A stretch of DNA of 64,000 bases, taken from contig NZ_CP102950.1 of assembly GCF_024741795.1 (NCBI RefSeq), positions 558,001 through 622,000 of the forward strand, in the 5' to 3' direction. A program made the position numbers and the translations under genes. The stretch comes from Arthrobacter sp. CJ23. Lineage in GTDB: Bacteria > Actinomycetota > Actinomycetes > Actinomycetales > Micrococcaceae. Every line of letters begins with the position of its first letter. The first letter of the stretch is position 1. Shown here in pieces: positions 1 to 64,000 of this stretch. Under the pieces are notes generated by a model. That model worked only from the letters and a program-made list of their open reading frames with translations, made no database searches and was not told the DNA's origin.

Positions 1-1
1 C

Positions 2-2704
2 GCAGCCGATGCGCCGAACGCCAACTCGATCGTGCAGCGACGCAGCACCGACGGCGGCCAGACCTGGGGTCCCGTGCAGGTCATCGCCGCAGGCCACGTG
101 GGCGACGCCACCGGAGCGAAGTACGGCTACAGCGACCCGTCCTACATCCACGACGCGGAGGCCGGCAAGGTCTTCGCGTTGTTCGTGTACTCCAAGGACC
201 AGGGCTTCTTCGGCAGCCAGTTCGGCAACGACGACGCCGACCGCAACGTGATCTCCTCCGCCGTGATCGAATCCTCCGACGGCGGCGTCACCTGGAGCCA
301 GCCGCGCCTCATCACCAGCGTCACCAAGCCGGGCGCCAGCAAGACCAGCCCGGTGGCCGGTGACGTCCGCTCCAACTTCGCCTCCTCCGGCGAAGGCATC
401 CAGCTCAAATACGGCCAGTACAAGGGCCGCCTGGTCCAGCAGTACGCCGGCGACGTCCGCCAGGCCGATGGCACCAACAAGATCCAGGCCTACAGCGTCT
501 ACTCGGACGATCACGGCGCCACCTGGCACAAGGGCGCCAACGTGGGCGACCGCATGGACGAGAACAAGACCGTGGAGCTCTCCGACGGCCGCGTGCTGCT
601 GAACTCGCGCGACAATGCCAACCAGGGCTACCGCAAGGTGGCCGTCTCCACCGACGGCGGGGCCACGTACGGCCCGGTCACGCAGGACACCGAACTGCCG
701 GACCCGGCGAACAACGGTGCCATCGCCCGCATGTTCCCGGCTGCGGAACCGGGTTCGGCCGATGCCAAGAAGCTCATCTTCACCAACTCCAACTCCAAGA
801 CCGGCCGTGAAAACGTCTCCGCCCGCGTCTCCTGCGACGACGGCGCCACCTGGCCCGGCGTCCGCACCATCCGTTCCGGCTTCTCCGCCTACTCCACCGT
901 GACCCGGCTGGAAGACGGCACGTTCGGCGTGCTGTACGAGGGCAACTACACGGACAACATCCAGTTCGCGAAGTTCGACGACGCGTGGCTGAACTACGCC
1001 TGCGCCCCGCTGTCCGTGCCGGCCCTCACCACCGCGCCCGGCGCCACCAAGCAGGCAGCCGTCACGGTCGCCAACCAGGAAGCCACCATCCTTTCCGGCG
1101 CCAACGCCACGGTCTACACGCCCACCGGCTGGACCGCTACCACGGTTCCCGTCCCCGACGTCGCACCCGGCGCCTCGGTGACCGTCAACGTGGACCTGAC
1201 CGCACCGGCGAACGCCAGCGGCCCGCAGAACCTCAACGCCGCGTTCACGACGGCGGATGGCCGGGTTTCCCAGTTCACCTTCACGGCCACAGTCCCTGCC
1301 GCCCCGCAGGTGGGCCTCACCATCACCGGAACTGCCCCGGCCCGCGACGTCGTCGCCAGCCCGTACCAGGCGGGCGACGTCCTGAGCTACACGTTCAACG
1401 TCAAGAGCACCGCCAACGTCACTGCGAATTCAGTGCCCGTCTCGGGCAACTTTGAGACCGGCTTCCTGCCGCCGGCCCCAGGCGCACCCAGCGTCCCCAA
1501 CTGCCGGTTCAACAGTCTGGCCGCCGGCGCAAACTACAACTGCACCATGGCCAAGCACACGCTGACGGCCGAGGACATTGCCCGCGGCTATTTCGTCCCC
1601 GAGGCGAGCTTCACCGTCACGGCCAGCTCCACGCCGTCGCTCAGCAAGACGGTTCCGTTCACCGGTGCCGCCGTGGCACTGCGTGACGGACTTGTCTCCG
1701 CCACGATCACGGGCGCCCGCGGCGACGCCGGGCGCGATCTCGCCACCCACCCCTACGCCGCCGGCGACGCCTTCCCGTACACCTTCAGCGTGAGCAACAC
1801 GAGCCCGCTCGTGGAAAAGGTGGTCCCCACCGCCGGCAACTTCAGCCCGTTCGTCCCTGAAGGTCCGGGCAACTGCCGCTACAGCGTGCTGCCGGCCGGC
1901 CAGGGCTACACCTGCGCGACGCCGCGCCATGCCGTGACCGCGGAAGAGGCCGCACAGGGCTTCTTCGTCCCGCAGACCACCTGGGAAGTCAGCTCCGCGG
2001 GCCAGAGCAGCAAGAACTACACCATCGACGGCGGCGAAGTGGACCTGAAGGTCCGCGACGCCAAGCTTGAAGGCACCGTAGCCGCCGAGTGGAACGACGC
2101 CAACGGCGACCGTTTCGCCAACGCGGGCGAGACCGTCACGTACACCTACACGGTGGGCAACGCCGGCAATGTGTCGTTGATCGGTCTGAGCGCACCGGAC
2201 GCCTCGATCGGCGAGCCGAACCTGGCCGTGGGCGGGGCCGCGACGGCAACGCGCGAGCACGTCCTGACGGCAGACGACATCGCGGCAGGCCGCCTCGACG
2301 GCGTGTCGTTCGAAGCAACCGCTTCCAATGGTGCCAAGCGCGTTACGGCAACCGTGAGCGGCGGCGCACTGGTGCTCGCTCTCCAGCCGGCACGGCCGGA
2401 GGCGGTCCCCGTCCTGGACGTCCAGGACCTCGAGGAGCAGACGGCTCCGTTCGACCTGGGCACCCAGGACAAGTACCGCAACGGCCAGAAGGTGACCATG
2501 AAGGGTCTTGAATACGGCCAGTGGTACTACGTCTACCTCAACAAGAACAGCTACCGGATCGGCTGGATCTTCCCCACCACCGACAACACGGTTGAGTTCA
2601 TCCTGCCCTCCGACGTGCAGAACGGCCGCGACGACGTGGTGGTGCTGGACAAGGATGGAAAGCAGGTCTCCTTCGATCGACTTCAGGTAACGCCGAAGGG
2701 CTAG
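2..2704 (+). CDS. Secreted sialidase (neuraminidase), GH33 family, 5' end missing
   Basis: The reading frame is open from base 2, so the signal peptide and the start of the beta-propeller lie outside the window. Several Asp-box motifs (S-x-D-x-G-x-T-W type) are visible: RSTDGGQTW, SSDGGVTW, YSDDHGATW, STDGGATY and SCDDGATW. These are typical of six-bladed sialidases, which release terminal sialic acid from glycans outside the cell. After about base 1010 come an Ala/Thr-rich beta-sandwich linker and then three related repeats of a conserved-repeat, DUF11-like type (about 1315-1640, 1690-2010 and 2065-2340), each with the pattern AGD/AGE-x-YTF. A short C-terminal beta domain ends the protein. 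No LPXTG or other anchor is seen at the C-terminus. Identification as a sialidase is strong; the substrate is inferred from the family. Confidence 0.88.
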   Translation, partial: AADAPNANSIVQRRSTDGGQTWGPVQVIAAGHVGDATGAKYGYSDPSYIHDAEAGKVFALFVYSKDQGFFGSQFGNDDADRNVISSAVIESSDGGVTWSQPRLITSVTKPGASKTSPVAGDVRSNFASSGEGIQLKYGQYKGRLVQQYAGDVRQADGTNKIQAYSVYSDDHGATWHKGANVGDRMDENKTVELSDGRVLLNSRDNANQGYRKVAVSTDGGATYGPVTQDTELPDPANNGAIARMFPAAEPGSADAKKLIFTNSNSKTGRENVSARVSCDDGATWPGVRTIRSGFSAYSTVTRLEDGTFGVLYEGNYTDNIQFAKFDDAWLNYACAPLSVPALTTAPGATKQAAVTVANQEATILSGANATVYTPTGWTATTVPVPDVAPGASVTVNVDLTAPANASGPQNLNAAFTTADGRVSQFTFTATVPAAPQVGLTITGTAPARDVVASPYQAGDVLSYTFNVKSTANVTANSVPVSGNFETGFLPPAPGAPSVPNCRFNSLAAGANYNCTMAKHTLTAEDIARGYFVPEASFTVTASSTPSLSKTVPFTGAAVALRDGLVSATITGARGDAGRDLATHPYAAGDAFPYTFSVSNTSPLVEKVVPTAGNFSPFVPEGPGNCRYSVLPAGQGYTCATPRHAVTAEEAAQGFFVPQTTWEVSSAGQSSKNYTIDGGEVDLKVRDAKLEGTVAAEWNDANGDRFANAGETVTYTYTVGNAGNVSLIGLSAPDASIGEPNLAVGGAATATREHVLTADDIAAGRLDGVSFEATASNGAKRVTATVSGGALVLALQPARPEAVPVLDVQDLEEQTAPFDLGTQDKYRNGQKVTMKGLEYGQWYYVYLNKNSYRIGWIFPTTDNTVEFILPSDVQNGRDDVVVLDKDGKQVSFDRLQVTPKG

Positions 2705-2757
2705 CCGGGCCAGGACCCCTGCCGCGCGGCGGGGGAACAAGCAGCGGGGGAACAAGT

Positions 2758-2790
2758 GGGCGGGCCTGTGGATCTTCCACAGGCCCGCCC
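2758..2790 (+). terminator. Intrinsic terminator after the sialidase gene
   Basis: A perfect 15-bp inverted repeat (arms 2758-2772 and 2776-2790) with a 3-nt loop, followed by TTCTTG. It lies about 55 nt after the sialidase stop codon. Confidence 0.85.
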
Positions 2791-2981
2791 TTCTTGTCGC
2801 CGGACCGCACCGAATGTGACAAGACAAAAAAGTCGGAGCGTGCTTTGTGTCATATTTCGCTACTGATCGGTAGTGTGTGATCCGGCTGGTCTTTGCCTGT
2901 ACGACAAGAACTGTCAAACAGCCGCTGATCGATCCCGGCGACGATGCCGGGATCTTCCCTTAGTGAAAGGTGCCATCAAGC

Positions 2982-5900
2982 GTGAAATCACAAGGAAAGA
3001 GCTTCGTGCGAAGCGGGGGACTTCGAAAGACCGCGGCCATTGCCGTGGGACTTCCGTTGCTCCTCTCCTCACTGGCTGTGGCTCCGGCCAACGCAGCCCC
3101 CGCGCCGGAATCGACCGTAGCCGGCGTGGCCGCGAAGAACCTGGACCCCAGCGCCTACCAGGACGGCCGTTACATGGTGGTCCTGGCCGAGAAGCCCGCG
3201 GCAACCTACGACGGCGGCACGCCGGGTTATGCGGCCACCAAGCCGCAGCAAGGCAAGAAGCTCGACGCCGGCAAGGGCGAGGTCAAGCAGTACCAGGCCC
3301 ACCTGAAGCAGAAGCTCCGGGACGTGGCCGCGCAGGAAGGCGTGCAGGTCAAGCGCGAGTTCACCACCGCCGTCAACGGCTTCAGCGCGAACCTCTCCGC
3401 CGACCAGGCCATCAACCTGGCCAAGGACCCCCGCGTCCTGATGGTCGCCCCCGACACCCAGTTCGCCCCCGACTATTCCACCGCGGACTTCCTGAAGCTC
3501 AGCGGGCCCAACGGCACGTGGAACACGCAGTACGGCGGGCAGGACAATGCCGGCAAGGGCACCGTGGTGGGCGTGATCGATACCGGCTACACGCCGTCGA
3601 GCGCGTTCTTCGCCGGGGATCCCGTGCAGCCCCTCGTGGGAGACCCCCAGGTGGGCGTGCCGTACCGCACCGCGGACGGCAAGATCGCCATGCTGAAGGC
3701 CGACGGCGAAACGTTCGTCGGGGAATGCCAGACCGGCGAGGACTTCGACGGCACCGCCTGCAACTCCAAGGTCCTCAGCGCCCACTACTTCGCCGACGCT
3801 TTCCTGGAGACCGTTCCCGAGGCCAACCGGGCCCCCGAGGAACTGATCTCGCCCGTCGATGTGGACAGCCACGGCACGCATACGGCAAGCACGGCTGCCG
3901 GCAAGGCCAACGTGGAAACCACGGTGGACGGCCGCAGCTTTGGCATCACCAGCGGCATCGCCCCCGCGGCCAAGCTCTCCGTCTACAAGGTCTGCTGGGA
4001 GGATGACGACCCCAGCACGGGAGGCTGCTACGGCTCGGCCTCCGTCGACGCGATCGAACAGGCCATCCTGGACGGCGTCGACGTCCTGAACTTCTCGATC
4101 TCCGGTTCCACAACCACCACCACGGACCCGGTCTCGCTGGCGTTCCTCTCGGCCGCCTCGGCCGGCATCTTCGTGGCGGCATCGGCCGGCAACTCGGGCC
4201 CGGCCGCCAGCACGGTCAACCACGGCGCGCCGTGGATGACCACCGTTGCCGCCACCTCGTTTTCCCAGGAACTCCAGGGAACCATCGAATTCGCCGACGG
4301 CAGCAAGTTCCGCGGCGCCAGCATCATGAACCAGGAGGTGAACGGGGCCGGCGTGGTGCTGTCCACCAACGCTGCCTCGGGCACCGGCAACGCCGCCCTC
4401 TGCGCCCCCGGATCCCTGGACCCGGCCAAGGTTGCCGGCAAGGTGGTTGTCTGTAACCGCGGCGTGATTGACCGCACCGCCAAGAGCGCCGAAGTCCTGC
4501 GCGGCGGCGGGGTGGGCATGATCCTGGTGAACCTCAGCAGCTCCTCGCTGGACACGGACAAGCACGCTGTCCCCACGGTCCATGTGAACCCGCCAGCCAC
4601 CCAGGCCATCAAGGACAAGGTGGCCGCCAACCCGGCCATCACCGTCTCCCTGCTGAACCATGACACCACGGGCCTGCCCGCCGAGGCCCAGCCGCAGATC
4701 GCCGGATTCTCCTCGCGCGGTCCGCTGCTCGCCACCGGATCGGACCTGCTCAAGCCCGATGTCGCGGCACCGGGCGTGGCCATCCTTGCCGGCGTCTCCC
4801 CCATCGGCACGGGCGGCGACAACTTCGGCTTCCTGTCCGGAACCTCCATGGCCTCCCCGCACGTGGCAGGCTTCGGGGCGCTGATCCTGGGCAAGAACCC
4901 GCAGTGGTCCCCGGCCATGGTGAAGTCCGCCATGATGACCACCGCGGGCGACGTAAAGCTCGCCGACGGTGCCAAGAACACGGACGTCTTCGCCACCGGC
5001 GCGGGCCAGGTTGATCCTGCCGCGGTCCTCTCGCCCGGCCTCGTGTACGACGCCGACACGGAGGACTACCTCGAGTTCATCCAGGGCACGGGGGTCGACC
5101 TCGGAATTCCGGGCCTCGGCAGCACCCTGCCGCGCAACATGAACGTCCCCTCCTTCGCGCTGGGCAACCTGGCCGGGAAGGTGGAGGTCACGCGCAGCGT
5201 GACGGCACTGGCCCCGGGCCTGTACCGGGCCACGGCAAATGTTCCGGGCGTCAACGTGAAGGTCACTCCGTCCGTGCTGAACTTCAGCGCGGCCGGAGAG
5301 ACGCGGAGCTTCAAGGTCACGTTCGAGAACAAGAGCGCGGCCCTGGGCGCCTTCGCCACGGGCTCGCTGACCTGGCAGGGCGCCGGCAAGTCCGTCACCT
5401 CCCCCATCGCCGTGCGGCCCCAATCGGTCATCGTGGAGAAGAGCCTTTCCTTCACCGGCACCGGCCCCAACGGTTCTGCGGCGATCGACGTCGTCTCCGG
5501 CACCGGCTCGCCGGTGGCAGTGACGGTGGACGGCCTGTCCAAGGCGGATTCCTCGGCGATCGAACTGGTCCCGGGCCCGTTTGAGGGCAGCACCAACGCA
5601 TCCAACTTCGTCAAGAAGGTCACGGTTGGATCGGGCAAAACCCTGGCGAAGTTCTCGGTCATTTCCTCCGATGAGGCCGCCGACTTCGACATGGTGGTCC
5701 TGACGCCCGCCGGCCAGCAGCTGGTCTCCGCCACCGGAGCAGCGAGCGAGTCGGTATCCGTTCCGAACCCGGCGGCCGGCGATTACTACGTCTTCGCCAA
5801 CCTGTTCGCCAGCCCGGACAACCGGCCCACCAAGGCCAGTGTTGACGCCGCCATCCTCGGCGCCAACGAGGGCAACGCCACGGTGACGCCGAACCCGATC

Positions 5901-6140
5901 ACGATCGCCAACGGCAAGTCGGGAACCATCAACCTCAACTGGAGCAACCTCACTCCGGGAACCTACATCGGCCGTCTCACCTTTGAAGGCGCCAGCGAGC
6001 CCACGTTTGTCACCGTAGTGGTGGCGGCCGGCGAAGCAGTGGTGGTGGCTCCCGCCGAGGAAGACCCGAAGAAGGGCAAGAAGAACAAGGGCAAGATCCA
6101 CGGCGACGAGCCGGCGGAGAACCCGAACAACGCCATCTGA
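2982..6140 (+). CDS. Secreted subtilisin-like serine protease (peptidase S8) with propeptide and PA domain
   Basis: A 1052-residue exported endopeptidase. Order of parts: signal peptide (about residues 1-38, AxA before APAPES), an inhibitor-I9 type propeptide (about 58-165), the S8 catalytic domain with Asp200 in GVIDTGY, His297 in DSHGTHTAS and Ser622 in SGTSMASPHVAG, a PA domain inserted between His and Ser (about 395-520), then fibronectin-III-like C-terminal domains. The last 25 residues are very Lys-rich and may bind the cell wall. The start was set at the GTG at 2982 because AAAGG (2966-2970) sits 11 nt upstream; an in-frame GTG at 2970 overlaps that ribosome site. The layout resembles plant-type or Vpr-like subtilases. 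It stands alone between two terminators, so it is probably monocistronic. Confidence 0.93.
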   Translation: MKSQGKSFVRSGGLRKTAAIAVGLPLLLSSLAVAPANAAPAPESTVAGVAAKNLDPSAYQDGRYMVVLAEKPAATYDGGTPGYAATKPQQGKKLDAGKGEVKQYQAHLKQKLRDVAAQEGVQVKREFTTAVNGFSANLSADQAINLAKDPRVLMVAPDTQFAPDYSTADFLKLSGPNGTWNTQYGGQDNAGKGTVVGVIDTGYTPSSAFFAGDPVQPLVGDPQVGVPYRTADGKIAMLKADGETFVGECQTGEDFDGTACNSKVLSAHYFADAFLETVPEANRAPEELISPVDVDSHGTHTASTAAGKANVETTVDGRSFGITSGIAPAAKLSVYKVCWEDDDPSTGGCYGSASVDAIEQAILDGVDVLNFSISGSTTTTTDPVSLAFLSAASAGIFVAASAGNSGPAASTVNHGAPWMTTVAATSFSQELQGTIEFADGSKFRGASIMNQEVNGAGVVLSTNAASGTGNAALCAPGSLDPAKVAGKVVVCNRGVIDRTAKSAEVLRGGGVGMILVNLSSSSLDTDKHAVPTVHVNPPATQAIKDKVAANPAITVSLLNHDTTGLPAEAQPQIAGFSSRGPLLATGSDLLKPDVAAPGVAILAGVSPIGTGGDNFGFLSGTSMASPHVAGFGALILGKNPQWSPAMVKSAMMTTAGDVKLADGAKNTDVFATGAGQVDPAAVLSPGLVYDADTEDYLEFIQGTGVDLGIPGLGSTLPRNMNVPSFALGNLAGKVEVTRSVTALAPGLYRATANVPGVNVKVTPSVLNFSAAGETRSFKVTFENKSAALGAFATGSLTWQGAGKSVTSPIAVRPQSVIVEKSLSFTGTGPNGSAAIDVVSGTGSPVAVTVDGLSKADSSAIELVPGPFEGSTNASNFVKKVTVGSGKTLAKFSVISSDEAADFDMVVLTPAGQQLVSATGAASESVSVPNPAAGDYYVFANLFASPDNRPTKASVDAAILGANEGNATVTPNPITIANGKSGTINLNWSNLTPGTYIGRLTFEGASEPTFVTVVVAAGEAVVVAPAEEDPKKGKKNKGKIHGDEPAENPNNAI

Positions 6141-6182
6141 ACCGGCGAGCCCAACCGGGCGACCCAACTGAATAGCTGAACA

Positions 6183-6224
6183 CACGGCAGCGGCCGGCGG
6201 AGGATCCCGCCGGCCGCTGCTGTG
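6183..6224. terminator. Bidirectional terminator between convergent genes
   Basis: An 18-bp inverted repeat with one G-U pair (arms 6183-6200 and 6207-6224, 6-nt loop) sits between the convergent protease and adenylate kinase genes and can serve both. Confidence 0.8.
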
Positions 6225-6232
6225 CGTCCCGG

Positions 6233-6814
6233 CTACAGTTCCAGGCCCGTGCCGCGCATTGCGGCCACGATCCGCTCCGTGACGGTGCCGATGTCCCCGT
6301 CGCCGTCCACCTGCAGCAGGATCCCGCGCCCGGCATAGGCGGCCGCCACCGGCTCCGTTTGGCGGTAGTAGACCTCCAGGCGGTGCCGGATCACGTCTTC
6401 GGTGTCGTCGCTCCGGCCGCTGATCCTGGCCCGGGAAAGCATGCGCTCCACGAGTTCCCCGTCCTCCGCCGTCAGCTGCAGGGCAAGGTCCAGGCGCGTA
6501 CCGAGGGAGGCCAGGATCCCGTCCAGGACCTCAAGCTGCTTGGTGTTGCGAGGGTATCCGTCGAGCAGGAAGCCGCCCCCGGCGTCGGGGTTGTGCAGGC
6601 GTTCGCGCACCATCGCATTGGTCACGCTGTCCGGCACGAAGTTGCCCTCGTCCAGGTATTTCCGGGCCTCAAGGCCGAGCGGGGTTGCGGCGTCCACGTG
6701 GGCCCGGAACATTTCCCCCGTGGAGATCGCGGGGATTCCGAGCCGCGCGGCGATCTGTTCCGCCTGCGTTCCCTTGCCTGATCCGGGAGGTCCGAGTATC
6801 AGCATGTTGGTCAT
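6233..6814 (-). CDS. adk: Adenylate kinase, short-LID type
   Basis: A 193-residue enzyme that interconverts ATP + AMP and 2 ADP in the cytoplasm. It shows the P-loop GPPGSGKGT (residues 8-16), the AMP-binding STGEMFR, FLLDGYPRN, and the LID arginines in R-x-SGRSDD followed by RHRLEVYYRQT. The LID is short and has no zinc-binding Cys cluster, as in other actinobacterial short-form Adk. Its context is unusual: adk is normally next to secY in the ribosomal protein region, whereas here it stands alone after a protease gene, so it may be a second copy. This cannot be decided from the window. Confidence 0.9.
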   Translation of the reverse strand: MTNMLILGPPGSGKGTQAEQIAARLGIPAISTGEMFRAHVDAATPLGLEARKYLDEGNFVPDSVTNAMVRERLHNPDAGGGFLLDGYPRNTKQLEVLDGILASLGTRLDLALQLTAEDGELVERMLSRARISGRSDDTEDVIRHRLEVYYRQTEPVAAAYAGRGILLQVDGDGDIGTVTERIVAAMRGTGLEL

Positions 6815-6875
6815 GGGCGCCGGCTTTCGGATGGTTGTTTGGCCGGGTCACCAGCGTGGTCCAGCACGGACCGGT

Positions 6876-7346
6876 TCATTCCGCGCTGGCACGGGGAGCG
6901 TCATCGAGCGGCGTCCACCAAGTCCGCGGCGGAGCCACGGTGAAGCGCCGGCCGGTGATGGAATCCGCTGTGATGCGGATGAAATGGTCCTTTTCCCCGG
7001 CTTCCCACGGGAAGAGCAAGAGCGCCACCGTGTCCAGGACGTCTTCTATCCGCTCGATGGCGCCTGCCTTGCCTTTGACCACCACGCTCCATGCCACCCC
7101 CGTGTCGGGGTTGACACCGTCGGCCTCCATGGCGACAGGCACCTCGCCCAAGGCCGCCGCCAGTTTCGTTCCGGGTCCGGTCCTGAAGACCAGGGTCCCG
7201 TGGTCAACAGTGAAGTTGACCGGAAAAATATCGGGATGATCGTCAGCCCAGACTGCCAGCCGGCCCAAGGAAACCCCGCGCAGAGCGGCCCAACATTCAT
7301 GGGGCTGAAGGTGTTCTGCCCCGGGAAGTGACGCATCGTTGCTCAT
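6876..7346 (-). CDS. Pyridoxamine 5'-phosphate oxidase-like flavin-binding protein
   Basis: A 156-residue protein of the split-barrel flavin/deazaflavin-binding fold. Visible family signs are the N-terminal helix ending in LGRLAVW, the strand PDIFPVNF, the turn LVFRTGPGTKLAAAL, and SVVVKGKA. Many actinobacterial members bind FMN, F420 or haem and act as small reductases or nitroreductase-like proteins; the substrate is unknown. The frame stays open upstream, but the ATG at 7346 fits the family N-terminus and leaves a promoter region shared with the divergent EF-G2 gene. Confidence 0.8.
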   Translation of the reverse strand: MSNDASLPGAEHLQPHECWAALRGVSLGRLAVWADDHPDIFPVNFTVDHGTLVFRTGPGTKLAAALGEVPVAMEADGVNPDTGVAWSVVVKGKAGAIERIEDVLDTVALLLFPWEAGEKDHFIRITADSITGRRFTVAPPRTWWTPLDDAPRASAE

Positions 7347-7482
7347 GGCGCTGAGCCTACGCCGGGCCTGCAGGGGAATCCAGAGCAGGGAACAGCACCG
7401 GTGCCCTCTTGCCGTCCGGTGCCCCGAGGGTGTCGAATCTGTTAACGGGGGTCCGGTGGCGGGAACACAGCAGGAGGCACCC

Positions 7483-9684
7483 ATGTCGACGAAAGGCTCA
7501 AACGGCCAGGCGAAGAATTTAGGGCGGTCCCCGTCCGAGTCCCAGCGGGGAGACGCGTCCGCCGTGCCCCGCATGGATGGTCCCGCGGGCATCCGCAACG
7601 TGGCCCTGGTGGGCAGATCGGGCGCCGGCAAGACGATGCTGGTGGAGGCCCTGCTGGCCGCCACGGGCGTCATTGCACGCATGGGATCGATCCCGGAGGG
7701 CACCACCCTGAGCGACTCGGACCCGGCCGAAGTCCACCAGCAGCGCTCGGTGGCACTCGCCGTGGTGCCGTTGTCCCTGGACGGGATCAAGGTGAACCTG
7801 ATCGATACGCCCGGCTACACGGACTTTGTGGGTGAGCTGCGTGCCGGCCTCCGCGCCGCGGATGGCGCCCTGTTCGTGGTGTCTGCGAGCGATCCGATCG
7901 ACGCCGCGACCACCGCTTTGTGGGCCGAGTGCGAGCGTGCCGGTATGCCCCGTGCCGTGGTGATCAGCCGCCTGGACCATCCGCGGGCAGATTACGACGC
8001 CGCCTTGGCCGCCTGCCGCGGGGCGTTCGGCGAGTCTGTGCTGCCGCTGCACCTGCCCGTGCGCAGCGACGGCGCTGTGACCGGACTGCTCGGGCTGCTG
8101 GCCGGGACCGTTTCGGACTACCGGAGCGCGGGACGCGCCGCGGACCGCCGCGCCGAGCGCCCCGCAGTGCGCCCGGCGGAGCCTGCCGAGCTGGCGGCCG
8201 CGGAGTCCGCCCGCGGCGCGCTCATCGAGGGGATCATCGCGGAGAGCGAGGACGAGACGCTGATGGACCGCTACCTCGGCGGTGAGGACCTCGCCCTCGA
8301 AACGGTGGTCGAAGACTTGGAGACCGCCGTCGCGCGGGGTTCATTCTTCCCGGTGCTGGCCACCTCGGCAGAAACGGGCGTCGGCATCGACGAGCTGCTG
8401 GAGGTACTCGGCAGCTCGTTCCCGTCTCCGCTCGAACGTCCCCTGCCGGCGGTGACGGACCTCGACGGAGTTCCGGCCAGGAAACTGATCTGTGACCCTG
8501 CCGGGCCACTGGCCGGCGAAGTGGTCCGCACCAGCATCGATCCGTTCCTCGGCCGGGTCTGCCTGGTGCGCGTCTTCTCCGGCACGCTGAGGCAGGATTC
8601 GGCCGTGCACGTTGCCGGTCACGGCCTGTCCGCCCGCGGGCACCAGGACCACGACGCCGACGAACGGCTCACGCACCTGCACTCGCCGCTGGGCTCAGCA
8701 CTGCGGCCCACGCCGCAGTGCGTGGCGGGCGATATCTGCGCGATCACCAAGGTGGGCAGCGCCGAGACCGGTGATACGGTCTCGGCGAAGGAGCTGCCGC
8801 TCCTGCTGTTGCCCTGGGACATGCCTGAACCGCTGATGCCCGTGGCGGTCAAGGCTGCCTCGCGCAACGATGAGGACGCCCTGGCCAAGAGCCTGGGCAA
8901 GATCACGGCAGGGGACCCGACCCTGCGCGTGGAACGCAACGCCGAAACCCACCAGCTGATCCTGTGGTGCATGGGCCAGGCCCACGCCGACGTGGTGCTG
9001 GACCGGCTCCGTGAGCAGGGCGTGAAACTGGAGACCGTCGGCGTGATCACGCCGCTCCGGGAGACCTTCGCCGCGCCGGCCAGCGGCCACGGCCGGTACG
9101 TCAAGCAGTCCGGCGGCCACGGCCAGTACGCCATCTGCGACATCGACGTGGAACCGATGGAACGCGGTGCCGGCTTCGAGTTCATCGACAAGATCGTGGG
9201 CGGCGTGGTTCCCGGGCCCTTCATCACCTCCGTTGAGAAGGGGGTCCGCGCCCAGATGCAGAAGGGGGTGTCCGCCGGGTTCCCGGTGGTGGACATCCGG
9301 GTGCGGCTGGTGGGCGGCAAGGCCCACAGCGTGGACTCCTCCGATGCTGCATTCCAGGCCGCGGGCGCGCTGGCGTTGCGCGAGGCCGCGGCCGCCACAC
9401 GGATCCAGCTGCTCGAGCCCGTCTCCGCGGTGACCATCACGGTTCCGGACGAGTTTGTGGGTGCCGTGATGAGCGATCTGTCCTCGCGCCGGGGGCGGCT
9501 GACCGGCACCACCTCGGCCGACGGCGAGGGTACCGAGATCAGCGCCGAGGTCCCGGACGATGAGCTGCTGAGGTACGTCGTGGAGCTGCGTGCGCTGACC
9601 GCGGGCACCGGCCGTTTCCGCCGCAGTTACCTGCGCCACGAGCCGCTGCCGCCCAACGTCACCCCGCCGGTCCTGAATGTGTGA
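7483..9684 (+). CDS. Elongation factor G-like protein (EF-G2)
   Basis: A 733-residue translational GTPase of the second EF-G type found beside the main fusA in many actinobacteria. The G domain has G1 GRSGAGKT (about residues 44-51) and G3 DTPGYTDF, but the G4 motif is SRLD rather than NKxD. Domains II to V follow, including a clear EF-G domain IV/V end. A disordered basic stretch of about 30 residues precedes the G domain. The start ATG at 7483 has a good ribosome site (AGGAGG about 7 nt upstream); the frame runs further upstream only as open sequence. Its exact role (recycling, stress or none) is not known from sequence. Confidence 0.88.
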   Translation: MSTKGSNGQAKNLGRSPSESQRGDASAVPRMDGPAGIRNVALVGRSGAGKTMLVEALLAATGVIARMGSIPEGTTLSDSDPAEVHQQRSVALAVVPLSLDGIKVNLIDTPGYTDFVGELRAGLRAADGALFVVSASDPIDAATTALWAECERAGMPRAVVISRLDHPRADYDAALAACRGAFGESVLPLHLPVRSDGAVTGLLGLLAGTVSDYRSAGRAADRRAERPAVRPAEPAELAAAESARGALIEGIIAESEDETLMDRYLGGEDLALETVVEDLETAVARGSFFPVLATSAETGVGIDELLEVLGSSFPSPLERPLPAVTDLDGVPARKLICDPAGPLAGEVVRTSIDPFLGRVCLVRVFSGTLRQDSAVHVAGHGLSARGHQDHDADERLTHLHSPLGSALRPTPQCVAGDICAITKVGSAETGDTVSAKELPLLLLPWDMPEPLMPVAVKAASRNDEDALAKSLGKITAGDPTLRVERNAETHQLILWCMGQAHADVVLDRLREQGVKLETVGVITPLRETFAAPASGHGRYVKQSGGHGQYAICDIDVEPMERGAGFEFIDKIVGGVVPGPFITSVEKGVRAQMQKGVSAGFPVVDIRVRLVGGKAHSVDSSDAAFQAAGALALREAAAATRIQLLEPVSAVTITVPDEFVGAVMSDLSSRRGRLTGTTSADGEGTEISAEVPDDELLRYVVELRALTAGTGRFRRSYLRHEPLPPNVTPPVLNV

Positions 9685-9717
9685 GGGCGCCAGTCGCCGG
9701 CCGGAGAACCCCCAGCC

Positions 9718-10086
9718 CTAAACAGCTCCCGTGGATCCGGCCGTCCCGCCGAGCAGCGCGGCCATGGTGCGCCAGCGCGCGATCTCGCAGCCGTCCGTCC
9801 GGCTGAAACGGCTGTTGACCTTGCGGCCATGGAACCAGCCGGTCACCACCGCCACTTGCGGGCCGCCGTATTGCTGGGTGCAGAGCCGGAAGGGTTGGGG
9901 CTCCGGGAAGAAGATCTTCTCGCCAAACTGCTCGACGGCGGCCAGCGCCGCGGGCGCGTCGGGCAGGGTGGAGCCGGGCGAGAGGCGGCCGCCGGCGGCC
10001 CGGAGGGTGAACTCATGGACCAGGCCGCCGGGTGACTCTGTGAGCGTGACGGCCAGGTCGACGTCGTGCGGTTCGGCGGCAGTCAT
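9718..10086 (-). CDS. Subtilisin-inhibitor-like (SSI) protein without signal peptide
   Basis: A 122-residue protein whose second half matches the Streptomyces subtilisin inhibitor pattern: CTQQYGGPQVAVVTG, then a G-x-K-V-N strand, then DGCE. It has only this second disulfide pair; the positions of the first SSI disulfide are not cysteines. No signal peptide or lipobox is seen, so it is probably cytoplasmic, unlike classical SSI. It is the third gene of a same-strand group with a related lipoprotein (11048-11626). Protease inhibition is inferred from the fold only and is doubtful for a protein that stays inside the cell. Confidence 0.62.
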   Translation of the reverse strand: MTAAEPHDVDLAVTLTESPGGLVHEFTLRAAGGRLSPGSTLPDAPAALAAVEQFGEKIFFPEPQPFRLCTQQYGGPQVAVVTGWFHGRKVNSRFSRTDGCEIARWRTMAALLGGTAGSTGAV

Positions 10087-10122
10087 GGGTACCTTTCGCT
10101 GGGTGGCGGCGGGTGCGGCAGC

Positions 10123-11061
10123 CTAGGCCGGCTTCAGGAGCGGGTGGTCCAGAAGCGGCTGCACGGCTGCGAGCACGCGGGCCCTCAGTTCCTGGGATTC
10201 GGCGGCGAAGGCCCGCTGGTACTCAACGTACTCGGCCTTGCCCTGCGCTGTCTCGATCCTGATGGGCGGGTAGCCCCATTCTTCAAGGTCGTAGGGGGAA
10301 GCCTGCATGTCCATGGCGCGGATCCGCCAGGACAGCTCGAAGCAGTCCATCACCAGTTCGCTCGGCAGGGCCGGGGCCAGCTTGTAGGCCCACTTGTAGA
10401 GGTCCATGTTGGCGTGGAGGCAGCCGGGCTGTTCCATGGTGCGCTGGTTCTCGCGGGTGGGCGTGAGCTCGTTGAGCGGGATGGCGTCCGGGGTGTAGAA
10501 GCGGAAGGCATCGAAGTGCGAGCAGCGAATCCGGTTTTCCTCCACCACCGTGTCCGTGCCTTTGGAACCGAGCCTCAGCTGCAGGTATTCGTGCCGGAGG
10601 TCGAACTTGTCCTGTCGGTAGACCATGGCCCACTCGTGCAGCCCGAAGCAGCCGAACTGGCCCGGCCGCGCCGCGGTGCCGGCGAGGATGATCCCCGCGA
10701 AACGCACGGCCTCGGTGCGTTCGGCCAGGAACCGTTCGCGGTCAAAGGTGACCGCCACGGTGCCCGACGGCAGGCCCGCGGCCGCCAGCCCGGCGTCGTC
10801 GAGCACCGTGTAGAACTTCCATGCGGCGCGCTCGGCAGCGCGCTCGCCGGACAGCACCACGCCGTCGCCCGGGTGCCAGCGCAACAGCTGGCCCGGCTTC
10901 TGGGTGTAGTAGGTGAAGAGGAAATCCTCCACGGGGTGCTTGCGCCCGGCGGAGCGCCGGGCCAGGTAGGGATCGGCGTAGCGGGCCACGCGCGCGTGAT
11001 GGGCGGCCTCCAGCCCGAGCCATTGCTCTTGCGGGAGGTGCTGGGGCCTAGGCTGCTCCAC
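10123..11061 (-). CDS. Conserved actinobacterial protein, often labelled 3-methyladenine DNA glycosylase
   Basis: A protein of about 312 residues, rich in aromatic residues, with a conserved-looking core containing GQFGCFGLHEWAMVYR and RCSHFDAFRFYTPDAIPL. Relatives in Arthrobacter and Mycobacterium are often called 3-methyladenine DNA glycosylase, but I see no helix-hairpin-helix or other motif that supports that label, so function is left open. The GTG at 11061 was chosen because it overlaps the end of the upstream SSI-like lipoprotein gene by 14 nt, suggesting translational coupling. The open frame extends to 11214, inside that other gene. Confidence 0.7.
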   Translation of the reverse strand: MEQPRPQHLPQEQWLGLEAAHHARVARYADPYLARRSAGRKHPVEDFLFTYYTQKPGQLLRWHPGDGVVLSGERAAERAAWKFYTVLDDAGLAAAGLPSGTVAVTFDRERFLAERTEAVRFAGIILAGTAARPGQFGCFGLHEWAMVYRQDKFDLRHEYLQLRLGSKGTDTVVEENRIRCSHFDAFRFYTPDAIPLNELTPTRENQRTMEQPGCLHANMDLYKWAYKLAPALPSELVMDCFELSWRIRAMDMQASPYDLEEWGYPPIRIETAQGKAEYVEYQRAFAAESQELRARVLAAVQPLLDHPLLKPA

Positions 11062-11626
11062 CGGAGGAACCAAGGATGTCGCGGACGGCGTTCCACGCCG
11101 AGATTTCGCAGCCGTTGGTGAGGCTGTAGGACACGTTGACCTCGACGCCGTCCACGGCGCCGGTGACCTGGGCCGTCTGCGGCCCGCCGTACTGTTCGGT
11201 GCAGATCTGGTCAACGGATTTGGGCTTGCGCTCCAGCAGCGCCGGGTTGCTTTTCAAGGCCGTGCAGCCCGCGGCGGCGGTGGGGTGCTTGCTTTCGGCG
11301 GCCGGGGCGCCGTCGCGGCAGACGAGCGTGTAGCTCAGCGGTGTGGCGGCGGGCGAGTCCATGATGAGGATCGAGAGTTCGGCGTTGCCCTGGCCGGGGG
11401 TGACTTCCGTGCCGGGGTAGGAGAGCGAGGGGTCCGGGGTCATGTCCTCGGGGCCCAGCGTGGTGGGCTGCGCGCCGGTGGTGGGCGAGGCGGACTGGGT
11501 GGCGGACGACGGCGGTGCGGAGCCAGTGCCGCTTCCGCCGGGGGCGGCCGGCGGCCCGGCCGTGCAGGCGGCGAGTCCGGCCACGGCAAGGAGCGCCAGC
11601 AATGGCCGTACTGTTCGCATGCGCAT
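11048..11626 (-). CDS. SSI-like lipoprotein (putative protease inhibitor)
   Basis: A 192-residue lipoprotein. The signal sequence ends in the lipobox LAAC (Cys21), followed by a Gly/Ser/Thr/Pro-rich linker (about 22-75). The rest matches the Streptomyces subtilisin inhibitor fold: a first cysteine in YTLVC, second in AAAGC, third in QICTEQYGG and fourth in TNGCE, giving the two expected disulfides. In SSI the segment just after the third cysteine carries the protease-binding loop. GGAG lies about 7 nt upstream of the ATG. It probably sits on the outer face of the membrane; a secreted subtilisin is encoded 5 kb away, but a link is only a guess. Confidence 0.75.
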   Translation of the reverse strand: MRMRTVRPLLALLAVAGLAACTAGPPAAPGGSGTGSAPPSSATQSASPTTGAQPTTLGPEDMTPDPSLSYPGTEVTPGQGNAELSILIMDSPAATPLSYTLVCRDGAPAAESKHPTAAAGCTALKSNPALLERKPKSVDQICTEQYGGPQTAQVTGAVDGVEVNVSYSLTNGCEISAWNAVRDILGSSGGAA

Positions 11627-11700
11627 GGACTCTCCTAGGTTTCTGCCATTTTACGCCTCTTGACGGTTTGGGCTTTGAATCAGCCTCATACGTCTGCGGC

Positions 11701-12183
11701 TCAGGCGTGTGCGCCCGGCACGTGCTGCGTGGCCGCGATGAGGCCCGTCATGGCCTTGTGGAGTCCGGCGACTTCCTCGCGGCTCAGCTGCAGGCGTTCC
11801 ATGATGATTCCCGGCACGGCGGTGGCTTGCTGCCGGAGGGCCGTGCCCGCCTCGGTGAGCGTGATGGCCAGGGCGCGCTCGTTGCCGGGGATGCGGCCGC
11901 GGGTCACCAGGCCGGCTTCCTCCAGGCGGCGCAGGATGGGCGAGAGGGTGGCCGGTTCATGCAGCAGTGCCTCGCTGACGTCCTTGAGGGTGCGCGGGCT
12001 GCGCTCCCACAATGCCAGCATGACGAGGTACTGGGGATGCGTCAGCCCCAGCCGCTCCAGCACGGGCTTGTAGATCCCCACCACGCTGCGCGAGGCGACC
12101 GTCAGCGCAAAGCAGAGCTGGCGCTCCAGCAGGAGGTCGTCGTCGTTCCCGGTCTCCGGGGTGATCTCACGGACCGTCGTCAC
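11701..12183 (-). CDS. ohrR: MarR-family redox regulator, OhrR type
   Basis: A 160-residue winged-helix repressor. The N-terminal segment LLLERQLCFAL carries the single cysteine that OhrR proteins use to sense organic peroxides, and the following YKPVLERLGLTHPQYLVML is the typical OhrR dimer/DNA-binding start. It contains one cysteine, as in 1-Cys OhrR. Oxidation normally releases DNA and induces the peroxidase ohr, but no ohr gene lies next to it; the divergent neighbour is a small unknown protein. The strong palindromes in the intergenic region (12227-12251) are the likely operator for both genes. Confidence 0.82.
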   Translation of the reverse strand: MTTVREITPETGNDDDLLLERQLCFALTVASRSVVGIYKPVLERLGLTHPQYLVMLALWERSPRTLKDVSEALLHEPATLSPILRRLEEAGLVTRGRIPGNERALAITLTEAGTALRQQATAVPGIIMERLQLSREEVAGLHKAMTGLIAATQHVPGAHA

Positions 12184-12226
12184 GGTTTGCCTCCAGCGTT
12201 GTTCGGTGTTGCTGTTAGGTGAATTG

Positions 12227-12251
12227 ATTAGTGCACTAATTATTAGTGTAC
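12227..12251. promoter_or_regulatory. Overlapping palindromes, likely operator of the OhrR-type regulator
   Basis: ATTAGTGCACTAAT (12227-12240) is a perfect 14-bp palindrome. It overlaps a second inverted repeat whose arms are GTGCACTAAT and ATTAGTGTAC around a single T (12231-12251, one mismatch). The site lies between the divergent ohrR-like gene and the small gene at 12291, the normal place for an autoregulatory MarR operator. Confidence 0.7.
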
Positions 12252-12290
12252 TCTTGAACCATACTACCTTTGAAAGGGGAGTCGATCCGG

Positions 12291-12515
12291 GTGGCCAAGG
12301 AATCCCTTACCCACAAGTTCATGCGCGCCACAGGCCGGCTGCGGGTCATTTTCGGGCCCGCGCACAGCAGCTCGCTGGACCATGAGATGACCCAGGAAAA
12401 CCGCAGGCTGCTCGCACAGCGCCAGGCGGAAGCCCAGCAGTGGGAAACGCTCCGGCGTCCGGACGGAAGCACCTACGTGGTGCCGAAGAACCCCGAGGAC
12501 AAGTCCCTGCGCTGA
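12291..12515 (+). CDS. Small hypothetical protein, possible OhrR-regulon member
   Basis: A 74-residue soluble, highly charged protein of unknown function. The GTG at 12291 is preceded by AGGGGAG at 12275-12281, 9 nt away, which decides the start over a TTG at 12270. Its segment FMRATGRLRVIFGPA resembles FMRVTERLQALFGPA in the next small gene (12622), so the two are probably related. The C-terminal RRPDGSTYVVPKNP looks like a short beta hairpin. It is divergent from the OhrR-type regulator and shares its operator region. Confidence 0.6.
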   Translation: MAKESLTHKFMRATGRLRVIFGPAHSSSLDHEMTQENRRLLAQRQAEAQQWETLRRPDGSTYVVPKNPEDKSLR

Positions 12516-12621
12516 GCCGGATCCCGGGCCTTTTCGGGCTTCCGGGCGTAAGATTGGCTCACTGGAACCACCAGGCCCGGCCATTCGGCTGGACCTCGCT
12601 GCGGGGAAGGAGGTGGAAATT

Positions 12622-12825
12622 GTGGGACATGCACTCGACACCTTCATGAGGGTGACGGAACGCCTGCAGGCGCTCTTCGGCCCGGCAACCCAGGGCGACA
12701 CCAAAGCGCCCGTGGTCCACAAGCACGACGTCTTTGAATCGGCTTCGCAGGAAGACCTCGAGCACTTCGTTGTAGAGACCGATGCCGAGGGCCATCACTA
12801 CGGTGTCCGCAAGGAAGCCGACTGA
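12622..12825 (+). CDS. Small hypothetical protein related to the preceding gene
   Basis: A 67-residue acidic protein. AAGGAGGT (12607-12614), 7 nt before the GTG at 12622, is one of the best ribosome sites in the window and selects this start over a GTG at 12613. It shares the FMRxTxRLxxxFGPA segment with the protein at 12291 and likewise ends in a short segment, HHYGVRKEAD, that may form a hairpin. Function unknown. Confidence 0.6.
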   Translation: MGHALDTFMRVTERLQALFGPATQGDTKAPVVHKHDVFESASQEDLEHFVVETDAEGHHYGVRKEAD

Positions 12826-12862
12826 AACCCGAGCGGGCTGAACGTCACGCCGACTAAAGCAA

Positions 12863-12890
12863 AAGGACCGGAGCGCGAGCCCCGGTCCTT
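12863..12890. terminator. Possible terminator
   Basis: Inverted repeat AAGGACCGG / CCGGTCCTT (arms 12863-12871 and 12882-12890, 10-nt loop) after the small gene and before the end of lysC; only a weak T-tract follows. Confidence 0.45.
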
Positions 12891-12989
12891 CCATGTTTAA
12901 TGCCCGACGGCGGCCTGCCGCCGGGCTGTTGGGCCCACGCCGCCCGGGTTCCCTGGCCGAGCGGAGCGAGGCTAGGGAGGCGGTGGGGA

Positions 12990-14336
12990 CTAGCGGCCGG
13001 TGCCGCCGTAGACGGTGGCTTCGGCTTCGCCGTCGAGCTCGAACGCGGCATGGATGGCGCGCACGGCCTCATCCAGCTTGTCAGCGCTGGTGACCACGGA
13101 GATGCGGATTTCCGAGGTGGAGATCATGTCGATGTTGATGCCGGCGTCGGAGAGGGCCTTGAAGAAGGTGGCCGAAACGCCCGGGTGAGAACGCATGCCC
13201 GCGCCGATCAGGGAGAGCTTGCCAACGTGCTCGTTGTACTCGATGCTCTCGAAGCCGATTTCCTCTTCGGCCGCGCGCAGGGCGGCGAGGGCCTCTGCAC
13301 CTTCGACGATCGGCAGGGTGAACGAGATGTCCGTGCGGCCGGTGCCGTGGGTAGACACGTTCTGGACGATCATGTCGATGTTGGAGTGCGCCTTGGCGAT
13401 CACCTGGAAGATCGCGGCGGCCTTGCCCGGAATGTCGGGAACGCCAACAACGGTGACCTTGGCTTCGGACCGGTCGTGTGCAACGCCGGAGATGATTGGC
13501 TGCTCCAAGGCAACTCCCTCTTGAATGGTGGACTTGTCATCGGCGCCGGGAATGACCCAGGTGCCTTCGTGCTGGCTGAATGAAGAGCGGACGTGCAGCG
13601 GCACACCGAAGCGGCGGGCGTACTCCACGCAGCGCAGGTGCAGGATCTTGGCGCCGGAAGCCGCCAGTTCCAGCATCTCCTCGCTGGAGATGCGGTCGAT
13701 CTTCTGGGCGGCCGGAACCACGCGCGGGTCCGCCGTGTAGATGCCGTCAACGTCCGTGTAGATCTCGCAGACATCGGCCTCGAGGGCGGCGGCCAGTGCC
13801 ACGGCCGTGGTGTCGGAGCCGCCGCGGCCCAGCGTGGTGATCTCGTTGGTGCTGCGGCTCATGCCCTGGAAGCCGGCCACAATCGCGATGTGGCCCTTGT
13901 CCAGGGAAGTGCGGATGCGGTGGGGGTCGACGTCGATGATCCGGGCCTTGCCGTGGATGCCGTCCGTGATCATGCCGGCCTGGGAACCCGTGAAGGACTG
14001 GGCCGAAGCGCCGTACTTGTTGATGGCCATGGCCAGCAGGGCCATGGAAATGCGCTCGCCGGCGGAGAGGAGCATGTCCATCTCGCGGGCCGGAGCGGAA
14101 TCGGTCACCTGGGCGGCCAGGTCCAGGAGCTCATCGGTGGTGTCGCCCATGGCGGAGACCACCACGACCACCTCGTTTCCGGCCTTCTGCGCGTCCACAA
14201 CACGACGTGCAACCCGCTTGATGCCTTCGGCGTCCGAAACCGAGGAGCCGCCGAACTTCTGCACGATCAGCTGCTTGGTGACGGCAGCCTCGACGGACAG
14301 CTCTTCGGTCTTCACTTCGGTAGTGGGCATACTCAT
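12990..14336 (-). CDS. lysC: Aspartate kinase
   Basis: A 448-residue enzyme that phosphorylates L-aspartate, the first step to lysine, threonine, methionine and diaminopimelate. The kinase domain starts with [13 protein letters not shown] and includes GFQGM and [19 protein letters not shown]. Two ACT domains follow (about residues 290-445), the site of feedback control, as in class III actinobacterial enzymes of about 420 residues. The N-terminus is about 20 residues longer than usual (before [11 protein letters not shown]), so a later start is possible. It is on the same strand as recR and dnaX further upstream, but an ABC transporter block on the other strand separates them. The usual partner asd is not next to it. 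Confidence 0.93.
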
Positions 14337-14507
14337 GCGCGCACCCTCACAGGATCACTAGGGTTCGAAATCCGGCCGCCAATTTGGGCATGCCGGTGTG
14401 GCTTATTCCGCCAGTTTATCGCCGCCCCGAGCCGGCGCGGGAATTGTGACCAAATAGCGGCCACACACCGCGTATCCGTGCGGAGCCGTGCGGCGTACCA
14501 TCGGCGT

Positions 14508-15536
14508 ATGACCCAGAGTGCCGGCGGAATGCCGGGCGGTGATCCGGCGCCGGATGCCCGCGCCGATGGGGGCGTGCCCGGGGCTGCTGCACCGGGCGTC
14601 ATGGCACCGGGCGCCACAATGCTTGGCGTCACGGCCCAGGGGGTTTCCCGCCGCTTCGGGAGCGTCCATGCCGTCGAATACATGGACTTCCACGCCCCGG
14701 CCGGCAAGGTCACCGCGCTCATCGGGCCCAACGGCGCGGGCAAGACCACGCTCCTGCTGATGCTCGCCTCGCTGCTCCGGCCCGATACAGGAACCATCCG
14801 CATCGACGGCTTCGACCCCGTCCGCCACCGCGCCACCGTCCGGCGCAAAGTCGGCTGGATGCCGGACACCCTGGGCGTGTGGGAATCATTGACTGCCCGC
14901 GAGATCCTCACCCAGATCGCCCGTTTCTACCGGCTCCCCGCCGAAAGCCGCGGCCAGCGGGTGTCCCATCTGCTGCATGCTGTCCGGCTGGACACCCTGG
15001 CCGACCAGCCCGCCCGGGTGCTGTCCCGCGGCCAGCAGCAGCGCCTCAGCCTGGCCCGCGCCCTGATCCACGACCCCTCCGTGCTGCTCCTGGACGAACC
15101 TGCCTCGGGGCTGGACCCGGGATCCCGGGTGGAACTGCGGAACCTGCTGCGGCAACTGGCCGCTGCCGGGAAGGCCGTGGTGGTGTCCTCGCATGTGCTC
15201 AGCGAACTGGACGAGATCGCCGACGGCGCCGTGTTCGTCAATCAAGGCCGCACCGTCAAGCAGCAGACGGTCGACGAAGCCGCCAAGGAGGGCCGCCGCT
15301 ATTCCGTCACCGCCCTCGACGGCGTTGCGCTCAGTGCCAGGCTGCACGAGTTCGGGCTGGTCTTCCGCGCGGAAGGCGGCCGCCGCCCGTCCGTGAGCCT
15401 GGTGCTGATGGACGACGACGACGCCGCCACCCTGCTCAAGCGGCTCGTCGATTCGGGCGTCGGCGTGGTCAGCTTCGCGCCCACCACCGGCGCCCTCGAG
15501 GAGACGTACATGACCCTGGACGCGGAACGACGATGA
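14508..15536 (+). CDS. ABC transporter ATP-binding protein
   Basis: A 342-residue ATPase with a low-complexity Pro/Ala/Gly-rich N-terminus of about 40 residues, then the ABC domain: Walker A GPNGAGKTT, signature LSRGQQQRLSLAR, Walker B LLLDEPASGLDPG and the H-loop SSHVLSE. The C-terminal 80 residues resemble the regulatory end of drug and antibiotic exporters. It forms an operon with the two membrane genes downstream (13-nt and 8-nt gaps). Exporter function is inferred from the ABC-2 type permease; the cargo is unknown. An in-frame ATG at about 14620 is an alternative start. Confidence 0.88.
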   Translation: MTQSAGGMPGGDPAPDARADGGVPGAAAPGVMAPGATMLGVTAQGVSRRFGSVHAVEYMDFHAPAGKVTALIGPNGAGKTTLLLMLASLLRPDTGTIRIDGFDPVRHRATVRRKVGWMPDTLGVWESLTAREILTQIARFYRLPAESRGQRVSHLLHAVRLDTLADQPARVLSRGQQQRLSLARALIHDPSVLLLDEPASGLDPGSRVELRNLLRQLAAAGKAVVVSSHVLSELDEIADGAVFVNQGRTVKQQTVDEAAKEGRRYSVTALDGVALSARLHEFGLVFRAEGGRRPSVSLVLMDDDDAATLLKRLVDSGVGVVSFAPTTGALEETYMTLDAERR

Positions 15537-15549
15537 ACGGGGACCGGCC

Positions 15550-16716
15550 ATGAGCCTGGTGGGCGACAGCACCGGCACCCCGGCGGAAGCGAGGCGTCCC
15601 GCCCCGGCAGGGAACGCCGTCGTCGCTTATTTTGCGGGCATCCGCGATGTAGTGGTGCTTGAAATGAAGCAGCGGCTCCGTTCCCGCGGCTGGTACATCA
15701 TGCTGGGCATCTGGTTCGCGCTGATCGCGCTGGTGAGCTGGCTGACGTGGGCCAGCTGGAACGCCAGCCAGCAGTACATGCAGCCCGTACCCGACTCGGT
15801 ACTGCGCGAGCCCAGCGGGCCCGGATCCATGATCTTCGAGGTGGTGCTCGCGTTCGTGCTGCTGTTCGGGCTGCTGGTGGCGCCCGCCCTGTCCGCGAAT
15901 GCCGTCAACGGCGACCGTGCGGGCGGGACCCTGGCCATCCTGCAGATCACCCTGCTCAGGCCCGGCCAGATCCTGTGGGGCAAGTTCTGCGCGGCCTGGC
16001 TGGCGGCGCTCGCGTTCCTGGTGACCAGCACGCCGTTCCTGGTGTTCGGCGTGATGCAGGGCGAGATGACGCCCGGGCACGTGCTGGTGTCCCTGCTCAT
16101 GCTGGCCGTGGAACTGGCCGTGGTGTGCGGGATAGGAGTCGGGATTTCGGCGCTGGCGGGGCGGCCGCTGTTCTCGATCGTGGTCACGTACCTCACCGTG
16201 GCCGGACTGGTGGTGGGGACGCTGATCGCGTTCGGGCTGGGCACGCAGCTCACCCAGGGGACCGTCCTGGCCAACAATCCACAGTATTCGTACATGGAAA
16301 GGCAGTTCCCGGTACCGAACACCAACGGCCAGCCCGACCACACATGCGTGGGACCGCTGGAAGAGCACCCCGCGTACCGCACCGAGCGCGTTGCCTGGGT
16401 GCTCGCCATGAACCCCTACGTTGTGGTGGCCGATGCCATTCCTTACCCGGACCGCAACGTCCAGGGCATGAACTACCCCTACCCCGGCATGATCGAGTCC
16501 ATCAGCCAGAGCTCCCGGTACGCGCTGGCCGGCCCCGAACACACCTACCCCTGCGCCAACGGCGTGCCGCACCCGCAGTACCTGGGCCAGACCACCCCGC
16601 TGTGGCCGCTCGGGCTGGGGCTGCAGCTGGTGCTGACCGGGCTCCTCATGTGGCTGGGCTGGCGCTCGCTGCGGACCCCCGCACACCGGCTGGCGCGCGG
16701 CACCCGGATCGCGTAG
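15550..16716 (+). CDS. ABC-2 type transporter permease
   Basis: A 388-residue membrane protein with about six membrane segments. The first is WYIMLGIWFALIALVSWL; a long outside loop follows the fourth or fifth (residues about 240-325), containing Cys and the stretch RTERVAWVLAMNPYVVVAD. The segment NAVNGDRAGGTLAILQITLL is typical of ABC-2 permeases of the NatB/ABC-2 subfamily. It probably pairs with the ATPase at 14508 and the related protein at 16725. Confidence 0.82.
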   Translation: MSLVGDSTGTPAEARRPAPAGNAVVAYFAGIRDVVVLEMKQRLRSRGWYIMLGIWFALIALVSWLTWASWNASQQYMQPVPDSVLREPSGPGSMIFEVVLAFVLLFGLLVAPALSANAVNGDRAGGTLAILQITLLRPGQILWGKFCAAWLAALAFLVTSTPFLVFGVMQGEMTPGHVLVSLLMLAVELAVVCGIGVGISALAGRPLFSIVVTYLTVAGLVVGTLIAFGLGTQLTQGTVLANNPQYSYMERQFPVPNTNGQPDHTCVGPLEEHPAYRTERVAWVLAMNPYVVVADAIPYPDRNVQGMNYPYPGMIESISQSSRYALAGPEHTYPCANGVPHPQYLGQTTPLWPLGLGLQLVLTGLLMWLGWRSLRTPAHRLARGTRIA

Positions 16717-16724
16717 CCCGGCCC

Positions 16725-17894
16725 ATGCCCGCCGCGAACGATCCGCTCCCGGAGGAGCCGCTCTTCGAGGACATCGGCAGGGGCGTGATTGACGACGGGG
16801 CCTCGCGGGGGTTTGGGAGCGGGTTCGACGGCGGCCTCCGCGGTTCTGGGTTCGACGGCCGGTTCGAGAGTTCTGGGCCCGACGGCGGTGCTCCCGACGA
16901 CGATGCTGGTGCCGGGGCACGCCGCCCCGCGGCGTTCGGCGCCGTCCGGGAGGCGTGGCGGGATGCCCGGCCGGCCTTCGCCAGCGTCCGCTTCTGGTTC
17001 ACCGTGTTGTGTGGCCTGCTGTTTGCCATCGGCGGCAGCATGGCGGTGGCAGCGTGGGGTGCCTCCGACGGCTGGTTCGCCTCGGACAGCGGGGGATGGT
17101 TGGCGCCGGCTGTGGGCGTTGCGGGCCTCTTCCTGGCGGCGGCTTTGCTGGCCGTGGTGGCGGCCGTTTTGGGCGTTCGCTGGGGATTCCACTCAGCGCA
17201 TCCGTACCTGGCGCCGGTGCTCGGCGGTGTGCTGGGCGCCGGCGTCCGTGGACTGGCATTCGCGCTGCCGGCCGGCTTGCTGCTGCTGGGATATGGCTTG
17301 GTGGTGGGCACGCCGGCGGCCGTTGTGCCCGCCGTCGGGGTCATGGTCTTTGAGTTCTTCGCTTTCGGCGCGATCGGCGCCGGCGCCAGGGCATGCTTCG
17401 CGGGAACCCTGCCCGGCGGTGTGCTCGCCTGGCTCCTGGCCGCGGCCATGTGCGTTGGCAATGTGGTGGCCATGGCGATGCTGCTGCCGGGCACGCTGGT
17501 GGATGAACCGGCGTCCGTGGCCGTCAATGTGAAGCGCGACAGCATTGGCCGGTACACGTACTACGAGTGCATCGGCGAGCCCGTCCGGAGTGAAACCGTG
17601 CTGCATTCGGAACGCGTGGCGTGGCTCGGGGCCATGCATCCGTCCGTGCTGTTCGGCACCGTGGCTGTGGGATCCGTTCCCGTGGAAGAAGATCTCGCGT
17701 GGGTCCTGGACGGCATGCAATGGGCATCCGAAGGGCCTGCCTGGGATGTGCCCTGCCTCAACGGGGCGTCCAGCGAAGAGCTCCCGACGCCGATGCCCCT
17801 CGCCTTGATTGGATGGGCAGGACAGCTCGGTGTGGCCGCCGTGGTGACCGTACCGGGCCTGCTGCTGGCGCGTCGGCGCGCGCATCGGGGGTAG
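16725..17894 (+). CDS. Second membrane subunit, related to the preceding permease
   Basis: A 389-residue protein with a long Gly/Asp-rich cytoplasmic N-terminus (about 85 residues) and about six membrane segments. The late outside loop holds YECIGEP...HSERVAWLGAMHPSVLFG, which matches the CVG...RTERVAWVLAMNPYVVV segment of the upstream permease. This suggests a diverged duplicate that may form a heterodimer with it. The ATG at 16725 lies 8 nt after the previous stop. I know of no specific family function. Confidence 0.72.
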   Translation: MPAANDPLPEEPLFEDIGRGVIDDGASRGFGSGFDGGLRGSGFDGRFESSGPDGGAPDDDAGAGARRPAAFGAVREAWRDARPAFASVRFWFTVLCGLLFAIGGSMAVAAWGASDGWFASDSGGWLAPAVGVAGLFLAAALLAVVAAVLGVRWGFHSAHPYLAPVLGGVLGAGVRGLAFALPAGLLLLGYGLVVGTPAAVVPAVGVMVFEFFAFGAIGAGARACFAGTLPGGVLAWLLAAAMCVGNVVAMAMLLPGTLVDEPASVAVNVKRDSIGRYTYYECIGEPVRSETVLHSERVAWLGAMHPSVLFGTVAVGSVPVEEDLAWVLDGMQWASEGPAWDVPCLNGASSEELPTPMPLALIGWAGQLGVAAVVTVPGLLLARRRAHRG

Positions 17895-17910
17895 GGGTGG
17901 TCTGAAGGCC

Positions 17911-18489
17911 TCAAGGCGTGGCGGAGACGTCCAAGCGGTAGCGCCATGACGGCAATGCCTTGCCATGGCTGTCCTGCTCTGCGGTGAAGTGCCGGTCCTT
18001 CGTGAAGCCGAGGCTTTCCAACAGCCGCCTGGAAGCTGTGTTTGGTTCGTAGACGCCGGCGAAGATGGTGTTCGCACCGCGTTCATGGGCCAACCAAGCC
18101 ACCAATGCTTCCGCTGCTTCGCGGCCGTACCCCAGACCTTGGTGGTCCGGGTGCAGGATGTAGCCAAGCGAGGGGTGGTCTGAAGGCAGTTTGCCGGCCA
18201 GGGGCGGTTCGGCCGTGTTCCACGTCCGGGCGTCGCCAATGACCTCGCCGTTTGCCCGGAGCACGATGGCCCAGCCGAGGTGATACCAGCCAACCGTGGA
18301 CGATGCCGCGCGTATCAGCTGCTCGGCAAGGCGCTTGGTATTTTCCTCAGCACCCAGGGCTTCGTGGGAGAGATACCTTGTGGCATCCTGGCGACCGCGA
18401 AAGCGGAGGACGGCATCGGCGTCGTCGGCTTTCAGCAGGCGCAGCTCAAGGCGTTCGGTGAGAACCGGGGTGATCCCTGCTGCGTGCAT
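17911..18489 (-). CDS. GNAT acetyltransferase, RimJ/RimL type
   Basis: A 192-residue N-acetyltransferase that would move an acetyl group from acetyl-CoA to an amine. The start LTERLELRLLKADDADAVLRF is typical of the RimJ/RimL group; the acetyl-CoA site is seen as HQGLGYGREAAEALVAW, followed by NTASRRLLESLGFT. The target (ribosomal protein, antibiotic or other amine) cannot be told. It starts 5 nt after recR stops, on the same strand, so it is probably co-transcribed with it. Confidence 0.85.
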   Translation of the reverse strand: MHAAGITPVLTERLELRLLKADDADAVLRFRGRQDATRYLSHEALGAEENTKRLAEQLIRAASSTVGWYHLGWAIVLRANGEVIGDARTWNTAEPPLAGKLPSDHPSLGYILHPDHQGLGYGREAAEALVAWLAHERGANTIFAGVYEPNTASRRLLESLGFTKDRHFTAEQDSHGKALPSWRYRLDVSATP

Positions 18490-18494
18490 CAGTA

Positions 18495-19094
18495 TCAGGC
18501 CAGGGCGTTGCGGCGGCCCTCGAAGGCACGGCCCAGGGTGACCTCGTCGGCGTATTCCAGGTCTCCGCCCACGGGCAGGCCGGACGCGAGCCGGGTCACC
18601 GTGATGCCGATGGACTTGAGCATGCGTGCCAGGTACGTGGCCGTCGCTTCGCCCTCCAGGTTGGGGTCCGTGGCGATGATGATTTCCTGGATGGCGCCGT
18701 CATTGAGCCGCGTGAGGAGTTCGCGGATGCGCAGCTGCTCGGGCCCGATGCCCGCGATCGGATTGATGGCGCCGCCGAGCACGTGGTACCTGCCCCGGAA
18801 GGACCGGGTGCGCTCCACGGCCAGGACGTCCTTGGACTCTTCGACCACGCAGATCACCGAGGGATCGCGGCGCGGGTCGCGGCAGATGTTGCACAGTTCC
18901 TGCTCGGTCACGTTGCCGCAGACCGTGCAGAACTTCACGCGCTCCTTGACCGTGGTGATGGCCGTGACGAGGCGCTTCATGTCCTCGGGATCGGCCTCGA
19001 GGATGTGGAACGCCAGGCGCTGCGCCGATTTGGGCCCGACGCCGGGAAGCCGGCCGAGCTCATCAATCAGCTCCTGAACTGCACCTTCGTACAC
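18495..19094 (-). CDS. recR: Recombination protein RecR
   Basis: A 199-residue protein that works with RecF and RecO to load RecA at gaps in damaged DNA. Parts in order: helix-hairpin-helix [18 protein letters not shown], a four-Cys zinc finger (CTVC, then CNIC), and a Toprim domain with CVVEESKD and [14 protein letters not shown]. Length fits the family. The start is a GTG with GAGGA just upstream. It follows dnaX by 95 nt; the ybaB/ebfC gene often found between them is absent. Confidence 0.96.
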
Positions 19095-19189
19095 AATGTC
19101 CTCGTTCGTTCGATATCAATTCTTCGCTGCGGCGCCGGGCCTGGCTTCGCCTGCCTGCTTCTGGGCTTGCCACACCGCGGTGGCGGCAG

Positions 19190-22100
19190 TTAGCGGGCCT
19201 GCAGGGGAGTGCCGTCCAGGGCCCGTACTTCGAGCAGCTTTGCGCCCAGAATACGCTCCACCGCGGCCCGGCCAAAGAGCTTGGAATCCTCGATGGTTTC
19301 GTCGTCCGGGCTCGGAATTTCCTCGACCGCCGGGGCGGCGGATTCCTGGGCCCGGACCGGCGCCTGCTGGCGTCCGGCCTGGGCTTCCGGGCTGTTCGTG
19401 AGCCGCTGGTACAGGCTTTGCCGGCCCGTGCCGCGGTCAGCCGGAGCGGGCTCCTCCATGGTTGCGACGGACCCGTGCGACTCCGCCAGAGTGCTTGCCT
19501 GGGAGGTGGCAGCGGTTGCTGCTGCGGCGGCGGGCGCAACCGGCCAGCCCGACGACGGCGGGATGTCCCAGCCGGACGGCACGGGAACCGTGGGCATCTG
19601 GGCGGCGGCCGGCTCGTAGACGGGCGGCGCGGGAGGCTCGTGCACGGCCTGTGCCTGTTCCTGTGCCGAAGCCTGCTCGGCTGCAGCCTGCGCGCCCACA
19701 TTGGACGCGCTGCCGACAACCCAGGACCCAGGAGACTGCTCCACTGCACGCGACCAGGGGTCTTGAGCGGTGTCGGGAGCCGATGCCTGGTCCACGGCTG
19801 TGCCGACGGCTGCTGACTTCGCCGCAGCTTTGGCAGCGGCCGCCTTTGACGGTGTGGCCTTCTTCGGCGCGGCCGCGGGAGGTGCGGCGTTTGCGGAGCG
19901 TGCTGCCGGGGCAGGCGGATAGCTACCTGTCGGTTCCCAATCGGCGGGAGGTTCCTCGTCCAGGGGCGGGGCGTCCTCGTCGCGCGGCGGTCCCCAGTCG
20001 TCATCCGGGTAAGCGTAATCGCCGGTGGACTCAGGCGTGGCTGGAGGGGTTGCCGGTGTGGTCGGCTGGGCAGCGGCGGAAGCCGGTGCGGACTCCGGGG
20101 CGGCAGGGGGCAAGGCAACTGAAGCAGGTGCCGTAGCAGGAGCACCCCACGCAATAGCGGGCGCCGCCGCAGCAGCGGATGCCGCCGCCGCCGCCGTCGT
20201 CGGCTCTGCCGGACCTGGCGCTGCCTGGACCGGCTCTGCCTGGACAGGTGCTACCTCAGTCGAGGGATCTGCAGGCATTGCAGGAGCCAGACCCCACGCA
20301 GCATCGACGGCCGAAGTCGGGGCCGGAGCCGAAGTTGGGGCCTCGCGGCTAGGTGCAGTGACCTCTGGGCCGGGCGCCGGGACGTCCGGGCTAGCCGGTG
20401 CTTTTGGGTTTGGCTCAGAGCTCGCTGAGCTGTTGGTCCCGCCGGCGACCGCCACGATCTGGCAGTCGATGCCGATGGTCTTGTGGATCGCCTGCCGGAG
20501 GTTCTCGGCGTGGTCCGCCCGGCCGAAAGCTCCGGCGAGGCCCGCCGTGGTGAAGGCAAGCGTGAGCTGCTGGCCGTCGAAGTGGGCTACCTGGGCATTC
20601 GGTTCCACCAGGGCCCAGGTGCTGCGCTTGATCTTGGTCAGCGTCTGCAGGACTTCGGGCCAGGCGCGGCGCAGGGCCTCGACGTCGCCTGCTCCAGCAG
20701 GGCGGGGCGCCTGCAGTGCGGGAGCCGCTTGTGCGGGAGCCGCTTGTGCGGGAGCCGGCGACGGAGATGCGGCCGGAGGCGCTACGGGCGCCGGAGCTTG
20801 CGGCTCCTCAGCTTCGGCCACCGGGGACGGAGCCTGCGCTGCAGGAGCCTGCGTCGCAGGAGCTTGAGCGGGGCGCCCGGCAGGCTGGCGCTCGTCGACG
20901 GGCCAGTCCGCGGTGGACACGCGCGGTGCCGTCAGCGGTTCCCGGGCAGGTGAATCGGCGGGAGCCGGCGCCGGCGCTTCCGCCGCCGGGGCAGGCACGG
21001 GCGCAGCTGCAGGCGCGGACACGGGCACCGGCGCAGCAACAGGCGCGGGCGCAGCGGAGGCAACCGGCGCGGCCATGGGAGCAGCGGCGCCTTCACCATA
21101 GTTGAGGCGGCGTTCCACACGGTCGATCCTGGCCGCAATGCCGCGCTCTGTCTGCTCCGAACTGGGCAGCAGAATGCGGGCGCACAGAAGCTCAAGGTGC
21201 AGCCGCGGCGAGGTGGCGCCGGTCATCTCGGTGAGGGCCGTGTTGGTGACGTCGGCCGCGCGGGAGAGCTCGGCGGCACCGAGGTTGTGGGCCTGGCTGC
21301 GCATGCGGGCGATCTGGTCGGCAGGCATGCCGCGCAGGATGGCGTGGGCATTCTCGGGCATCGCCTGGACGATGATGAGGTCGCGGAAGCGCTCCAGGAG
21401 GTCCTCCACGAAACGGCGGGGATCGTGGCCGGTCTGGATGACGCGGTCCACGGCCCGGAAAACAGTGGCGGAGTCGGCCGCGGCGACCGCCTCCACGACG
21501 TCGTCGAGCAGTGACGCATGGGTGTAGCCGAGCAGTGCAACGGCGAGCTCGTAGTCGAGGCCGCTGGGGCCGGCACCGGCCATGAGCTGGTCCAGCACCG
21601 ACAGGGTGTCACGGACGGAGCCGCCGCCGGCACGGATGACGAGCGAGAGCACACCGGGCGCCACGGGCACGTTCTCCTGCTGGCACAGCAGTTCCAGGTA
21701 GGCCATGAGCGGCTCCGGCGGCACCAGCCGGAAGGGGTAGTGGTGCGTGCGCGAGCGGATGGTGCCGATGACCTTGTCCGGCTCCGTGGTGGCGAAGATG
21801 AACTTGATGTGTTCCGGCGGCTCTTCGACGATCTTCAGCAGGGCGTTGAAGCCTGCCGAGGTGACCATGTGGGCTTCGTCGATGATGAAGATCTTGTAGC
21901 GGTCCCGGACCGGGGCGAAGGTGGCGCGCTCGCGCAGATCGCGGGCGTCGTCGACGCCACCGTGGCTGGCGGCGTCGATCTCGATGACATCCAGCGAGCC
22001 GGAGCCGCCGCGGGCGAGTTCAACGCAGCTGGGGCAGACGCCGCAGGGGGTGTCCGTGGGGCCCTCGGCGCAGTTCAGACAGCGGGCCAGGATGCGGGCG

Positions 22101-22264
22101 GACGTGGTCTTGCCGCAGCCGCGCGGACCGGAGAAAAGATAGGCGTGGTTGACACGGTTCTTGCGCAGGGCCGTCATCAGGGGGTCGGTGACGTGTTCCT
22201 GCCCGATAACGTCCGCGAACGAATCGGGGCGGTACCTGCGGTAGAGGGCAGTAGTAACAGTCAC
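19190..22264 (-). CDS. dnaX: DNA polymerase III subunit gamma/tau
   Basis: A 1024-residue clamp-loader ATPase. The N-terminal AAA+ part has YRPDSFADVIGQEHV, the P-loop GPRGCGKTTSARILA, a zinc module CLNC...CGVCPSC, Walker B IIDEAHM and the sensor ATTEPDK. After about residue 365 the protein turns into an Ala/Pro-rich chain interrupted by one folded island (about 510-620, ALRRAWPEVLQTLTKIKR to IGIDCQIVAVAG), the tau-type polymerase-binding domain. A further low-complexity stretch runs to a conserved end, GRAAVERILGAKLLEV. It is clearly longer than the 600-800 residues common in actinobacteria, owing to the linkers. The start is a GTG. Confidence 0.95.
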   Translation of the reverse strand: MTVTTALYRRYRPDSFADVIGQEHVTDPLMTALRKNRVNHAYLFSGPRGCGKTTSARILARCLNCAEGPTDTPCGVCPSCVELARGGSGSLDVIEIDAASHGGVDDARDLRERATFAPVRDRYKIFIIDEAHMVTSAGFNALLKIVEEPPEHIKFIFATTEPDKVIGTIRSRTHHYPFRLVPPEPLMAYLELLCQQENVPVAPGVLSLVIRAGGGSVRDTLSVLDQLMAGAGPSGLDYELAVALLGYTHASLLDDVVEAVAAADSATVFRAVDRVIQTGHDPRRFVEDLLERFRDLIIVQAMPENAHAILRGMPADQIARMRSQAHNLGAAELSRAADVTNTALTEMTGATSPRLHLELLCARILLPSSEQTERGIAARIDRVERRLNYGEGAAAPMAAPVASAAPAPVAAPVPVSAPAAAPVPAPAAEAPAPAPADSPAREPLTAPRVSTADWPVDERQPAGRPAQAPATQAPAAQAPSPVAEAEEPQAPAPVAPPAASPSPAPAQAAPAQAAPALQAPRPAGAGDVEALRRAWPEVLQTLTKIKRSTWALVEPNAQVAHFDGQQLTLAFTTAGLAGAFGRADHAENLRQAIHKTIGIDCQIVAVAGGTNSSASSEPNPKAPASPDVPAPGPEVTAPSREAPTSAPAPTSAVDAAWGLAPAMPADPSTEVAPVQAEPVQAAPGPAEPTTAAAAASAAAAAPAIAWGAPATAPASVALPPAAPESAPASAAAQPTTPATPPATPESTGDYAYPDDDWGPPRDEDAPPLDEEPPADWEPTGSYPPAPAARSANAAPPAAAPKKATPSKAAAAKAAAKSAAVGTAVDQASAPDTAQDPWSRAVEQSPGSWVVGSASNVGAQAAAEQASAQEQAQAVHEPPAPPVYEPAAAQMPTVPVPSGWDIPPSSGWPVAPAAAAATAATSQASTLAESHGSVATMEEPAPADRGTGRQSLYQRLTNSPEAQAGRQQAPVRAQESAAPAVEEIPSPDDETIEDSKLFGRAAVERILGAKLLEVRALDGTPLQAR

Positions 22265-22302
22265 AGGGTCAACCTAGCCGTAGGGGATGACATTTAAATA
22301 AG

Positions 22303-22391
22303 TGACCCCTCATGCACCCGCCAGAGCCCATCTACCCTTGCTACCTTCCGGTCCTGGGGGAGTTCAACAGGATGACGCCACATGAGGGGCC
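22303..22391 (-). ncRNA. ffs: Small signal recognition particle RNA (4.5S RNA)
   Basis: On the minus strand the closing ends GGCCCCTCATG and CATGAGGGGTC pair. In between lies the conserved SRP apical loop with GACCGGAAGG and AGCAAGGGTAG, the binding site of Ffh. It lies about 40 nt upstream of dnaX and in the same direction, a common actinobacterial arrangement. Ends are set by the terminal pairing and may be off by a few bases. Confidence 0.88.
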
Positions 22392-22398
22392 GTCGACA

Positions 22399-22581
22399 AG
22401 CTTACCCGAAGATCAAGCCCCGTTCGAATCCTCCGGAAGGTGGGCGGTTTGGACCGCCCGACAGCGCGTGGTCGGGGCCCCTGCTGCCGCGATTCTGAAT
22501 CTCATCAACTGGATCGTCGCAGTGTCGGTGGGGACGAATAGGATCGATGAAGGTTGCCGGAGATTGGGGGACTGAGCTGCG
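22399..22581. other. Non-coding stretch with a short hairpin
   Basis: No gene is seen between the SRP RNA and the small gene at 22582. The stretch contains the inverted repeat GGGCGGT / ACCGCCC (22442-22459, 4-nt loop), which could be a terminator or an operator, and a GTTCGAATCC sequence that resembles a tRNA T-loop but has no matching tRNA body. Confidence 0.5.
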
Positions 22582-22848
22582 ATGGGAACGGGCGACTGGG
22601 TGGAGCCATCCGAGGTGTCCGGAGAACTCCATAAGGACGTGTTTGCGGCCGTAAAGCTGCTAGTCGAAGCAGGGTGGAAGCTCCGCAGGCAAGGTCACAA
22701 GTTCTATCTGTACTGCCCGTGCGGCGACGGAGGTGCCCAGCTCCGCGTGGACGGTACTCCGAGGAACCCTTCCTGGTGCGCCAAGAACTTGCTCCGGGAC
22801 GCCCGAAGATGTCCGGGCCAACACGAGTTGCTGCGGTCGCGACGATAG
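22582..22848 (+). CDS. Small HicA-like protein, possible toxin
   Basis: An 88-residue basic protein. The middle, AVKLLVEAGWKLRRQGHKFYLY, has the layout of HicA mRNA interferases (helix, GW-x-L-x-R, then a His in the first strand), and RVDGTPRNPSWCAKNLLRDA could match the second part of that fold. Unlike standard HicA it carries four cysteines (CPC, C, C) that could bind zinc. The next gene on the same strand codes for a protein with a helix-turn-helix, as expected of an antitoxin, 74 nt away. Resemblance is by eye and the toxin role is inference. Confidence 0.5.
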   Translation: MGTGDWVEPSEVSGELHKDVFAAVKLLVEAGWKLRRQGHKFYLYCPCGDGGAQLRVDGTPRNPSWCAKNLLRDARRCPGQHELLRSRR

Positions 22849-22922
22849 ATGTTGGTAATTGTTAGATACCAAGTTGGTAGAAGTTGTTGTCAGTTGTCAA
22901 CACTCGGATCTAAAGTTGAACC

Positions 22923-23411
22923 ATGACGAACAACGCGCCGTTCGAACTCCGCTTCCGATTGGGGGAACTCCCTGAGGATGTGGAAGACCACATCGTGGGG
23001 CAACTCGGTGGCGCCATTGCCCTCTTTGCGGGCGTCCCGTACGTGACGCTCCTGCAGGATGCTATCAGCGGTGCGGATGCCGCCCACTATGCACTTGCAG
23101 CGCTGCGCGACCTTGGTGCCACCGTCACTGCGCTCGATCCCGACTACGTCACCCGAAGTGAAATCGCTGAGCGCCTGGGTGCCACCCGGCAGGCCGTGGC
23201 GCACTGGGTTTTGGGCAAGCGGCAGGCCGATTTCCCGTTCCCCGAGCCGGCAGTCCAGGCAGGGGCAACCCTTTGGTGCTGGTCGGACATAGTAGAGTGG
23301 GCGATTTCATCGAAGCATCAGGTCGACGAAGGTGCGCGGCTTCTGACAGCCGATGAAATCGCCATAGTCAACGGCCAGTTGGCAGCGGGCCGCATGCCCG
23401 CTCTCGTCTAA
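22923..23411 (+). CDS. Helix-turn-helix protein, possible antitoxin of the preceding gene
   Basis: A 162-residue protein in two parts. Residues 1-75 form an unknown alpha/beta domain (FELRFRLGELPEDVEDHIVG...). Residues about 78-130 contain a MerR/excisionase-like helix-turn-helix, TRSEIAERLGATRQAVAHW, followed by a basic turn and LWCWSDIVEWA, a pattern seen in small DNA-binding antitoxins. It follows the HicA-like gene, and the pair may autoregulate. Confidence 0.6.
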   Translation: MTNNAPFELRFRLGELPEDVEDHIVGQLGGAIALFAGVPYVTLLQDAISGADAAHYALAALRDLGATVTALDPDYVTRSEIAERLGATRQAVAHWVLGKRQADFPFPEPAVQAGATLWCWSDIVEWAISSKHQVDEGARLLTADEIAIVNGQLAAGRMPALV

Positions 23412-23467
23412 CTACCGTCACCCGTCAGTGGCCGGTTCCCGCGAGGGCAGGTCAGGGCATGCCAGCG

Positions 23468-23593
23468 CTACAGCAGATAATGCGGCGCGTCTTCAAGCCC
23501 GAAGTTCCGCTCCAGCGTCGTGATTCCTTGGGCCTTCATGTCTGTGGCCAGCTGTACCCTCAGGCGCAGGTACCCATCAATCCTCACTTTCAA
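23468..23593 (-). CDS. Very small open reading frame, hypothetical
   Basis: A 41-codon frame that starts with TTG at 23593, with GGGAG 7-8 nt upstream, and lies 38 nt after the end of the gene at 23632. Its peptide is not low-complexity (VRIDGYLRLRVQL, then TTLERNFGLEDAPHYLL) and looks like the end of a folded protein, so it may instead be a remnant. Low certainty. Confidence 0.3.
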   Translation of the reverse strand: MKVRIDGYLRLRVQLATDMKAQGITTLERNFGLEDAPHYLL

Positions 23594-23631
23594 AGTCCGT
23601 CTCCCGTTCAGTCCAAGGACAGCTCCCGAAG

Positions 23632-24522
23632 CTACGTCAACGGCCCGGTGCGTCGGCGCAGGTCGAAAATTTCCCACGCCTGGGGTATCAGATCGAACGC
23701 CACGTCGCACATGCGCCGAAGCTGTTCCATTCCTCCGCCCTGAAACGCATCATCTCCGGCGGGGCCGCTCGCGTCCTCGTAACCGCTTCCTTCGGCTGAC
23801 GTCCACTCCAGCCCATGCGAGTAGCCGCTGCAGAACTGCCAGGCATGGATCAGCCCAGGAGGCAGCCCGCTGCTGGAACGCAGCTCCTTGAGAATCGCCG
23901 TCTCCGTGCGGTTCTTGGTTGCATATCCCCAGCTGCCGTCGGCTTTCTGGCGGAACATCGGGGGCAGCCGCAAGGCCTCCGCTGATGAATTCAGCGCCCG
24001 GCGGAGGCCGTCAAAGTATTCCGTCGCGCCAGCATGTCGCTCCGGGTGGAATTCACCAAGGTAGGCGTCCCAGAACGCGGCACCGTTGAACACCTCCCGG
24101 GATACGAGCACCAGGCCCCGCCTCGCACGTTCGCCAGGGCTCTCCGGCAAAAGCGCCCACAATACCGTCGCCGTGCACTCAATGATGGTGCGCACCAGGG
24201 CATACGGCGCATGGGTCTGCCTTCGGAAATAGATTCTGCCGTCGGGCGCCTCGATGAAGAGGAGGCGCCGAAGCGCCAGCAGATTGTCCATCGCGGCCAC
24301 GAGCGACTGCTTCAGCAGATGGCTTACGCTGCGTGACGAACTGAACCGGTCATCCAACAGGTGAAGAGCCGAACCGTTCTCGACGCGGCCAACGTTCACT
24401 CGCCGGTCGCAGAGCGACTCCAGGACCTTCATGCGGTCAAGGATGATTTTCGCGGCGAGGCCTTCTTCGTCTGCTCCGTCCAACGATCCCGCAGAGTCAA
24501 GTGGTATTTGCCTATCGTCCAC
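23632..24522 (-). CDS. Hypothetical protein
   Basis: A 296-residue soluble, mainly helical protein with no motif I recognise. The central part (RQTHAPYALVRTIIECTATVLWALLP, then GERARRGLVLVSREV) looks like a helical bundle, and the C-terminal third includes FCSGYSHGLEW. Such helical, His-containing proteins of about 300 residues are common among patchily distributed actinobacterial genes. It starts 4 nt beyond the end region of the NIF3-like gene's stop at 24532 and may share its transcript. Confidence 0.6.
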   Translation of the reverse strand: MDDRQIPLDSAGSLDGADEEGLAAKIILDRMKVLESLCDRRVNVGRVENGSALHLLDDRFSSSRSVSHLLKQSLVAAMDNLLALRRLLFIEAPDGRIYFRRQTHAPYALVRTIIECTATVLWALLPESPGERARRGLVLVSREVFNGAAFWDAYLGEFHPERHAGATEYFDGLRRALNSSAEALRLPPMFRQKADGSWGYATKNRTETAILKELRSSSGLPPGLIHAWQFCSGYSHGLEWTSAEGSGYEDASGPAGDDAFQGGGMEQLRRMCDVAFDLIPQAWEIFDLRRRTGPLT

Positions 24523-24531
24523 GCAGTGATC

Positions 24532-24882
24532 CTAGCTCTCCGGCGGACCTGGCGGGAAAGGCCGCCACCCGTTTACCGGCCAGCTCATGAACGCCGGCTC
24601 CTCATAAGGGTGCGTGGCGCGCAGGGCCTGCACCACGCCGTCGAGCACGTCCTCCTCAACCACGCACTCAACCCGGATTTCCGGCACCTGCTCGCCCTGC
24701 CCCACGGCCCCGATGTACGGCCGTGCGCCGGGCAGGGGAGTGAAGCGGCCGGTGCCCGGCGAGGTAAATGAGCAGTGCGAATAGTCGCCGATCCGGCCCG
24801 CTCCGGCGTCGCCGATGGCACCCAGAACCGCCTCCGCGTGGGACTCCGGGACGTACACCACCAAGGCATGCAGCTGGGTCAT
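24532..24882 (-). CDS. NIF3/YqfO-type (CutA-like domain) protein
   Basis: A 116-residue protein with the fold of the inserted domain of YqfO/NIF3 proteins. The start LHALVVYVPESHAEAVLGAIGDAGAGRIGDY and the end ALRATHPYEEPAF are characteristic, the HPYEEPAF motif especially so. The metal-binding NIF3 halves are missing, so it is the stand-alone form. Biological role unknown. The frame remains open upstream to 25026, but ATG at 24882 matches the family start. Confidence 0.82.
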   Translation of the reverse strand: MTQLHALVVYVPESHAEAVLGAIGDAGAGRIGDYSHCSFTSPGTGRFTPLPGARPYIGAVGQGEQVPEIRVECVVEEDVLDGVVQALRATHPYEEPAFMSWPVNGWRPFPPGPPES

Positions 24883-24937
24883 GGATCCATCCTGCCATTC
24901 TCGGCTGGAGCGGGACCGGCATTCCTCAAATGCATAT

Positions 24938-24964
24938 TTGAATGAAAATATCAAGTCATTCCAA
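24938..24964. promoter_or_regulatory. AT-rich inverted repeat upstream of the LVIVD-repeat gene
   Basis: TTGAATGA (24938-24945) is mirrored by TCATTCCAA (24956-24964, one extra base). It lies in a short AT-rich stretch between the divergent NIF3-like gene and the secreted protein gene at 25035. It may be an operator or part of a promoter. Confidence 0.3.
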
Positions 24965-25034
24965 TGTGTGAGACGAAGAATAGAGTTTTTCATGTTCGCC
25001 CGGAACACCAATTGGACCCAGACCAAGGAGTGTC

Positions 25035-26906
25035 ATGGCTAAGTTATCTGTTAAGCGCGGGGCGGTGGTGCTGCTGTCGGTCGCCGGACTAATCATCGCA
25101 GCAACACCCTTTGCCGCGGCGCATCCCAGTGACAATGGCGCGGTGTCGGTTGAGGATGGCGCCCGCGACACCCATCAGCACGGCACCACGGCCGGTCACT
25201 TGCCGGCAACCCAATCCAACGTGGACCTCATCTCCAAACTGAAATTGAAGAACGCCGTCCCGGAGAAGATCGCCGATGTCGGCGTCTTCAACAACTACGC
25301 CTACCTCGCCGCGTGGGGTGTCGTCGACTGTACGTACAACGGTATACACGTGGTCAACATCAAGGACCCCGCAAAGCCGAAGGAGGTTGCCTTCATTCAG
25401 TCCAAGGAAGGCAGCTACCCGGGCGAGGGAATCCAAGCCCTGCATGTGGACACGCCGTCCTTTACCGGCGATCTGCTGGTCAGCAATAACGAGAAGTGCA
25501 AGCCCAAGGCAGGATTCGGCGGCATGAACCTCTATGACGTGACCAACCCTGAGCACCCCACGCCGCTGGCCGAGGGCGTCGGGGACTCCACGGTCGCCGG
25601 TCAGGGCAAGAAGGCGGCCAACGAGATCCACAGCGTTTTCGCGTGGGATGCCGGCGACAAGGCCTATGCGGTCATCGTGGACAACGAAGAGGGCTCCGAC
25701 GTCGACATCATGGACATCACCGACCCGAAGAAGGCCTTCCTCACGGCCGAATATGACCTCGACCAGACGTTCCCGCAGATCCTGCAGAGCGCGCCATCAA
25801 ATCTGACCGAGGTGTTCCTGCATGACATTGTCGTCAAGGAGATCGGCGGCAGGCAGGTCATGCTCCTGTCCTACTGGGACGCCGGCTACGTGGCCGTCGA
25901 CATGACCGACGTGCATAACCCCGTCTACCTCGGCGACACGGACTTCACCAACCCGGACCCGGAGCTCCTGGAGTCGACCGGACTGTCGGAGAAGCCCGAA
26001 GGCAACGGTCACGAAGCCGAGTTCACGCTGGACAACAGGTACGTGATTGGAGCCGACGAGGACTTCTCACCCAACTCGGCAGAGGGGTTCACAGACGACA
26101 CCGCGGCTCCCTATCAGGCCTCGCAAGGCAGTGACACCCCGCAATTGCCTGGCGGCCAGTCGCTGACTGGCGACGCAGTCTACGTGGGTCGTGCATGTAT
26201 CGGTGATGCTGCTGTTCCACCTGCTCCGACTACGGCGAGCGGCCAGCAGATCGCAATCGTCACCCGGGGCCTCTGCACGTTCACAGAGAAAGCTGCAAGC
26301 GTGGACGCGGCACTGGGCTATGAGGGCATGGTGGTGGTCAACCGTGAAGGCTCCGACGGCTGCGGCCTGTTCGGAATGACCATAGCCGGCAACACTCCCG
26401 CGTTCTCGGTGGACCGCAAGACGGGATTCGGGTTCTTCGACAAAGAGGCCTCCTATGACAACGCGGCCTGCCTGGCCGGCGCGGCCAGCGAGATTCCAGG
26501 CGTGAGCCTGGGAGACATCGGCGACGTCGTCACGCTCCATGCGATCTTTGACGGCTGGGGCTATGTGCACCTCTTCGATAACTCGGCGGGCAAGATGGCC
26601 GAACTGGACACCTATGCCATCCCCGAGGCGCACGACCCGGCCTTTGCGACGGGCTTTGGCGATCTCTCTGTGCATGAGGTGGCCACGTCGCACCAACGGA
26701 ATGACCTGGCGTACTTCTCCTACTATTCCGGAGGATTCCGCGTGACCAAGATCGTGGACGGCAAGCTGGTTGAGACCGGCCGTTTCATCGATGAGGGCGG
26801 AAACAACTTCTGGGGTGTCCAGGTATTCGAGAAGGACGGCATCGAATATGTTGCTGCGAGCGACCGCGACCACGGGCTCTACATCTTCCGGTACACCGGA
26901 GGCTGA
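25035..26906 (+). CDS. Secreted LVIVD beta-propeller protein with PA domain
   Basis: A 623-residue exported protein. The signal peptide ends at about residue 35 (FAAA before HPSD). Repeats such as GIHVVNIKDPAKPKEVAF, NLYDVTNPEHPTPLAE and YVAVDMTDVHNPVYLGD are LVIVD repeats, which form beta-propellers. A PA domain (about 370-470, with IAIVTRGLCTFTEKA and GYEGMVVVNREG) is inserted before the last blades. PA domains often bind substrates or mediate contacts in secreted hydrolases, but no catalytic motif is visible. AAGGAG 5 nt before the ATG supports the start. Confidence 0.82.
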   Translation: MAKLSVKRGAVVLLSVAGLIIAATPFAAAHPSDNGAVSVEDGARDTHQHGTTAGHLPATQSNVDLISKLKLKNAVPEKIADVGVFNNYAYLAAWGVVDCTYNGIHVVNIKDPAKPKEVAFIQSKEGSYPGEGIQALHVDTPSFTGDLLVSNNEKCKPKAGFGGMNLYDVTNPEHPTPLAEGVGDSTVAGQGKKAANEIHSVFAWDAGDKAYAVIVDNEEGSDVDIMDITDPKKAFLTAEYDLDQTFPQILQSAPSNLTEVFLHDIVVKEIGGRQVMLLSYWDAGYVAVDMTDVHNPVYLGDTDFTNPDPELLESTGLSEKPEGNGHEAEFTLDNRYVIGADEDFSPNSAEGFTDDTAAPYQASQGSDTPQLPGGQSLTGDAVYVGRACIGDAAVPPAPTTASGQQIAIVTRGLCTFTEKAASVDAALGYEGMVVVNREGSDGCGLFGMTIAGNTPAFSVDRKTGFGFFDKEASYDNAACLAGAASEIPGVSLGDIGDVVTLHAIFDGWGYVHLFDNSAGKMAELDTYAIPEAHDPAFATGFGDLSVHEVATSHQRNDLAYFSYYSGGFRVTKIVDGKLVETGRFIDEGGNNFWGVQVFEKDGIEYVAASDRDHGLYIFRYTGG

Positions 26907-26922
26907 GCAGGCATTTTCGAGT

Positions 26923-26961
26923 GGGCGGGGCGGCCGTGCCTTGGGCGCGGCCGCCCCGCCT
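26923..26961 (+). terminator. Intrinsic terminator after the LVIVD-repeat gene
   Basis: A 13-bp perfect GC-rich inverted repeat (arms 26924-26936 and 26948-26960, 11-nt loop), 17 nt after the stop codon. From here to the tRNA at 27281 no gene is seen. Confidence 0.7.
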
Positions 26962-27224
26962 CCGTGCGATCGGGACGGTCCGCCGGAACGTCGTCGGATA
27001 CTTTTGTCGCGCCGTTCCATTGCATATCCGCAGAACAGGGCGGAACATGGGGTATGTACACCGATTGGGGCAATCTCCTGATTGTGAGCTGTGGGGCCTG
27101 GGTGCCTGGGCCGGACCCGGCAGCTCAATGGTGGTACCGCAGGAATGGGCGCATTGGGGGCGTCCATTTTTTCGTTAACGAATCTGCTCGTCGCCGCGCC
27201 CGCTGTGGACGCCTGGACGCCCGA

Positions 27225-27254
27225 TTGGGTGATGCGGAAAATGTCAGGTACAGT
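27225..27254 (+). promoter_or_regulatory. Candidate promoter of tRNA-Ser
   Basis: TTGGGT (27225-27230) and TACAGT (27249-27254) are spaced 18 nt apart and lie 26 nt before the tRNA, a fair match to a housekeeping promoter. Confidence 0.3.
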
Positions 27255-27280
27255 GGAACCTGCTTTTGATTCAGAAGCAA

Positions 27281-27365
27281 GGAGAATTCGCCTAGCGGCC
27301 TATGGCGCACGCCTGGAACGCGTGTTGGGTTAACGCCCTCGGGGGTTCAAATCCCCCATTCTCCG
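27281..27365 (+). tRNA. tRNA-Ser (anticodon GGA)
   Basis: An 85-nt class II tRNA. Acceptor arms GGAGAAT and ATTCTCC pair; the D-arm starts GCCTAGCGG; the anticodon stem is CACGC/GCGTG with loop CTGGAAC (GGA at 27315-27317, reading TCC/TCT serine codons); a long variable arm follows; the T-loop is GGTTCAAATCC. The CCA end is not encoded. Confidence 0.96.
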
Positions 27366-27469
27366 CGGTTGGCCCCGGTCCCAGGACCGGGGCCTTTTGC
27401 GTATCCGGAAGCCAGCGCCCGACGGCCAGCGCCCGACGGCGGTGCGGGCCTTGGGCGCCCGCCAAACGC

Positions 27470-28369
27470 CTACCCCTGCGCCGCAGCAACCCTTTCCAGC
27501 ACTTCCCGGCAGGCCAGGATGGCCGGGTGGATGCGGCCGGCCGTGCGCGTCGAGGTGAACACGGTCCGCTTCGGGAGCCCGGGAAGCTCGAGCAGCTGCA
27601 CGGGGCGGGTCCGGCCGGTCCATACCAGGTCCGGCATGAGGGCCACGGCGTTCCCGGATTCGATGAGGCGGATCTGGGCCTGAAGGTCGGCGGTTTCGTA
27701 ACGGACGTCCGGCTCGAATCCGGCGGAGCGGCAAGCCTGCTCGGCCCAGTGCCGGGAGGCGGCGCCCCGCGGCTCCATGACCCACGCCATGGAAGCGGTA
27801 TCGGCCAGAGAGGACACCGCCTCCCCGCCGAGCCCCAGCGGGGGAGTGGCCAGGCGGAGGGCATCGCTCGTCAGTACAGCCCGGTCCAGGCCGGGGTGGT
27901 GCGGCGCGGCGTGGCCGGGGTACTGCTCGGCCACCACCAGGTCGAAGTCCCGCGCCCACGTCTCGTACAGGGCAGTCTCGGGTTCACGCTGGATCATCTC
28001 GACACGGACCTCGGGGAACTCCCCGCTCATGATCGTGAGGAAGTCCGGCAGCAGGGCCAGCGCCGCCGACTGGAACACCGCCAGCCGCACGGTGCCGTTC
28101 ACGGTGGACAGCGAGGCGGCAAGGTCCGTCTCGGCCCGTTCCAGGATTTCCAGCAGCGAAGCGGTGTGGGACACCAGGATCTCCGCCTGCGGTGTCAGCT
28201 GCACCCGCCGGCCGGTCTTCCGGAGCAGCTCAACCCCGGCTTCCTTCTCCAAAAGGGTCAGCTGCTGGGAGACCGACGACGGGCTGTACTGCATCGCGGC
28301 GGCCACCTCGGCGAGGGTGCCCCGGATCTTCAATTCATGCAGCAAACGCAGTCTGCGGACGTCCAGCAT
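27470..28369 (-). CDS. LysR-family regulator, probably of putA
   Basis: A 299-residue regulator. The N-terminal helix-turn-helix is LDVRRLRLLHELKIRGTLAEVAAAM followed by SPSSVSQQLTLLEKEAGVELL; the rest is a LysR-type ligand-binding domain with VRLAVFQSAALALLPDFL. The ATG at 28369 has GGAGG 5-6 nt upstream; a start at 28402 would add 11 residues without a ribosome site. It is divergent from putA across a 125-nt region with a clear inverted repeat, so control of proline use is the simplest reading. Ligand unknown. Confidence 0.85.
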   Translation of the reverse strand: MLDVRRLRLLHELKIRGTLAEVAAAMQYSPSSVSQQLTLLEKEAGVELLRKTGRRVQLTPQAEILVSHTASLLEILERAETDLAASLSTVNGTVRLAVFQSAALALLPDFLTIMSGEFPEVRVEMIQREPETALYETWARDFDLVVAEQYPGHAAPHHPGLDRAVLTSDALRLATPPLGLGGEAVSSLADTASMAWVMEPRGAASRHWAEQACRSAGFEPDVRYETADLQAQIRLIESGNAVALMPDLVWTGRTRPVQLLELPGLPKRTVFTSTRTAGRIHPAILACREVLERVAAAQG

Positions 28370-28410
28370 GGCAGCCTCCAAAACATCGGAAAAAGTAAGC
28401 AATATTCTTC

Positions 28411-28428
28411 GGAAAAGGTCGCTTTTCC
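28411..28428. promoter_or_regulatory. Inverted repeat between LysR gene and putA, likely regulator site
   Basis: GGAAAAG (28411-28417) and CTTTTCC (28422-28428) form a perfect inverted repeat with a 4-nt gap. A direct copy of the left half, CGGAAAAAG, lies about 25 nt further left. This fits paired LysR contact sites. Confidence 0.5.
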
Positions 28429-28494
28429 TAACGTGATTGTAGATCCATACTGGTGGAAACGAAGCACCTCATCGCCCCAGAAGGAACGACACCC

Positions 28495-31400
28495 ATGAAC
28501 AGCTCCACCCGGGATGCCACCATCAACAGCACCCAGGACTCCGGGCACCAGGAACTGGCCCACGAGGCCACTGCCCTGGTCCGCCACTGGCTCACCGAGG
28601 CCAGCAAGATCCCCGTGGACGTCTCCGCCCAGCGCCTTGCCGGTGTCCTGAAGGACCCCAGCGGCCTGGACTTCACCGTCGGATTCGTCGACGGCGTCAT
28701 CCGGCCCGAGGACCTGTCCGTCGCTGGCCGCAACCTTGCCCGCCTGGCCCCGAAGGTTCCGGCGTTCCTTCCCTGGTACATGCGCGGAGCCGTCCGGCTG
28801 GGCGGTGTCATGGCCCCGGTCCTGCCGCAGATCGTCATCCCGATCGCCCGCCGCGTGCTGCGCGAGATGGTGGGCCACCTGATCGTGGACGCCACCGACG
28901 CCAAGCTGGGCCCGGCCATTTCCAGGATCCGCCAGGACGGCGTGCACCTGAACGTCAACCTGCTCGGCGAGGCAGTCCTGGGCGAGCACGAGGCGCAGCG
29001 CCGCCTCGAGGGCACCCTCAAGCTCCTGGCCCGGGACGACGTGGACTACGTCTCCATCAAGGAATCCTCCACCGTGGCCCCGCACTCCCCGTGGGCCTTC
29101 GACGAGGCCGTGGACCACATCGTGGAGAAGCTCACCCCGCTCTACCGCCTGGCCGCGTCCTTCCCCAAGCCCAAGTTCATCAACCTGGACATGGAGGAAT
29201 ACAAGGACCTTGGCATGACCATCGCCGTGTTCAAGCGGATCCTGGACATGCCGGAGTTCAAGAACCTCGAGGCCGGCATCGTGCTCCAGGCCTACTTGCC
29301 GGACGCCCTGTCCGCGATGCAGGAGCTGCAGGAATGGGCCTCGGCCCGCCGCGCAGGCGGCGGAGCGCCCATCAAGGTCCGCGTGGTCAAGGGCGCCAAC
29401 CTGCCCATGGAGCAGGTGGAAGCCTCCCTGCACGACTGGCCGCTCGCCACCTGGGGCACCAAGCAGGACTCTGACACCAACTACAAGCGCGTCATCAACT
29501 ACTCGCTGCACCCGGACCGGATCAGGAACGTCCGGATCGGCGTGGCCGGGCACAACCTCTTCGACGTCGCCTTCGCCTGGCTGCTCGCCAAGGAACGCGG
29601 CGTAACGGCAGGCATCGAGTTCGAGATGCTCCTCGGAATGGCCACCGGCCAGGCCACGGCCGTCCGCAAGGACGTCGGCAGCCTCCTCCTCTACACGCCG
29701 GTGGTGCACCCGGGCGAATTCGACGTCGCCATCGCCTACCTGATCCGCCGCCTCGAAGAGGGCGCCAGCCAGGACAACTTCATGTCCGCGGTGTTCGAAC
29801 TGAGCGAAAACGAGGCGCTCTTCGAACGCGAGAAGCAGCGCTTCCTTGCCTCCCTCGCGGAGTTGGATGACGAAGTCCCGGCGCCCAACCGCATCCAGGA
29901 CCGCCGCCTTCCGGCCGAGCCTGCCCCGCTGGAGGGCTTCCGCAACACCCCGGACACCGACCCCGCACTCCCGGCCAACCGCGCCTGGGGCCGTGCCATC
30001 CTGGACCGCATCCCGGGCTCCACGGCCGGCAACGCGATCGTCGAGTCCACCAATGTCAGCGACGCACAGGAACTGGACCGCATCATCGCCAGCGCCGTGG
30101 AGGCAGCCGAAAAGTGGGGCGCGCTCCCGGCCGCCCAGCGCGCAGCCATCCTGCACCGCGCCGGCGACATCCTGGAAGCCCGCCGTGCCGAGCTCCTCGA
30201 GGTCATGGCCTCCGAGACCGGCAAGACGATCGACCAGGGCGACCCCGAGGTCAGCGAGGCCATCGACTTCGCGCACTACTACGCCGAGCGCGCCAAGGAC
30301 CTGGAAAGCGTCGACGGCGCCACCTTCGTCCCCGCCAAGCTCACCGTGGTGACCCCGCCGTGGAACTTCCCGGTGGCGATCCCGGCGGGCTCCACGCTGG
30401 CAGCGCTCGCCGCCGGCTCCGCCGTCGTGATCAAGCCTGCCAAGCAGGCCCGCCGTTCCGGTTCCGTCATGGTGGACGCCCTCTGGGAAGCGGGCGTGCC
30501 GCGCGAGGTGCTGGCGCTCGTCCAGCTCGAAGAGCGCGAACTGGGCACCCGGCTGGTCTCGCACCCCAGCGTTGACCGCGTCATCCTGACCGGCGGCTAC
30601 GAGACGGCCGAGCTGTTCCGCTCCTTCCGCCAGGACCTGCCTCTTCTTGCGGAAACGTCCGGCAAGAACGCCATCATCGTCACCCCGAGTGCCGACCTGG
30701 ACCTCGCCGCCAAGGACGTGGTGCACTCCGCGTTCGGGCACGCCGGGCAGAAGTGCTCCGCGGCGTCGTTGGTGATCCTGGTGGGCTCCGTGGCCACCTC
30801 GGACCGTTTCCGCAACCAGCTGGTGGATGCCGCCCGCTCGCTCACCGTGGGCTACCCAGCGCAGGCCACCACCCAGATGGGCCCCATCATCGAGCCGGCC
30901 AAGGGCAAGCTCCTCAACGCCCTGACCACCCTGGGCGACGGCGAAAGCTGGGCGGTCAAGCCTGAGCGCCTCGACGAGAGCGGACAGCTCTGGTCCCCGG
31001 GCATCCGCTCCGGCGTCAAGCGCGGCTCCTACTTCCACCTGACCGAGTTCTTCGGCCCGGTCCTGGGCGTCATGACGGCGGCCACCCTGGAGGAGGCCAT
31101 CGCCATCCAGAATGAGATCGAATACGGCCTCACCGCGGGCCTGCACTCCCTCGACTCGGCTGAAATGGGCGTCTGGCTGGACACGATCCAGGCCGGCAAC
31201 CTGTACGTCAACCGGGGCATCACCGGCGCGATCGTGCAGCGCCAGCCGTTCGGCGGCTGGAAGAAGTCGGCCGTCGGCGCGGGCACCAAGGCCGGCGGAC
31301 CCAACTACCTGATCGGCCTGGGCAGCTGGCTTCCCGCCGAGCCGAAGGCCCAGCGCGGCACCGTGCTCCAGGGCGCCGCGGCACGGCTCCTCGCCGCAGC

Positions 31401-31959
31401 GAAGTCTGCCGGCGACGCCGTCTCCGCGACGGAAGCAACAGCCCTGCAGCAGGCCCTTTTCAGCGACGCCGCCGCCTGGGATGCCGAGTTCGGCACCCGC
31501 AAGGATGTTTCGGCGCTGACCGCCGAGCGCAACGTGTTCCGCTACCGTCCGGTGCCCGTCACCGTCCGCCTCTCCGAAGGCGAGCGACTCTCTGAGCTGC
31601 TCCGCGTGGTGGCTGCCGGCGCAGTGGCGGGATCGGCACTCAAGGTGTCCTCCGCCGCCGGGCTCCCGGACGCTCTGGTCTCCGTGTTCGCGAGCCTGGG
31701 CGTCAGCGTCCGGATCGAGGACGACGCCGCGTGGCTGGCCCGTGCGTCAGCGTTCGACGCCGGCCGGATCCGCCTGATCGGCGGGGACAGCAGCGCGCTG
31801 AGCGCCGCCCTGGGTGGCCGCCCCGACGTCGCGATCTACCACGGCACGGTCACTCCGGCCGGGCGCATCGAGTTGCTGCCGTTCCTGCGCGAGCAGGCCG
31901 TCAGCATCACGGCACACCGCTTCGGCACCCCGAACCACCTCTCGGACGCGCTGATCTGA
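28495..31959 (+). CDS. putA: Bifunctional proline dehydrogenase / L-glutamate gamma-semialdehyde dehydrogenase
   Basis: A 1154-residue enzyme that oxidises proline to glutamate in two steps with FAD and NAD. The proline dehydrogenase barrel spans about residues 20-440 (KESSTVAPHSPWAFDEAVDHI, RVVKGANLPMEQ, FEMLLGMA). The aldehyde dehydrogenase spans about 500-970, with PPWNFPVAIPAG, catalytic Glu in LLAETSGKNA and Cys in GHAGQKCSAAS. About 170 extra C-terminal residues form an ALDH-like tail domain, as in longer PutA types. No ribbon-helix-helix domain is present, so it does not regulate itself. The ATG at 28495 has AAGGAA 8 nt upstream, better than a GTG at 28453. Confidence 0.95.
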   Translation: MNSSTRDATINSTQDSGHQELAHEATALVRHWLTEASKIPVDVSAQRLAGVLKDPSGLDFTVGFVDGVIRPEDLSVAGRNLARLAPKVPAFLPWYMRGAVRLGGVMAPVLPQIVIPIARRVLREMVGHLIVDATDAKLGPAISRIRQDGVHLNVNLLGEAVLGEHEAQRRLEGTLKLLARDDVDYVSIKESSTVAPHSPWAFDEAVDHIVEKLTPLYRLAASFPKPKFINLDMEEYKDLGMTIAVFKRILDMPEFKNLEAGIVLQAYLPDALSAMQELQEWASARRAGGGAPIKVRVVKGANLPMEQVEASLHDWPLATWGTKQDSDTNYKRVINYSLHPDRIRNVRIGVAGHNLFDVAFAWLLAKERGVTAGIEFEMLLGMATGQATAVRKDVGSLLLYTPVVHPGEFDVAIAYLIRRLEEGASQDNFMSAVFELSENEALFEREKQRFLASLAELDDEVPAPNRIQDRRLPAEPAPLEGFRNTPDTDPALPANRAWGRAILDRIPGSTAGNAIVESTNVSDAQELDRIIASAVEAAEKWGALPAAQRAAILHRAGDILEARRAELLEVMASETGKTIDQGDPEVSEAIDFAHYYAERAKDLESVDGATFVPAKLTVVTPPWNFPVAIPAGSTLAALAAGSAVVIKPAKQARRSGSVMVDALWEAGVPREVLALVQLEERELGTRLVSHPSVDRVILTGGYETAELFRSFRQDLPLLAETSGKNAIIVTPSADLDLAAKDVVHSAFGHAGQKCSAASLVILVGSVATSDRFRNQLVDAARSLTVGYPAQATTQMGPIIEPAKGKLLNALTTLGDGESWAVKPERLDESGQLWSPGIRSGVKRGSYFHLTEFFGPVLGVMTAATLEEAIAIQNEIEYGLTAGLHSLDSAEMGVWLDTIQAGNLYVNRGITGAIVQRQPFGGWKKSAVGAGTKAGGPNYLIGLGSWLPAEPKAQRGTVLQGAAARLLAAAKSAGDAVSATEATALQQALFSDAAAWDAEFGTRKDVSALTAERNVFRYRPVPVTVRLSEGERLSELLRVVAAGAVAGSALKVSSAAGLPDALVSVFASLGVSVRIEDDAAWLARASAFDAGRIRLIGGDSSALSAALGGRPDVAIYHGTVTPAGRIELLPFLREQAVSITAHRFGTPNHLSDALI

Positions 31960-31991
31960 CCCTGAGGAACGCCAGGGTTCGCAGCCCCGCG

Positions 31992-32032
31992 GCAGCCGGG
32001 CAGGACGGTCACCAACCGCCCTGCCCGGCTGC
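31992..32032. terminator. Bidirectional terminator between putA and the convergent gene
   Basis: A perfect 13-bp inverted repeat (31992-32004 and 32020-32032) with a further 4-bp inner pairing, followed by TGTTT on the putA strand. Confidence 0.8.
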
Positions 32033-32044
32033 TGTGTTTAGCGG

Positions 32045-32965
32045 TTACGCTTCAAACCCCAGCCGCCGGAGCCGCTCCCGGGCGGCCAGTTCGCTGGAGC
32101 TGACCGGACCCAGCGCAAGGCGCACGACGCCGAGGGTCGCCCGCGCCGCGGACCTCGCCGGGAAGGGGACCGGCCCGATCCGGGCCAGCTGCAGGCCCAG
32201 CAGCTCACGGTATTTCGGTTCGAGGCTCGCGACGGCGGCCGCGAACAGGATGCGGTACCCGGGCTTGAGTGTGGGGTGCAGGGGCGGGTGGTGGATGAAG
32301 GCCACGGTTTCGGCCAGGCGTTCGTCCGCGAGCAAATCGCCGGAACAATACCAACGGTCGAGGTCAGCGCGCACCGCGGCTTCTGTGAGCGGGGGAGACT
32401 CGATGCCCATGAGCCGGCCGGCCTGCGCCCATTCGCGCACGTAGGCGTCGGGTCCGCCGGGAACGGGGCGGCCCCAAATCCGGTTGGCCGCGAGGAACGA
32501 ATCGGCGTAGGCCACATGGACCCAGGACAGGAGCTCCGGATCGTTGGCCGCGTACCGGCGGGTGGATCCGTGCGCGTCCACGTAGCTGCCTTGCACATAC
32601 TCGTGGATCTTCCGAACGCGGTGCGTGGCCGCCTGGGCGGCCTCGGTGGAACCGTACGTGACCGTGAAGATCCAGCGGATGGTGCTCGCCAGCCGGCCGA
32701 GTGGATCCTCCTTGAAGCCCGAATGGTCGTACACGCCGGCCAGCGCCCCGGGATGCAGGGACTGCATGAGCAGCACACGGATGCCCGCCACGATGGTGGA
32801 CATCGAGCCGTGCACCGCCCACACGGCGGACCCCGGAAGGTGATATCCGGCGTCGTTCCCGTCCGCCAGGCGCGGCACCCACTCGGGCGTCGAATCCGGC
32901 TGCCCGGTGAACGTCCGCCTGATCTCTCCCTGGACTTCCTTGAGGTAGTTCCTCATGGCACCCAT
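32045..32965 (-). CDS. MpaB/rubber-oxygenase-like family protein (DUF2236)
   Basis: A 306-residue mostly helical protein. The segment PGSAVWAVHGSMSTIVAGIRVLLMQSLHPGALAGVYDHS is the conserved core of the DUF2236 / Lcp-MpaB family, whose characterised members bind haem b and act as oxygenases; the HPGAL motif and the later WVHVAYADSFL are typical. The substrate is unknown. The ATG at 32965 or a second ATG at 32956 could be the start; neither has a strong ribosome site. Confidence 0.82.
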   Translation of the reverse strand: MGAMRNYLKEVQGEIRRTFTGQPDSTPEWVPRLADGNDAGYHLPGSAVWAVHGSMSTIVAGIRVLLMQSLHPGALAGVYDHSGFKEDPLGRLASTIRWIFTVTYGSTEAAQAATHRVRKIHEYVQGSYVDAHGSTRRYAANDPELLSWVHVAYADSFLAANRIWGRPVPGGPDAYVREWAQAGRLMGIESPPLTEAAVRADLDRWYCSGDLLADERLAETVAFIHHPPLHPTLKPGYRILFAAAVASLEPKYRELLGLQLARIGPVPFPARSAARATLGVVRLALGPVSSSELAARERLRRLGFEA

Positions 32966-33023
32966 TCTTGCGCAGCACCCGCCGTTGGCGCAGCTATCTG
33001 GGCGGGCCCCGCTCGCGGAAAAG

Positions 33024-33059
33024 GTCCGGGCCCGCTGTGTGCACACAGCGAGCCCGGAC
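33024..33059 (-). terminator. Intrinsic terminator after the MFS gene
   Basis: A 36-nt near-perfect inverted repeat: outer arms GTCCGGGC / GCCCGGAC, one mismatch, and an inner 18-bp palindrome. Read on the minus strand it is followed by CTTTTCC, just after the MFS stop codon. Confidence 0.8.
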
Positions 33060-33076
33060 GATTCCCGCGAGTCCGG

Positions 33077-34540
33077 CTAAGCGGCGGGGCCGGTCCCGAC
33101 GGCGGCGACTGCCCGGCGTCGGGCCGGTGACGCCGCGACGAGCAGCGCGGCGATCGCGACGGCGGCGCTCAGGATGAGCCCCGGACGGTACATGTCGAGC
33201 ATCGCGGCGGCGCTGGCCGTTCCGGCTTCCTGTCCGGAACCGCTGACGATGGCCGTGGTGACGGCCAGGACCAGCGCGGCACCCACCTGCGTGCTGGTCT
33301 GGATGAGGCCGGCGGCCAGGCCCTGCTCGGAATCGCGGATGCCTGCGGTGGCCTGGACGTTGATGGACGGGAAGGCCAGCGCGAAGCCAATGCCCAGCAG
33401 GATCATGGACGGCAGGATGTCCAGGACGTAGTTGGGCGTGGTGCCTACCCGCAGGAACCACACGTAGCCCAGCCCCAGCGAGACCAGCCCGGTGAGGATG
33501 AGCCGGGTGGCGCCGAACTTCTCGATCAGCCGGTCCGCGAACGGGGCGCTCGAAGCGACGATCAGCCCCGCCGGCAGCAGGGCCAGCGCCATCCCCAGCG
33601 GCGACCAGCCCAGCACCGACTGCAGGTACATGGTCACGATGAACTGGAAGCTCAGGTAGGAACCGAACAGGCCGACGGCGCTCAGGTTGGCCCGGGCCAC
33701 CCAGCCTTCCCGCAGGATGCCGAAGCGGATCAGGGGGTGCTTGACACGGTTCTCGATGACGGCGAACGCGGCCAGCACGGCGGCGGAGATGGCGAATCCG
33801 GCGATTGTTGCCACAGATCCCCAGCCCTTTTCCGGCGCGGAAACCAGCGTGTAGACGAGGCCGAGCATGCCCAGTGCCAGCGTCACGGCGCCACAGATGT
33901 CGTGCCCGCTGTCCTGTGCGGACGGCTTGTCGCGGGGGATGAACCTGCTGCCCAGGATTACCGTGATCACGGCGATCGGCACGGACACCAGGAACGTCCA
34001 GCGCCAGCTGAAGCTGGTCATGAGGCCGCCGACCACCAGGCCCAGGGAGAATCCGCTGGCGCCGAAGGTGGTGAAGATGGAGAGGGCCTTGTTGCGCTCG
34101 CGGCCCTCGGCGAAGTTGGTGGTGATGATGGAGAAACCGGTGGGTGCCGTGAAGGCCGCTGCCAGGCCCTTCACGAAGCGGGTGGCGATCAGGATGGCCG
34201 GATCATCCACGAGGCCGCCCACCAGGGAGGCCGCCGCGAAGACCGTCAGGGCAATGAGGAAGATCCGACGGCGGCCCAGCAGGTCCGCGAGGCGGCCGCC
34301 CAGGAGCAGGAGGCTTCCGTAGCCCAGGACGTAGGCGGAGACGATCCACTGCAGCGAATCGGTTCCGAGGTGGAGTTCGTGGCCAATGGAAGGCAGGGCC
34401 ACGCCCACCATGGAGACGTCCAGCCCGTCGAGGGCCAGGACGGTGCAGACGACCATCAGCAGCATCCACTGGGCGCGCGTCCAGCGGACTGCCGTGTGGA
34501 GCCGTTCGGCGGGTCTTGCGAGGGTGCTCGGAGAAGTCAT
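33077..34540 (-). CDS. MFS drug/metabolite exporter, EmrB (DHA2-like) type
   Basis: A 487-residue transporter with about 14 membrane segments. The first has ALDGLDVSMVGVALPSIG, a form of the DHA family motif, and the loop between segments 2 and 3 has GGRLADLLGRRRIF. Such proteins usually export drugs or toxic compounds using the proton gradient. The gene is divergent from a MarR regulator with clear palindromes between, so it is probably repressed until an inducer is present. Cargo unknown. Confidence 0.88.
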   Translation of the reverse strand: MTSPSTLARPAERLHTAVRWTRAQWMLLMVVCTVLALDGLDVSMVGVALPSIGHELHLGTDSLQWIVSAYVLGYGSLLLLGGRLADLLGRRRIFLIALTVFAAASLVGGLVDDPAILIATRFVKGLAAAFTAPTGFSIITTNFAEGRERNKALSIFTTFGASGFSLGLVVGGLMTSFSWRWTFLVSVPIAVITVILGSRFIPRDKPSAQDSGHDICGAVTLALGMLGLVYTLVSAPEKGWGSVATIAGFAISAAVLAAFAVIENRVKHPLIRFGILREGWVARANLSAVGLFGSYLSFQFIVTMYLQSVLGWSPLGMALALLPAGLIVASSAPFADRLIEKFGATRLILTGLVSLGLGYVWFLRVGTTPNYVLDILPSMILLGIGFALAFPSINVQATAGIRDSEQGLAAGLIQTSTQVGAALVLAVTTAIVSGSGQEAGTASAAAMLDMYRPGLILSAAVAIAALLVAASPARRRAVAAVGTGPAA

Positions 34541-34553
34541 GGCAACAATGTAT

Positions 34554-34608
34554 ATGACGCGTCATTGAATGACAAGGAATATTATGACGTGGATTTTAAA
34601 TGCGTCAT
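34554..34608. promoter_or_regulatory. Two MarR-type operator palindromes
   Basis: ATGACGCGTCAT (34554-34565) is a perfect 12-bp palindrome. ATGACG (34584-34589) and CGTCAT (34603-34608) form the same arms with a 13-nt gap. Both lie in the AT-rich stretch between the divergent MFS and MarR genes. Confidence 0.7.
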
Positions 34609-34624
34609 GAACTAGAATCGGGGC

Positions 34625-35002
34625 ATGGCAACAACGCAGGACCGCCAGTTGGTTGAGCAATGGCGCGGCATCCAGAACTCGTATTTCCGCACTGCGGCTG
34701 CGATTGACCGCGCCCTCGAAGCCAAGTTCGGCGTCGGCCTGAACGAATTCGAAATCCTGGACCTCGTTGCCGAGAGCGTGGATGCCGCCTGCCGCATGAA
34801 GGCCCTGGGCGAGCGGACCCCCATGACGCAGAGTGCCGTGTCCAAGGTGGTGGACCGCCTCGAAAAGGCCGGATTGGTATCCCGGCATGCTTGCGAGGAC
34901 GACCGCCGCTCACTGTTCCTCGAACTCACCGAGGCCGGCCGCGCCCTGCATGCCGATGCCGCCGTCGAGCACCGGGCGCTGCTGAAGGAAAACCTCGCCT
35001 GA
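34625..35002 (+). CDS. MarR-family regulator of the divergent MFS exporter
   Basis: A 125-residue winged-helix protein, slightly short for the family. It shows GLNEFEILDLVAES, the recognition helix TQSAVSKVVDRLEKAGLVSRH, and the wing CEDDRRSLFLELTEAGRALH. The inducer is unknown. Control of the neighbouring exporter is inferred from the divergent layout and shared palindromes. Confidence 0.88.
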   Translation: MATTQDRQLVEQWRGIQNSYFRTAAAIDRALEAKFGVGLNEFEILDLVAESVDAACRMKALGERTPMTQSAVSKVVDRLEKAGLVSRHACEDDRRSLFLELTEAGRALHADAAVEHRALLKENLA

Positions 35003-35113
35003 GATCGACGGCTTCCCCGCCGCCCCGCGAGGCCTTCCCTTTCCCCCTGAACTCGGCCACAATGGAGCTTGCTCGCCATGCTGGGGTTTGGCGCCGCTGA
35101 CTTGGGAGTTGCT

Positions 35114-36598
<1,485 letters not shown>

Positions 36599-36685
36599 CC
36601 AGGCGTCTCGAAAGGTCACATCCTGCGCTCGCCCCGTAGACTCGATGACGGCAATTGCCGCCGTCGACGTCGTAAGGAAGCGCCC

Positions 36686-37165
36686 ATGACCAGCCTGTAC
36701 AGCATCCCGCTCACGCTCAATGACGGCTCGGACGTGGATTTCGGCCGTTTCAAGGGCAAAGCCGTGATGGTGGTCAACGTGGCTTCGGCGTGCGGTTACA
36801 CCCGCCAGTACGCGGGCCTGGAAGAGCTCTACGGCAAGTACCGCGGACAGGGCCTGGAGATCCTGGGCGTGCCCTGCAACCAGTTCGGCGGCCAGGAGCA
36901 GGGTTCGGACGCCGAGATCGCCGAATTCTGCCAGCGCAACTTCGGCGTGACCTTCCCGCTGACCACCAAGGCCAACGTCCTGGGCAAGGAACAGCACCCG
37001 CTGTTTGCCGAACTTACCCAGACGGACGACGAACCGGTCAAGGTGAAGTGGAACTTCGAGAAGTTCCTTGTCAGCCGCGACGGCGAGCTGATCGCCCGCT
37101 TCCCCTCCGCCGTCGAGCCTGACTCCGAAGAGCTCATCGATGCCCTCGAAAAGGCCCTCGCCTAA
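36686..37165 (+). CDS. Glutathione peroxidase family protein (thiol peroxidase)
   Basis: A 159-residue enzyme that reduces peroxides. It has the catalytic Cys in VNVASACGYTRQY, the conserved Gln in GVPCNQFGGQE (with a second Cys), and WNFEKFLV with the catalytic Trp. As in other bacteria, the active residue is Cys rather than selenocysteine, and thioredoxin or mycothiol is a likelier electron donor than glutathione. AAGGAAG lies about 7 nt before the ATG. Confidence 0.93.
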   Translation: MTSLYSIPLTLNDGSDVDFGRFKGKAVMVVNVASACGYTRQYAGLEELYGKYRGQGLEILGVPCNQFGGQEQGSDAEIAEFCQRNFGVTFPLTTKANVLGKEQHPLFAELTQTDDEPVKVKWNFEKFLVSRDGELIARFPSAVEPDSEELIDALEKALA

Positions 37166-37200
37166 GCCCTTAGCTGCGTCCCTGCCCCTAGGCTGAGGCG

Positions 37201-37929
37201 ATGGACTCCATTCCCGATGCCGACGTCGGCAGCTGGCTTTGTTCGCTCCTCGACACCACGTGGCGGGACATGCACGTGGTGGTTCCGCACGGCTTTGAGG
37301 CCTATGCCCGGGTGTTCCATCCCGCCTACCGGGACCGGCCCGCGGACACCGGTTCCTGGCACGGCCAAGAGCGGCCCGTGTACGTGGACATCGAGCAGGA
37401 GTCTGTTTCCTGGGCCGAAGTGGCACGGGCTTTCGGGGCGACGATGCATCCCCTGGCCCAGTACCAAGAGCTCCCGGGTCCCGAAAACGGCCCCTACCGC
37501 GAAGTGCTCGATGCCGCCGGCTGGCGCTACGCAGCGCCGGTGCAGGGAAACCTGGACGTCGAGGTTCTCGCGTCGCTCGCGAAGCAGCTGTGCCGGCACA
37601 CTGCCACGCCGGACCGAGGTGTGGCTGCCGTCTGGGAAGGCTGGGGAGGCCTCACCAGCTCGGCGGGCTATAGCCAGCCCACCTTCGTTGAAGGGGTGGC
37701 AGCGGCGGGACCGGGAACCTTCGCCCTGGACGCGCCATGGCACCACGATCCGTGGTGGCCGCAGTCCCCGAGCCTTCTCTGGCCCGAGGACCGCTCCTGG
37801 GTCCTGGTGACCGAGGTCGACTTCGACTCGACCATCATCGCCGGCAGCTCCGCCCTGGTCGCCGCGCTCGTCTCCGATTCCGGGATCGAAGCCCTCCGGA
37901 TCGACGAAGGCAGCCGGCTCAGCATTTAG
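37201..37929 (+). CDS. Conserved actinobacterial hypothetical protein
   Basis: A 242-residue soluble protein rich in Trp (FALDAPWHHDPWWPQSPSLLWPEDRSW). It resembles conserved actinobacterial proteins of unknown function; no catalytic motif or membrane segment is seen. It follows the glutathione peroxidase gene by 35 nt and overlaps the convergent SDR gene by 4 nt. Confidence 0.72.
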   Translation: MDSIPDADVGSWLCSLLDTTWRDMHVVVPHGFEAYARVFHPAYRDRPADTGSWHGQERPVYVDIEQESVSWAEVARAFGATMHPLAQYQELPGPENGPYREVLDAAGWRYAAPVQGNLDVEVLASLAKQLCRHTATPDRGVAAVWEGWGGLTSSAGYSQPTFVEGVAAAGPGTFALDAPWHHDPWWPQSPSLLWPEDRSWVLVTEVDFDSTIIAGSSALVAALVSDSGIEALRIDEGSRLSI

Positions 37930-38789
37930 AGGGTCGGCCTGGATTCCGGCGCGGGTGCGTTCGCGGGCCCTCCGGCCACGTCGCCCGGGCGGCCCGTGAA
38001 GTCCTTCATGGTCTGGTTGACGCCCAGGAGGTCCATGACGCGGTCGAAGGCGCGGACGGGCAGCATGCGTGCGGGCGGGATGAGGTTGACCAGCGGAGGA
38101 AGGACCAGGCTTTGCCGGCCGCTTTCGATCCCATCCAGGATCTTGACCGCCACCTCCTGCTCCTTGAGGATCGGAAGCAGCCGCGGGAACCGGGTGGTGA
38201 CGCCGTCGAACATCCCCGTATCGATGTAGTAGGGGCACACCACCAGCGTGTTCACGCCCGTCTTGTCGGTCCTCATTTCGGCGCGCAGGGACTCATTGAA
38301 GCCGACGGCGGCGAACTTGCTCGCGGAGTAGTCGGTCTGTTTGGCGACGCCCACCATGCCGGCCGCACTGGCGATGGTGACCACGGTGCCGCTGCCCCGG
38401 CGGGCCATGTCGCCCAGGAAGACCCGGGTGACCCAGTACAGGGCGAGCACGTTGACGTTCATGGTGCGCTCGATGCCCTCGTCGTTTCCTTCGAGCAGAC
38501 GTTGGCCGCTGACCACACCGGCGTTGTTGACCAGGACGTCCACGGGACCGGTCACCGCGGCCGCGGCTTTCACGGCTTCCTTGTCCGCAACGTTCACAGT
38601 GTGTGCCTGGGCGGCTCCGCCTGCTCGGCGGATTTCCTCGCTGACCGCGTTGCCCCGATCGGCGGACAGGTCCCAGATGGTCACCCGGGCGCCCCGCTGT
38701 GCGGCGCCAAGCGCCAGGCGCCGGCCGAGGCCGTTTCCGCCGCCGGTGATGAGGACGTGCGATCCGCTCAGCAGGGTTCCTCGTGCCAT
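37926..38789 (-). CDS. Short-chain dehydrogenase/reductase
   Basis: A 287-residue NAD(P)-dependent oxidoreductase. Cofactor-binding ITGGGNGLGRRLA, NNAGV, then catalytic Ser in VTIASAAGM and YSASK (Tyr and Lys) are all present. The C-terminus is Pro-rich. It is the second gene after the aldehyde dehydrogenase (45-nt gap, same strand), and AAAGGAG precedes its ATG. Its substrate could be an alcohol or ketone that feeds the aldehyde dehydrogenase, but this is inference. Confidence 0.9.
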   Translation of the reverse strand: MARGTLLSGSHVLITGGGNGLGRRLALGAAQRGARVTIWDLSADRGNAVSEEIRRAGGAAQAHTVNVADKEAVKAAAAVTGPVDVLVNNAGVVSGQRLLEGNDEGIERTMNVNVLALYWVTRVFLGDMARRGSGTVVTIASAAGMVGVAKQTDYSASKFAAVGFNESLRAEMRTDKTGVNTLVVCPYYIDTGMFDGVTTRFPRLLPILKEQEVAVKILDGIESGRQSLVLPPLVNLIPPARMLPVRAFDRVMDLLGVNQTMKDFTGRPGDVAGGPANAPAPESRPTL

Positions 38790-38834
38790 GTCAGGTGCTC
38801 CTTTGCAGTGTGGATTCGTGTGGATTCGCCGATT

Positions 38835-40409
38835 TCATGGAAGGCGGCCCAGGATCTTGACGGCCCGGGTCATCAGCTGGGCGTAGCGCTTGTGGCTCAG
38901 CCCGGGGGTCGGTCCCACCGGGATCAGGCGCTGCAGGGCAACGGTCTGGGATTCGGTGTACTTGAGGATGCCTTCGCGGCCGTGGCGCCGGCCTGCCCCC
39001 GAGTCCTTCATCCCGCCCATGGGGGCGTCATGGGAGGCCCAGGCCGCCGCGTAGCCCTCGTTGATGTTGACCGTTCCGGCCTGGAGCCGCCGGGCCACGG
39101 ACGCCCCGTGTTCCGGCGTGGACCACACGCTGGCGTTGAGGCCGAAGTCGGTGTCGTTGGCCAGGGCGATGGCTTCCTCGTCGTCCCGCACCCGGTAGAC
39201 CGCAACCACGGGGCCAAAGGTTTCGGACCGGGCCAGCAGCATGTCTGCCGTGACGCCGCCCAGCACGGTGGGCTCGTAGAACAGGGGCCCCAGCTCGGGG
39301 CGCGGGTGGCCGCCGGTGATGAGCTGCGCCCCCTTGGACAGCGCGTCCTCCACATGGGCGCCCACGGTATCCAGTTGCTGCTGGCTGATGAGCGAGCCCA
39401 TGTCGATTTCCCAGTCACGCCCGGCACCCAGGCGCATCCGCTCCACCTGCTTGATGAACGCGTCCATGAAGCGCTCGTAGACGTCGTCATGGACATAGAG
39501 CCGCTCAATGCTGACGCAGAGCTGCCCGGCGTTGGAGAAGCATGCCTGGACGGCTCCCTCGGCGGTCCGCGCCACGTCTGCATCGGCAAGTACCAGCATC
39601 GGGTTCTTGCCCCCGAGCTCGGCAGAGAATCCGATCAGCCGCTCTGCGCACTGCTTCGCCACCGTCTTCCCGGTGCGGGTGGAACCGGTGAACATCAGGT
39701 AGTCCACGCGGCCGATGAGCGCGGGGCCAAGTGTGGACCCGGTTCCGGTGACAATCTGGAACAGAGCCGGCGGCAGCCCGGCGTCGAGCATTAGCTTGAG
39801 GACACGCAGGGCCGTGAACGGGGTTTGCGAATCCGGTTTGAGCACGACGCCGTTGCCCGCCAGCAGCGCGGGGATCGCGTCTGAAACGGCGAGGGTCAGC
39901 GGGTAGTTCCACGGGCTGATGATCCCGATGACGCCCTTGGGAACCTGGTGTTCAACGGTGCGGGTCAGCAGGGGCATCGCGCCCCGGCGCCGCGACGAGC
40001 GGAGGTGCCGGGCCGCGGTGCGCGCGTAGTAGCTCGCGGTCAGGGCGACGTCCGCGAATTCCTCGTAGGCGCTGATCCGCGCCTTGCCCGTCTCGGCCTG
40101 GACGATATCAAGGATGTCTTCCTGCTGTTCGTGCAGAAGGTCGTGGAAGCGGCGGATCACCCTGCGGCGCCGTTCGATGGGCACGGCCGCCCAGGCCCGT
40201 TGTGCGGCACGGGCTCCCTCCACGGCGCGTTCTGCGTCCTCCGGCGTGCAGAGCGGGACGTCGCCGATATGTGTGCCGTCAAAGGGCGAGGAGGAGGACT
40301 GCTGCGGGCGTCCGTCCTGGCAGCTGACCAGGCTGGAAAGGCCAGCGTAGCTGCCCGGATGGCTTGTTATGGCAGGCGTCCTGGTACCGGCCGGGAGCTG
40401 TTTAGTCAT
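38835..40409 (-). CDS. Aldehyde dehydrogenase, succinate-semialdehyde dehydrogenase-like
   Basis: A 524-residue NAD(P)-dependent enzyme. Catalytic Glu is in AELGGKNPML and Cys in NAGQLCVSIERLY; the cofactor fold shows FTGSTRTGKTVAKQCA. The sequence resembles GabD2-type succinic semialdehyde dehydrogenases of actinobacteria, but substrates in this group are broad. GAGGAG lies just before the ATG. It shares a divergent promoter region with a TetR regulator and probably forms an operon with the SDR gene. Confidence 0.88.
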   Translation of the reverse strand: MTKQLPAGTRTPAITSHPGSYAGLSSLVSCQDGRPQQSSSSPFDGTHIGDVPLCTPEDAERAVEGARAAQRAWAAVPIERRRRVIRRFHDLLHEQQEDILDIVQAETGKARISAYEEFADVALTASYYARTAARHLRSSRRRGAMPLLTRTVEHQVPKGVIGIISPWNYPLTLAVSDAIPALLAGNGVVLKPDSQTPFTALRVLKLMLDAGLPPALFQIVTGTGSTLGPALIGRVDYLMFTGSTRTGKTVAKQCAERLIGFSAELGGKNPMLVLADADVARTAEGAVQACFSNAGQLCVSIERLYVHDDVYERFMDAFIKQVERMRLGAGRDWEIDMGSLISQQQLDTVGAHVEDALSKGAQLITGGHPRPELGPLFYEPTVLGGVTADMLLARSETFGPVVAVYRVRDDEEAIALANDTDFGLNASVWSTPEHGASVARRLQAGTVNINEGYAAAWASHDAPMGGMKDSGAGRRHGREGILKYTESQTVALQRLIPVGPTPGLSHKRYAQLMTRAVKILGRLP

Positions 40410-40422
40410 GTGGCGTTCTCCT

Positions 40423-40442
40423 CATTGAGCATCGGGTCAATG
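40423..40442. promoter_or_regulatory. Inverted repeat, possible TetR operator
   Basis: CATTGA (40423-40428) and TCAATG (40437-40442) with an 8-nt gap lie in the 60-nt region between the divergent aldehyde dehydrogenase and TetR genes. A further TTCAATG half-site follows at 40451. Confidence 0.45.
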
Positions 40443-40469
40443 ACCTGGCGTTCAATGTAGGCTACTCCC

Positions 40470-41051
40470 ATGGGTGGACGCAAGGTGCCGGAGCAAGAAA
40501 GGCGCGAGAGCCTCCTGGCCGCCGCAGCCTCGGTGGCAGTTACGGAAGGACTCGAAGCGGTCACGGCACGGCGGGTCGCCGCGGCCGCCGACGCGTCGTC
40601 GGGCCTGGTGTTCTTCCACTTCGGCTCCAAGGAGGGGCTGCTCCTGGCCTTGCTGGAGAGCATCCTGGGCAGGACCCTTGACGCCGCCGACAAGCCGGAA
40701 CTGGCCACGCTGCCGGCCTGGGACCGGCTCTACGAGATGGTGCGCATGGAAATTGAGGAACTTCCCGAGCAGCGGGGCTTCGTCGAATTGCTCTTCGCCT
40801 ACTACTTCATCCGGCGCGACGAGCTCTTCCGCGACCCCATCGACAAGGCCCTGGGCCTGTACGCCGAGGCCTTCCTCCCGAGCTGCCGGGACGTGGCGGA
40901 GGAAACCGGAACGCACGCCGAGCACATTGCCACCACCGTGTTGTCGCTGATCCAAGGCGCAGCAGTCCAGGTCATCAGGGCACCTGCCTCTTTCGACCCG
41001 GAAAGTATCCTGTCCTCCCTGCGGGCGTTCAAGCCAATCCACAGCAACTAA
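40470..41051 (+). CDS. TetR-family regulator
   Basis: A 193-residue repressor with an N-terminal helix-turn-helix (VTARRVAAAADASSGLVFFHF) and a helical ligand domain. It is divergent from the aldehyde dehydrogenase-SDR operon, which it probably controls together with itself; the inverted repeat at 40423 is a candidate site. The ligand is not known. Confidence 0.88.
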   Translation: MGGRKVPEQERRESLLAAAASVAVTEGLEAVTARRVAAAADASSGLVFFHFGSKEGLLLALLESILGRTLDAADKPELATLPAWDRLYEMVRMEIEELPEQRGFVELLFAYYFIRRDELFRDPIDKALGLYAEAFLPSCRDVAEETGTHAEHIATTVLSLIQGAAVQVIRAPASFDPESILSSLRAFKPIHSN

Positions 41052-41086
41052 GCGTCAACACTAAAGCGTCCGGGCTGACGCGCTGC

Positions 41087-42295
41087 CTACGCGGCAGTGA
41101 TCCGAAGCGGCAGCGAACGCCAGCCGCGCAGCGTGTTGTGCAGGTACGGCACGGGTTCGCCCAGCGGTTCGATGCTCTTGACCCGCTTGGCCAGCGCCGT
41201 GAAGAGGACGTCCATCTCGAGGCGGGAGATCGGCTGGCCCACGCACTGGTGGATGCCCATGCCGAAGGCCAGGTGCCCACCGGCGTTCCGGCTGATCACG
41301 TACTGGTCCGCGGTTTCGCCCCAGTGCCGGGCGTCCCGGTTGGCCGAGCCCATGAAGAGCAGCACCTTGGTGCCTGCGGGCAGCGGGATGCCGCGGAACA
41401 CGGTGTCCGAACCCGTGGTCCGGAAGAAGGACTGGAACGGGGATTCGTAGCGCAGGGCCTCGTCGATGGCGAACTTCGCCAGGCGGGGGTTGGCGTGCAG
41501 CTCGGCCCACTGCTCCGGGTGGGCCGCCAGGGCCTGGAGCGTGTTGCCGATGGAAAACACCGTGGTGTCCAGGCCTGCGGAAAGCATGGCCCGCACCAGG
41601 AGTGCCGCCTGCCCGGCCGTGATCTCGCCGCGGTCAGCGAACTCCCAGATCTGCGCCCCCATGCCGTCCGGCGAGAGGTTCTCGCGCGCGCAGTTGTTCA
41701 TGACCCACTGGTGCGTTCCCGCGCCCTTCTCGAAGAACTCCTTGGAGCGCTCGTCGTCCGGGCCGAACGCACTGAAGTTCATGGCGCCGTGGGGGAGCAG
41801 ATTCGCTTCGCGCCCCTCGCGGGGGATCCCGACGGCGTCTCCGAAGACCCGGATGGGGAACAGCTCGGCAAGGTCCGTGACGCCGTCGAACGTTCCCCGC
41901 GCGATCAGCGCGTCCACCAGCTCATCGGCAAAGAGCTCGAAGGCGGTCCGCAGGGAGCGGACGCCACGGGGCGAAATGACGGAGGCCATGGCGTTGCGCA
42001 TGGGGCCGTGCACGGGAGGGTCGGATTCCAGGATGCCCTGGGGGCGCCAGGCGGGTTCGCGGTGCAGGTTCTTGGGCCCCACGCCGGCGCCGGAAATGAA
42101 GGTCCGGTAGTCGTCCAGGATCTCCTTGCATTCCTCGAAGCCGGCGAACGCCAGCACTTGGTACTTCTCAAGCCACACGGCCGGCCCGGCCTCGCGCATC
42201 CGCTGGAACAGGGGGTACGGGTTCCGCAGGTTCTCGTCGGAGTAGGGATCATCCGTCATCACCGGGATGGTCTGCGGGGGCATGGCCACTGACAT
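41087..42295 (-). CDS. Cytochrome P450, CYP199A-like
   Basis: A 402-residue haem monooxygenase. It has the I-helix LLVRAMLSAGLDTTVFS, the ExxR motif in DEALRYESP and the haem loop FGMGIHQCVGQ with the thiolate Cys351. The wording ILESDPPVHGPMR, SPFQSFFRTTGSD, LLFMGSANRD and NTLRGWRSLPL closely follows CYP199A enzymes as I recall them, which oxidise or O-demethylate para-substituted benzoates and cinnamates. ATG at 42295 has a GAGG 7 nt upstream and is preferred over 42313. It is divergent from the IclR-lyase-reductase operon, whose reductase is the likely electron donor. Confidence 0.9.
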   Translation of the reverse strand: MSVAMPPQTIPVMTDDPYSDENLRNPYPLFQRMREAGPAVWLEKYQVLAFAGFEECKEILDDYRTFISGAGVGPKNLHREPAWRPQGILESDPPVHGPMRNAMASVISPRGVRSLRTAFELFADELVDALIARGTFDGVTDLAELFPIRVFGDAVGIPREGREANLLPHGAMNFSAFGPDDERSKEFFEKGAGTHQWVMNNCARENLSPDGMGAQIWEFADRGEITAGQAALLVRAMLSAGLDTTVFSIGNTLQALAAHPEQWAELHANPRLAKFAIDEALRYESPFQSFFRTTGSDTVFRGIPLPAGTKVLLFMGSANRDARHWGETADQYVISRNAGGHLAFGMGIHQCVGQPISRLEMDVLFTALAKRVKSIEPLGEPVPYLHNTLRGWRSLPLRITAA

Positions 42296-42386
42296 CTGGG
42301 ACCTCGTTAGCATCGATGGCGGGGCTGCCGCTCAGCGGATTCTTGGCATCAACGTACCGGTCACAATGGGCAGCCGATAAACGCAG

Positions 42387-42403
42387 TTCTCACCCAGTGA
42401 GAA
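42387..42403. promoter_or_regulatory. Palindrome between P450 and IclR genes, likely IclR operator
   Basis: TTCTCAC (42387-42393) and GTGAGAA (42397-42403) form a perfect inverted repeat with a 3-nt centre. It is in the middle of the divergent promoter region, and its size fits IclR-family sites. Confidence 0.6.
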
Positions 42404-42477
42404 TAGGGTTTGTCGCAATGGCCCGGCGCCCTGCACGATCGATCAACAGCCGGGAACGCACAGAAAGGGGCAGGCAC

Positions 42478-43269
42478 ATGGCAGGAACAACATCCTTCGA
42501 GCGGGGTCTCATGATCCTGTCCGAAATCGCCGACGGCGGTGACACCACCGTGGAGAGCGTGGCCCTGAAGCTGGGCATCCCCGTCAGCACCACCTATCGC
42601 TACTTCCGGCAGCTCCGCGAGCACGGCTTCGTTCAGGAGGATGCCGGGAGTTACCGGCCCGGGCACGCGCTGCTGGCGTTGTCCGGCAGGCACCTCACGC
42701 AGAGCCACCTCGCTGAAGTTGGCACGGCTGTGCTGAAAAGCATTGTGGATGCCGTGGGGGAGACCGCGGTGATGGTCATCCGGGTGGGGACGCAGGCGAT
42801 GTGCCTGCGCCGCGCCGAGCCGGACAAGGGCTTCAAATACACCTTCGCCGTCAACGAGCTCCTGCCCCTGACCGCGGGAGCAGGCCCGCGGACGCTGCTC
42901 GCCTGGGCGCCCGCCGACGTCGTGCGTCAAGTGCTCGACGGCGAGCTTCCGCGCTTTACGGACAACTCGCCGTCGGCGGAGCAGATCCTGGCCACGCTGT
43001 CCCAGATCCGGGCCAACGGCTGGGTGGTCTCGCGCGGCGAGCTCGATCCCGGCGCGGTCTCGGTGGCTGTTCCGGTGATCTTCGACGGCGAGGCCGTCTG
43101 TGCCATTAACGTTGCCGGACCGGAGAGCCGCTGCGGCTCGCGGGCCTGGCTCACTTCGACGGTGAAAACCATGAACGAGGCAGCGGAGAACCTGGCGGCG
43201 TCGCTGGGTTCCCTCGCCAGCCAAAGAACAACACGGGAGGCAAGCGATGACGCTCGACACTCTGCTTGA
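42478..43269 (+). CDS. IclR-family regulator of the lyase/P450 cluster
   Basis: A 263-residue regulator. The N-terminal winged helix has LMILSEIADGGDTTVESVALKLGIPVSTTYRYF; the C-terminal ligand domain has the IclR core RVGTQAMCLRRAE, AGAGPRTLLAWAP and VAVPVIFDGEAVCAINVAGP. The frame is open upstream, but ATG at 42478 has AAAGGGG and matches the family start. It overlaps the lyase gene by 23 nt, so it is probably made from the same transcript. Aromatic or related acids are common ligands of this family. Confidence 0.9.
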   Translation: MAGTTSFERGLMILSEIADGGDTTVESVALKLGIPVSTTYRYFRQLREHGFVQEDAGSYRPGHALLALSGRHLTQSHLAEVGTAVLKSIVDAVGETAVMVIRVGTQAMCLRRAEPDKGFKYTFAVNELLPLTAGAGPRTLLAWAPADVVRQVLDGELPRFTDNSPSAEQILATLSQIRANGWVVSRGELDPGAVSVAVPVIFDGEAVCAINVAGPESRCGSRAWLTSTVKTMNEAAENLAASLGSLASQRTTREASDDARHSA

Positions 43270-44959
43270 GACAGACGCGGTGGTCCTGGGGATCCACCGG
43301 GCAACGTTGGAGGAGCTGGTGCAGGTGGCCAGGCACCGCAGGCCCGTGGCGGTGGACGAGGCCGCCCTGGCCCGGATGAAGCCCAGCGAGGACTGGCTCA
43401 AGGGCGTCATGGATGACATGAAGGCCGGCAAGGACACGGCGCCGATCTACAGCATCAACACCGGTTTCGGCTCGCTCGCCGGCCGCAGGGCCTTCGACGA
43501 ACCGTCCGATGCCGCCGAGCTTTCGCGCCGCCTGGTGCTCTCCAATGCCGCCGGCGTGGGCCGCTACGTGGACGAGGAAGTTGTCCGGGCCACCATGTTC
43601 ATCCGCATCGTCAGCCTCACCCAGGGCTACTCAGGGGTGCGGGCGGACATCGTGAAGACCCTGGCCGAGATGCTCAACCGCGGCGTCTACCCGGCCATTC
43701 CGGAATACGGTTCGCTCGGCGCCTCCGGGGACCTCATCCCGCTGGCCCACGTGGCCATCGTGATGTCCCGCTCGCACACCGGCGAGGACGTTGAACTGGA
43801 TTCCGGCGAGGCCTTCGTGGACGGTGCCGTGGTCTCCGGGTTCGCGGCCATGGCCCACGCGGGCATCGAGCGCCTCCCGCTCGGCGCCAAGGACGGCCTG
43901 GCCCTCCTCAACGGCACATCGTTCTCCTGCGCCCAGGCCGCCTTGGCCCTGTATGACGCCCAGAACCTGCTGGAAACGGCGCAGATCACCGCGGCCATGA
44001 GCATCGAGGCCCTGATGGGCTTCGGCGATGCGTTCATCGACGAGCTCCACCAGGCCCGCGGCCAGCGCGGCCAGATCGAGGTGGCCGCACGGCTCCGCGA
44101 GCTGCTCTCCGGCAGCGGCTTCGTGGACGGCGACGCGGACCACGACCCCGTCCGGCAGCCCCCGCAGGACGCATATTCGCTGCGCTGCATCCCGCAGGTC
44201 TTCGGCCCGGTCAAGGACACCTTGGAGTTCGCGGCCGGCATCATCGACAACGAGATCAACGCTGCGACCGACAACCCGCTGATCTTCCCCACGCTGCCCG
44301 CCAGCCGCACCCTGAAGGCCGTCTCCGGCGGCAACTTCCACGCCGAATACGTGGCCTTCGCGGCCGACTTCATCTCGATTGTGGTCACCGAAATCGGCAA
44401 CATCACCGAACGCCGGCTCTTCCGGCTCGACGACGGCACCCTGAACCGCGGCCTGCCGGACATGCTGGTGGCCAGCGAACAGATCGGCATGGATTGCGGC
44501 TACATGCTGCCCCAGTACCTCGCCGCCGCCCTGGTCTCCGACTGCAAGACCCTGGCGCACCCGGACAGCGTGGACTCCATCCCCACCTGCGCCAACCAGG
44601 AGGACCACGTGTCCATGGCCAACAACGCCGGGCGGCACACCCGCCAGATCGTAGCCAACATCGAATCCGTGGTGGCCATCGAGCTGCTCATGGCGGCCCA
44701 GGCACTGGAGCTGCGGATGCGGATGCCGGCTCCGGCGGGCGCTGAACAGGGAACCAAACCCGGCGCCGCCAGCCTCGCCGCCCTGGCCTACCTGCGCTCC
44801 ACCGCGTCCGCCGACGGCCGCCCCATCGACCACCTCACGGAGGACGTGGTGATGTACCCGCGCCTGCGCAAGGCCGGCGAACTTGTCCATGACGGTTCCG
44901 TGGTGGCCGCCGTGAACGCCGCGATACGCGGAGGCGGCCATGACGCTGCAGACCGCTGA
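43247..44959 (+). CDS. Histidine ammonia-lyase-like enzyme (MIO family) with changed specificity residue
   Basis: A 570-residue MIO-type lyase, which removes the amino group from an amino acid to leave an acrylate. The cofactor triad Ala159-Ser160-Gly161 (GSLGASGDL) is present. HAL active-site residues are mostly kept: Tyr68 (YSINTGFG), Asn222 (LLNGTSF), Gln307-Tyr310-Arg313 (QDAYSLR), Phe364 (GNFHAE) and Glu452 (QEDHVS). The specificity pair is Ser99-Asn100 (LVLSNAAGVG) instead of Ser-His in histidine lyases or His-Leu/Phe-Leu in tyrosine and phenylalanine lyases. About 60 residues longer than typical HutH. No hutU, hutI or hutG is nearby. Substrate is therefore open. Confidence 0.85.
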   Translation: MTLDTLLETDAVVLGIHRATLEELVQVARHRRPVAVDEAALARMKPSEDWLKGVMDDMKAGKDTAPIYSINTGFGSLAGRRAFDEPSDAAELSRRLVLSNAAGVGRYVDEEVVRATMFIRIVSLTQGYSGVRADIVKTLAEMLNRGVYPAIPEYGSLGASGDLIPLAHVAIVMSRSHTGEDVELDSGEAFVDGAVVSGFAAMAHAGIERLPLGAKDGLALLNGTSFSCAQAALALYDAQNLLETAQITAAMSIEALMGFGDAFIDELHQARGQRGQIEVAARLRELLSGSGFVDGDADHDPVRQPPQDAYSLRCIPQVFGPVKDTLEFAAGIIDNEINAATDNPLIFPTLPASRTLKAVSGGNFHAEYVAFAADFISIVVTEIGNITERRLFRLDDGTLNRGLPDMLVASEQIGMDCGYMLPQYLAAALVSDCKTLAHPDSVDSIPTCANQEDHVSMANNAGRHTRQIVANIESVVAIELLMAAQALELRMRMPAPAGAEQGTKPGAASLAALAYLRSTASADGRPIDHLTEDVVMYPRLRKAGELVHDGSVVAAVNAAIRGGGHDAADR

Positions 44960-45983
44960 TTCGGCCGTCCGCGCGGCTCCCCTGAAGGGGTTCACGCGCC
45001 TCACGGTGGGCGCCATCCGCCGCGAAGCCGACGCCGTCGTCTCCCTGCTGCTGAGCGACCCCGACGGTGGTGCGCTGCCGGTCTGGGAGCCCGGGGCGCA
45101 CGTGGATGTCCTGTTCGCCAACGGCATCCTGCGGCAGTACTCGCTCTGCTCGGATCCGGCCGAGCGGACCGCCTGGCGCGTGGCCGTGCTGCGCGAGCAG
45201 GCCAGCCGCGGCGGTTCCAGCTACGTCCATGAGGTCCTGCGGGCCGGCGACACGGTGGAGGTCCGCGGACCGAAGGACAACTTCCGAGGCACGGCTGGTG
45301 CAGGGGAGAAGGTGTTCATCGCCGGCGGCATCGGCATCACCCCGCTGCTGCCGATGATCCGAGAAGCCAACGCGGCCGGGGAGCCCTGGAGGCTGCTGTA
45401 CCTGGGCGCCGGCGTGCGCTCCATGGCCTTCCTCGAGGAGCTCGCCGCCCTGGATCCTGCCGGCGAGAAGGTCCGCGTCCATGCCAAGGACCAGCACGGC
45501 GGCCTGGAGTTGGCGGACTACCTCGCCGCCGTTGCCGCGGACGCCACGGTACATGCCTGCGGGCCGTCCCGGCTCCTGGCAGAGCTCCGTGCGGCCCACG
45601 CCGCGGGCACCTTGCCGCACCTGAGGTTCGAGGACTTCGGCGCCGAGGATTCGGACGTTTCCGCTGCGGACGCCGATGCCGGCGCTCCCGACGGCGGTCC
45701 TGCTGTGGGCCCGGATGACTCGCCTTTTGTGGTGGAAACTGCGGATGGACTGGAAATAGACGTGGCGGCCGGTGAGACAATTCTGGACGCCCTGCAAAGA
45801 GCAGGCGTTCCGGCCTTGAATTCCTGCCGGAAAGGCACCTGCGGCACGTGCGAAACCGTGGTCCTGGAAGGGATTCCGGACCACCGCGATGACATTCTGG
45901 GCGACGAGGAGCGTGCATTGAACGAAACAATGATGATTTGCGTTTCCCGCTGCCACGGGGAAAGGCTCGTGCTCGACATCTAG
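44940..45983 (+). CDS. Phthalate dioxygenase reductase-type oxidoreductase, likely P450 redox partner
   Basis: A 347-residue electron carrier. The N-terminal flavin domain has LRQYSLCSDP, the NAD domain FIAGGIGITPLLPM and HACGPSRLLAEL, then an acidic linker (about 220-255) and a plant-type [2Fe-2S] domain with Cys in NSCRKGTCGTC and a fourth Cys in MMICVSRC. This order (flavin, NAD, iron-sulfur) is that of phthalate dioxygenase and vanillate demethylase reductases. It overlaps the lyase gene by 20 nt. With no oxygenase of the Rieske type nearby, the divergent P450 is the natural partner. Confidence 0.9.
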   Translation: MTLQTADSAVRAAPLKGFTRLTVGAIRREADAVVSLLLSDPDGGALPVWEPGAHVDVLFANGILRQYSLCSDPAERTAWRVAVLREQASRGGSSYVHEVLRAGDTVEVRGPKDNFRGTAGAGEKVFIAGGIGITPLLPMIREANAAGEPWRLLYLGAGVRSMAFLEELAALDPAGEKVRVHAKDQHGGLELADYLAAVAADATVHACGPSRLLAELRAAHAAGTLPHLRFEDFGAEDSDVSAADADAGAPDGGPAVGPDDSPFVVETADGLEIDVAAGETILDALQRAGVPALNSCRKGTCGTCETVVLEGIPDHRDDILGDEERALNETMMICVSRCHGERLVLDI

Positions 45984-46147
45984 GCGGTACCCAGCCGAGG
46001 ACCCTGACGGCGGCACCCCTGCCTGCGCACCCGAAATTATCCAATTTTCCGGGTGCAGTTCACCCCATTGCGGCCTAAATTCTGCTTGTATTGTATGTAC
46101 TGGGGGTCCCACGGGAGACGCCGTCTCCTACAGACCCGAAGGCAGCA

Positions 46148-47080
46148 ATGGAGCTCATCGAGGCCGAGCATCCTCGGCCAGGACATATCCTCCTGCACGT
46201 CAGCGACTCCCATCTACTGGACGGTGAGGACCCCCTCTACGGAGCGGTGGACAGCGAAGCCCATCTCAGGCAGCTTTTCGCGGAAGTGCATGCATCCAAG
46301 GTCCGGCCGGAGGCTGTCATCTTCACTGGAGACCTTGCAGATAAGGGCGAACCGGGCGCCTACGCCAAGCTCCGGCAGATCGTGGAACCGGCCTGCAGCG
46401 CCCTCGGCGCGCAGGTGATCTGGGCCATGGGCAACCACGATGACCGCGCCAACTTCCGCGCCGGGCTCTTCGACCAGGCCGGCAACAATGCCCCCGTGGA
46501 CCACAGCTACTTCATCAACGGGCTGCGCATCATCACCCTGGACACTTCGGTTCCCGGCTTCCACCACGGCGAACTCAGCCAGGGCCAGCTGGACTGGCTC
46601 GCCGCTGAACTGGCCACGCCGGCACCGGACGGCACCATCCTCGCGCTCCACCACCCGCCGGTGCCCAGCGTGCTGGACCTCGCTGTCCTGGTGGAGCTGC
46701 GCGGCCAGGCCGCGCTGGCCGCCGTCGTGCGCAACAGCGATGTGCGCACCATCCTGGCCGGCCACCTGCACTATTCGACCACGGCGATGTTCGCCGGCAT
46801 CCCCGTATCCGTGGCGTCGGCCACCTGCTACACCCAGGACCTCAACGTTCCGCAGGGCGGCACGCGGGGCCGGGACGGCGCCCAGGCGTTCAACCTGGTC
46901 CACGTGTACGAGCACACAATCGTGCACTCCGTGGTGCCGCTGGGCAAATCGCCCACCGTGGGCGAATATGTCAGCCCTGAAGGCACCCGGCGCCGGCTGG
47001 CCGAGGCAGGGATCCGGATTCCGCACCGCCCGAGCCATGAACGCGCCGCCACCAAGCGCCCGGAGCTGACCGGGAGCTGA
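46148..47080 (+). CDS. cpdA: Metallophosphoesterase, 3',5'-cAMP phosphodiesterase-like
   Basis: A 310-residue cytosolic enzyme with all blocks of the metallophosphoesterase fold: [33 protein letters not shown] and AGHLHYST. The spacing resembles CpdA/Icc cAMP phosphodiesterases, but related members act on other phosphodiesters. An ATG at 46148, with GAAGG upstream, is preferred over a TTG at 46091. Confidence 0.82.
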
Positions 47081-47099
47081 GCCGGGGAAACCGCCGGCG

Positions 47100-48632
47100 C
47101 TACTTCTCCCAGGGCGCCTTCACCGGGAAGTACTTCTCCATGAAGTCGGTCACGAGCTCCGCGCGTTCGTCTGCTTCCACCTCGGGGAAGCTGCCATCGT
47201 TCAGGCAGAAGAAGTCCATGTGGCGTTTGGCCAGGAGCTTTGGCAGGTAGTGCAGTCCCGCCCACAATGTGGTGTCCACGTACTTGACCTTGGCGCTGGT
47301 CTGCGTCACGGCCCGGCCCGTCAGCAGCGCGTAGTAGTGGTAGAACGAGTTGGTCACGGAGATGTTGTCCGCGGCACGGAATCTGCTGGCGGCGGTCTTG
47401 GCGAATTCCGCCGGGAACTCGCCCTCCATTTGGGCCACGACGCTCCGGCGCAGGGGAGCGGCCGTGTGTTCCAAGTGCCTGGTGGTGATCCGGCCGAAGC
47501 GTTCCCACAGCAGTTTGCGGTTGACCCGGGCGGCGTTCTCGAAGCCGCTGCGCTCGGTGTCGTTCTCGCCCAGCCCGATGCGTGTTTCCGCCTCGATGAA
47601 CTTGGTGATGCCGCCCGGCGTGAAGAACATGTCCGGGCTGACGGGGCGCCCAAAGAACATGTCGTCATTGGAATACAGGAAGTGCTCGGAGAGGCCCTCG
47701 ATGTGGTGCAGCTGGCACTCCACCGCCTGCGAATTGTGCGTGGGCAGGACCGAGGGGTCGGCGAAGAATTCCTCGCTGCGCACGATGGTCACTGAAGGGT
47801 GGTCCGCCAGCCACGCCGGGGCAGGCGAATCGGTGACGATAAAGATCCTACGGACCCAGGGGGCAAACATGTGGACCGAACGCAGTGCGTACTTGAGTTC
47901 GTTGATCTGGCGGTAGCGTGCCTCATGGGCGTCGCCTTCGCCCAGCACGGCCCCGGCCTGCTGGGAACGGCGGGCCGCGATGTAGGCGGGGTCGCTGCCG
48001 TCCACCCACGAGAACACGATGTCGATGTCGAAGTCGATGTCGCTCGCGTGGTCCGCGAACATGTTCTCGATGGTTGGCCAGCTGAGTCCATGCCGCTGCA
48101 CGGTGCCCCGCACGGCGTCTTGCCGCAGCAGGGTGCGGCGGGTCAGGGAATTCTCCACAGGCAGTTCCAGATGGTCGCCTTCGAACCGCCACAGCTCCAA
48201 CTGGACACCGAGCCCCGGGCCGTAGGACAAGCCGCCGCCGGGTTCCACCCTGGGGCGGTACAAACGGAAGATCCGCGCCTTGCGGTTGGCCGATAGTTCG
48301 CCGTCGGCCACGAGCACTGACGACTTCTTCCGGGCGTCGACTGTCATGGAGTAGAACGGCTCGTTGCGGAAGGCCTCCACCAGCGCTTCACGCACTTCCT
48401 TGCGTGCCTCCCAGTCGACGGCGATGACCGGCCGTTCGTCGTTGCCACGAACCAGGATGAAGTCCACGCCGGCGTCGTCGAGCGCCGCCCGGACCATCAG
48501 GAGGTCCTCCACCATGGACTGCTGCGGCGTCCGGTCCCGGATGACCAGGGCGTAGCGCCCGCGGTGCCGGACGACGTCGGGCCGGTGCTTGAGGCGCGCC
48601 ACGACGGCTGGCGACGTGGCTTCCGCGATCAC
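47100..48632 (-). CDS. Stealth-family glycopolymer phosphotransferase
   Basis: A 510-residue protein that probably moves a sugar-phosphate to a cell-surface polysaccharide. The four Stealth blocks are visible: DIDIVFSWVDGSDPAY, NELKYALRSVHMFAPWVRRIFIVTD, LSEHFLYSNDDMFFG and the C-terminal block near SFYHYYALL. The coordinates use the GTG at 48632, but the frame is open without an ATG/GTG/TTG back to the stop of the upstream HAD gene; an ATT at 48689 has CGGAG 7 nt before it and may be the true start. It probably forms an operon with the HAD gene. Confidence 0.85.
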   Translation of the reverse strand: MIAEATSPAVVARLKHRPDVVRHRGRYALVIRDRTPQQSMVEDLLMVRAALDDAGVDFILVRGNDERPVIAVDWEARKEVREALVEAFRNEPFYSMTVDARKKSSVLVADGELSANRKARIFRLYRPRVEPGGGLSYGPGLGVQLELWRFEGDHLELPVENSLTRRTLLRQDAVRGTVQRHGLSWPTIENMFADHASDIDFDIDIVFSWVDGSDPAYIAARRSQQAGAVLGEGDAHEARYRQINELKYALRSVHMFAPWVRRIFIVTDSPAPAWLADHPSVTIVRSEEFFADPSVLPTHNSQAVECQLHHIEGLSEHFLYSNDDMFFGRPVSPDMFFTPGGITKFIEAETRIGLGENDTERSGFENAARVNRKLLWERFGRITTRHLEHTAAPLRRSVVAQMEGEFPAEFAKTAASRFRAADNISVTNSFYHYYALLTGRAVTQTSAKVKYVDTTLWAGLHYLPKLLAKRHMDFFCLNDGSFPEVEADERAELVTDFMEKYFPVKAPWEK

Positions 48633-48722
48633 GTCCTCGTCGGTGGAGGGGCTGCCGTGGTAAATGGGATCGAGCGATGCTTGGGTAATGGCTGTTCTCC
48701 GATAGGGGTGAGCGGGTGGTGC

Positions 48723-49643
48723 CTAGATGTCGAGTGCTTCGCGCCAGCTGCGCAGGAAAGCGCCGCCGGCGTCGTCGTGGATGACGTCGTCGCCCAGATT
48801 GAGGTCCGCCGCCGTCAGGACCGTGTAGGGCTTGACCGGCACACCGTCCGCCGGGCGCACGTCCACGTGCTTGACATCGTGGTCGTTGTGGTGGAGCCAG
48901 TCTGCCATGGCGTAGTCCGTGCGCGAATCACCCACCGTCCGCCAGGCCTGCGGGATGATGCCCTGCGCGGCCAAAAGCTCGACGGCGCGGCTCGCCCCGA
49001 GGTCCTTGCCGAGCCTGACCGACTCGATGTCGGTGGAGATGATGGTGGGATCCAGGCGGTAGTCCGCGGTGTCATCCGAGCCCGGAGCGTGGTGGTCCAG
49101 GATGGCGGCGGAGAGGCCGTGGCGGCCCATGATGTCCAGCGCATCGGCGTCGAACAGTTTCTGCTCGGCGAGGTAGTCCTCGCTGGGGACGTCCACGTGC
49201 TGCTCCACCGAGACCATGGCCCGCTTGGTTTCGTCGAAGAACATGTGCGCGGAGTAATCCTCGGCCACCAGCCGGCGCACGTCGTCGCCGTAGGCCTTCG
49301 GCACCGCGAGCTCGTGGTCCACATGGACCGGGCCCGGGCCGGCGGCGGTGTAGCTGAACCACACGGCGCCCTTCTCGCAGATCGCGTGGATGGTGGTGCC
49401 CTGCGGCATGCCCGCGGCGATCATCGGCGCCATGACCTGTTCGCGGATGAAGGCATCCGAGCGGCCCGTGTTGAAGATGACCGGAATGTCCGCCGCGGCC
49501 AGCGCCACGAGGTCCGCGATGATTTCCGGCTTGACGTCCCGGGTGACCGGGCTCGCGATGGGGCCGTCGACGTCGAGAAGCAGTGCCAAAGCGGGGGCCG
49601 TGGGGAGCTGGGTGCGGTCAGTTTCGGAAAGCGGAGCAGTCAT
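48723..49643 (-). CDS. HAD-superfamily phosphatase
   Basis: A 306-residue Cof/SPP-like HAD hydrolase. Motif I is LLLDVDGPIASP (two Asp), motif II FNTGRSD and motif IV VGDSRTDYAMAD; a large C2-type cap lies between. It probably removes phosphate from a sugar phosphate. Being just upstream of the Stealth gene on the same strand, it may act in the same polysaccharide route. ATG at 49643 fits the family start; the frame is open further to 49766. Confidence 0.83.
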   Translation of the reverse strand: MTAPLSETDRTQLPTAPALALLLDVDGPIASPVTRDVKPEIIADLVALAAADIPVIFNTGRSDAFIREQVMAPMIAAGMPQGTTIHAICEKGAVWFSYTAAGPGPVHVDHELAVPKAYGDDVRRLVAEDYSAHMFFDETKRAMVSVEQHVDVPSEDYLAEQKLFDADALDIMGRHGLSAAILDHHAPGSDDTADYRLDPTIISTDIESVRLGKDLGASRAVELLAAQGIIPQAWRTVGDSRTDYAMADWLHHNDHDVKHVDVRPADGVPVKPYTVLTAADLNLGDDVIHDDAGGAFLRSWREALDI

Positions 49644-49777
49644 GGATCCATTCTCCCAGCCTCCGGGGGCGCGCCACAGCTGTGACGCCCGACGTCGATA
49701 GTCACCTTTTGGCCACAAGCTGCGTTTGCGGCGGCCCACAAGTTCCCTTGCGGGGACAACTTCCATAGTCTTGCAGA

Positions 49778-50077
49778 GTGATCTTCAAAGCTGTGGGCGA
49801 GGGACGCCCGTACCCCGACCATGGATACACCGAGCCCCGGGACTGGGCGGCGCTGCCACCCCGTCCGGTCCGTCTCGATGAGCTGGTAACCACAAAGCGC
49901 ACCCTGGATTTGGAGGCATTGTTGGCTGAGGACTCAACATTTTTCGGCGACCTGTTCCCGCACGTCGTCCAGTACAAAGGCGTGCTGTATCTCGAGGACG
50001 GGCTGCACCGGGCCGTCCGCACGGCGCTGCACCAGCGCACCGCCATCCACGCACGCGTGCTGGTGATAGATGGCTAG
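49778..50077 (+). CDS. Small ParB-like domain protein
   Basis: A 99-residue protein. The end LYLEDGLHRAVRTALHQRTAIHARVLV has the pattern of the ParB N-terminal fold (DG-x-HR-x-x-A), with the first part (TTKRTLDLEALLAED) as the expected leading strand and helix. The helix-turn-helix of true ParB proteins is missing. It overlaps the LytR_C gene by 8 nt. Function unknown. Confidence 0.6.
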   Translation: MIFKAVGEGRPYPDHGYTEPRDWAALPPRPVRLDELVTTKRTLDLEALLAEDSTFFGDLFPHVVQYKGVLYLEDGLHRAVRTALHQRTAIHARVLVIDG

Positions 50078-50897
50078 GCAGCCTGCCCCAGGGCAGGACC
50101 TTGACGCGTCCGGGCCGGGCGCCAGGGTGCCCGGCGCTGCCGGGCCGGGCGGGGTGGAGGAGCCGCCCATGGATCGGGAACCGGATCCGGCTGTGCAGCG
50201 GATGCCGCCGCGGAGCCCCAAGAAGCCTCGCAGGCGGCGGCCCAAGGACGTGACCCGGCTGCATGGCCACCACGTGGTGAGCGGCCCCGAGCTGCGGGCG
50301 ACGTTCGTGGAGGATCCGCAGAGCCACCCGGGCAGGTTCCGCCGCAGGCTGTTCCACGGGATCGTGCTGGTGCTGCTGCTGGGCATCATCGCTGCAGGGG
50401 CCATCGGCGCCTGGGCGGTCATGAACGGAGTGATCCGGGTGCCGTCGGCCATCACCAGCAGGGCCCCGATTTCAGCCTGTCCCACCACCACCTTCGACTA
50501 CCTGCCCAACCAGCAGGTGACCGTGAACGTCTTCAACGCGACCTCGCGCAGCGGGCTGGCCCGGGAGGTCTCGGAGCAGTTCGCGGCCCGCGGGTACAAG
50601 ATCGGTGCGGTGGACAACAGCGGGACCAGCTATTCCGGCGTCGGGATGGTTGTCTCCGGGGTCAAGGGCCAGGCCGGTGCCTTCAACCTCCAGCGGAACC
50701 TGGCCGGCACGGACTACTTCCAGGACAACCGCGAAGACGCTTCAGTGGATGTGATTCTCACCCCAGACTTCGGCGCCTTGGTTCAGCCGGAGTTGGTGGA
50801 CCAGACGCCCGGCTTGCTCCTCTGTCCCCGCGAAAATCTGCGGATTGCAGACGATTCCAAGTGGCCTGTCCTGCCCAAGGGGGCGCCCACGCCGTAA
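50070..50897 (+). CDS. LytR C-terminal domain membrane protein
   Basis: A 275-residue protein: a Pro/Arg-rich cytoplasmic part (about 100 residues), one membrane helix (GIVLVLLLGIIAAGAIGAWAV) and an outside LytR_C domain (VTVNVFNATSRSGLAREV onward). The LytR-CpsA-Psr ligase domain is missing, as in the common actinobacterial short form. It may help attach or sense cell-wall glycopolymers. It is co-transcribed with the ParB-like gene. Confidence 0.82.
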   Translation: MARQPAPGQDLDASGPGARVPGAAGPGGVEEPPMDREPDPAVQRMPPRSPKKPRRRRPKDVTRLHGHHVVSGPELRATFVEDPQSHPGRFRRRLFHGIVLVLLLGIIAAGAIGAWAVMNGVIRVPSAITSRAPISACPTTTFDYLPNQQVTVNVFNATSRSGLAREVSEQFAARGYKIGAVDNSGTSYSGVGMVVSGVKGQAGAFNLQRNLAGTDYFQDNREDASVDVILTPDFGALVQPELVDQTPGLLLCPRENLRIADDSKWPVLPKGAPTP

Positions 50898-51032
50898 GGA
50901 TGGCAGGGGTGTCCCGGCCGTCTGGAGGGGTTATGTGTCTCGGATTTCCGGCGACCCCCAGCCGATTCGGGGCTTGATGGGGTACTCTGCTACGTCGAGA
51001 GTTTCAGGCAATCTACCTAGGGAATGAGCCAA

Positions 51033-51335
51033 TTGGCAACCGATTACGACGAACTCCGCTCCGACGTCGCGGAATCGCAGAACACTTCGCTCCAGGCGCT
51101 GCAGTCGGCCAACGCCCCGGACGCCCGAAGCGTTGTGCGCGATTTGGATGAGGCTGACGGCCTCGATGGCAGCGATTCGCCCGGTGGCGAATTCGTTGCC
51201 GAAGAACTTGTCATTGCGGTCATCCCGCAGAAGGAAGACGAGTTCACCTGCTACTCGTGCTTCCTGGTCCGCCACCGTTCGCAGATCGCGAAGGAAAAGG
51301 ACGGCCACGCCTACTGCATGGAGTGCGAGGGCTAA
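51033..51335 (+). CDS. DUF4193 family protein, zinc-ribbon
   Basis: A 100-residue acidic protein restricted to actinobacteria. It starts with ATDYDELR and ends with the metal-binding pairs CYSC and CMEC, the standard DUF4193 layout. The TTG at 51033 is preferred over the ATG at 51024, because AGGGA (51019-51023) abuts that ATG but lies 9 nt before the TTG, and relatives begin MATDYD. Function unknown. Confidence 0.85.
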   Translation: MATDYDELRSDVAESQNTSLQALQSANAPDARSVVRDLDEADGLDGSDSPGGEFVAEELVIAVIPQKEDEFTCYSCFLVRHRSQIAKEKDGHAYCMECEG

Positions 51336-51346
51336 ACAGCCTGCCC

Positions 51347-51376
51347 AGCCGCAGCGCGCTCAGCGCTGCGGTATTT
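51347..51376. terminator. Intrinsic terminator after the DUF4193 gene
   Basis: Perfect 9-bp inverted repeat CCGCAGCGC / GCGCTGCGG (51347-51355, 51361-51369) with a 5-nt loop, then TATTTTTG. Confidence 0.9.
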
Positions 51377-51405
51377 TTGCCCAGCGGTGCTCAGCCCAGG
51401 GGTGC

Positions 51406-52059
51406 TCAGCCCAGCGGCGCCGGGCGGCCGTCGTCGTCGAACTGTGCTCCGGCGCCCAGCTGGATGAACCGGACCGTCCGCGCGATCAGCGCCTCGACGT
51501 CTTCGGCGGGGGCACCGTCCGGCGACTCGCCGGGGCGGTTGCGGCGCGAGGCGCTGGCCGAGAGTGTTCCGTGGATCAGCTGCGCCAGCTGAGTGACGTC
51601 GATATCCGGCAGATAGCCCTGCGCCACGCCGTCGCGCAGGATGTCCTGCAACAGCAGGTTGAGATCGCCCACGTGGTCAGCGAGCTTCGCGAAGGAGCCG
51701 GGGGAGAGTACCGCCGCCATGGCCGGCCCGGGCGGGAGATGCCGGCGGCTCAGGTCCTCCACCTGGGCCCGGACGTACAGTGCAAGCCTGTCCACGGGGT
51801 TTTCCAGGGCCTCCAGGGCATCGCGCAGGTCCACGATGAAACGCTCGGTCTCATCCAGGGCATAGGCGATGAGCAGCTGCTCCATGTCCGCGTAGTAGTT
51901 GTACACGGCGGTGCGCCCCACGCCGGCATGCCTGGCGACGTCGGTCATGGTCAGCCCCGGCAGCCCGTGCGTGAACAGGAGTTCCCCGAATGCCGTCAGG
52001 ATGCGTCGTTGGGTCTCGGCGCGCTGCGCCGCGTTGTTCGCGGCCGTAATCCTAGGCAT
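51406..52059 (-). CDS. TetR-family regulator divergent from the bacteriocin cluster
   Basis: A 217-residue repressor with an N-terminal helix-turn-helix (LTMTDVARHAGVGRTAVYNYY) and a helical ligand domain. It is divergent from the bacteriocin genes across 295 nt. It could control them, but no palindrome links the two, so it may simply be a neighbour. Confidence 0.85.
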   Translation of the reverse strand: MPRITAANNAAQRAETQRRILTAFGELLFTHGLPGLTMTDVARHAGVGRTAVYNYYADMEQLLIAYALDETERFIVDLRDALEALENPVDRLALYVRAQVEDLSRRHLPPGPAMAAVLSPGSFAKLADHVGDLNLLLQDILRDGVAQGYLPDIDVTQLAQLIHGTLSASASRRNRPGESPDGAPAEDVEALIARTVRFIQLGAGAQFDDDGRPAPLG

Positions 52060-52354
52060 ACGGACACATTACAGGGATCTGTCAGCAAACCCTGCGCGCC
52101 ATGGTCCCAAACCCATCGAGCCCGCCCATCCACAGATTCGGGTCCGTCCATCACGGCTGGCTCGATCGCTAGCGACTGTTCAAATCCTACTCAACGCCGC
52201 TATCACTTCATTGAATTCTTATCCAGTCACATCTTCACAATAATTCCTCCAATCAAGCATTAGGACAATTGATGGATTAATGGTGATAGCCTCTGTTTCG
52301 GGTCGTGGGGGCGCCCTTTCGACCTGCTTAATCACTGGATTAGAAAGCAGATCA
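52060..52354. other. AT-rich intergenic region upstream of the bacteriocin cluster
   Basis: 295 nt without a gene, visibly richer in A and T than most of the window, especially from about 52195 to 52290. No confident promoter is called. The end contains the hairpin at 52324-52350. Confidence 0.5.
52324..52350 (+). promoter_or_regulatory. Hairpin just before the bacteriocin precursor start codon
   Basis: CTGCTT pairs with AAGCAG and AATC with GATT, leaving a 4-nt loop and a small bulge. The right arm covers the only purine-rich stretch (GAAAG) that could act as ribosome site for the ATG at 52355, so it may limit translation. Confidence 0.4.
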
Positions 52355-52690
52355 ATGAACACCATAAAGAAGAAGTCTTTCGGAGCCACTCTTCTCGGCA
52401 ACGAAGTTGAAGTGAATTCAACAATCACGAAACGTACGGGGCTCATGGCGGCGACAGCGGCGGCCCTGGCCATCGCTGGCGTGTTCGGTGCAAGCCTTGC
52501 CGTTTCCTGGATTGCCGGCTCGCTCGGTGTCTCGGCGGCCGCGGCATCCCAGATCGTCAAGGCCATCGAGGTCGGAGGCTGGGCTCTCATTGCCATCGGC
52601 GCATTGTTCGGCGGTGGGATCACCGGAGCACTGATCGCCACGGCACGAGGCATCCTGTTCCGCATTGGCCGCGCGCAAGCTGTCGCCTAA
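52355..52690 (+). CDS. Circular bacteriocin precursor, AS-48/circularin A/uberolysin class
   Basis: A 111-residue precursor. The last 60 residues (about Trp52-Ala111) fit a head-to-tail circular bacteriocin: hydrophobic and helical, starting IAGSLGVSAAAASQIVKAIE, then VGGWALIAIGALFGGG, with a basic end (Arg98, Arg103, Arg106) and a closing AQAVA. Net charge is about +3. This follows the layout of enterocin AS-48 (GIPAAVAG...EAGGW) and of circularin A, known from memory. Such peptides insert in membranes and kill related Gram-positive cells. The leader of about 51 residues is long for the class and holds a hydrophobic segment (30-50). Cleavage site and ring closure are inferred. Neighbours fit a complete cluster. 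Confidence 0.82.
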   Translation: MNTIKKKSFGATLLGNEVEVNSTITKRTGLMAATAAALAIAGVFGASLAVSWIAGSLGVSAAAASQIVKAIEVGGWALIAIGALFGGGITGALIATARGILFRIGRAQAVA

Positions 52691-52694
52691 ATCA

Positions 52695-53252
52695 ATGCTC
52701 GCAGGAACTGTACGCGTGCTTGGGAACATCCCAAAGGGGTTGTTCCCAAGCACGGGTTTGGTCATGGTCGCCATTGCCGTATTCGGCTACGCCGCCGTCG
52801 ATGTTTCGTGGATCAGTGATGCCAAGGACATGGGCGAAAGCCCGTTCTACGGCACTGAATTCCTCCAGATTCTGGTGCGAAATCTGGGCGCAGCCTTGGT
52901 CCTCTACTCCGGGGTGGTCACGCTCGGACTGACCACGTTGGTGGGCTGCGGAGTCCTTGCCCTGTACATCGGTGCCACGATGTCGCTTGGGATGCATTCC
53001 ACCGGCGGGAGCAACCTCGTCAACGACGTCATCTGGTACGTACCGTTCGAGTTCCTCGGGCTGGTGATGGCGGCGACAGCGGGCTTCCAGCCGGTGGTTG
53101 GACTCGGCAGCCGGCTACTGAACGACACACCCGTCACCGTGGCCTCGTTCGTCGATGACGTTGCCCGCTCTCTCGGAACGCTGCTGCTTGCTGTTGCGCT
53201 GATCGCAAGCGGCGCAGCCATCGAGGCCATCTTGATCCACCTGAAAACCTGA
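52695..53252 (+). CDS. SpoIIM/DUF95-family membrane protein of the bacteriocin cluster
   Basis: A 185-residue protein with about five membrane segments. The central NLGAALVLYSGVVTLG and the later FEFLGLVMAATAGF follow the SpoIIM/DUF95 pattern. One DUF95 protein is a hallmark of circular bacteriocin clusters (As-48C, CirC), where it is needed for maturation or export. The start is uncertain: ATG at 52695 (5 nt after the precursor stop), a TTG at 52665 inside it, or ATG at 52764. A perfect hairpin (52715-52754) covers the first codons. Confidence 0.78.
   Translation: MLAGTVRVLGNIPKGLFPSTGLVMVAIAVFGYAAVDVSWISDAKDMGESPFYGTEFLQILVRNLGAALVLYSGVVTLGLTTLVGCGVLALYIGATMSLGMHSTGGSNLVNDVIWYVPFEFLGLVMAATAGFQPVVGLGSRLLNDTPVTVASFVDDVARSLGTLLLAVALIASGAAIEAILIHLKT
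52715..52754 (+). promoter_or_regulatory. Strong hairpin directly after the precursor gene
   Basis: A 14-bp perfect inverted repeat (arms 52715-52728 and 52741-52754) with a 12-nt loop that can pair further. It begins 25 nt after the precursor stop and has no T-run after it. It may protect the 3' end of a precursor message or slow transcription into the downstream genes. Confidence 0.6.
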
Positions 53253-53277
53253 TCCACGAACGGACGCAGCGAACAGT

Positions 53278-53883
53278 ATGAACAACCCGGACAACGCCAA
53301 GGAATCAGAAACGGTCCTTCGAATGCCAGAGGCTCCGCCCATCGAGGCGGAAATTCCTAGCTATGAGTCTGCATCGACTTCCCGGGCTTTATGGATCACA
53401 GCCTACGTGGTGGTCATGGTGCTGGTAGCCCTCCGTCTTCCTCTGATTAACCAGAATCTGACGTCGCAGGTCCCCGCTGACGTCCGGTCCGAGCTCGGTG
53501 ATGATCGCCTGCTGAGTCTCTCGATGACCGTGGGCACCGTATTGTTTTTCTTGCTCTACGCAGTAATCATGTGCCTGTTCTTCTCACTCGCAGGGGTCTT
53601 GGACAAGCGCGTCATTCCAGGGAAAACGGTCATTGGTGGCAGGTGGAAGATTGGCGCATTTTTTGTTGTCGCGGTCCTCGCCACTGTCCCACTGAACCTG
53701 GTCAGCGTCGTGTTCGGGCTAGTGCAGCCGCGGGAGCTTCCCGGATATTGGCTCTACTTCCCTGCAGTGGCGTTGGCTGTCCTGTTCTTCTTCCGCCGCC
53801 ACTGGGTGGGCTTCTCCCTTAGCCGCCTAGTTCTGACAGTGCTCTCAGCCGTCGGCCTCTCCACCGTCGTTTCGCTTGGCTAA
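53278..53883 (+). CDS. Membrane protein of the bacteriocin cluster, unknown role
   Basis: A 201-residue protein with a polar N-terminus of about 35 residues and five membrane segments (about 37-57, 81-107, 125-146, 157-172, 180-198). No recognised domain; shape and place fit a maturation/export helper or a permease subunit. It lies 25 nt after the SpoIIM gene on the same strand. A role in immunity is possible. Confidence 0.7.
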   Translation: MNNPDNAKESETVLRMPEAPPIEAEIPSYESASTSRALWITAYVVVMVLVALRLPLINQNLTSQVPADVRSELGDDRLLSLSMTVGTVLFFLLYAVIMCLFFSLAGVLDKRVIPGKTVIGGRWKIGAFFVVAVLATVPLNLVSVVFGLVQPRELPGYWLYFPAVALAVLFFFRRHWVGFSLSRLVLTVLSAVGLSTVVSLG

Positions 53884-53926
53884 CCCAATCCAACCCAACC
53901 CACAATCGATTCAAGGACGCTCTTCG

Positions 53927-54334
53927 ATGCTCACCCGGTACTACCCATCCGCCCTACGTATCGTGGGCTGCATCGTCGCGGTCTGTTCCGCGATTTCTGC
54001 CCTGCTCCTTGGCACTGCCCCCCCTCCTGATGGGCTGACTGCCCTTGATCCGGCTGCGCTGAGGACCGTCGCGGTGGTTGTGCTCATAGCATTTGGCGTC
54101 GCGTTGCCCGTTGCTGTTCTCCTCACGAGCCCTCTGAAGCAGCTGCTGCTGAAAGCCGGCGCCTTTGCCTTCGCTGCGTTCGCCAACGCGATGACGCTCA
54201 GCCCGCTGCTGTCTGTTCCATTTCAAGACACGACGGCACTTATCGTAGTGATGTGTGGACTCGTCATGGCCACGCTCAGCGTTCTGGCCTACATGGATTC
54301 TGTGCAGCGCAAGACGCCTCAGAGCAAGTTTTAG
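53927..54334 (+). CDS. Small membrane protein of the bacteriocin cluster, candidate immunity protein
   Basis: A 135-residue protein with four membrane segments and few charged residues. AAGGA lies 9 nt before the ATG at 53927, which is better than the TTG at 53876 that would overlap the previous gene. Small multi-pass proteins in circular bacteriocin clusters often confer self-protection, so immunity is a reasonable guess, not seen directly. Confidence 0.65.
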   Translation: MLTRYYPSALRIVGCIVAVCSAISALLLGTAPPPDGLTALDPAALRTVAVVVLIAFGVALPVAVLLTSPLKQLLLKAGAFAFAAFANAMTLSPLLSVPFQDTTALIVVMCGLVMATLSVLAYMDSVQRKTPQSKF

Positions 54335-54341
54335 CCCTCTG

Positions 54342-55817
54342 ATGCGAGCCCGCACGGCCGATTACCACACGCTCCGCAATTTCAGGTCGTTTGAACTCCT
54401 CAATACCTTGCGGTGGGCCATTTCGCTGGACGGTTTCAAGGCGCTGACATTGTTGGGTTCTGTAGCCGGGGTTGCCGTAGGAACCTTGGTTTGCGTCATG
54501 ACGCTCACTGTCCTCAGGGATGGCTTGTTCCGCGGGAATATGGACGACGCCCTCAGCCTTGGCTTCCTGGCACTCGTCTATTCAGCCGCAGTCCTCGGGC
54601 TCGGCGAAATCGTTTCCAACCGGAGACTCGCTGTGACCGGAACCCCACACCTTGAACTGTTCAGGGCGATGGAGTTGCCCATTCATCAGGTGGTCCTCCG
54701 CTATGGAATCCTTCCGTTGGTCCGGCGACTCGGCTTGCTGTGGTTCGCGGCCGCGTTGTTTCTAACGGTGTTCTTCGAGGTCTCGCCACGATATCTGGCC
54801 ACCGTCGTTGCCACCGTAGCCGTGCTCTTGGTGACCACGGCCGCGGCGCTCCATTGTGTATTGCGCTTCGCCTCGTCCGCCGCCCGCCGCAATACCCTCA
54901 GCTGGTCTTTCGGTCTCCTGGCGCTAACGGTGGGTCTCCTGATCGGCGGGGCGACGGCGCCGCTGCTTTCCCACGTTCGAGCGGCCGGGGCGTGGGATGC
55001 TGGCTCTGCTCTCTTCGAGAGTACGGCCGCTGTGGCATGTGCGGTGTCCCTCGCAGCCACAGGGGCATCGGGTCTTTTCAGTCTTCGGTTGTGGCGGGGA
55101 TTGGCGTACCGGAAGATACTCCTCGCGACTCCGGTCACTAGCCGGAAGAAGCGCCGCCTCACGCTCGCATCAATTCTGCTGTCCGAGCTGTTCCACAGCC
55201 GGCAAGGTTCCGTTGTGGGCGTTATCGCTTTGTCGTGGATCGCCGTCGTAGGTTCTCTCCTAGGTGCCAGCGGTGTCCTGCGGTTAGACAGCAGTCTCGA
55301 CGGCGGTGACCTTCAGCGATCGCTCATCGGCGTCACCTTGGTCCTTAGCCTCGGGGTAACAGAGCCGACGCTTTACCGAATCGGCCCCACGGCCAAGCTG
55401 TATGCGTTGCGGTTCGCCTGGGAGAACGGCAACTCGGCGAGGTCCATCGTGACAGGGCTCATCGGCGTCTACTTCCTGATAGGCGGCGCCATCGGTCTTT
55501 TCGTATTCTGCAGCGCATTCCTGGCTTTGGGCATCATGGACATGGGCATCATTTTGACCGGAGTGATCGTCATGGCGGCCGGGATTATCGCCGAAGCCCT
55601 GGCGCGGCCTGCCACCAGCACCGACGGCACGAAGGCAGCAGACATCATGGATGCCCTCTATACACTCCTGCTGGTTTCGCCGTGCTCGCTCATCCTTGTC
55701 CTCAGCCCTGCACGCAGCACCATCTTGCTGCTCGGCTACACCATCCTTCTGACCCTGGGAGCCACCGCATGCCTTCGCACACACCTCCTGAAACTTCGCT
55801 CTCACTCGAGTCCGTAA
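54342..55817 (+). CDS. Large multi-pass membrane protein of the bacteriocin cluster (As-48B/CirB position)
   Basis: A 491-residue protein with about twelve membrane segments. An N-terminal soluble helix pair (FRSFELLNTLRWAISLDGFKAL) precedes paired segments separated by basic loops; no standard transporter motif is seen. Circular bacteriocin clusters carry one membrane protein of about 500-560 residues (As-48B, CirB) that is essential for production, and this gene fills that place. It starts 8 nt after the preceding stop and overlaps the ATPase gene by 49 nt. Confidence 0.72.
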   Translation: MRARTADYHTLRNFRSFELLNTLRWAISLDGFKALTLLGSVAGVAVGTLVCVMTLTVLRDGLFRGNMDDALSLGFLALVYSAAVLGLGEIVSNRRLAVTGTPHLELFRAMELPIHQVVLRYGILPLVRRLGLLWFAAALFLTVFFEVSPRYLATVVATVAVLLVTTAAALHCVLRFASSAARRNTLSWSFGLLALTVGLLIGGATAPLLSHVRAAGAWDAGSALFESTAAVACAVSLAATGASGLFSLRLWRGLAYRKILLATPVTSRKKRRLTLASILLSELFHSRQGSVVGVIALSWIAVVGSLLGASGVLRLDSSLDGGDLQRSLIGVTLVLSLGVTEPTLYRIGPTAKLYALRFAWENGNSARSIVTGLIGVYFLIGGAIGLFVFCSAFLALGIMDMGIILTGVIVMAAGIIAEALARPATSTDGTKAADIMDALYTLLLVSPCSLILVLSPARSTILLLGYTILLTLGATACLRTHLLKLRSHSSP

Positions 55818-56404
55818 CCGTCGGCTACCAGCAGGGCTCCCCCGTCTTGGACGGGCTCAGCCTGGCAATGACAGGCCCCGGCATCTACCGTGTCGCGGGC
55901 AGCAACGGCAGCGGCAAATCAACCTTGCTCGAACTCATCAGCGGGTTCCTCCACCCATGGTCCGGCAAGGTTCGACTCTGCGGCCTGGACGCGAGCAGTC
56001 CGCAGGCCCGCGAGGTTCGCAGCGTGTGCCGGACGTCCCCAGCGCTGTACCCATCAATGACGGTGCAAGACCATCTGGCATTTGCTGCCCAAAGCCGTGG
56101 CGTTGGGCGCGACGCGGGACTCTCCCGATTGGAGGCCTATGGTCTCAAGGATTGGGCTGAACAGCCCGCGTCCACGTTGTCCACGGGCAACCAACGCAAG
56201 CTCTGGATCCTCATGTGTACCGTGGCGGACACCCCTATCATCGCAATCGACGAGCCCTTCAACGGGATGGACAGTCAGGGCACCGATGCGCTGATCTCCG
56301 AACTACACGAATGGGCTTCACGCAAGATCGTGGTGCTCGTGTCGCACACCGTCCCCGAACAACTCGCCGTGGACCACTCGTTTCGCTTCCAGCCAGCAGA
56401 GTAG
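55769..56404 (+). CDS. ABC ATPase of the bacteriocin cluster
   Basis: A 211-residue ATP-binding protein. Walker A AGSNGSGKST, signature STGNQRKLW, Walker B IIAIDEPFNGMD and the H-loop VSHTVPE are present, without a fused membrane domain. It matches the As-48D/CirD-type ATPase that drives export or immunity. The ATG at 55769 is inside the end of the preceding gene in another frame, indicating tight coupling. Confidence 0.82.
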   Translation: MPSHTPPETSLSLESVTVGYQQGSPVLDGLSLAMTGPGIYRVAGSNGSGKSTLLELISGFLHPWSGKVRLCGLDASSPQAREVRSVCRTSPALYPSMTVQDHLAFAAQSRGVGRDAGLSRLEAYGLKDWAEQPASTLSTGNQRKLWILMCTVADTPIIAIDEPFNGMDSQGTDALISELHEWASRKIVVLVSHTVPEQLAVDHSFRFQPAE

Positions 56405-56412
56405 GGCAAGTC

Positions 56413-56439
56413 TGCGGCCAGGGTTACGGTTCGGCCGCA
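56413..56439 (+). terminator. Weak hairpin after the bacteriocin cluster
   Basis: TGCGGCC / GGCCGCA (56413-56419, 56433-56439), 13-nt loop, no T-run. Possible transcript end of the cluster. Confidence 0.35.
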
Positions 56440-56895
56440 CGAATGTGACGCACCTCACTGCGCCGGATGGGTGGCGGTGAGGATTCGCCGAATCTGGTCA
56501 TTTGGCGAACCGCCGCCCGGCACTCCCGGACCGCACCGCCCGTTTCGCCAGTGATCAGACGATTTCCCGGGCTTTCCTTCGATGGTTCCTCCTGTAGCCG
56601 CCGGCGTCTGTTCCATGGCTTCCTGCCGTCCGGAGGCGCCAGCTTGCACTTCGCGTGCAGGAGTCGCAAACTTCATGTCCCAGCAGCATCACGGGCGTCA
56701 GGTTGTGGATGCCGCAGGCCGGCGGACCCCGCGCCGGACCGGTGCTTTGGGGCCGAAATGCCATGTGCTTTCCCATCCCAGAAAGCATCACGGAATTCAA
56801 TCCAGACCCGAATGGGTTCGGATCCCACGCACCATTGGACGGGATCCGGGACCGAGGCCGCGGCGTCGGCTTTGCAGCATGAGGTAGGACATTCA
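56440..56895. other. Non-coding stretch between the bacteriocin cluster and the winged-helix gene
   Basis: About 455 nt without a convincing gene. It contains GATTCGCCGAATC (56482-56494), an odd-centred palindrome that could be a regulatory site. Open frames on both strands here have no family features and poor codon pattern. Confidence 0.5.
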
Positions 56896-57636
56896 ATGCC
56901 AGTTCCACCGGGATACCCCAGCAGTTCCGTCCAAGGCAACAACATGGGTGAGGAGGAGCATCAAGCCTTCTACCGGCGTCGGCCCGACGAAAAGACCCCT
57001 GCGGCACGCTCTGCGCGGGGGTTCGCACTCTTCGTGGGGATCGACGAGGCGGTGGCCCAATCGGCAGGCACCTCCCTGTGCGGGCTCGCGAAGGACATCC
57101 GCGACTACGGCCACGCCCTGGTGGACGGGCTCGACAGCCACGTCGCGGTGGCGCTCGGCCCGCCCGGCGGCGAAGGCAGCCCAATCCAGAGCGTCTTCGC
57201 AGCGTTCGGTGACCCCTCGGCCCTGGCCCGGCCCCGGCGGGACATTAAGGTGCCCCTTCCGTCAGCAGTCCGGCCCCCAGCAATCCAGCCCCGGCGTGCC
57301 AAGAGGCCTGCCGCGTCGGGCGTGCTCATTGATGTGTCGGCCAGGAAGGTCTATCTCGACGGCGAATCGGTGCACTTGACCATCAAGGAGTTCCGGCTGA
57401 TGACCTACCTGATAGACAACAGGGCGCGCATCGTCGGCCGGGCGGAACTGCTCCAGCACATCTGGGGGCATGCCGCCGAACTGCCCAACGAGCGCGCCAT
57501 CGATATCCACGTCCGGCGGCTTCGGAGCAAGCTCGGACGGCTTGCCAGGACCATCCAGACCCGGCGCGGAGCCGGCTACCAGTTCCGCGGCGATCCGGAG
57601 CTCACGGTGTGCACCGCCCCGGAATACATGATCTAG
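56896..57636 (+). CDS. Winged-helix DNA-binding protein (OmpR/PhoB C-terminal type)
   Basis: A 246-residue protein. The C-terminal 95 residues are an OmpR-type effector domain: VYLDGESVHLTIKEFRLMTYL, ELLQHIW, the recognition helix AIDIHVRRLRSKLG and the wing IQTRRGAGYQF. The N-terminal part (FALFVGIDEAVAQSAGTSL) is not a receiver domain and lacks phospho-acceptor Asp residues, so it is not a normal response regulator. GAGGTAGGA precedes the ATG at 56896. Targets unknown. Confidence 0.82.
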   Translation: MPVPPGYPSSSVQGNNMGEEEHQAFYRRRPDEKTPAARSARGFALFVGIDEAVAQSAGTSLCGLAKDIRDYGHALVDGLDSHVAVALGPPGGEGSPIQSVFAAFGDPSALARPRRDIKVPLPSAVRPPAIQPRRAKRPAASGVLIDVSARKVYLDGESVHLTIKEFRLMTYLIDNRARIVGRAELLQHIWGHAAELPNERAIDIHVRRLRSKLGRLARTIQTRRGAGYQFRGDPELTVCTAPEYMI

Positions 57637-57682
57637 TGCGGGGTGCCGGCCCCGCCCTGTGCCGTCTGGCCCCGCCTGGCGG

Positions 57683-59323
57683 TCACCGCGATGGCTGCTC
57701 CTCGTGTGCGGCCCGGAGCTGGAGCCACAGGGCCAGCATGGTGTCGGGATCGCCGAGATCGGCATCCAGCGCCTCGGCTGCCCGCTGGATCCGGTACCGC
57801 ACCGTGTTGTCGTGGACGCCCAGCTCCCCGGCCGTGCGCAGCGTGTTGCCCAGGTTCCGGCACCAGCAAAGCAGCGTCTCGCTGAGGTTGCCCCGTCCGG
57901 TGGCCTGTTCCTTGTCGATGAGCGCCGCCAGCCGGGCGTTCAGGACAAGGGGTTCAGCCGCAATGGTGTCCCGGACCTTGTTGATCAGAAGCTGGGACTG
58001 GACGTCACCCCGCGCCAAGACACGGCGGGCTGAACCGCGGACATGGCAGCGCAGGATGGCGTCCAGTTCCTGCCGGCGGGCGGTGAGGGAGCCGCTGTGG
58101 TGCGCCGGCTCAGCGACGGCGGCCACCGTTTCCCCGTCCACCACCCGGTCGATGACGTGCAGGACACGCTCGGCGATGGTCCGGGCCTCTTCCTGCTTGT
58201 CGGTGTGGATCAGGACATAGATGCGCCGCTCGACAACCACCGCGCACGATTCGCGCCGGTACGCCGAATAGTGCCGGTCGATGGTCGTCTTCATCTGGGT
58301 CAGGGTGGTCGGCGATATGGTGTTGCCCAGCACTGAGAATCCCGTCAGAATGACAGGTTCTCCGTCTGCCACACCGAGTTCCGCCAGTTCTGTTCCCGTC
58401 AGGTTGGTGCCGGCAATCAGCCTCCGGAGGACTTCCTCCCGTGGCCCCTAGTTGGCATCCTGGATCCTCCAGTTCTCCAGCATGTGCGAGGCGGCGGTCC
58501 ATGCCGCGTGGGCCAGCGCCGCCTGCTTTTCGGCTTCACCGGGAAGCGAGTCATCGCCGGCCCTGCCGTCGATGGCCCAGATCGTTCCGAGCGGAACGGA
58601 GCCGGCCCGGACGGCGATTGCCATCCGGGCGTAGTCTTCCCCGAACTCCGGAAACCTCAGCGGCCCTTTGGCCGTGAGGACCTCACGGTACTGGACGTCG
58701 TTGAAGGCGGTTAACGGGACCCGACGGCTGAGGATGCCGCGCGTGCGCAGATTGTCGATGAGCTGGCCCGGGACCGAGGAGTAGGCCAGGATCTGGCGCC
58801 CCATTCCTTCGATGGAGACGGAGCCGCCAAAGACCTCGGCCAGGCTGTTTGCCAGGGCAAATAGCGGCTCCAGTGACGCCTGCCGTGAGGCCCCGCCGGA
58901 CATGTTGCTTTCCCCCAGGATGCTGGAGACGAAAGCGTCCATGTACCGCCACGTCACGTGGTCCGCCACGTCGATGACCGCCATGCCCGCATTGGCCGCA
59001 ATGGCAGAGATTTCCGCCCGCCGTCCAGGCCGGCATTTCAGGGCGATGGCGCTGTAGCTGCGGCGGACCGCCTGCTCCACGAGGCGCTCGATGTCGTCCC
59101 TGGACAGGGCGTTGCTCGACATCATGAACAGGAACGTCCCCGGGATGTCCGGGAGCTCGTCCGTGACTTCCGCGAATTCCGTGTTGCCCACCACGGGCGA
59201 GGAGGAAGGGCCGGGGGAGAGCACCGTGACGGATGACCCCAGCTGCTCCAGCAACTCCGAAAGCAGCAGCTGGCTCTCCTGGGGCTGAGGATTGCCGTCT
59301 TTTGCGAATTCTCCCAATTCCAT
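57683..59323 (-). pseudogene. PucR-family regulator interrupted by an in-frame stop codon
   Basis: Two same-frame pieces form one PucR-type regulator. The first (59323 to 58448, 291 codons) has the PucR N-terminal domain and a GAF-like middle (LANSLAEVFGGSVSIEG). A TAG at 58448-58450 ends it. Reading on without a shift, GPREEVLRRLIAGTNLTGTELAELGV joins it to the second (to 57683), which ends with the PucR C-terminal helix-turn-helix LGVHDNTVRYRIQRAAEAL. The total of about 545 codons fits the family. It is divergent from the decarboxylase-transporter operon, which it would be expected to control. Either truncated, translated as two proteins, or the stop is a sequence error. Confidence 0.75.
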
Positions 59324-59438
59324 GCCTCGATCTTACGCACTTTCCATAAATCATTGTGACGGATGTCTCACTAGCCTTGATTCAGATGCGGTTCGGACGC
59401 CCGTATCCGCCCACCTGATTCATCCCCGAGGAGCCCAC

Positions 59439-60749
59439 ATGACCCAGACCCTGGTTGCCCCAGGAACCGCACCCTGCCTTGACGATCTCTGGCAGATCCT
59501 GCCCGAGGAAGCTGGCTCCAACGAACAGGGCGAACTGACCATTGGGGGCTGTTCGGCGGTGGAGCTGGCCAAGACGTTTGGAACCCCGCTCCATGTCATT
59601 GACGAGACAGGCCTGCGGCGCCAGATGCGTCGCTTCGTGGACGGGCTGGCCTCGCGTTGGCCTAACTCGGAGGTCCTGTTCGCCTCGAAGTCGCTGCCGG
59701 CCGTGGCCATGTATGCGATCGCCGCGGCCGAAGGGCTGTGCCTGGACGTGGCCGGTGCGGGCGAGATCCGCCTCGCCCTCGCGGCCGGGGTGGATCCGGG
59801 CCGCATCTTCCTCCACGGCAACGCCAAGAGCCGGGAAGACCTCGAACTCGCACTGCGCGTGGGTGTCGGCACCATCATCATCGACAATTTCGACGACATC
59901 GACCGGCTCGAGCAGATGGTCACCGCACCGCAGTCCGTGCTGCTCCGGGTGATCCCCGAGGTCCAGGCGGACACGCACGCCTCCATTTTCACCGGAGGCA
60001 AGGAATCGAAGTTCGGCCTGCCCCTGGAGCAGGCGGCTGAAGCCATCGGCCGCATCACACAGCATCCCTTGCTGCAGTTCGACGGCGTGCACGTGCACAT
60101 CGGCTCGCAGATCCTCGACGCCCGTCCGTTCGGCGAGGCGGTGGCCGCAGTCTCATCGATCGGGCAGTTCCCCGTGTACGACGTCGGAGGCGGGCTGGGC
60201 GTCAAATACACCTTTGGTGACCAGCCGCCAACGGTCGAAGAGTATTTGGATTCCATCACCGCAGCAGCCCGCACATACCTGCCGGCGGATGCAAAGATCC
60301 TGATCGAACCCGGACGGTCCGTGGTGGCCCGGGCCGGGATCACGCTCTACCAGGTCAGCACCATCAAGGAAACGGCCAAGACCTTCGTGGCTGTCAACGG
60401 CGGACTGGCGGACCTCATCAATGTGGCGCTCACCGGTCAACGCTACGAACCGGTTGTGGCGAACCGGTTGCACGAGCCCTGGGACACCCGCGCCCAGATT
60501 GTGGGGCGGCAATGCGAGTCGGGCGACCTCATGGTGGACAACGCACTCATCAGTGCACCGCGCCTCGGCGACACCATCGCCCTGGCGGCCACCGGTGCCT
60601 ACAGCTACACCTTCTCCAACAACTACAACGGCGCCCTCAAACCAGCCATCGTCTTCGTTGCCGACGGCGAGCCCCGGCTCGCGGTCCGCCGCGAAAGCTA
60701 CGAGGACCTCCTGCGCTGCCACGAACCTGCCGGAAACATCACCTGGTAA
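59439..60749 (+). CDS. Fold-type III PLP decarboxylase, diaminopimelate-decarboxylase-like
   Basis: A 436-residue enzyme. The PLP Lys is in FASKSLPAVAMYA; HVHIGSQ, DVGGGLGVKY, IEPGRSVVARAG, CESGDLM and GAYSYTFSNNYNG are the blocks of diaminopimelate decarboxylase (LysA). GAGGAG lies 6 nt before the ATG. Unlike the housekeeping lysA, it heads an operon with an amino acid uptake system, so it may act on an imported amino acid (diaminopimelate, lysine, ornithine or another diamino acid). The exact substrate is not clear. Confidence 0.85.
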   Translation: MTQTLVAPGTAPCLDDLWQILPEEAGSNEQGELTIGGCSAVELAKTFGTPLHVIDETGLRRQMRRFVDGLASRWPNSEVLFASKSLPAVAMYAIAAAEGLCLDVAGAGEIRLALAAGVDPGRIFLHGNAKSREDLELALRVGVGTIIIDNFDDIDRLEQMVTAPQSVLLRVIPEVQADTHASIFTGGKESKFGLPLEQAAEAIGRITQHPLLQFDGVHVHIGSQILDARPFGEAVAAVSSIGQFPVYDVGGGLGVKYTFGDQPPTVEEYLDSITAAARTYLPADAKILIEPGRSVVARAGITLYQVSTIKETAKTFVAVNGGLADLINVALTGQRYEPVVANRLHEPWDTRAQIVGRQCESGDLMVDNALISAPRLGDTIALAATGAYSYTFSNNYNGALKPAIVFVADGEPRLAVRRESYEDLLRCHEPAGNITW

Positions 60750-60819
60750 CCGTCAACACCCATTTCCCACGCAACAAACGGCCCTCCGTGCCGTGCATCC
60801 CCATCATGAGGAGAACACC

Positions 60820-61761
60820 ATGAAGAAGCTATCCGCAGCCCTGTCCATCGTGGCCGCTGCCAGCCTGCTTTTCGTTTCCGCCTGTTCCAACGACACCTCG
60901 GCTGACGCCGCAAAACCAAGTGACCCGTCCGCCGTCGCGCCCAACCCGCCGATCCAGACGAGCAAGGACGCCGCAGTGGCGGCACTGCTCCCGGAGAGCA
61001 TCCGCGCCAAGGGCGAGATCAAGGCCGCAGGCAACATCCCCTACCCGCCGTACACGATGTATGACACTGACAGCAGGGCAACGGGATTCGACTACGACCT
61101 CTCCCAGGCGCTGGGGCAGAAGCTCGACATTCCCGTGTCCTTCAACCAGCAGGCCTTCTCCACCATCATCCCGTCCCTGCTCTCCAAGAAGTTCGACGTC
61201 ATTCTTAGCGCGATGAATGACACTCCGGAGCGGCAGAAGACACTCAACTTCGTGGACTACACGCACGGCGGATTCATCATCGTGGTGAAGAACGGCAACC
61301 CGGAAAAGGTGCAGAACCTGCTGGACCTCTGTGGCAAGACCGTTTCGGTCCAGAAGGCCACGGTCCAGGGCGATCTCCTGCGGGACCTCGAAGGAAAGTG
61401 CAAGGCCAAAGGCCAGAGCGGCGTCTCGGTCCTGGAACTGCCAAGCGACCTGGATGCCCAGACCGCGCTGCGGGCCGGGAAGAGCCAGGCCTATGTGGTG
61501 GACGCGCCAGTCGCTGAATTCGTGGTGAAGACCGCCGGCGATGGCAAGGCGTTCGAGCTTGTCCGGGACCCGGAATTCCCTTCGGGCTACCTGCCGGTCT
61601 TCAGCGGAATGGGAAACCTCAATACAGATCCCCAGTTCACCGAGGCCCTGCGCTCGGCCTTCCAGGCGCTCATTGACGATGGCACCTACAAGAAGATCCT
61701 GGACCGTTACTCCCTCACCCCGTACGGCGTGGCTTCGGCCGCGGTCAACCAGGGAAAGTAG
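60820..61761 (+). CDS. Amino acid ABC transporter, substrate-binding lipoprotein
   Basis: A 313-residue lipoprotein: lipobox VSAC (Cys22), a Ser/Pro linker, then a family 3 solute-binding domain with GNIPYPPYTMYD, ATGFDYDLSQALGQKL, FDVILSAMNDTPERQKTLNFVDY and GKTVSVQKATVQGD. It would catch a polar amino acid or opine outside the cell. GAGGAG lies 6 nt before the ATG. Second gene of the operon. Confidence 0.92.
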   Translation: MKKLSAALSIVAAASLLFVSACSNDTSADAAKPSDPSAVAPNPPIQTSKDAAVAALLPESIRAKGEIKAAGNIPYPPYTMYDTDSRATGFDYDLSQALGQKLDIPVSFNQQAFSTIIPSLLSKKFDVILSAMNDTPERQKTLNFVDYTHGGFIIVVKNGNPEKVQNLLDLCGKTVSVQKATVQGDLLRDLEGKCKAKGQSGVSVLELPSDLDAQTALRAGKSQAYVVDAPVAEFVVKTAGDGKAFELVRDPEFPSGYLPVFSGMGNLNTDPQFTEALRSAFQALIDDGTYKKILDRYSLTPYGVASAAVNQGK

Positions 61762-61767
61762 CCGGCA

Positions 61768-62763
61768 ATGAGCCTCCCCACCCAACAGTCCGTCGCTCCC
61801 CACGCCCATGTTTCCGGGCCGGAGGGGCCCGCCGGCGACATCAAGGCCGTTCCGCTGCGCCGCCCCTGGCGGGTGGTCAGCGCAGTGGTCCTGCTGTTCG
61901 TCGTCGCACTGTTCATCGAATCCCTGGTGACGAACAAGAACATCGAATACCCGGTGATCGGGCGCTACCTGCTTGACACCCACATCCTCGCCGGTGTGGG
62001 CCTCACCCTGCTCCTGACCGTCCTGTCGATGCTGGTCTCCACGCTCCTGGCCATCGTCATCGCGGCGATGCGCCTGTCCACCAACCCCGTCCTGTCCACG
62101 CTGTCGTGGCTGTACGTGTGGCTGTTCCGCGGCACCCCGCTGCTGGTGCAGATCGTGCTGTGGGGCTACCTCGGCCTGCTCTACAGCCGGCTCTCGGTGG
62201 GCATCCCGCTCACGGACATCGTGTTCTGGTCCGTGGACACGAACGCGATCATCACGGCCTTCGTGGCCGGATTCCTGGCCTTGACCTTCAACGAGGCCGC
62301 GTATTCCTCGGAGATCGTGCGGGCCGGAATGCTCTCCGTGGATGAAGGCCAGCGCGAGGCCGCCTACTCACTGGGGATGTCCCCGCTGTTCACGTTCAAC
62401 CGGATCCTGCTGCCGCAGGCCATGCGGGTCATTATTCCCCCGATGGGCAACGAGCTCATCTCCATGCTGAAGAACACCTCGCTGCTCTCGGTGATCGCAG
62501 TCCTTGAGCTCTACACTCAGGCGTCGCTCATTTCCTCGCAGAACCTCCGGCAGGTCGAACTGCTGGTGGTGGTGAGTATCTGGTACCTGTTCATGACGAG
62601 CCTGCTGTCCATCCCGCAGTACTACTTGGAGCGCCGCTTCGGCCGCGGAGCCAGCAGAACGCTGCCCCCCACGCCGCTGCAGCGCGTCCGGAGATTCCTT
62701 GCCGACCGCACGTCCCAACCCACACCGGTCCCCGTCGGGACCACGGAGGTGAATGTTCCGTGA
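61768..62763 (+). CDS. Amino acid ABC transporter permease
   Basis: A 331-residue His/Glu/Gln-type permease. Membrane segments start after a 30-residue tail; the conserved [17 protein letters not shown] and the ATPase-contact loop [22 protein letters not shown] are seen. Its single copy suggests a homodimer. It begins 6 nt after the binding-protein gene and overlaps the ATPase gene by 4 nt (GTGA). Confidence 0.93.
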
Positions 62764-63578
62764 CAACAACCCCATCCGCAGACGCGCAGGCCGCACTCTC
62801 ACCGGAGGCGGCAACGAAGCCGCTGGTGAGAATCCAGAATGTGCGCAAGAGCTTCGGCAGCCACGAGGTCCTCAAGGACATCACGCTGAATGTCAACGCC
62901 GGCGAGGTCACGTGCCTGCTGGGCCCGTCCGGCTCCGGCAAGTCCACGCTGCTGCGCTGCGTTAACCACCTGGAAAGCATCGACGGCGGACGCATCTACG
63001 TGGACGAGGACCTCATCGGGTACCGCCAGCACGGGGCCAGGATTTACGAAATGACCCCGCGCGAAATCGCCCGGCAGCGCCGCAACGTTGGCATGGTGTT
63101 CCAGAAGTTCAATCTCTTCCCGCACAAGACTGCCCTGGAGAACATCACCGAGGCCCCCATCGGGGTCAAGGGCCAGGCCAGGCAGGACGCAGTCCGGCGA
63201 GCCATGGAACTGCTTGACAGGGTAGGGCTGGCCGATTGGGCGAACCACTACCCGGCGCAGCTCTCCGGCGGGCAGCAGCAGCGCGTGGCCATCGCCCGTG
63301 CCCTGGCCATGGACCCCAAGCTGATGCTCTTCGACGAGCCCACCTCGGCCCTGGACCCCGAACTGGTGGGCGACGTTCTGGACGTCATGCGGTCCTTGGC
63401 CGCCCAAGGCATGACCATGATTGTGGTGACGCACGAGATCGGCTTCGCCCGCAGCGCCGCTGACCAGGTGGTGTTCATGGACGGCGGCGTAGTGGTGGAG
63501 CGCGGACACCCCGAACAGGTCATCTCGGCGCCGCAGAATCACCGGACCAAGGCGTTCATCGAGAGCGTGCTCGTCTAG
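62760..63578 (+). CDS. Amino acid ABC transporter ATP-binding protein
   Basis: A 272-residue GlnQ-type ATPase: Walker [11 protein letters not shown]-loop [17 protein letters not shown], signature [15 protein letters not shown], Walker [15 protein letters not shown] and H-loop [14 protein letters not shown]. The GTG start overlaps the permease stop. It completes a standard polar amino acid importer. Confidence 0.95.
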
Positions 63579-63608
63579 GGCCGCAAGCCCTACGGCCGCA
63601 AACCAACG

Positions 63609-63649
63609 AGGCAGGGCCACCCAGTCAACGTGACCGGGTGGCCCTGCCT
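63609..63649 (+). terminator. Intrinsic terminator of the decarboxylase-transporter operon
   Basis: A perfect 14-bp inverted repeat (arms 63609-63622 and 63636-63649), then TTG. It also faces the convergent gene at 63669. Confidence 0.8.
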
Positions 63650-63668
63650 TGTGGCCCGCGGCTTCCGG

Positions 63669-64000
63669 CTACCCCGCTGAGCCGGCCAAGGCCGCAGCGA
63701 TCGCGTCGAACGCGCCGATGGTGGAGAAGAGCTTCGCTGCGTCCTGGGGCAGCGGCCAGCTGGAGAGTTTTGCGGCTACGAGGCCGGCCGGCCGGTTGAT
63801 GTAGATCATTTGACCGTGGATGCCTAGACACAGCAGCACATCGTTGCCGGGGTATGGGAACCAGAGTTGGTTCCGGTACATTCCGCCCGGCATCCTGTTA
63901 TCGCCAGGGCTGTACAGGAATGCTTCCCGGGTATCGGTGTCGCCCTGCAGTGTCTCAGTAACCCAAGTCGGTGAAAGCACTTGCTCACCGGTAAGGGACA
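63669..64000 (-). CDS. C-terminal part of a beta-lactamase-fold serine hydrolase
   Basis: The visible 110 residues continue beyond the window on the left side of the protein. MYRNQLWFPYPGNDVLLCLGIHGQ and the following IYINRPAGLVAAKLSSWP are the last strands of class C beta-lactamase-like enzymes of the 6-aminohexanoate-dimer hydrolase (NylB) type. The catalytic Ser-x-x-Lys lies outside the window, so activity cannot be judged. Confidence 0.7.
   Translation of the reverse strand, partial: SLTGEQVLSPTWVTETLQGDTDTREAFLYSPGDNRMPGGMYRNQLWFPYPGNDVLLCLGIHGQMIYINRPAGLVAAKLSSWPLPQDAAKLFSTIGAFDAIAAALAGSAG

Follow-up and report, generated by a model that had tools for sequence, protein, structure and literature searches.

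This locus raises the question of whether six genes of the soil bacterium Arthrobacter sp. CJ23 make a circular bacteriocin and, if they do, between which two residues the ring is closed. Known circular bacteriocins act on related Gram-positive bacteria by damaging their membranes, and in most of the known cationic rings Leu is the first residue and Trp or Tyr the last. To our knowledge, nobody has shown which enzyme removes the leader and closes the ring. The excerpted text of PMC6131525 treats cutting and closing as unsolved, with DUF95 proteins only presumed to take part, and names among the features of such clusters a precursor, a small cationic hydrophobic immunity protein and a DUF95/SpoIIM membrane protein. 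We regard the locus as very probably a functional cassette that makes and secretes a circular bacteriocin, with cyclisation and activity as predicted properties.

Organization of the gene cluster

Within the window (the whole 64,000-nucleotide stretch that was analysed), six co-oriented open frames occupy 52412-56404 on the + strand. All six are open and tightly packed: the precursor stops at 52690 and gene C starts at 52695, and genes B and D overlap by 49 bases.

52060..52411, + strand: upstream intergenic stretch, presumed promoter region; 49% GC against 66.6% in the window
52412..52690, + strand: gene A, precursor, 92 aa from GTG 52412; PF09221 23.6 bits; start placed by homologue starts and upstream alignment
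52412..52507, + strand: putative leader, 32 residues, hydrophobic; cut before Trp suggested by conservation and ring spacing
52508..52687, + strand: core W1-A60, in the probable register
52695..53252, + strand: gene C, SpoIIM/DUF95-like membrane protein, 185 aa; PF01944 23.1 bits, cut-off 26.9
53278..53883, + strand: gene M1, membrane protein, 201 aa; Yip1 match in 2 of 21 relatives
53927..54334, + strand: gene M2, small cationic membrane protein, 135 aa; candidate immunity protein
54342..55817, + strand: gene B, 491 aa membrane protein; by its model a probable ABC exporter permease
55769..56404, + strand: gene D, ABC ATPase, 211 aa; PF00005 71.6 bits

A circular bacteriocin precursor

The HMM search proposed in an earlier note on this DNA places the precursor exactly at the cut-off of the circular bacteriocin model PF09221 (Bacteriocin_IId; both 23.6 bits, and 25.4 bits in a whole-genome search). 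TIGR03651, the model of the circularin A/uberolysin subfamily, gives a weak full-length match (20.1 bits, below its cut-off of 30.7). Profile comparison finds similarity to circular peptides only, with enterocin NKR-5-3B at E 1.6e-4 and AS-48 at E 0.0033 and 0.029. The core that the note had called AS-48/circularin-like does therefore match a circular bacteriocin model, but its closest solved relative is NKR-5-3B (PDB 2mp8, amylocyclicin-like group of family I, over residues 2-63 of 64) and not AS-48, and an AS-48 type for the precursor was dropped because the match is weak. NKR-5-3B and the core have in common an LGIS start motif, a similar basic C-terminal helix and a 12-residue Gly spacing round the seam, and in both cases SpoIIM and ABC genes lie nearby. 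The two differ at the termini: the NKR-5-3B type starts with Leu and ends with Trp, whereas here Trp stands ahead of the Leu-equivalent and Ala is the last residue.

The suggestion that the product is new needs to be narrowed. The precursor family is already known, its relatives being auto-named ‘uberolysin/carnocyclin family circular bacteriocin’ by NCBI, and it is the ring seam that looks new. The core also departs from the uberolysin/circularin A subfamily of that name in its TIGR03651 score below the cut-off and its lack of a C-terminal aromatic residue. Under the same genus name, in Arthrobacter sp. APC 3897, a cluster for a circular bacteriocin that includes DUF95 and ABC genes has been described; in the excerpted text of PMC10456417, that AS-48-like cluster has ten genes and a precursor 71.3% identical to AS-48, whereas ours has six genes and reaches AS-48 only by profile (E 0.0033-0.029).

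The precursor had been read from ATG 52355 as a 111-aa protein, a start that is probably too early. The homologues start near residue 18-24 of the 111-aa frame, and the part upstream lacks conservation, so the most likely start is GTG 52412, 57 bases downstream, giving 92 aa. A weak ribosome-binding site lies at GTG 52412. Compared with four homologues, the 60 core codons carry 22-32 synonymous and only 7-8 amino-acid-changing differences, and the core is, as judged from these codons, under purifying selection.

Conservation and distribution of the cluster

Homologues of C, M1, B and D adjoin precursor relatives in 33 of 35 actinobacterial loci, a recurrence that, like the codon differences of the core, points beyond chance. 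The earlier description of a complete circular bacteriocin cluster of six co-oriented genes is borne out; the stand-alone ABC ATPase of that description is gene D (PF00005, 71.6 bits). The gene order A-C-M1-B-D is found in 31 of the 33 complete loci, L073 and L074 having another order. The 35 loci are L002-L014, L049-L056, L063-L067 and L069-L077, with L048 and L068 left out as repeats of L010 and L011. Among them, L004 runs off the end of its contig and the copy in L049 is decayed, while L007 and L011 are counted as having B despite a split B frame, the C frame of L007 also being split. Orphan immunity in the decayed L049 was considered and dropped, as M2 itself is broken there. Relatives whose cassette is intact include Arthrobacter bambusae and A. 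terricola (L003, L009, L006).

A member of the family is present in 23 of 206 congeneric genomes, two of them with marginal matches (E 1.6e-4 and 0.006). G121, one of these 23 genomes, carries a decayed copy. In a phylum draw of 396 genomes, profile A2 recovered the genome itself and one marginal place (13 candidates scored per genome), and PF09221 exceeded its cut-off in four genomes, this one included. Plasmid records yielded no precursor relative at E <= 1e-3. A mining survey, in its excerpted text, counts 2 actinobacterial precursors among 6,928 (PMC8534725); the present results mark Micrococcaceae as a likely source of cationic rings.

Probable position of the ring seam

To place the seam, we compared relatives of the precursor (16 of 136 matches left out, all counts being among the matches listed) with canonical precursors (27 of 30 proteins, the fragments P0148, P0150 and P0151 having been dropped). 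All 27 full canonical precursors end in Trp. A C-terminal aromatic residue is found in 0 of the 121 relatives listed, and Trp or Tyr stands directly before the Leu-equivalent in 120 of these 121, counts that are not independent because the shift is one inherited change; the CJ23 core ends in Ala. When the Trp of the canonical profile is moved to the front, the score gains over a Trp-less profile on 101 of the 121 relatives listed, and over the unrotated profile on 85 of them, with no gain on the other 36; canonical precursors show a gain in 0 of 27. A Gly-to-Gly spacing of 12 across the seam is common to all 26 canonical cores that have both glycines, and 99 of the 121 relatives listed show it only when the aromatic residue is taken as the first of the ring (5 of the 121 cores have no glycine near the end and 17 have another spacing).

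Because moving the aromatic residue round the ring restores both the known ring sequence and the 12-residue spacing, the core is probably W1-A60, corresponding to Trp52-Ala111 of the 111-residue frame, and the ring would be closed by joining Ala60 to Trp1, with the seam one residue ahead of the usual Trp/Leu junction. The 60-residue core proposed earlier agrees with this register. On the same comparisons we favour, with some reserve, a ring sequence that stays homologous to the known rings in an actinobacterial family that joins Ala to Trp/Tyr and not Trp to Leu. For W1-A60 (net charge +3, pI 11.71), the computed monoisotopic mass is 5783.29 for the cyclic and 5801.30 for the linear form (difference 18.01), and the computed seam tryptic peptide is AQAVAWIAGSLGVSAAAASQIVK, with [M+H]+ 2169.20 as against 1983.12 or 2355.30 in the rival registers.

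Work on characterized rings argues in part for a later cut. In the circularin A mutants described in the excerpted text of PMC10028692, Trp is not tolerated at position 1 and a C-terminal aromatic residue is needed, which disfavours a Trp1 seam. Moreover, since Tyr precedes Leu in 3 of the 27 canonical precursors as well, an aromatic residue at this place can belong to the leader. The leader might then be cut after Trp52, with Trp as a leader recognition residue and a 59-residue ring I1-A59 (computed cyclic mass 5597.21 Da) that would begin with Ile/Val, like known rings, and whose terminal Ala would have counterparts in groups 4 and 8 (PMC8659200). However, this seam would lack an aromatic residue and would leave 11 residues, not 12, between the flanking glycines, and we think such a ring unlikely, if still to be taken seriously. 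According to PMC5695211, the cut preferably follows a polar residue; in the relatives, the residue before the cut inferred here is mostly Met, Leu or Ala.

An earlier cut is suggested by family II. Family I usually ends in an aromatic residue, carnocyclin A and garvicin ML being known exceptions (PMC7562740), whereas family II (gassericin A, plantacyclin B21AG) has a C-terminal Ala and an aromatic residue on the N-terminal side, as here, with a seam unlike that of family I (PMC7562740, PMC7452424). The first residue of family II rings is Ile, Val or an aromatic one and the last is Ala (PMC7562740), and these rings were aligned to family I only after a 3-residue permutation (PMC7452424). A cut three residues before the Leu-equivalent, of the gassericin A type, would release a 62-residue ring V1-A62 (computed cyclic mass 5969.39 Da) or one in a neighbouring register. 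This is improbable: 14 residues would separate the glycines across the seam, the two positions ahead of Trp vary, and the charge of +3 and pI of 11.7 lie outside the values given for listed family II members in the excerpted text of PMC6131525 (charge -2 to +2, pI 3.88-9.53). No family II structure was among the profile-search matches of the precursor.

AF2 modelled the linear core confidently as a short helix (H2-6) and a 50-residue helix (H10-59), in a program without a cyclic constraint, and this linear-core model, in which the compact four- or five-helix fold of known members is absent, had no match in the PDB (Foldseek, VIA-align). The long helix could suit a peptide that is made and exported without being cyclised, in the manner of leaderless or other helical bacteriocins; the leaderless group shares both the fold and partners of the Yip1 type (PMC11580447). 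Yet a SpoIIM/DUF95 gene, described as class-defining for circular bacteriocins (PMC11580447), is present in 33 of the 35 loci, a leader is present and the profile similarity is to circular peptides only, so that a linear product seems very unlikely.

If the ring does close between Ala60 and Trp1, the ligation point slid along a conserved ring during evolution, and the cyclase must read the folded region round the seam rather than fixed terminal residues. A natural family with the aromatic residue on the other side of the seam and a divergent DUF95 protein would thus provide a direct comparison for what the machinery reads.

Membrane partners and proposed mechanism

Gene C matches SpoIIM/DUF95 (PF01944) over nearly its whole length at E 7.8e-5, its 23.1 bits falling below the cut-off of 26.9. 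The SpoIIM/DUF95 gene that had been called at 52695 is thus upheld at the level of the family, in which 21 of 25 members match the model at E <= 0.01 (best 1.9e-9), but not by the cut-off score of the copy itself. Alignment with a canonical SpoIIM protein by hhalign spans 116 columns at a probability of 61.5.

M2 is small and hydrophobic with a net charge of +4, and is a candidate immunity protein that would most likely protect the producer; it had no match to immunity protein models. Strong M2 homologues occur in 14 of the 33 complete loci, all within the close clade. Its start is either 53927 or 53876. M1 may be an accessory membrane component. The structure of gene B is modelled as an ABC-type permease and resembles, as predicted, a mycobacterial ABC efflux pump (PDB 8k1m-8k1p); together with its place beside the ABC ATPase gene D, this suggests a probable ABC exporter permease. 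Because the Z of the model is moderate, the permease half is the weaker part of the B+D transporter assignment compared with the ATPase half. Foldseek gave no match for gene B at E <= 0.001. Two other readings of gene B were dropped: homology to the large membrane protein encoded by a canonical actinobacterial cluster, to which it shows no similarity, and a MATE-type transporter, for which both Z and cover fell short of those of the ABC pump.

In the mechanism we propose, the 92-residue precursor would be made with its hydrophobic 32-residue leader, and a membrane assembly including the SpoIIM/DUF95 protein C would, as presumed for the class, cut the leader and join the ends of the core. The exporter B+D would carry the peptide out, a role for B that comes from its predicted structure, while M2 may protect the producer and M1 may assist in the membrane. 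By analogy with the class, the ring would damage membranes of related Gram-positive bacteria.

Flanking sequences

The stretch 52060..52411 before the precursor has no sigma-70-like promoter match, and promoter and terminator scans on both sides of the cluster found none. A silent or decaying cluster without a product in CJ23 would fit the lack of a promoter-like match upstream, the weak ribosome-binding site and the decayed copy in the relative L049, but six open frames and a precursor under purifying selection make this the least probable reading. The search for a right border of the accessory region found none. In one relative, tetR is followed by DNA for which the CJ23 genome has three matches, of 42-122 bases, at other places.

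Gene content and conservation of the cassette

The six closely spaced plus-strand genes at 52412-56404 very probably make up a complete, conserved and functional circular bacteriocin set, as judged from gene content and conservation. The upstream regulator and the genes of the cassette are as follows.

51406-52059, minus strand: tetR, upstream of the cluster
From 52412, plus strand: A, precursor
Plus strand: C, SpoIIM/DUF95-like protein, 185 aa
Plus strand: M1, membrane protein, 201 aa
Plus strand: M2, membrane protein, 135 aa
Plus strand: B, probable ABC permease, 491 aa
Plus strand: D, ABC ATPase, 211 aa

The earlier note's proposal of a circular bacteriocin cluster is supported by the presence of all six genes and by dedicated profiles, which place homologues of C, M1, B and D beside a related precursor at 33 of the 35 distinct loci compared (from Arthrobacter, Paenarthrobacter, Sinomonas, Glycomyces, one Propionibacteriaceae MAG and additional genomes from the genus and the family); 31 of these 33 retain the order A-C-M1-B-D. 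Counting against the proposal, relatedness between B and the large membrane protein of one cluster of the known, canonical type was undetectable. Within the genus, 23 of 206 genomes hold a precursor match (two marginal, one decayed); the figure is 12 of 295 at the family level and only 2 of 396 in a draw from the phylum, with one of those two marginal. Over the 60 codons of the core, comparison with four homologues gives 22-32 synonymous and 7-8 amino-acid changes.

Several relatives carry variant loci. Two Glycomyces loci (L012:8471-10124 and L013:8473-10124) have three consecutive precursor-like genes ahead of the SpoIIM gene, the first ending in Arg rather than Ala, and may be multi-peptide clusters. 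At L067:8423-9013, a divergent second precursor with a C-terminal Arg directly follows the first, and in Paenarthrobacter nicotinovorans SSBW5 a second M2-like gene lies right before the precursor (L010:8402-8824, identical in L048). L049:4729-5411 is a decayed copy in which Ser replaces the precursor's Trp and M2 is broken; C, M1, B and D were sought there and none was found. The B frame is split in L007 and L011, and the C frame also in L007, through real mutation or assembly error.

Genomic setting

All 37 genomes of the same genus that were among the 59 relatives searched have a match to the tetR gene, and the window is collinear with all five relatives' loci up to about 52090 and divergent beyond. 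Because collinearity ends there, and because two of those five relatives (G143 and G160) have the cassette about 0.7 Mb away from tetR, we infer that it is part of an accessory region and has changed position. GC content is 60.9% in the cluster against 66.6% in the window, and 49.4% in the stretch before the cluster. Directly past the cluster, a DNA-binding gene with a Trans_reg_C domain (56896-57633) is an extra copy, sharing about 55% identity with a gene present once in each of the 35 other matching genomes, and is part of the accessory region. Elsewhere in the window, about 8.9 kb (37170-46080; short-chain dehydrogenase, aldehyde dehydrogenase, TetR, cytochrome P450, aromatic amino acid lyase and 2Fe-2S protein) is missing in three of five relatives' loci, whose two edges there sit 0.1-0.6 kb apart, and a long open frame contains short tandem repeats (36041-36298; unit lengths 6, 18 and 30 bases).

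Precursor start and family

The precursor most likely starts at GTG 52412, giving 92 residues, because 25 of 26 homologues have lengths of 88-94 residues and start near residue 18-24 of the 111-residue frame, because other loci have ATG or GTG at the homologous position, often preceded by GGAG or GGGG, and because the frame above it lacks conservation in the alignment with those loci. The 111-residue frame from 52355 in the earlier note is thus an over-extension. The ribosome-binding site at GTG 52412 is weak. In searches against circular bacteriocin families, PF09221 scored 23.6 bits, exactly its cut-off, and TIGR03651 20.1 bits, under its cut-off of 30.7. A 20-sequence family profile matched the solved structures of NKR-5-3B (E 1.6e-4) and AS-48 (E 0.0033 and 0.029); counting against the proposed class, an AF2 model of the linear core (H2-6 and H10-59) had no match in the PDB. 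The product is new, which the earlier note had called likely, but the family is already known to automatic annotation.

Position of the seam

A shifted seam, the point of ring closure, is what seems worth testing. Family I rings usually have Leu first and Trp or Tyr last (PMC7562740 and PMC10028692), and all 27 full canonical precursors in our comparison set end in Trp. None of the 121 precursors related to the window's has an aromatic C-terminus; in 120, Trp (77) or Tyr (43) immediately precedes the position matching the first Leu of known rings, and the sole exception, with Ser there, looks degenerate. Against canonical-core profiles, the window's precursor scores 20.7 bits with Trp moved to the front, 17.0 Trp-less and 17.2 unrotated. 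The Trp-front profile scores higher than the Trp-less one on 101 of 121 family members and higher than the unrotated one on 85 of 121, with a gain in none of the 27 canonical sequences, which themselves trained the profiles. Across the seam, the flanking glycines are 12 residues apart in 26 of 26 canonical cores having both. The family shows this spacing (99 of 121) only with a ring beginning at the aromatic residue, which also gives a core of 60 residues in 116 of 116 measured; the spacing would be 11 in a 59-residue ring and 14 in a 62-residue ring. Taken together, the aromatic position, profile gains and glycine spacing lead us to favour, by a modest degree, a ring (..AQAVA-W-IAGSLG.., core W1-A60) that would keep the known sequence with its seam displaced by one residue. 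The shift is probably a single inherited change, so the family counts are not independent events.

We keep as the main alternative a 59-residue ring without Trp, in which the aromatic residue belongs to the leader, because circularin A tolerates Ala, Val and Ile at position 1 and not Trp, and requires a C-terminal aromatic residue (PMC10028692); because polar residues are reportedly favoured before the cut (PMC5695211), where related precursors have Met, Leu, Ser or Ala; and because a leader may itself end in an aromatic residue just ahead of Leu, as with the Tyr of three of the 27 canonical precursors, all ending in Trp.

Seam differences among circular bacteriocins are already known, since family II has been permuted by 3 residues for alignment with family I (PMC7452424), carnocyclin A and garvicin ML are exceptions to the C-terminal aromatic rule (PMC7562740), and two groups with C-terminal Ala have been found (PMC8659200). 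In our literature search, with subscription journals and preprints outside its scope, neither this actinobacterial family nor a one-residue seam shift was described in the text accessible. Two papers list 2 actinobacterial precursors among 6,928 (PMC8534725) and an AS-48-like cluster in Arthrobacter (PMC10456417). Canonical precursors with C-terminal Trp are present in the same phylum too (L057:4503-4751, with a SpoIIM gene close by, and L062:9604-9891), and one relative is named Rubrobacter naiadicus.
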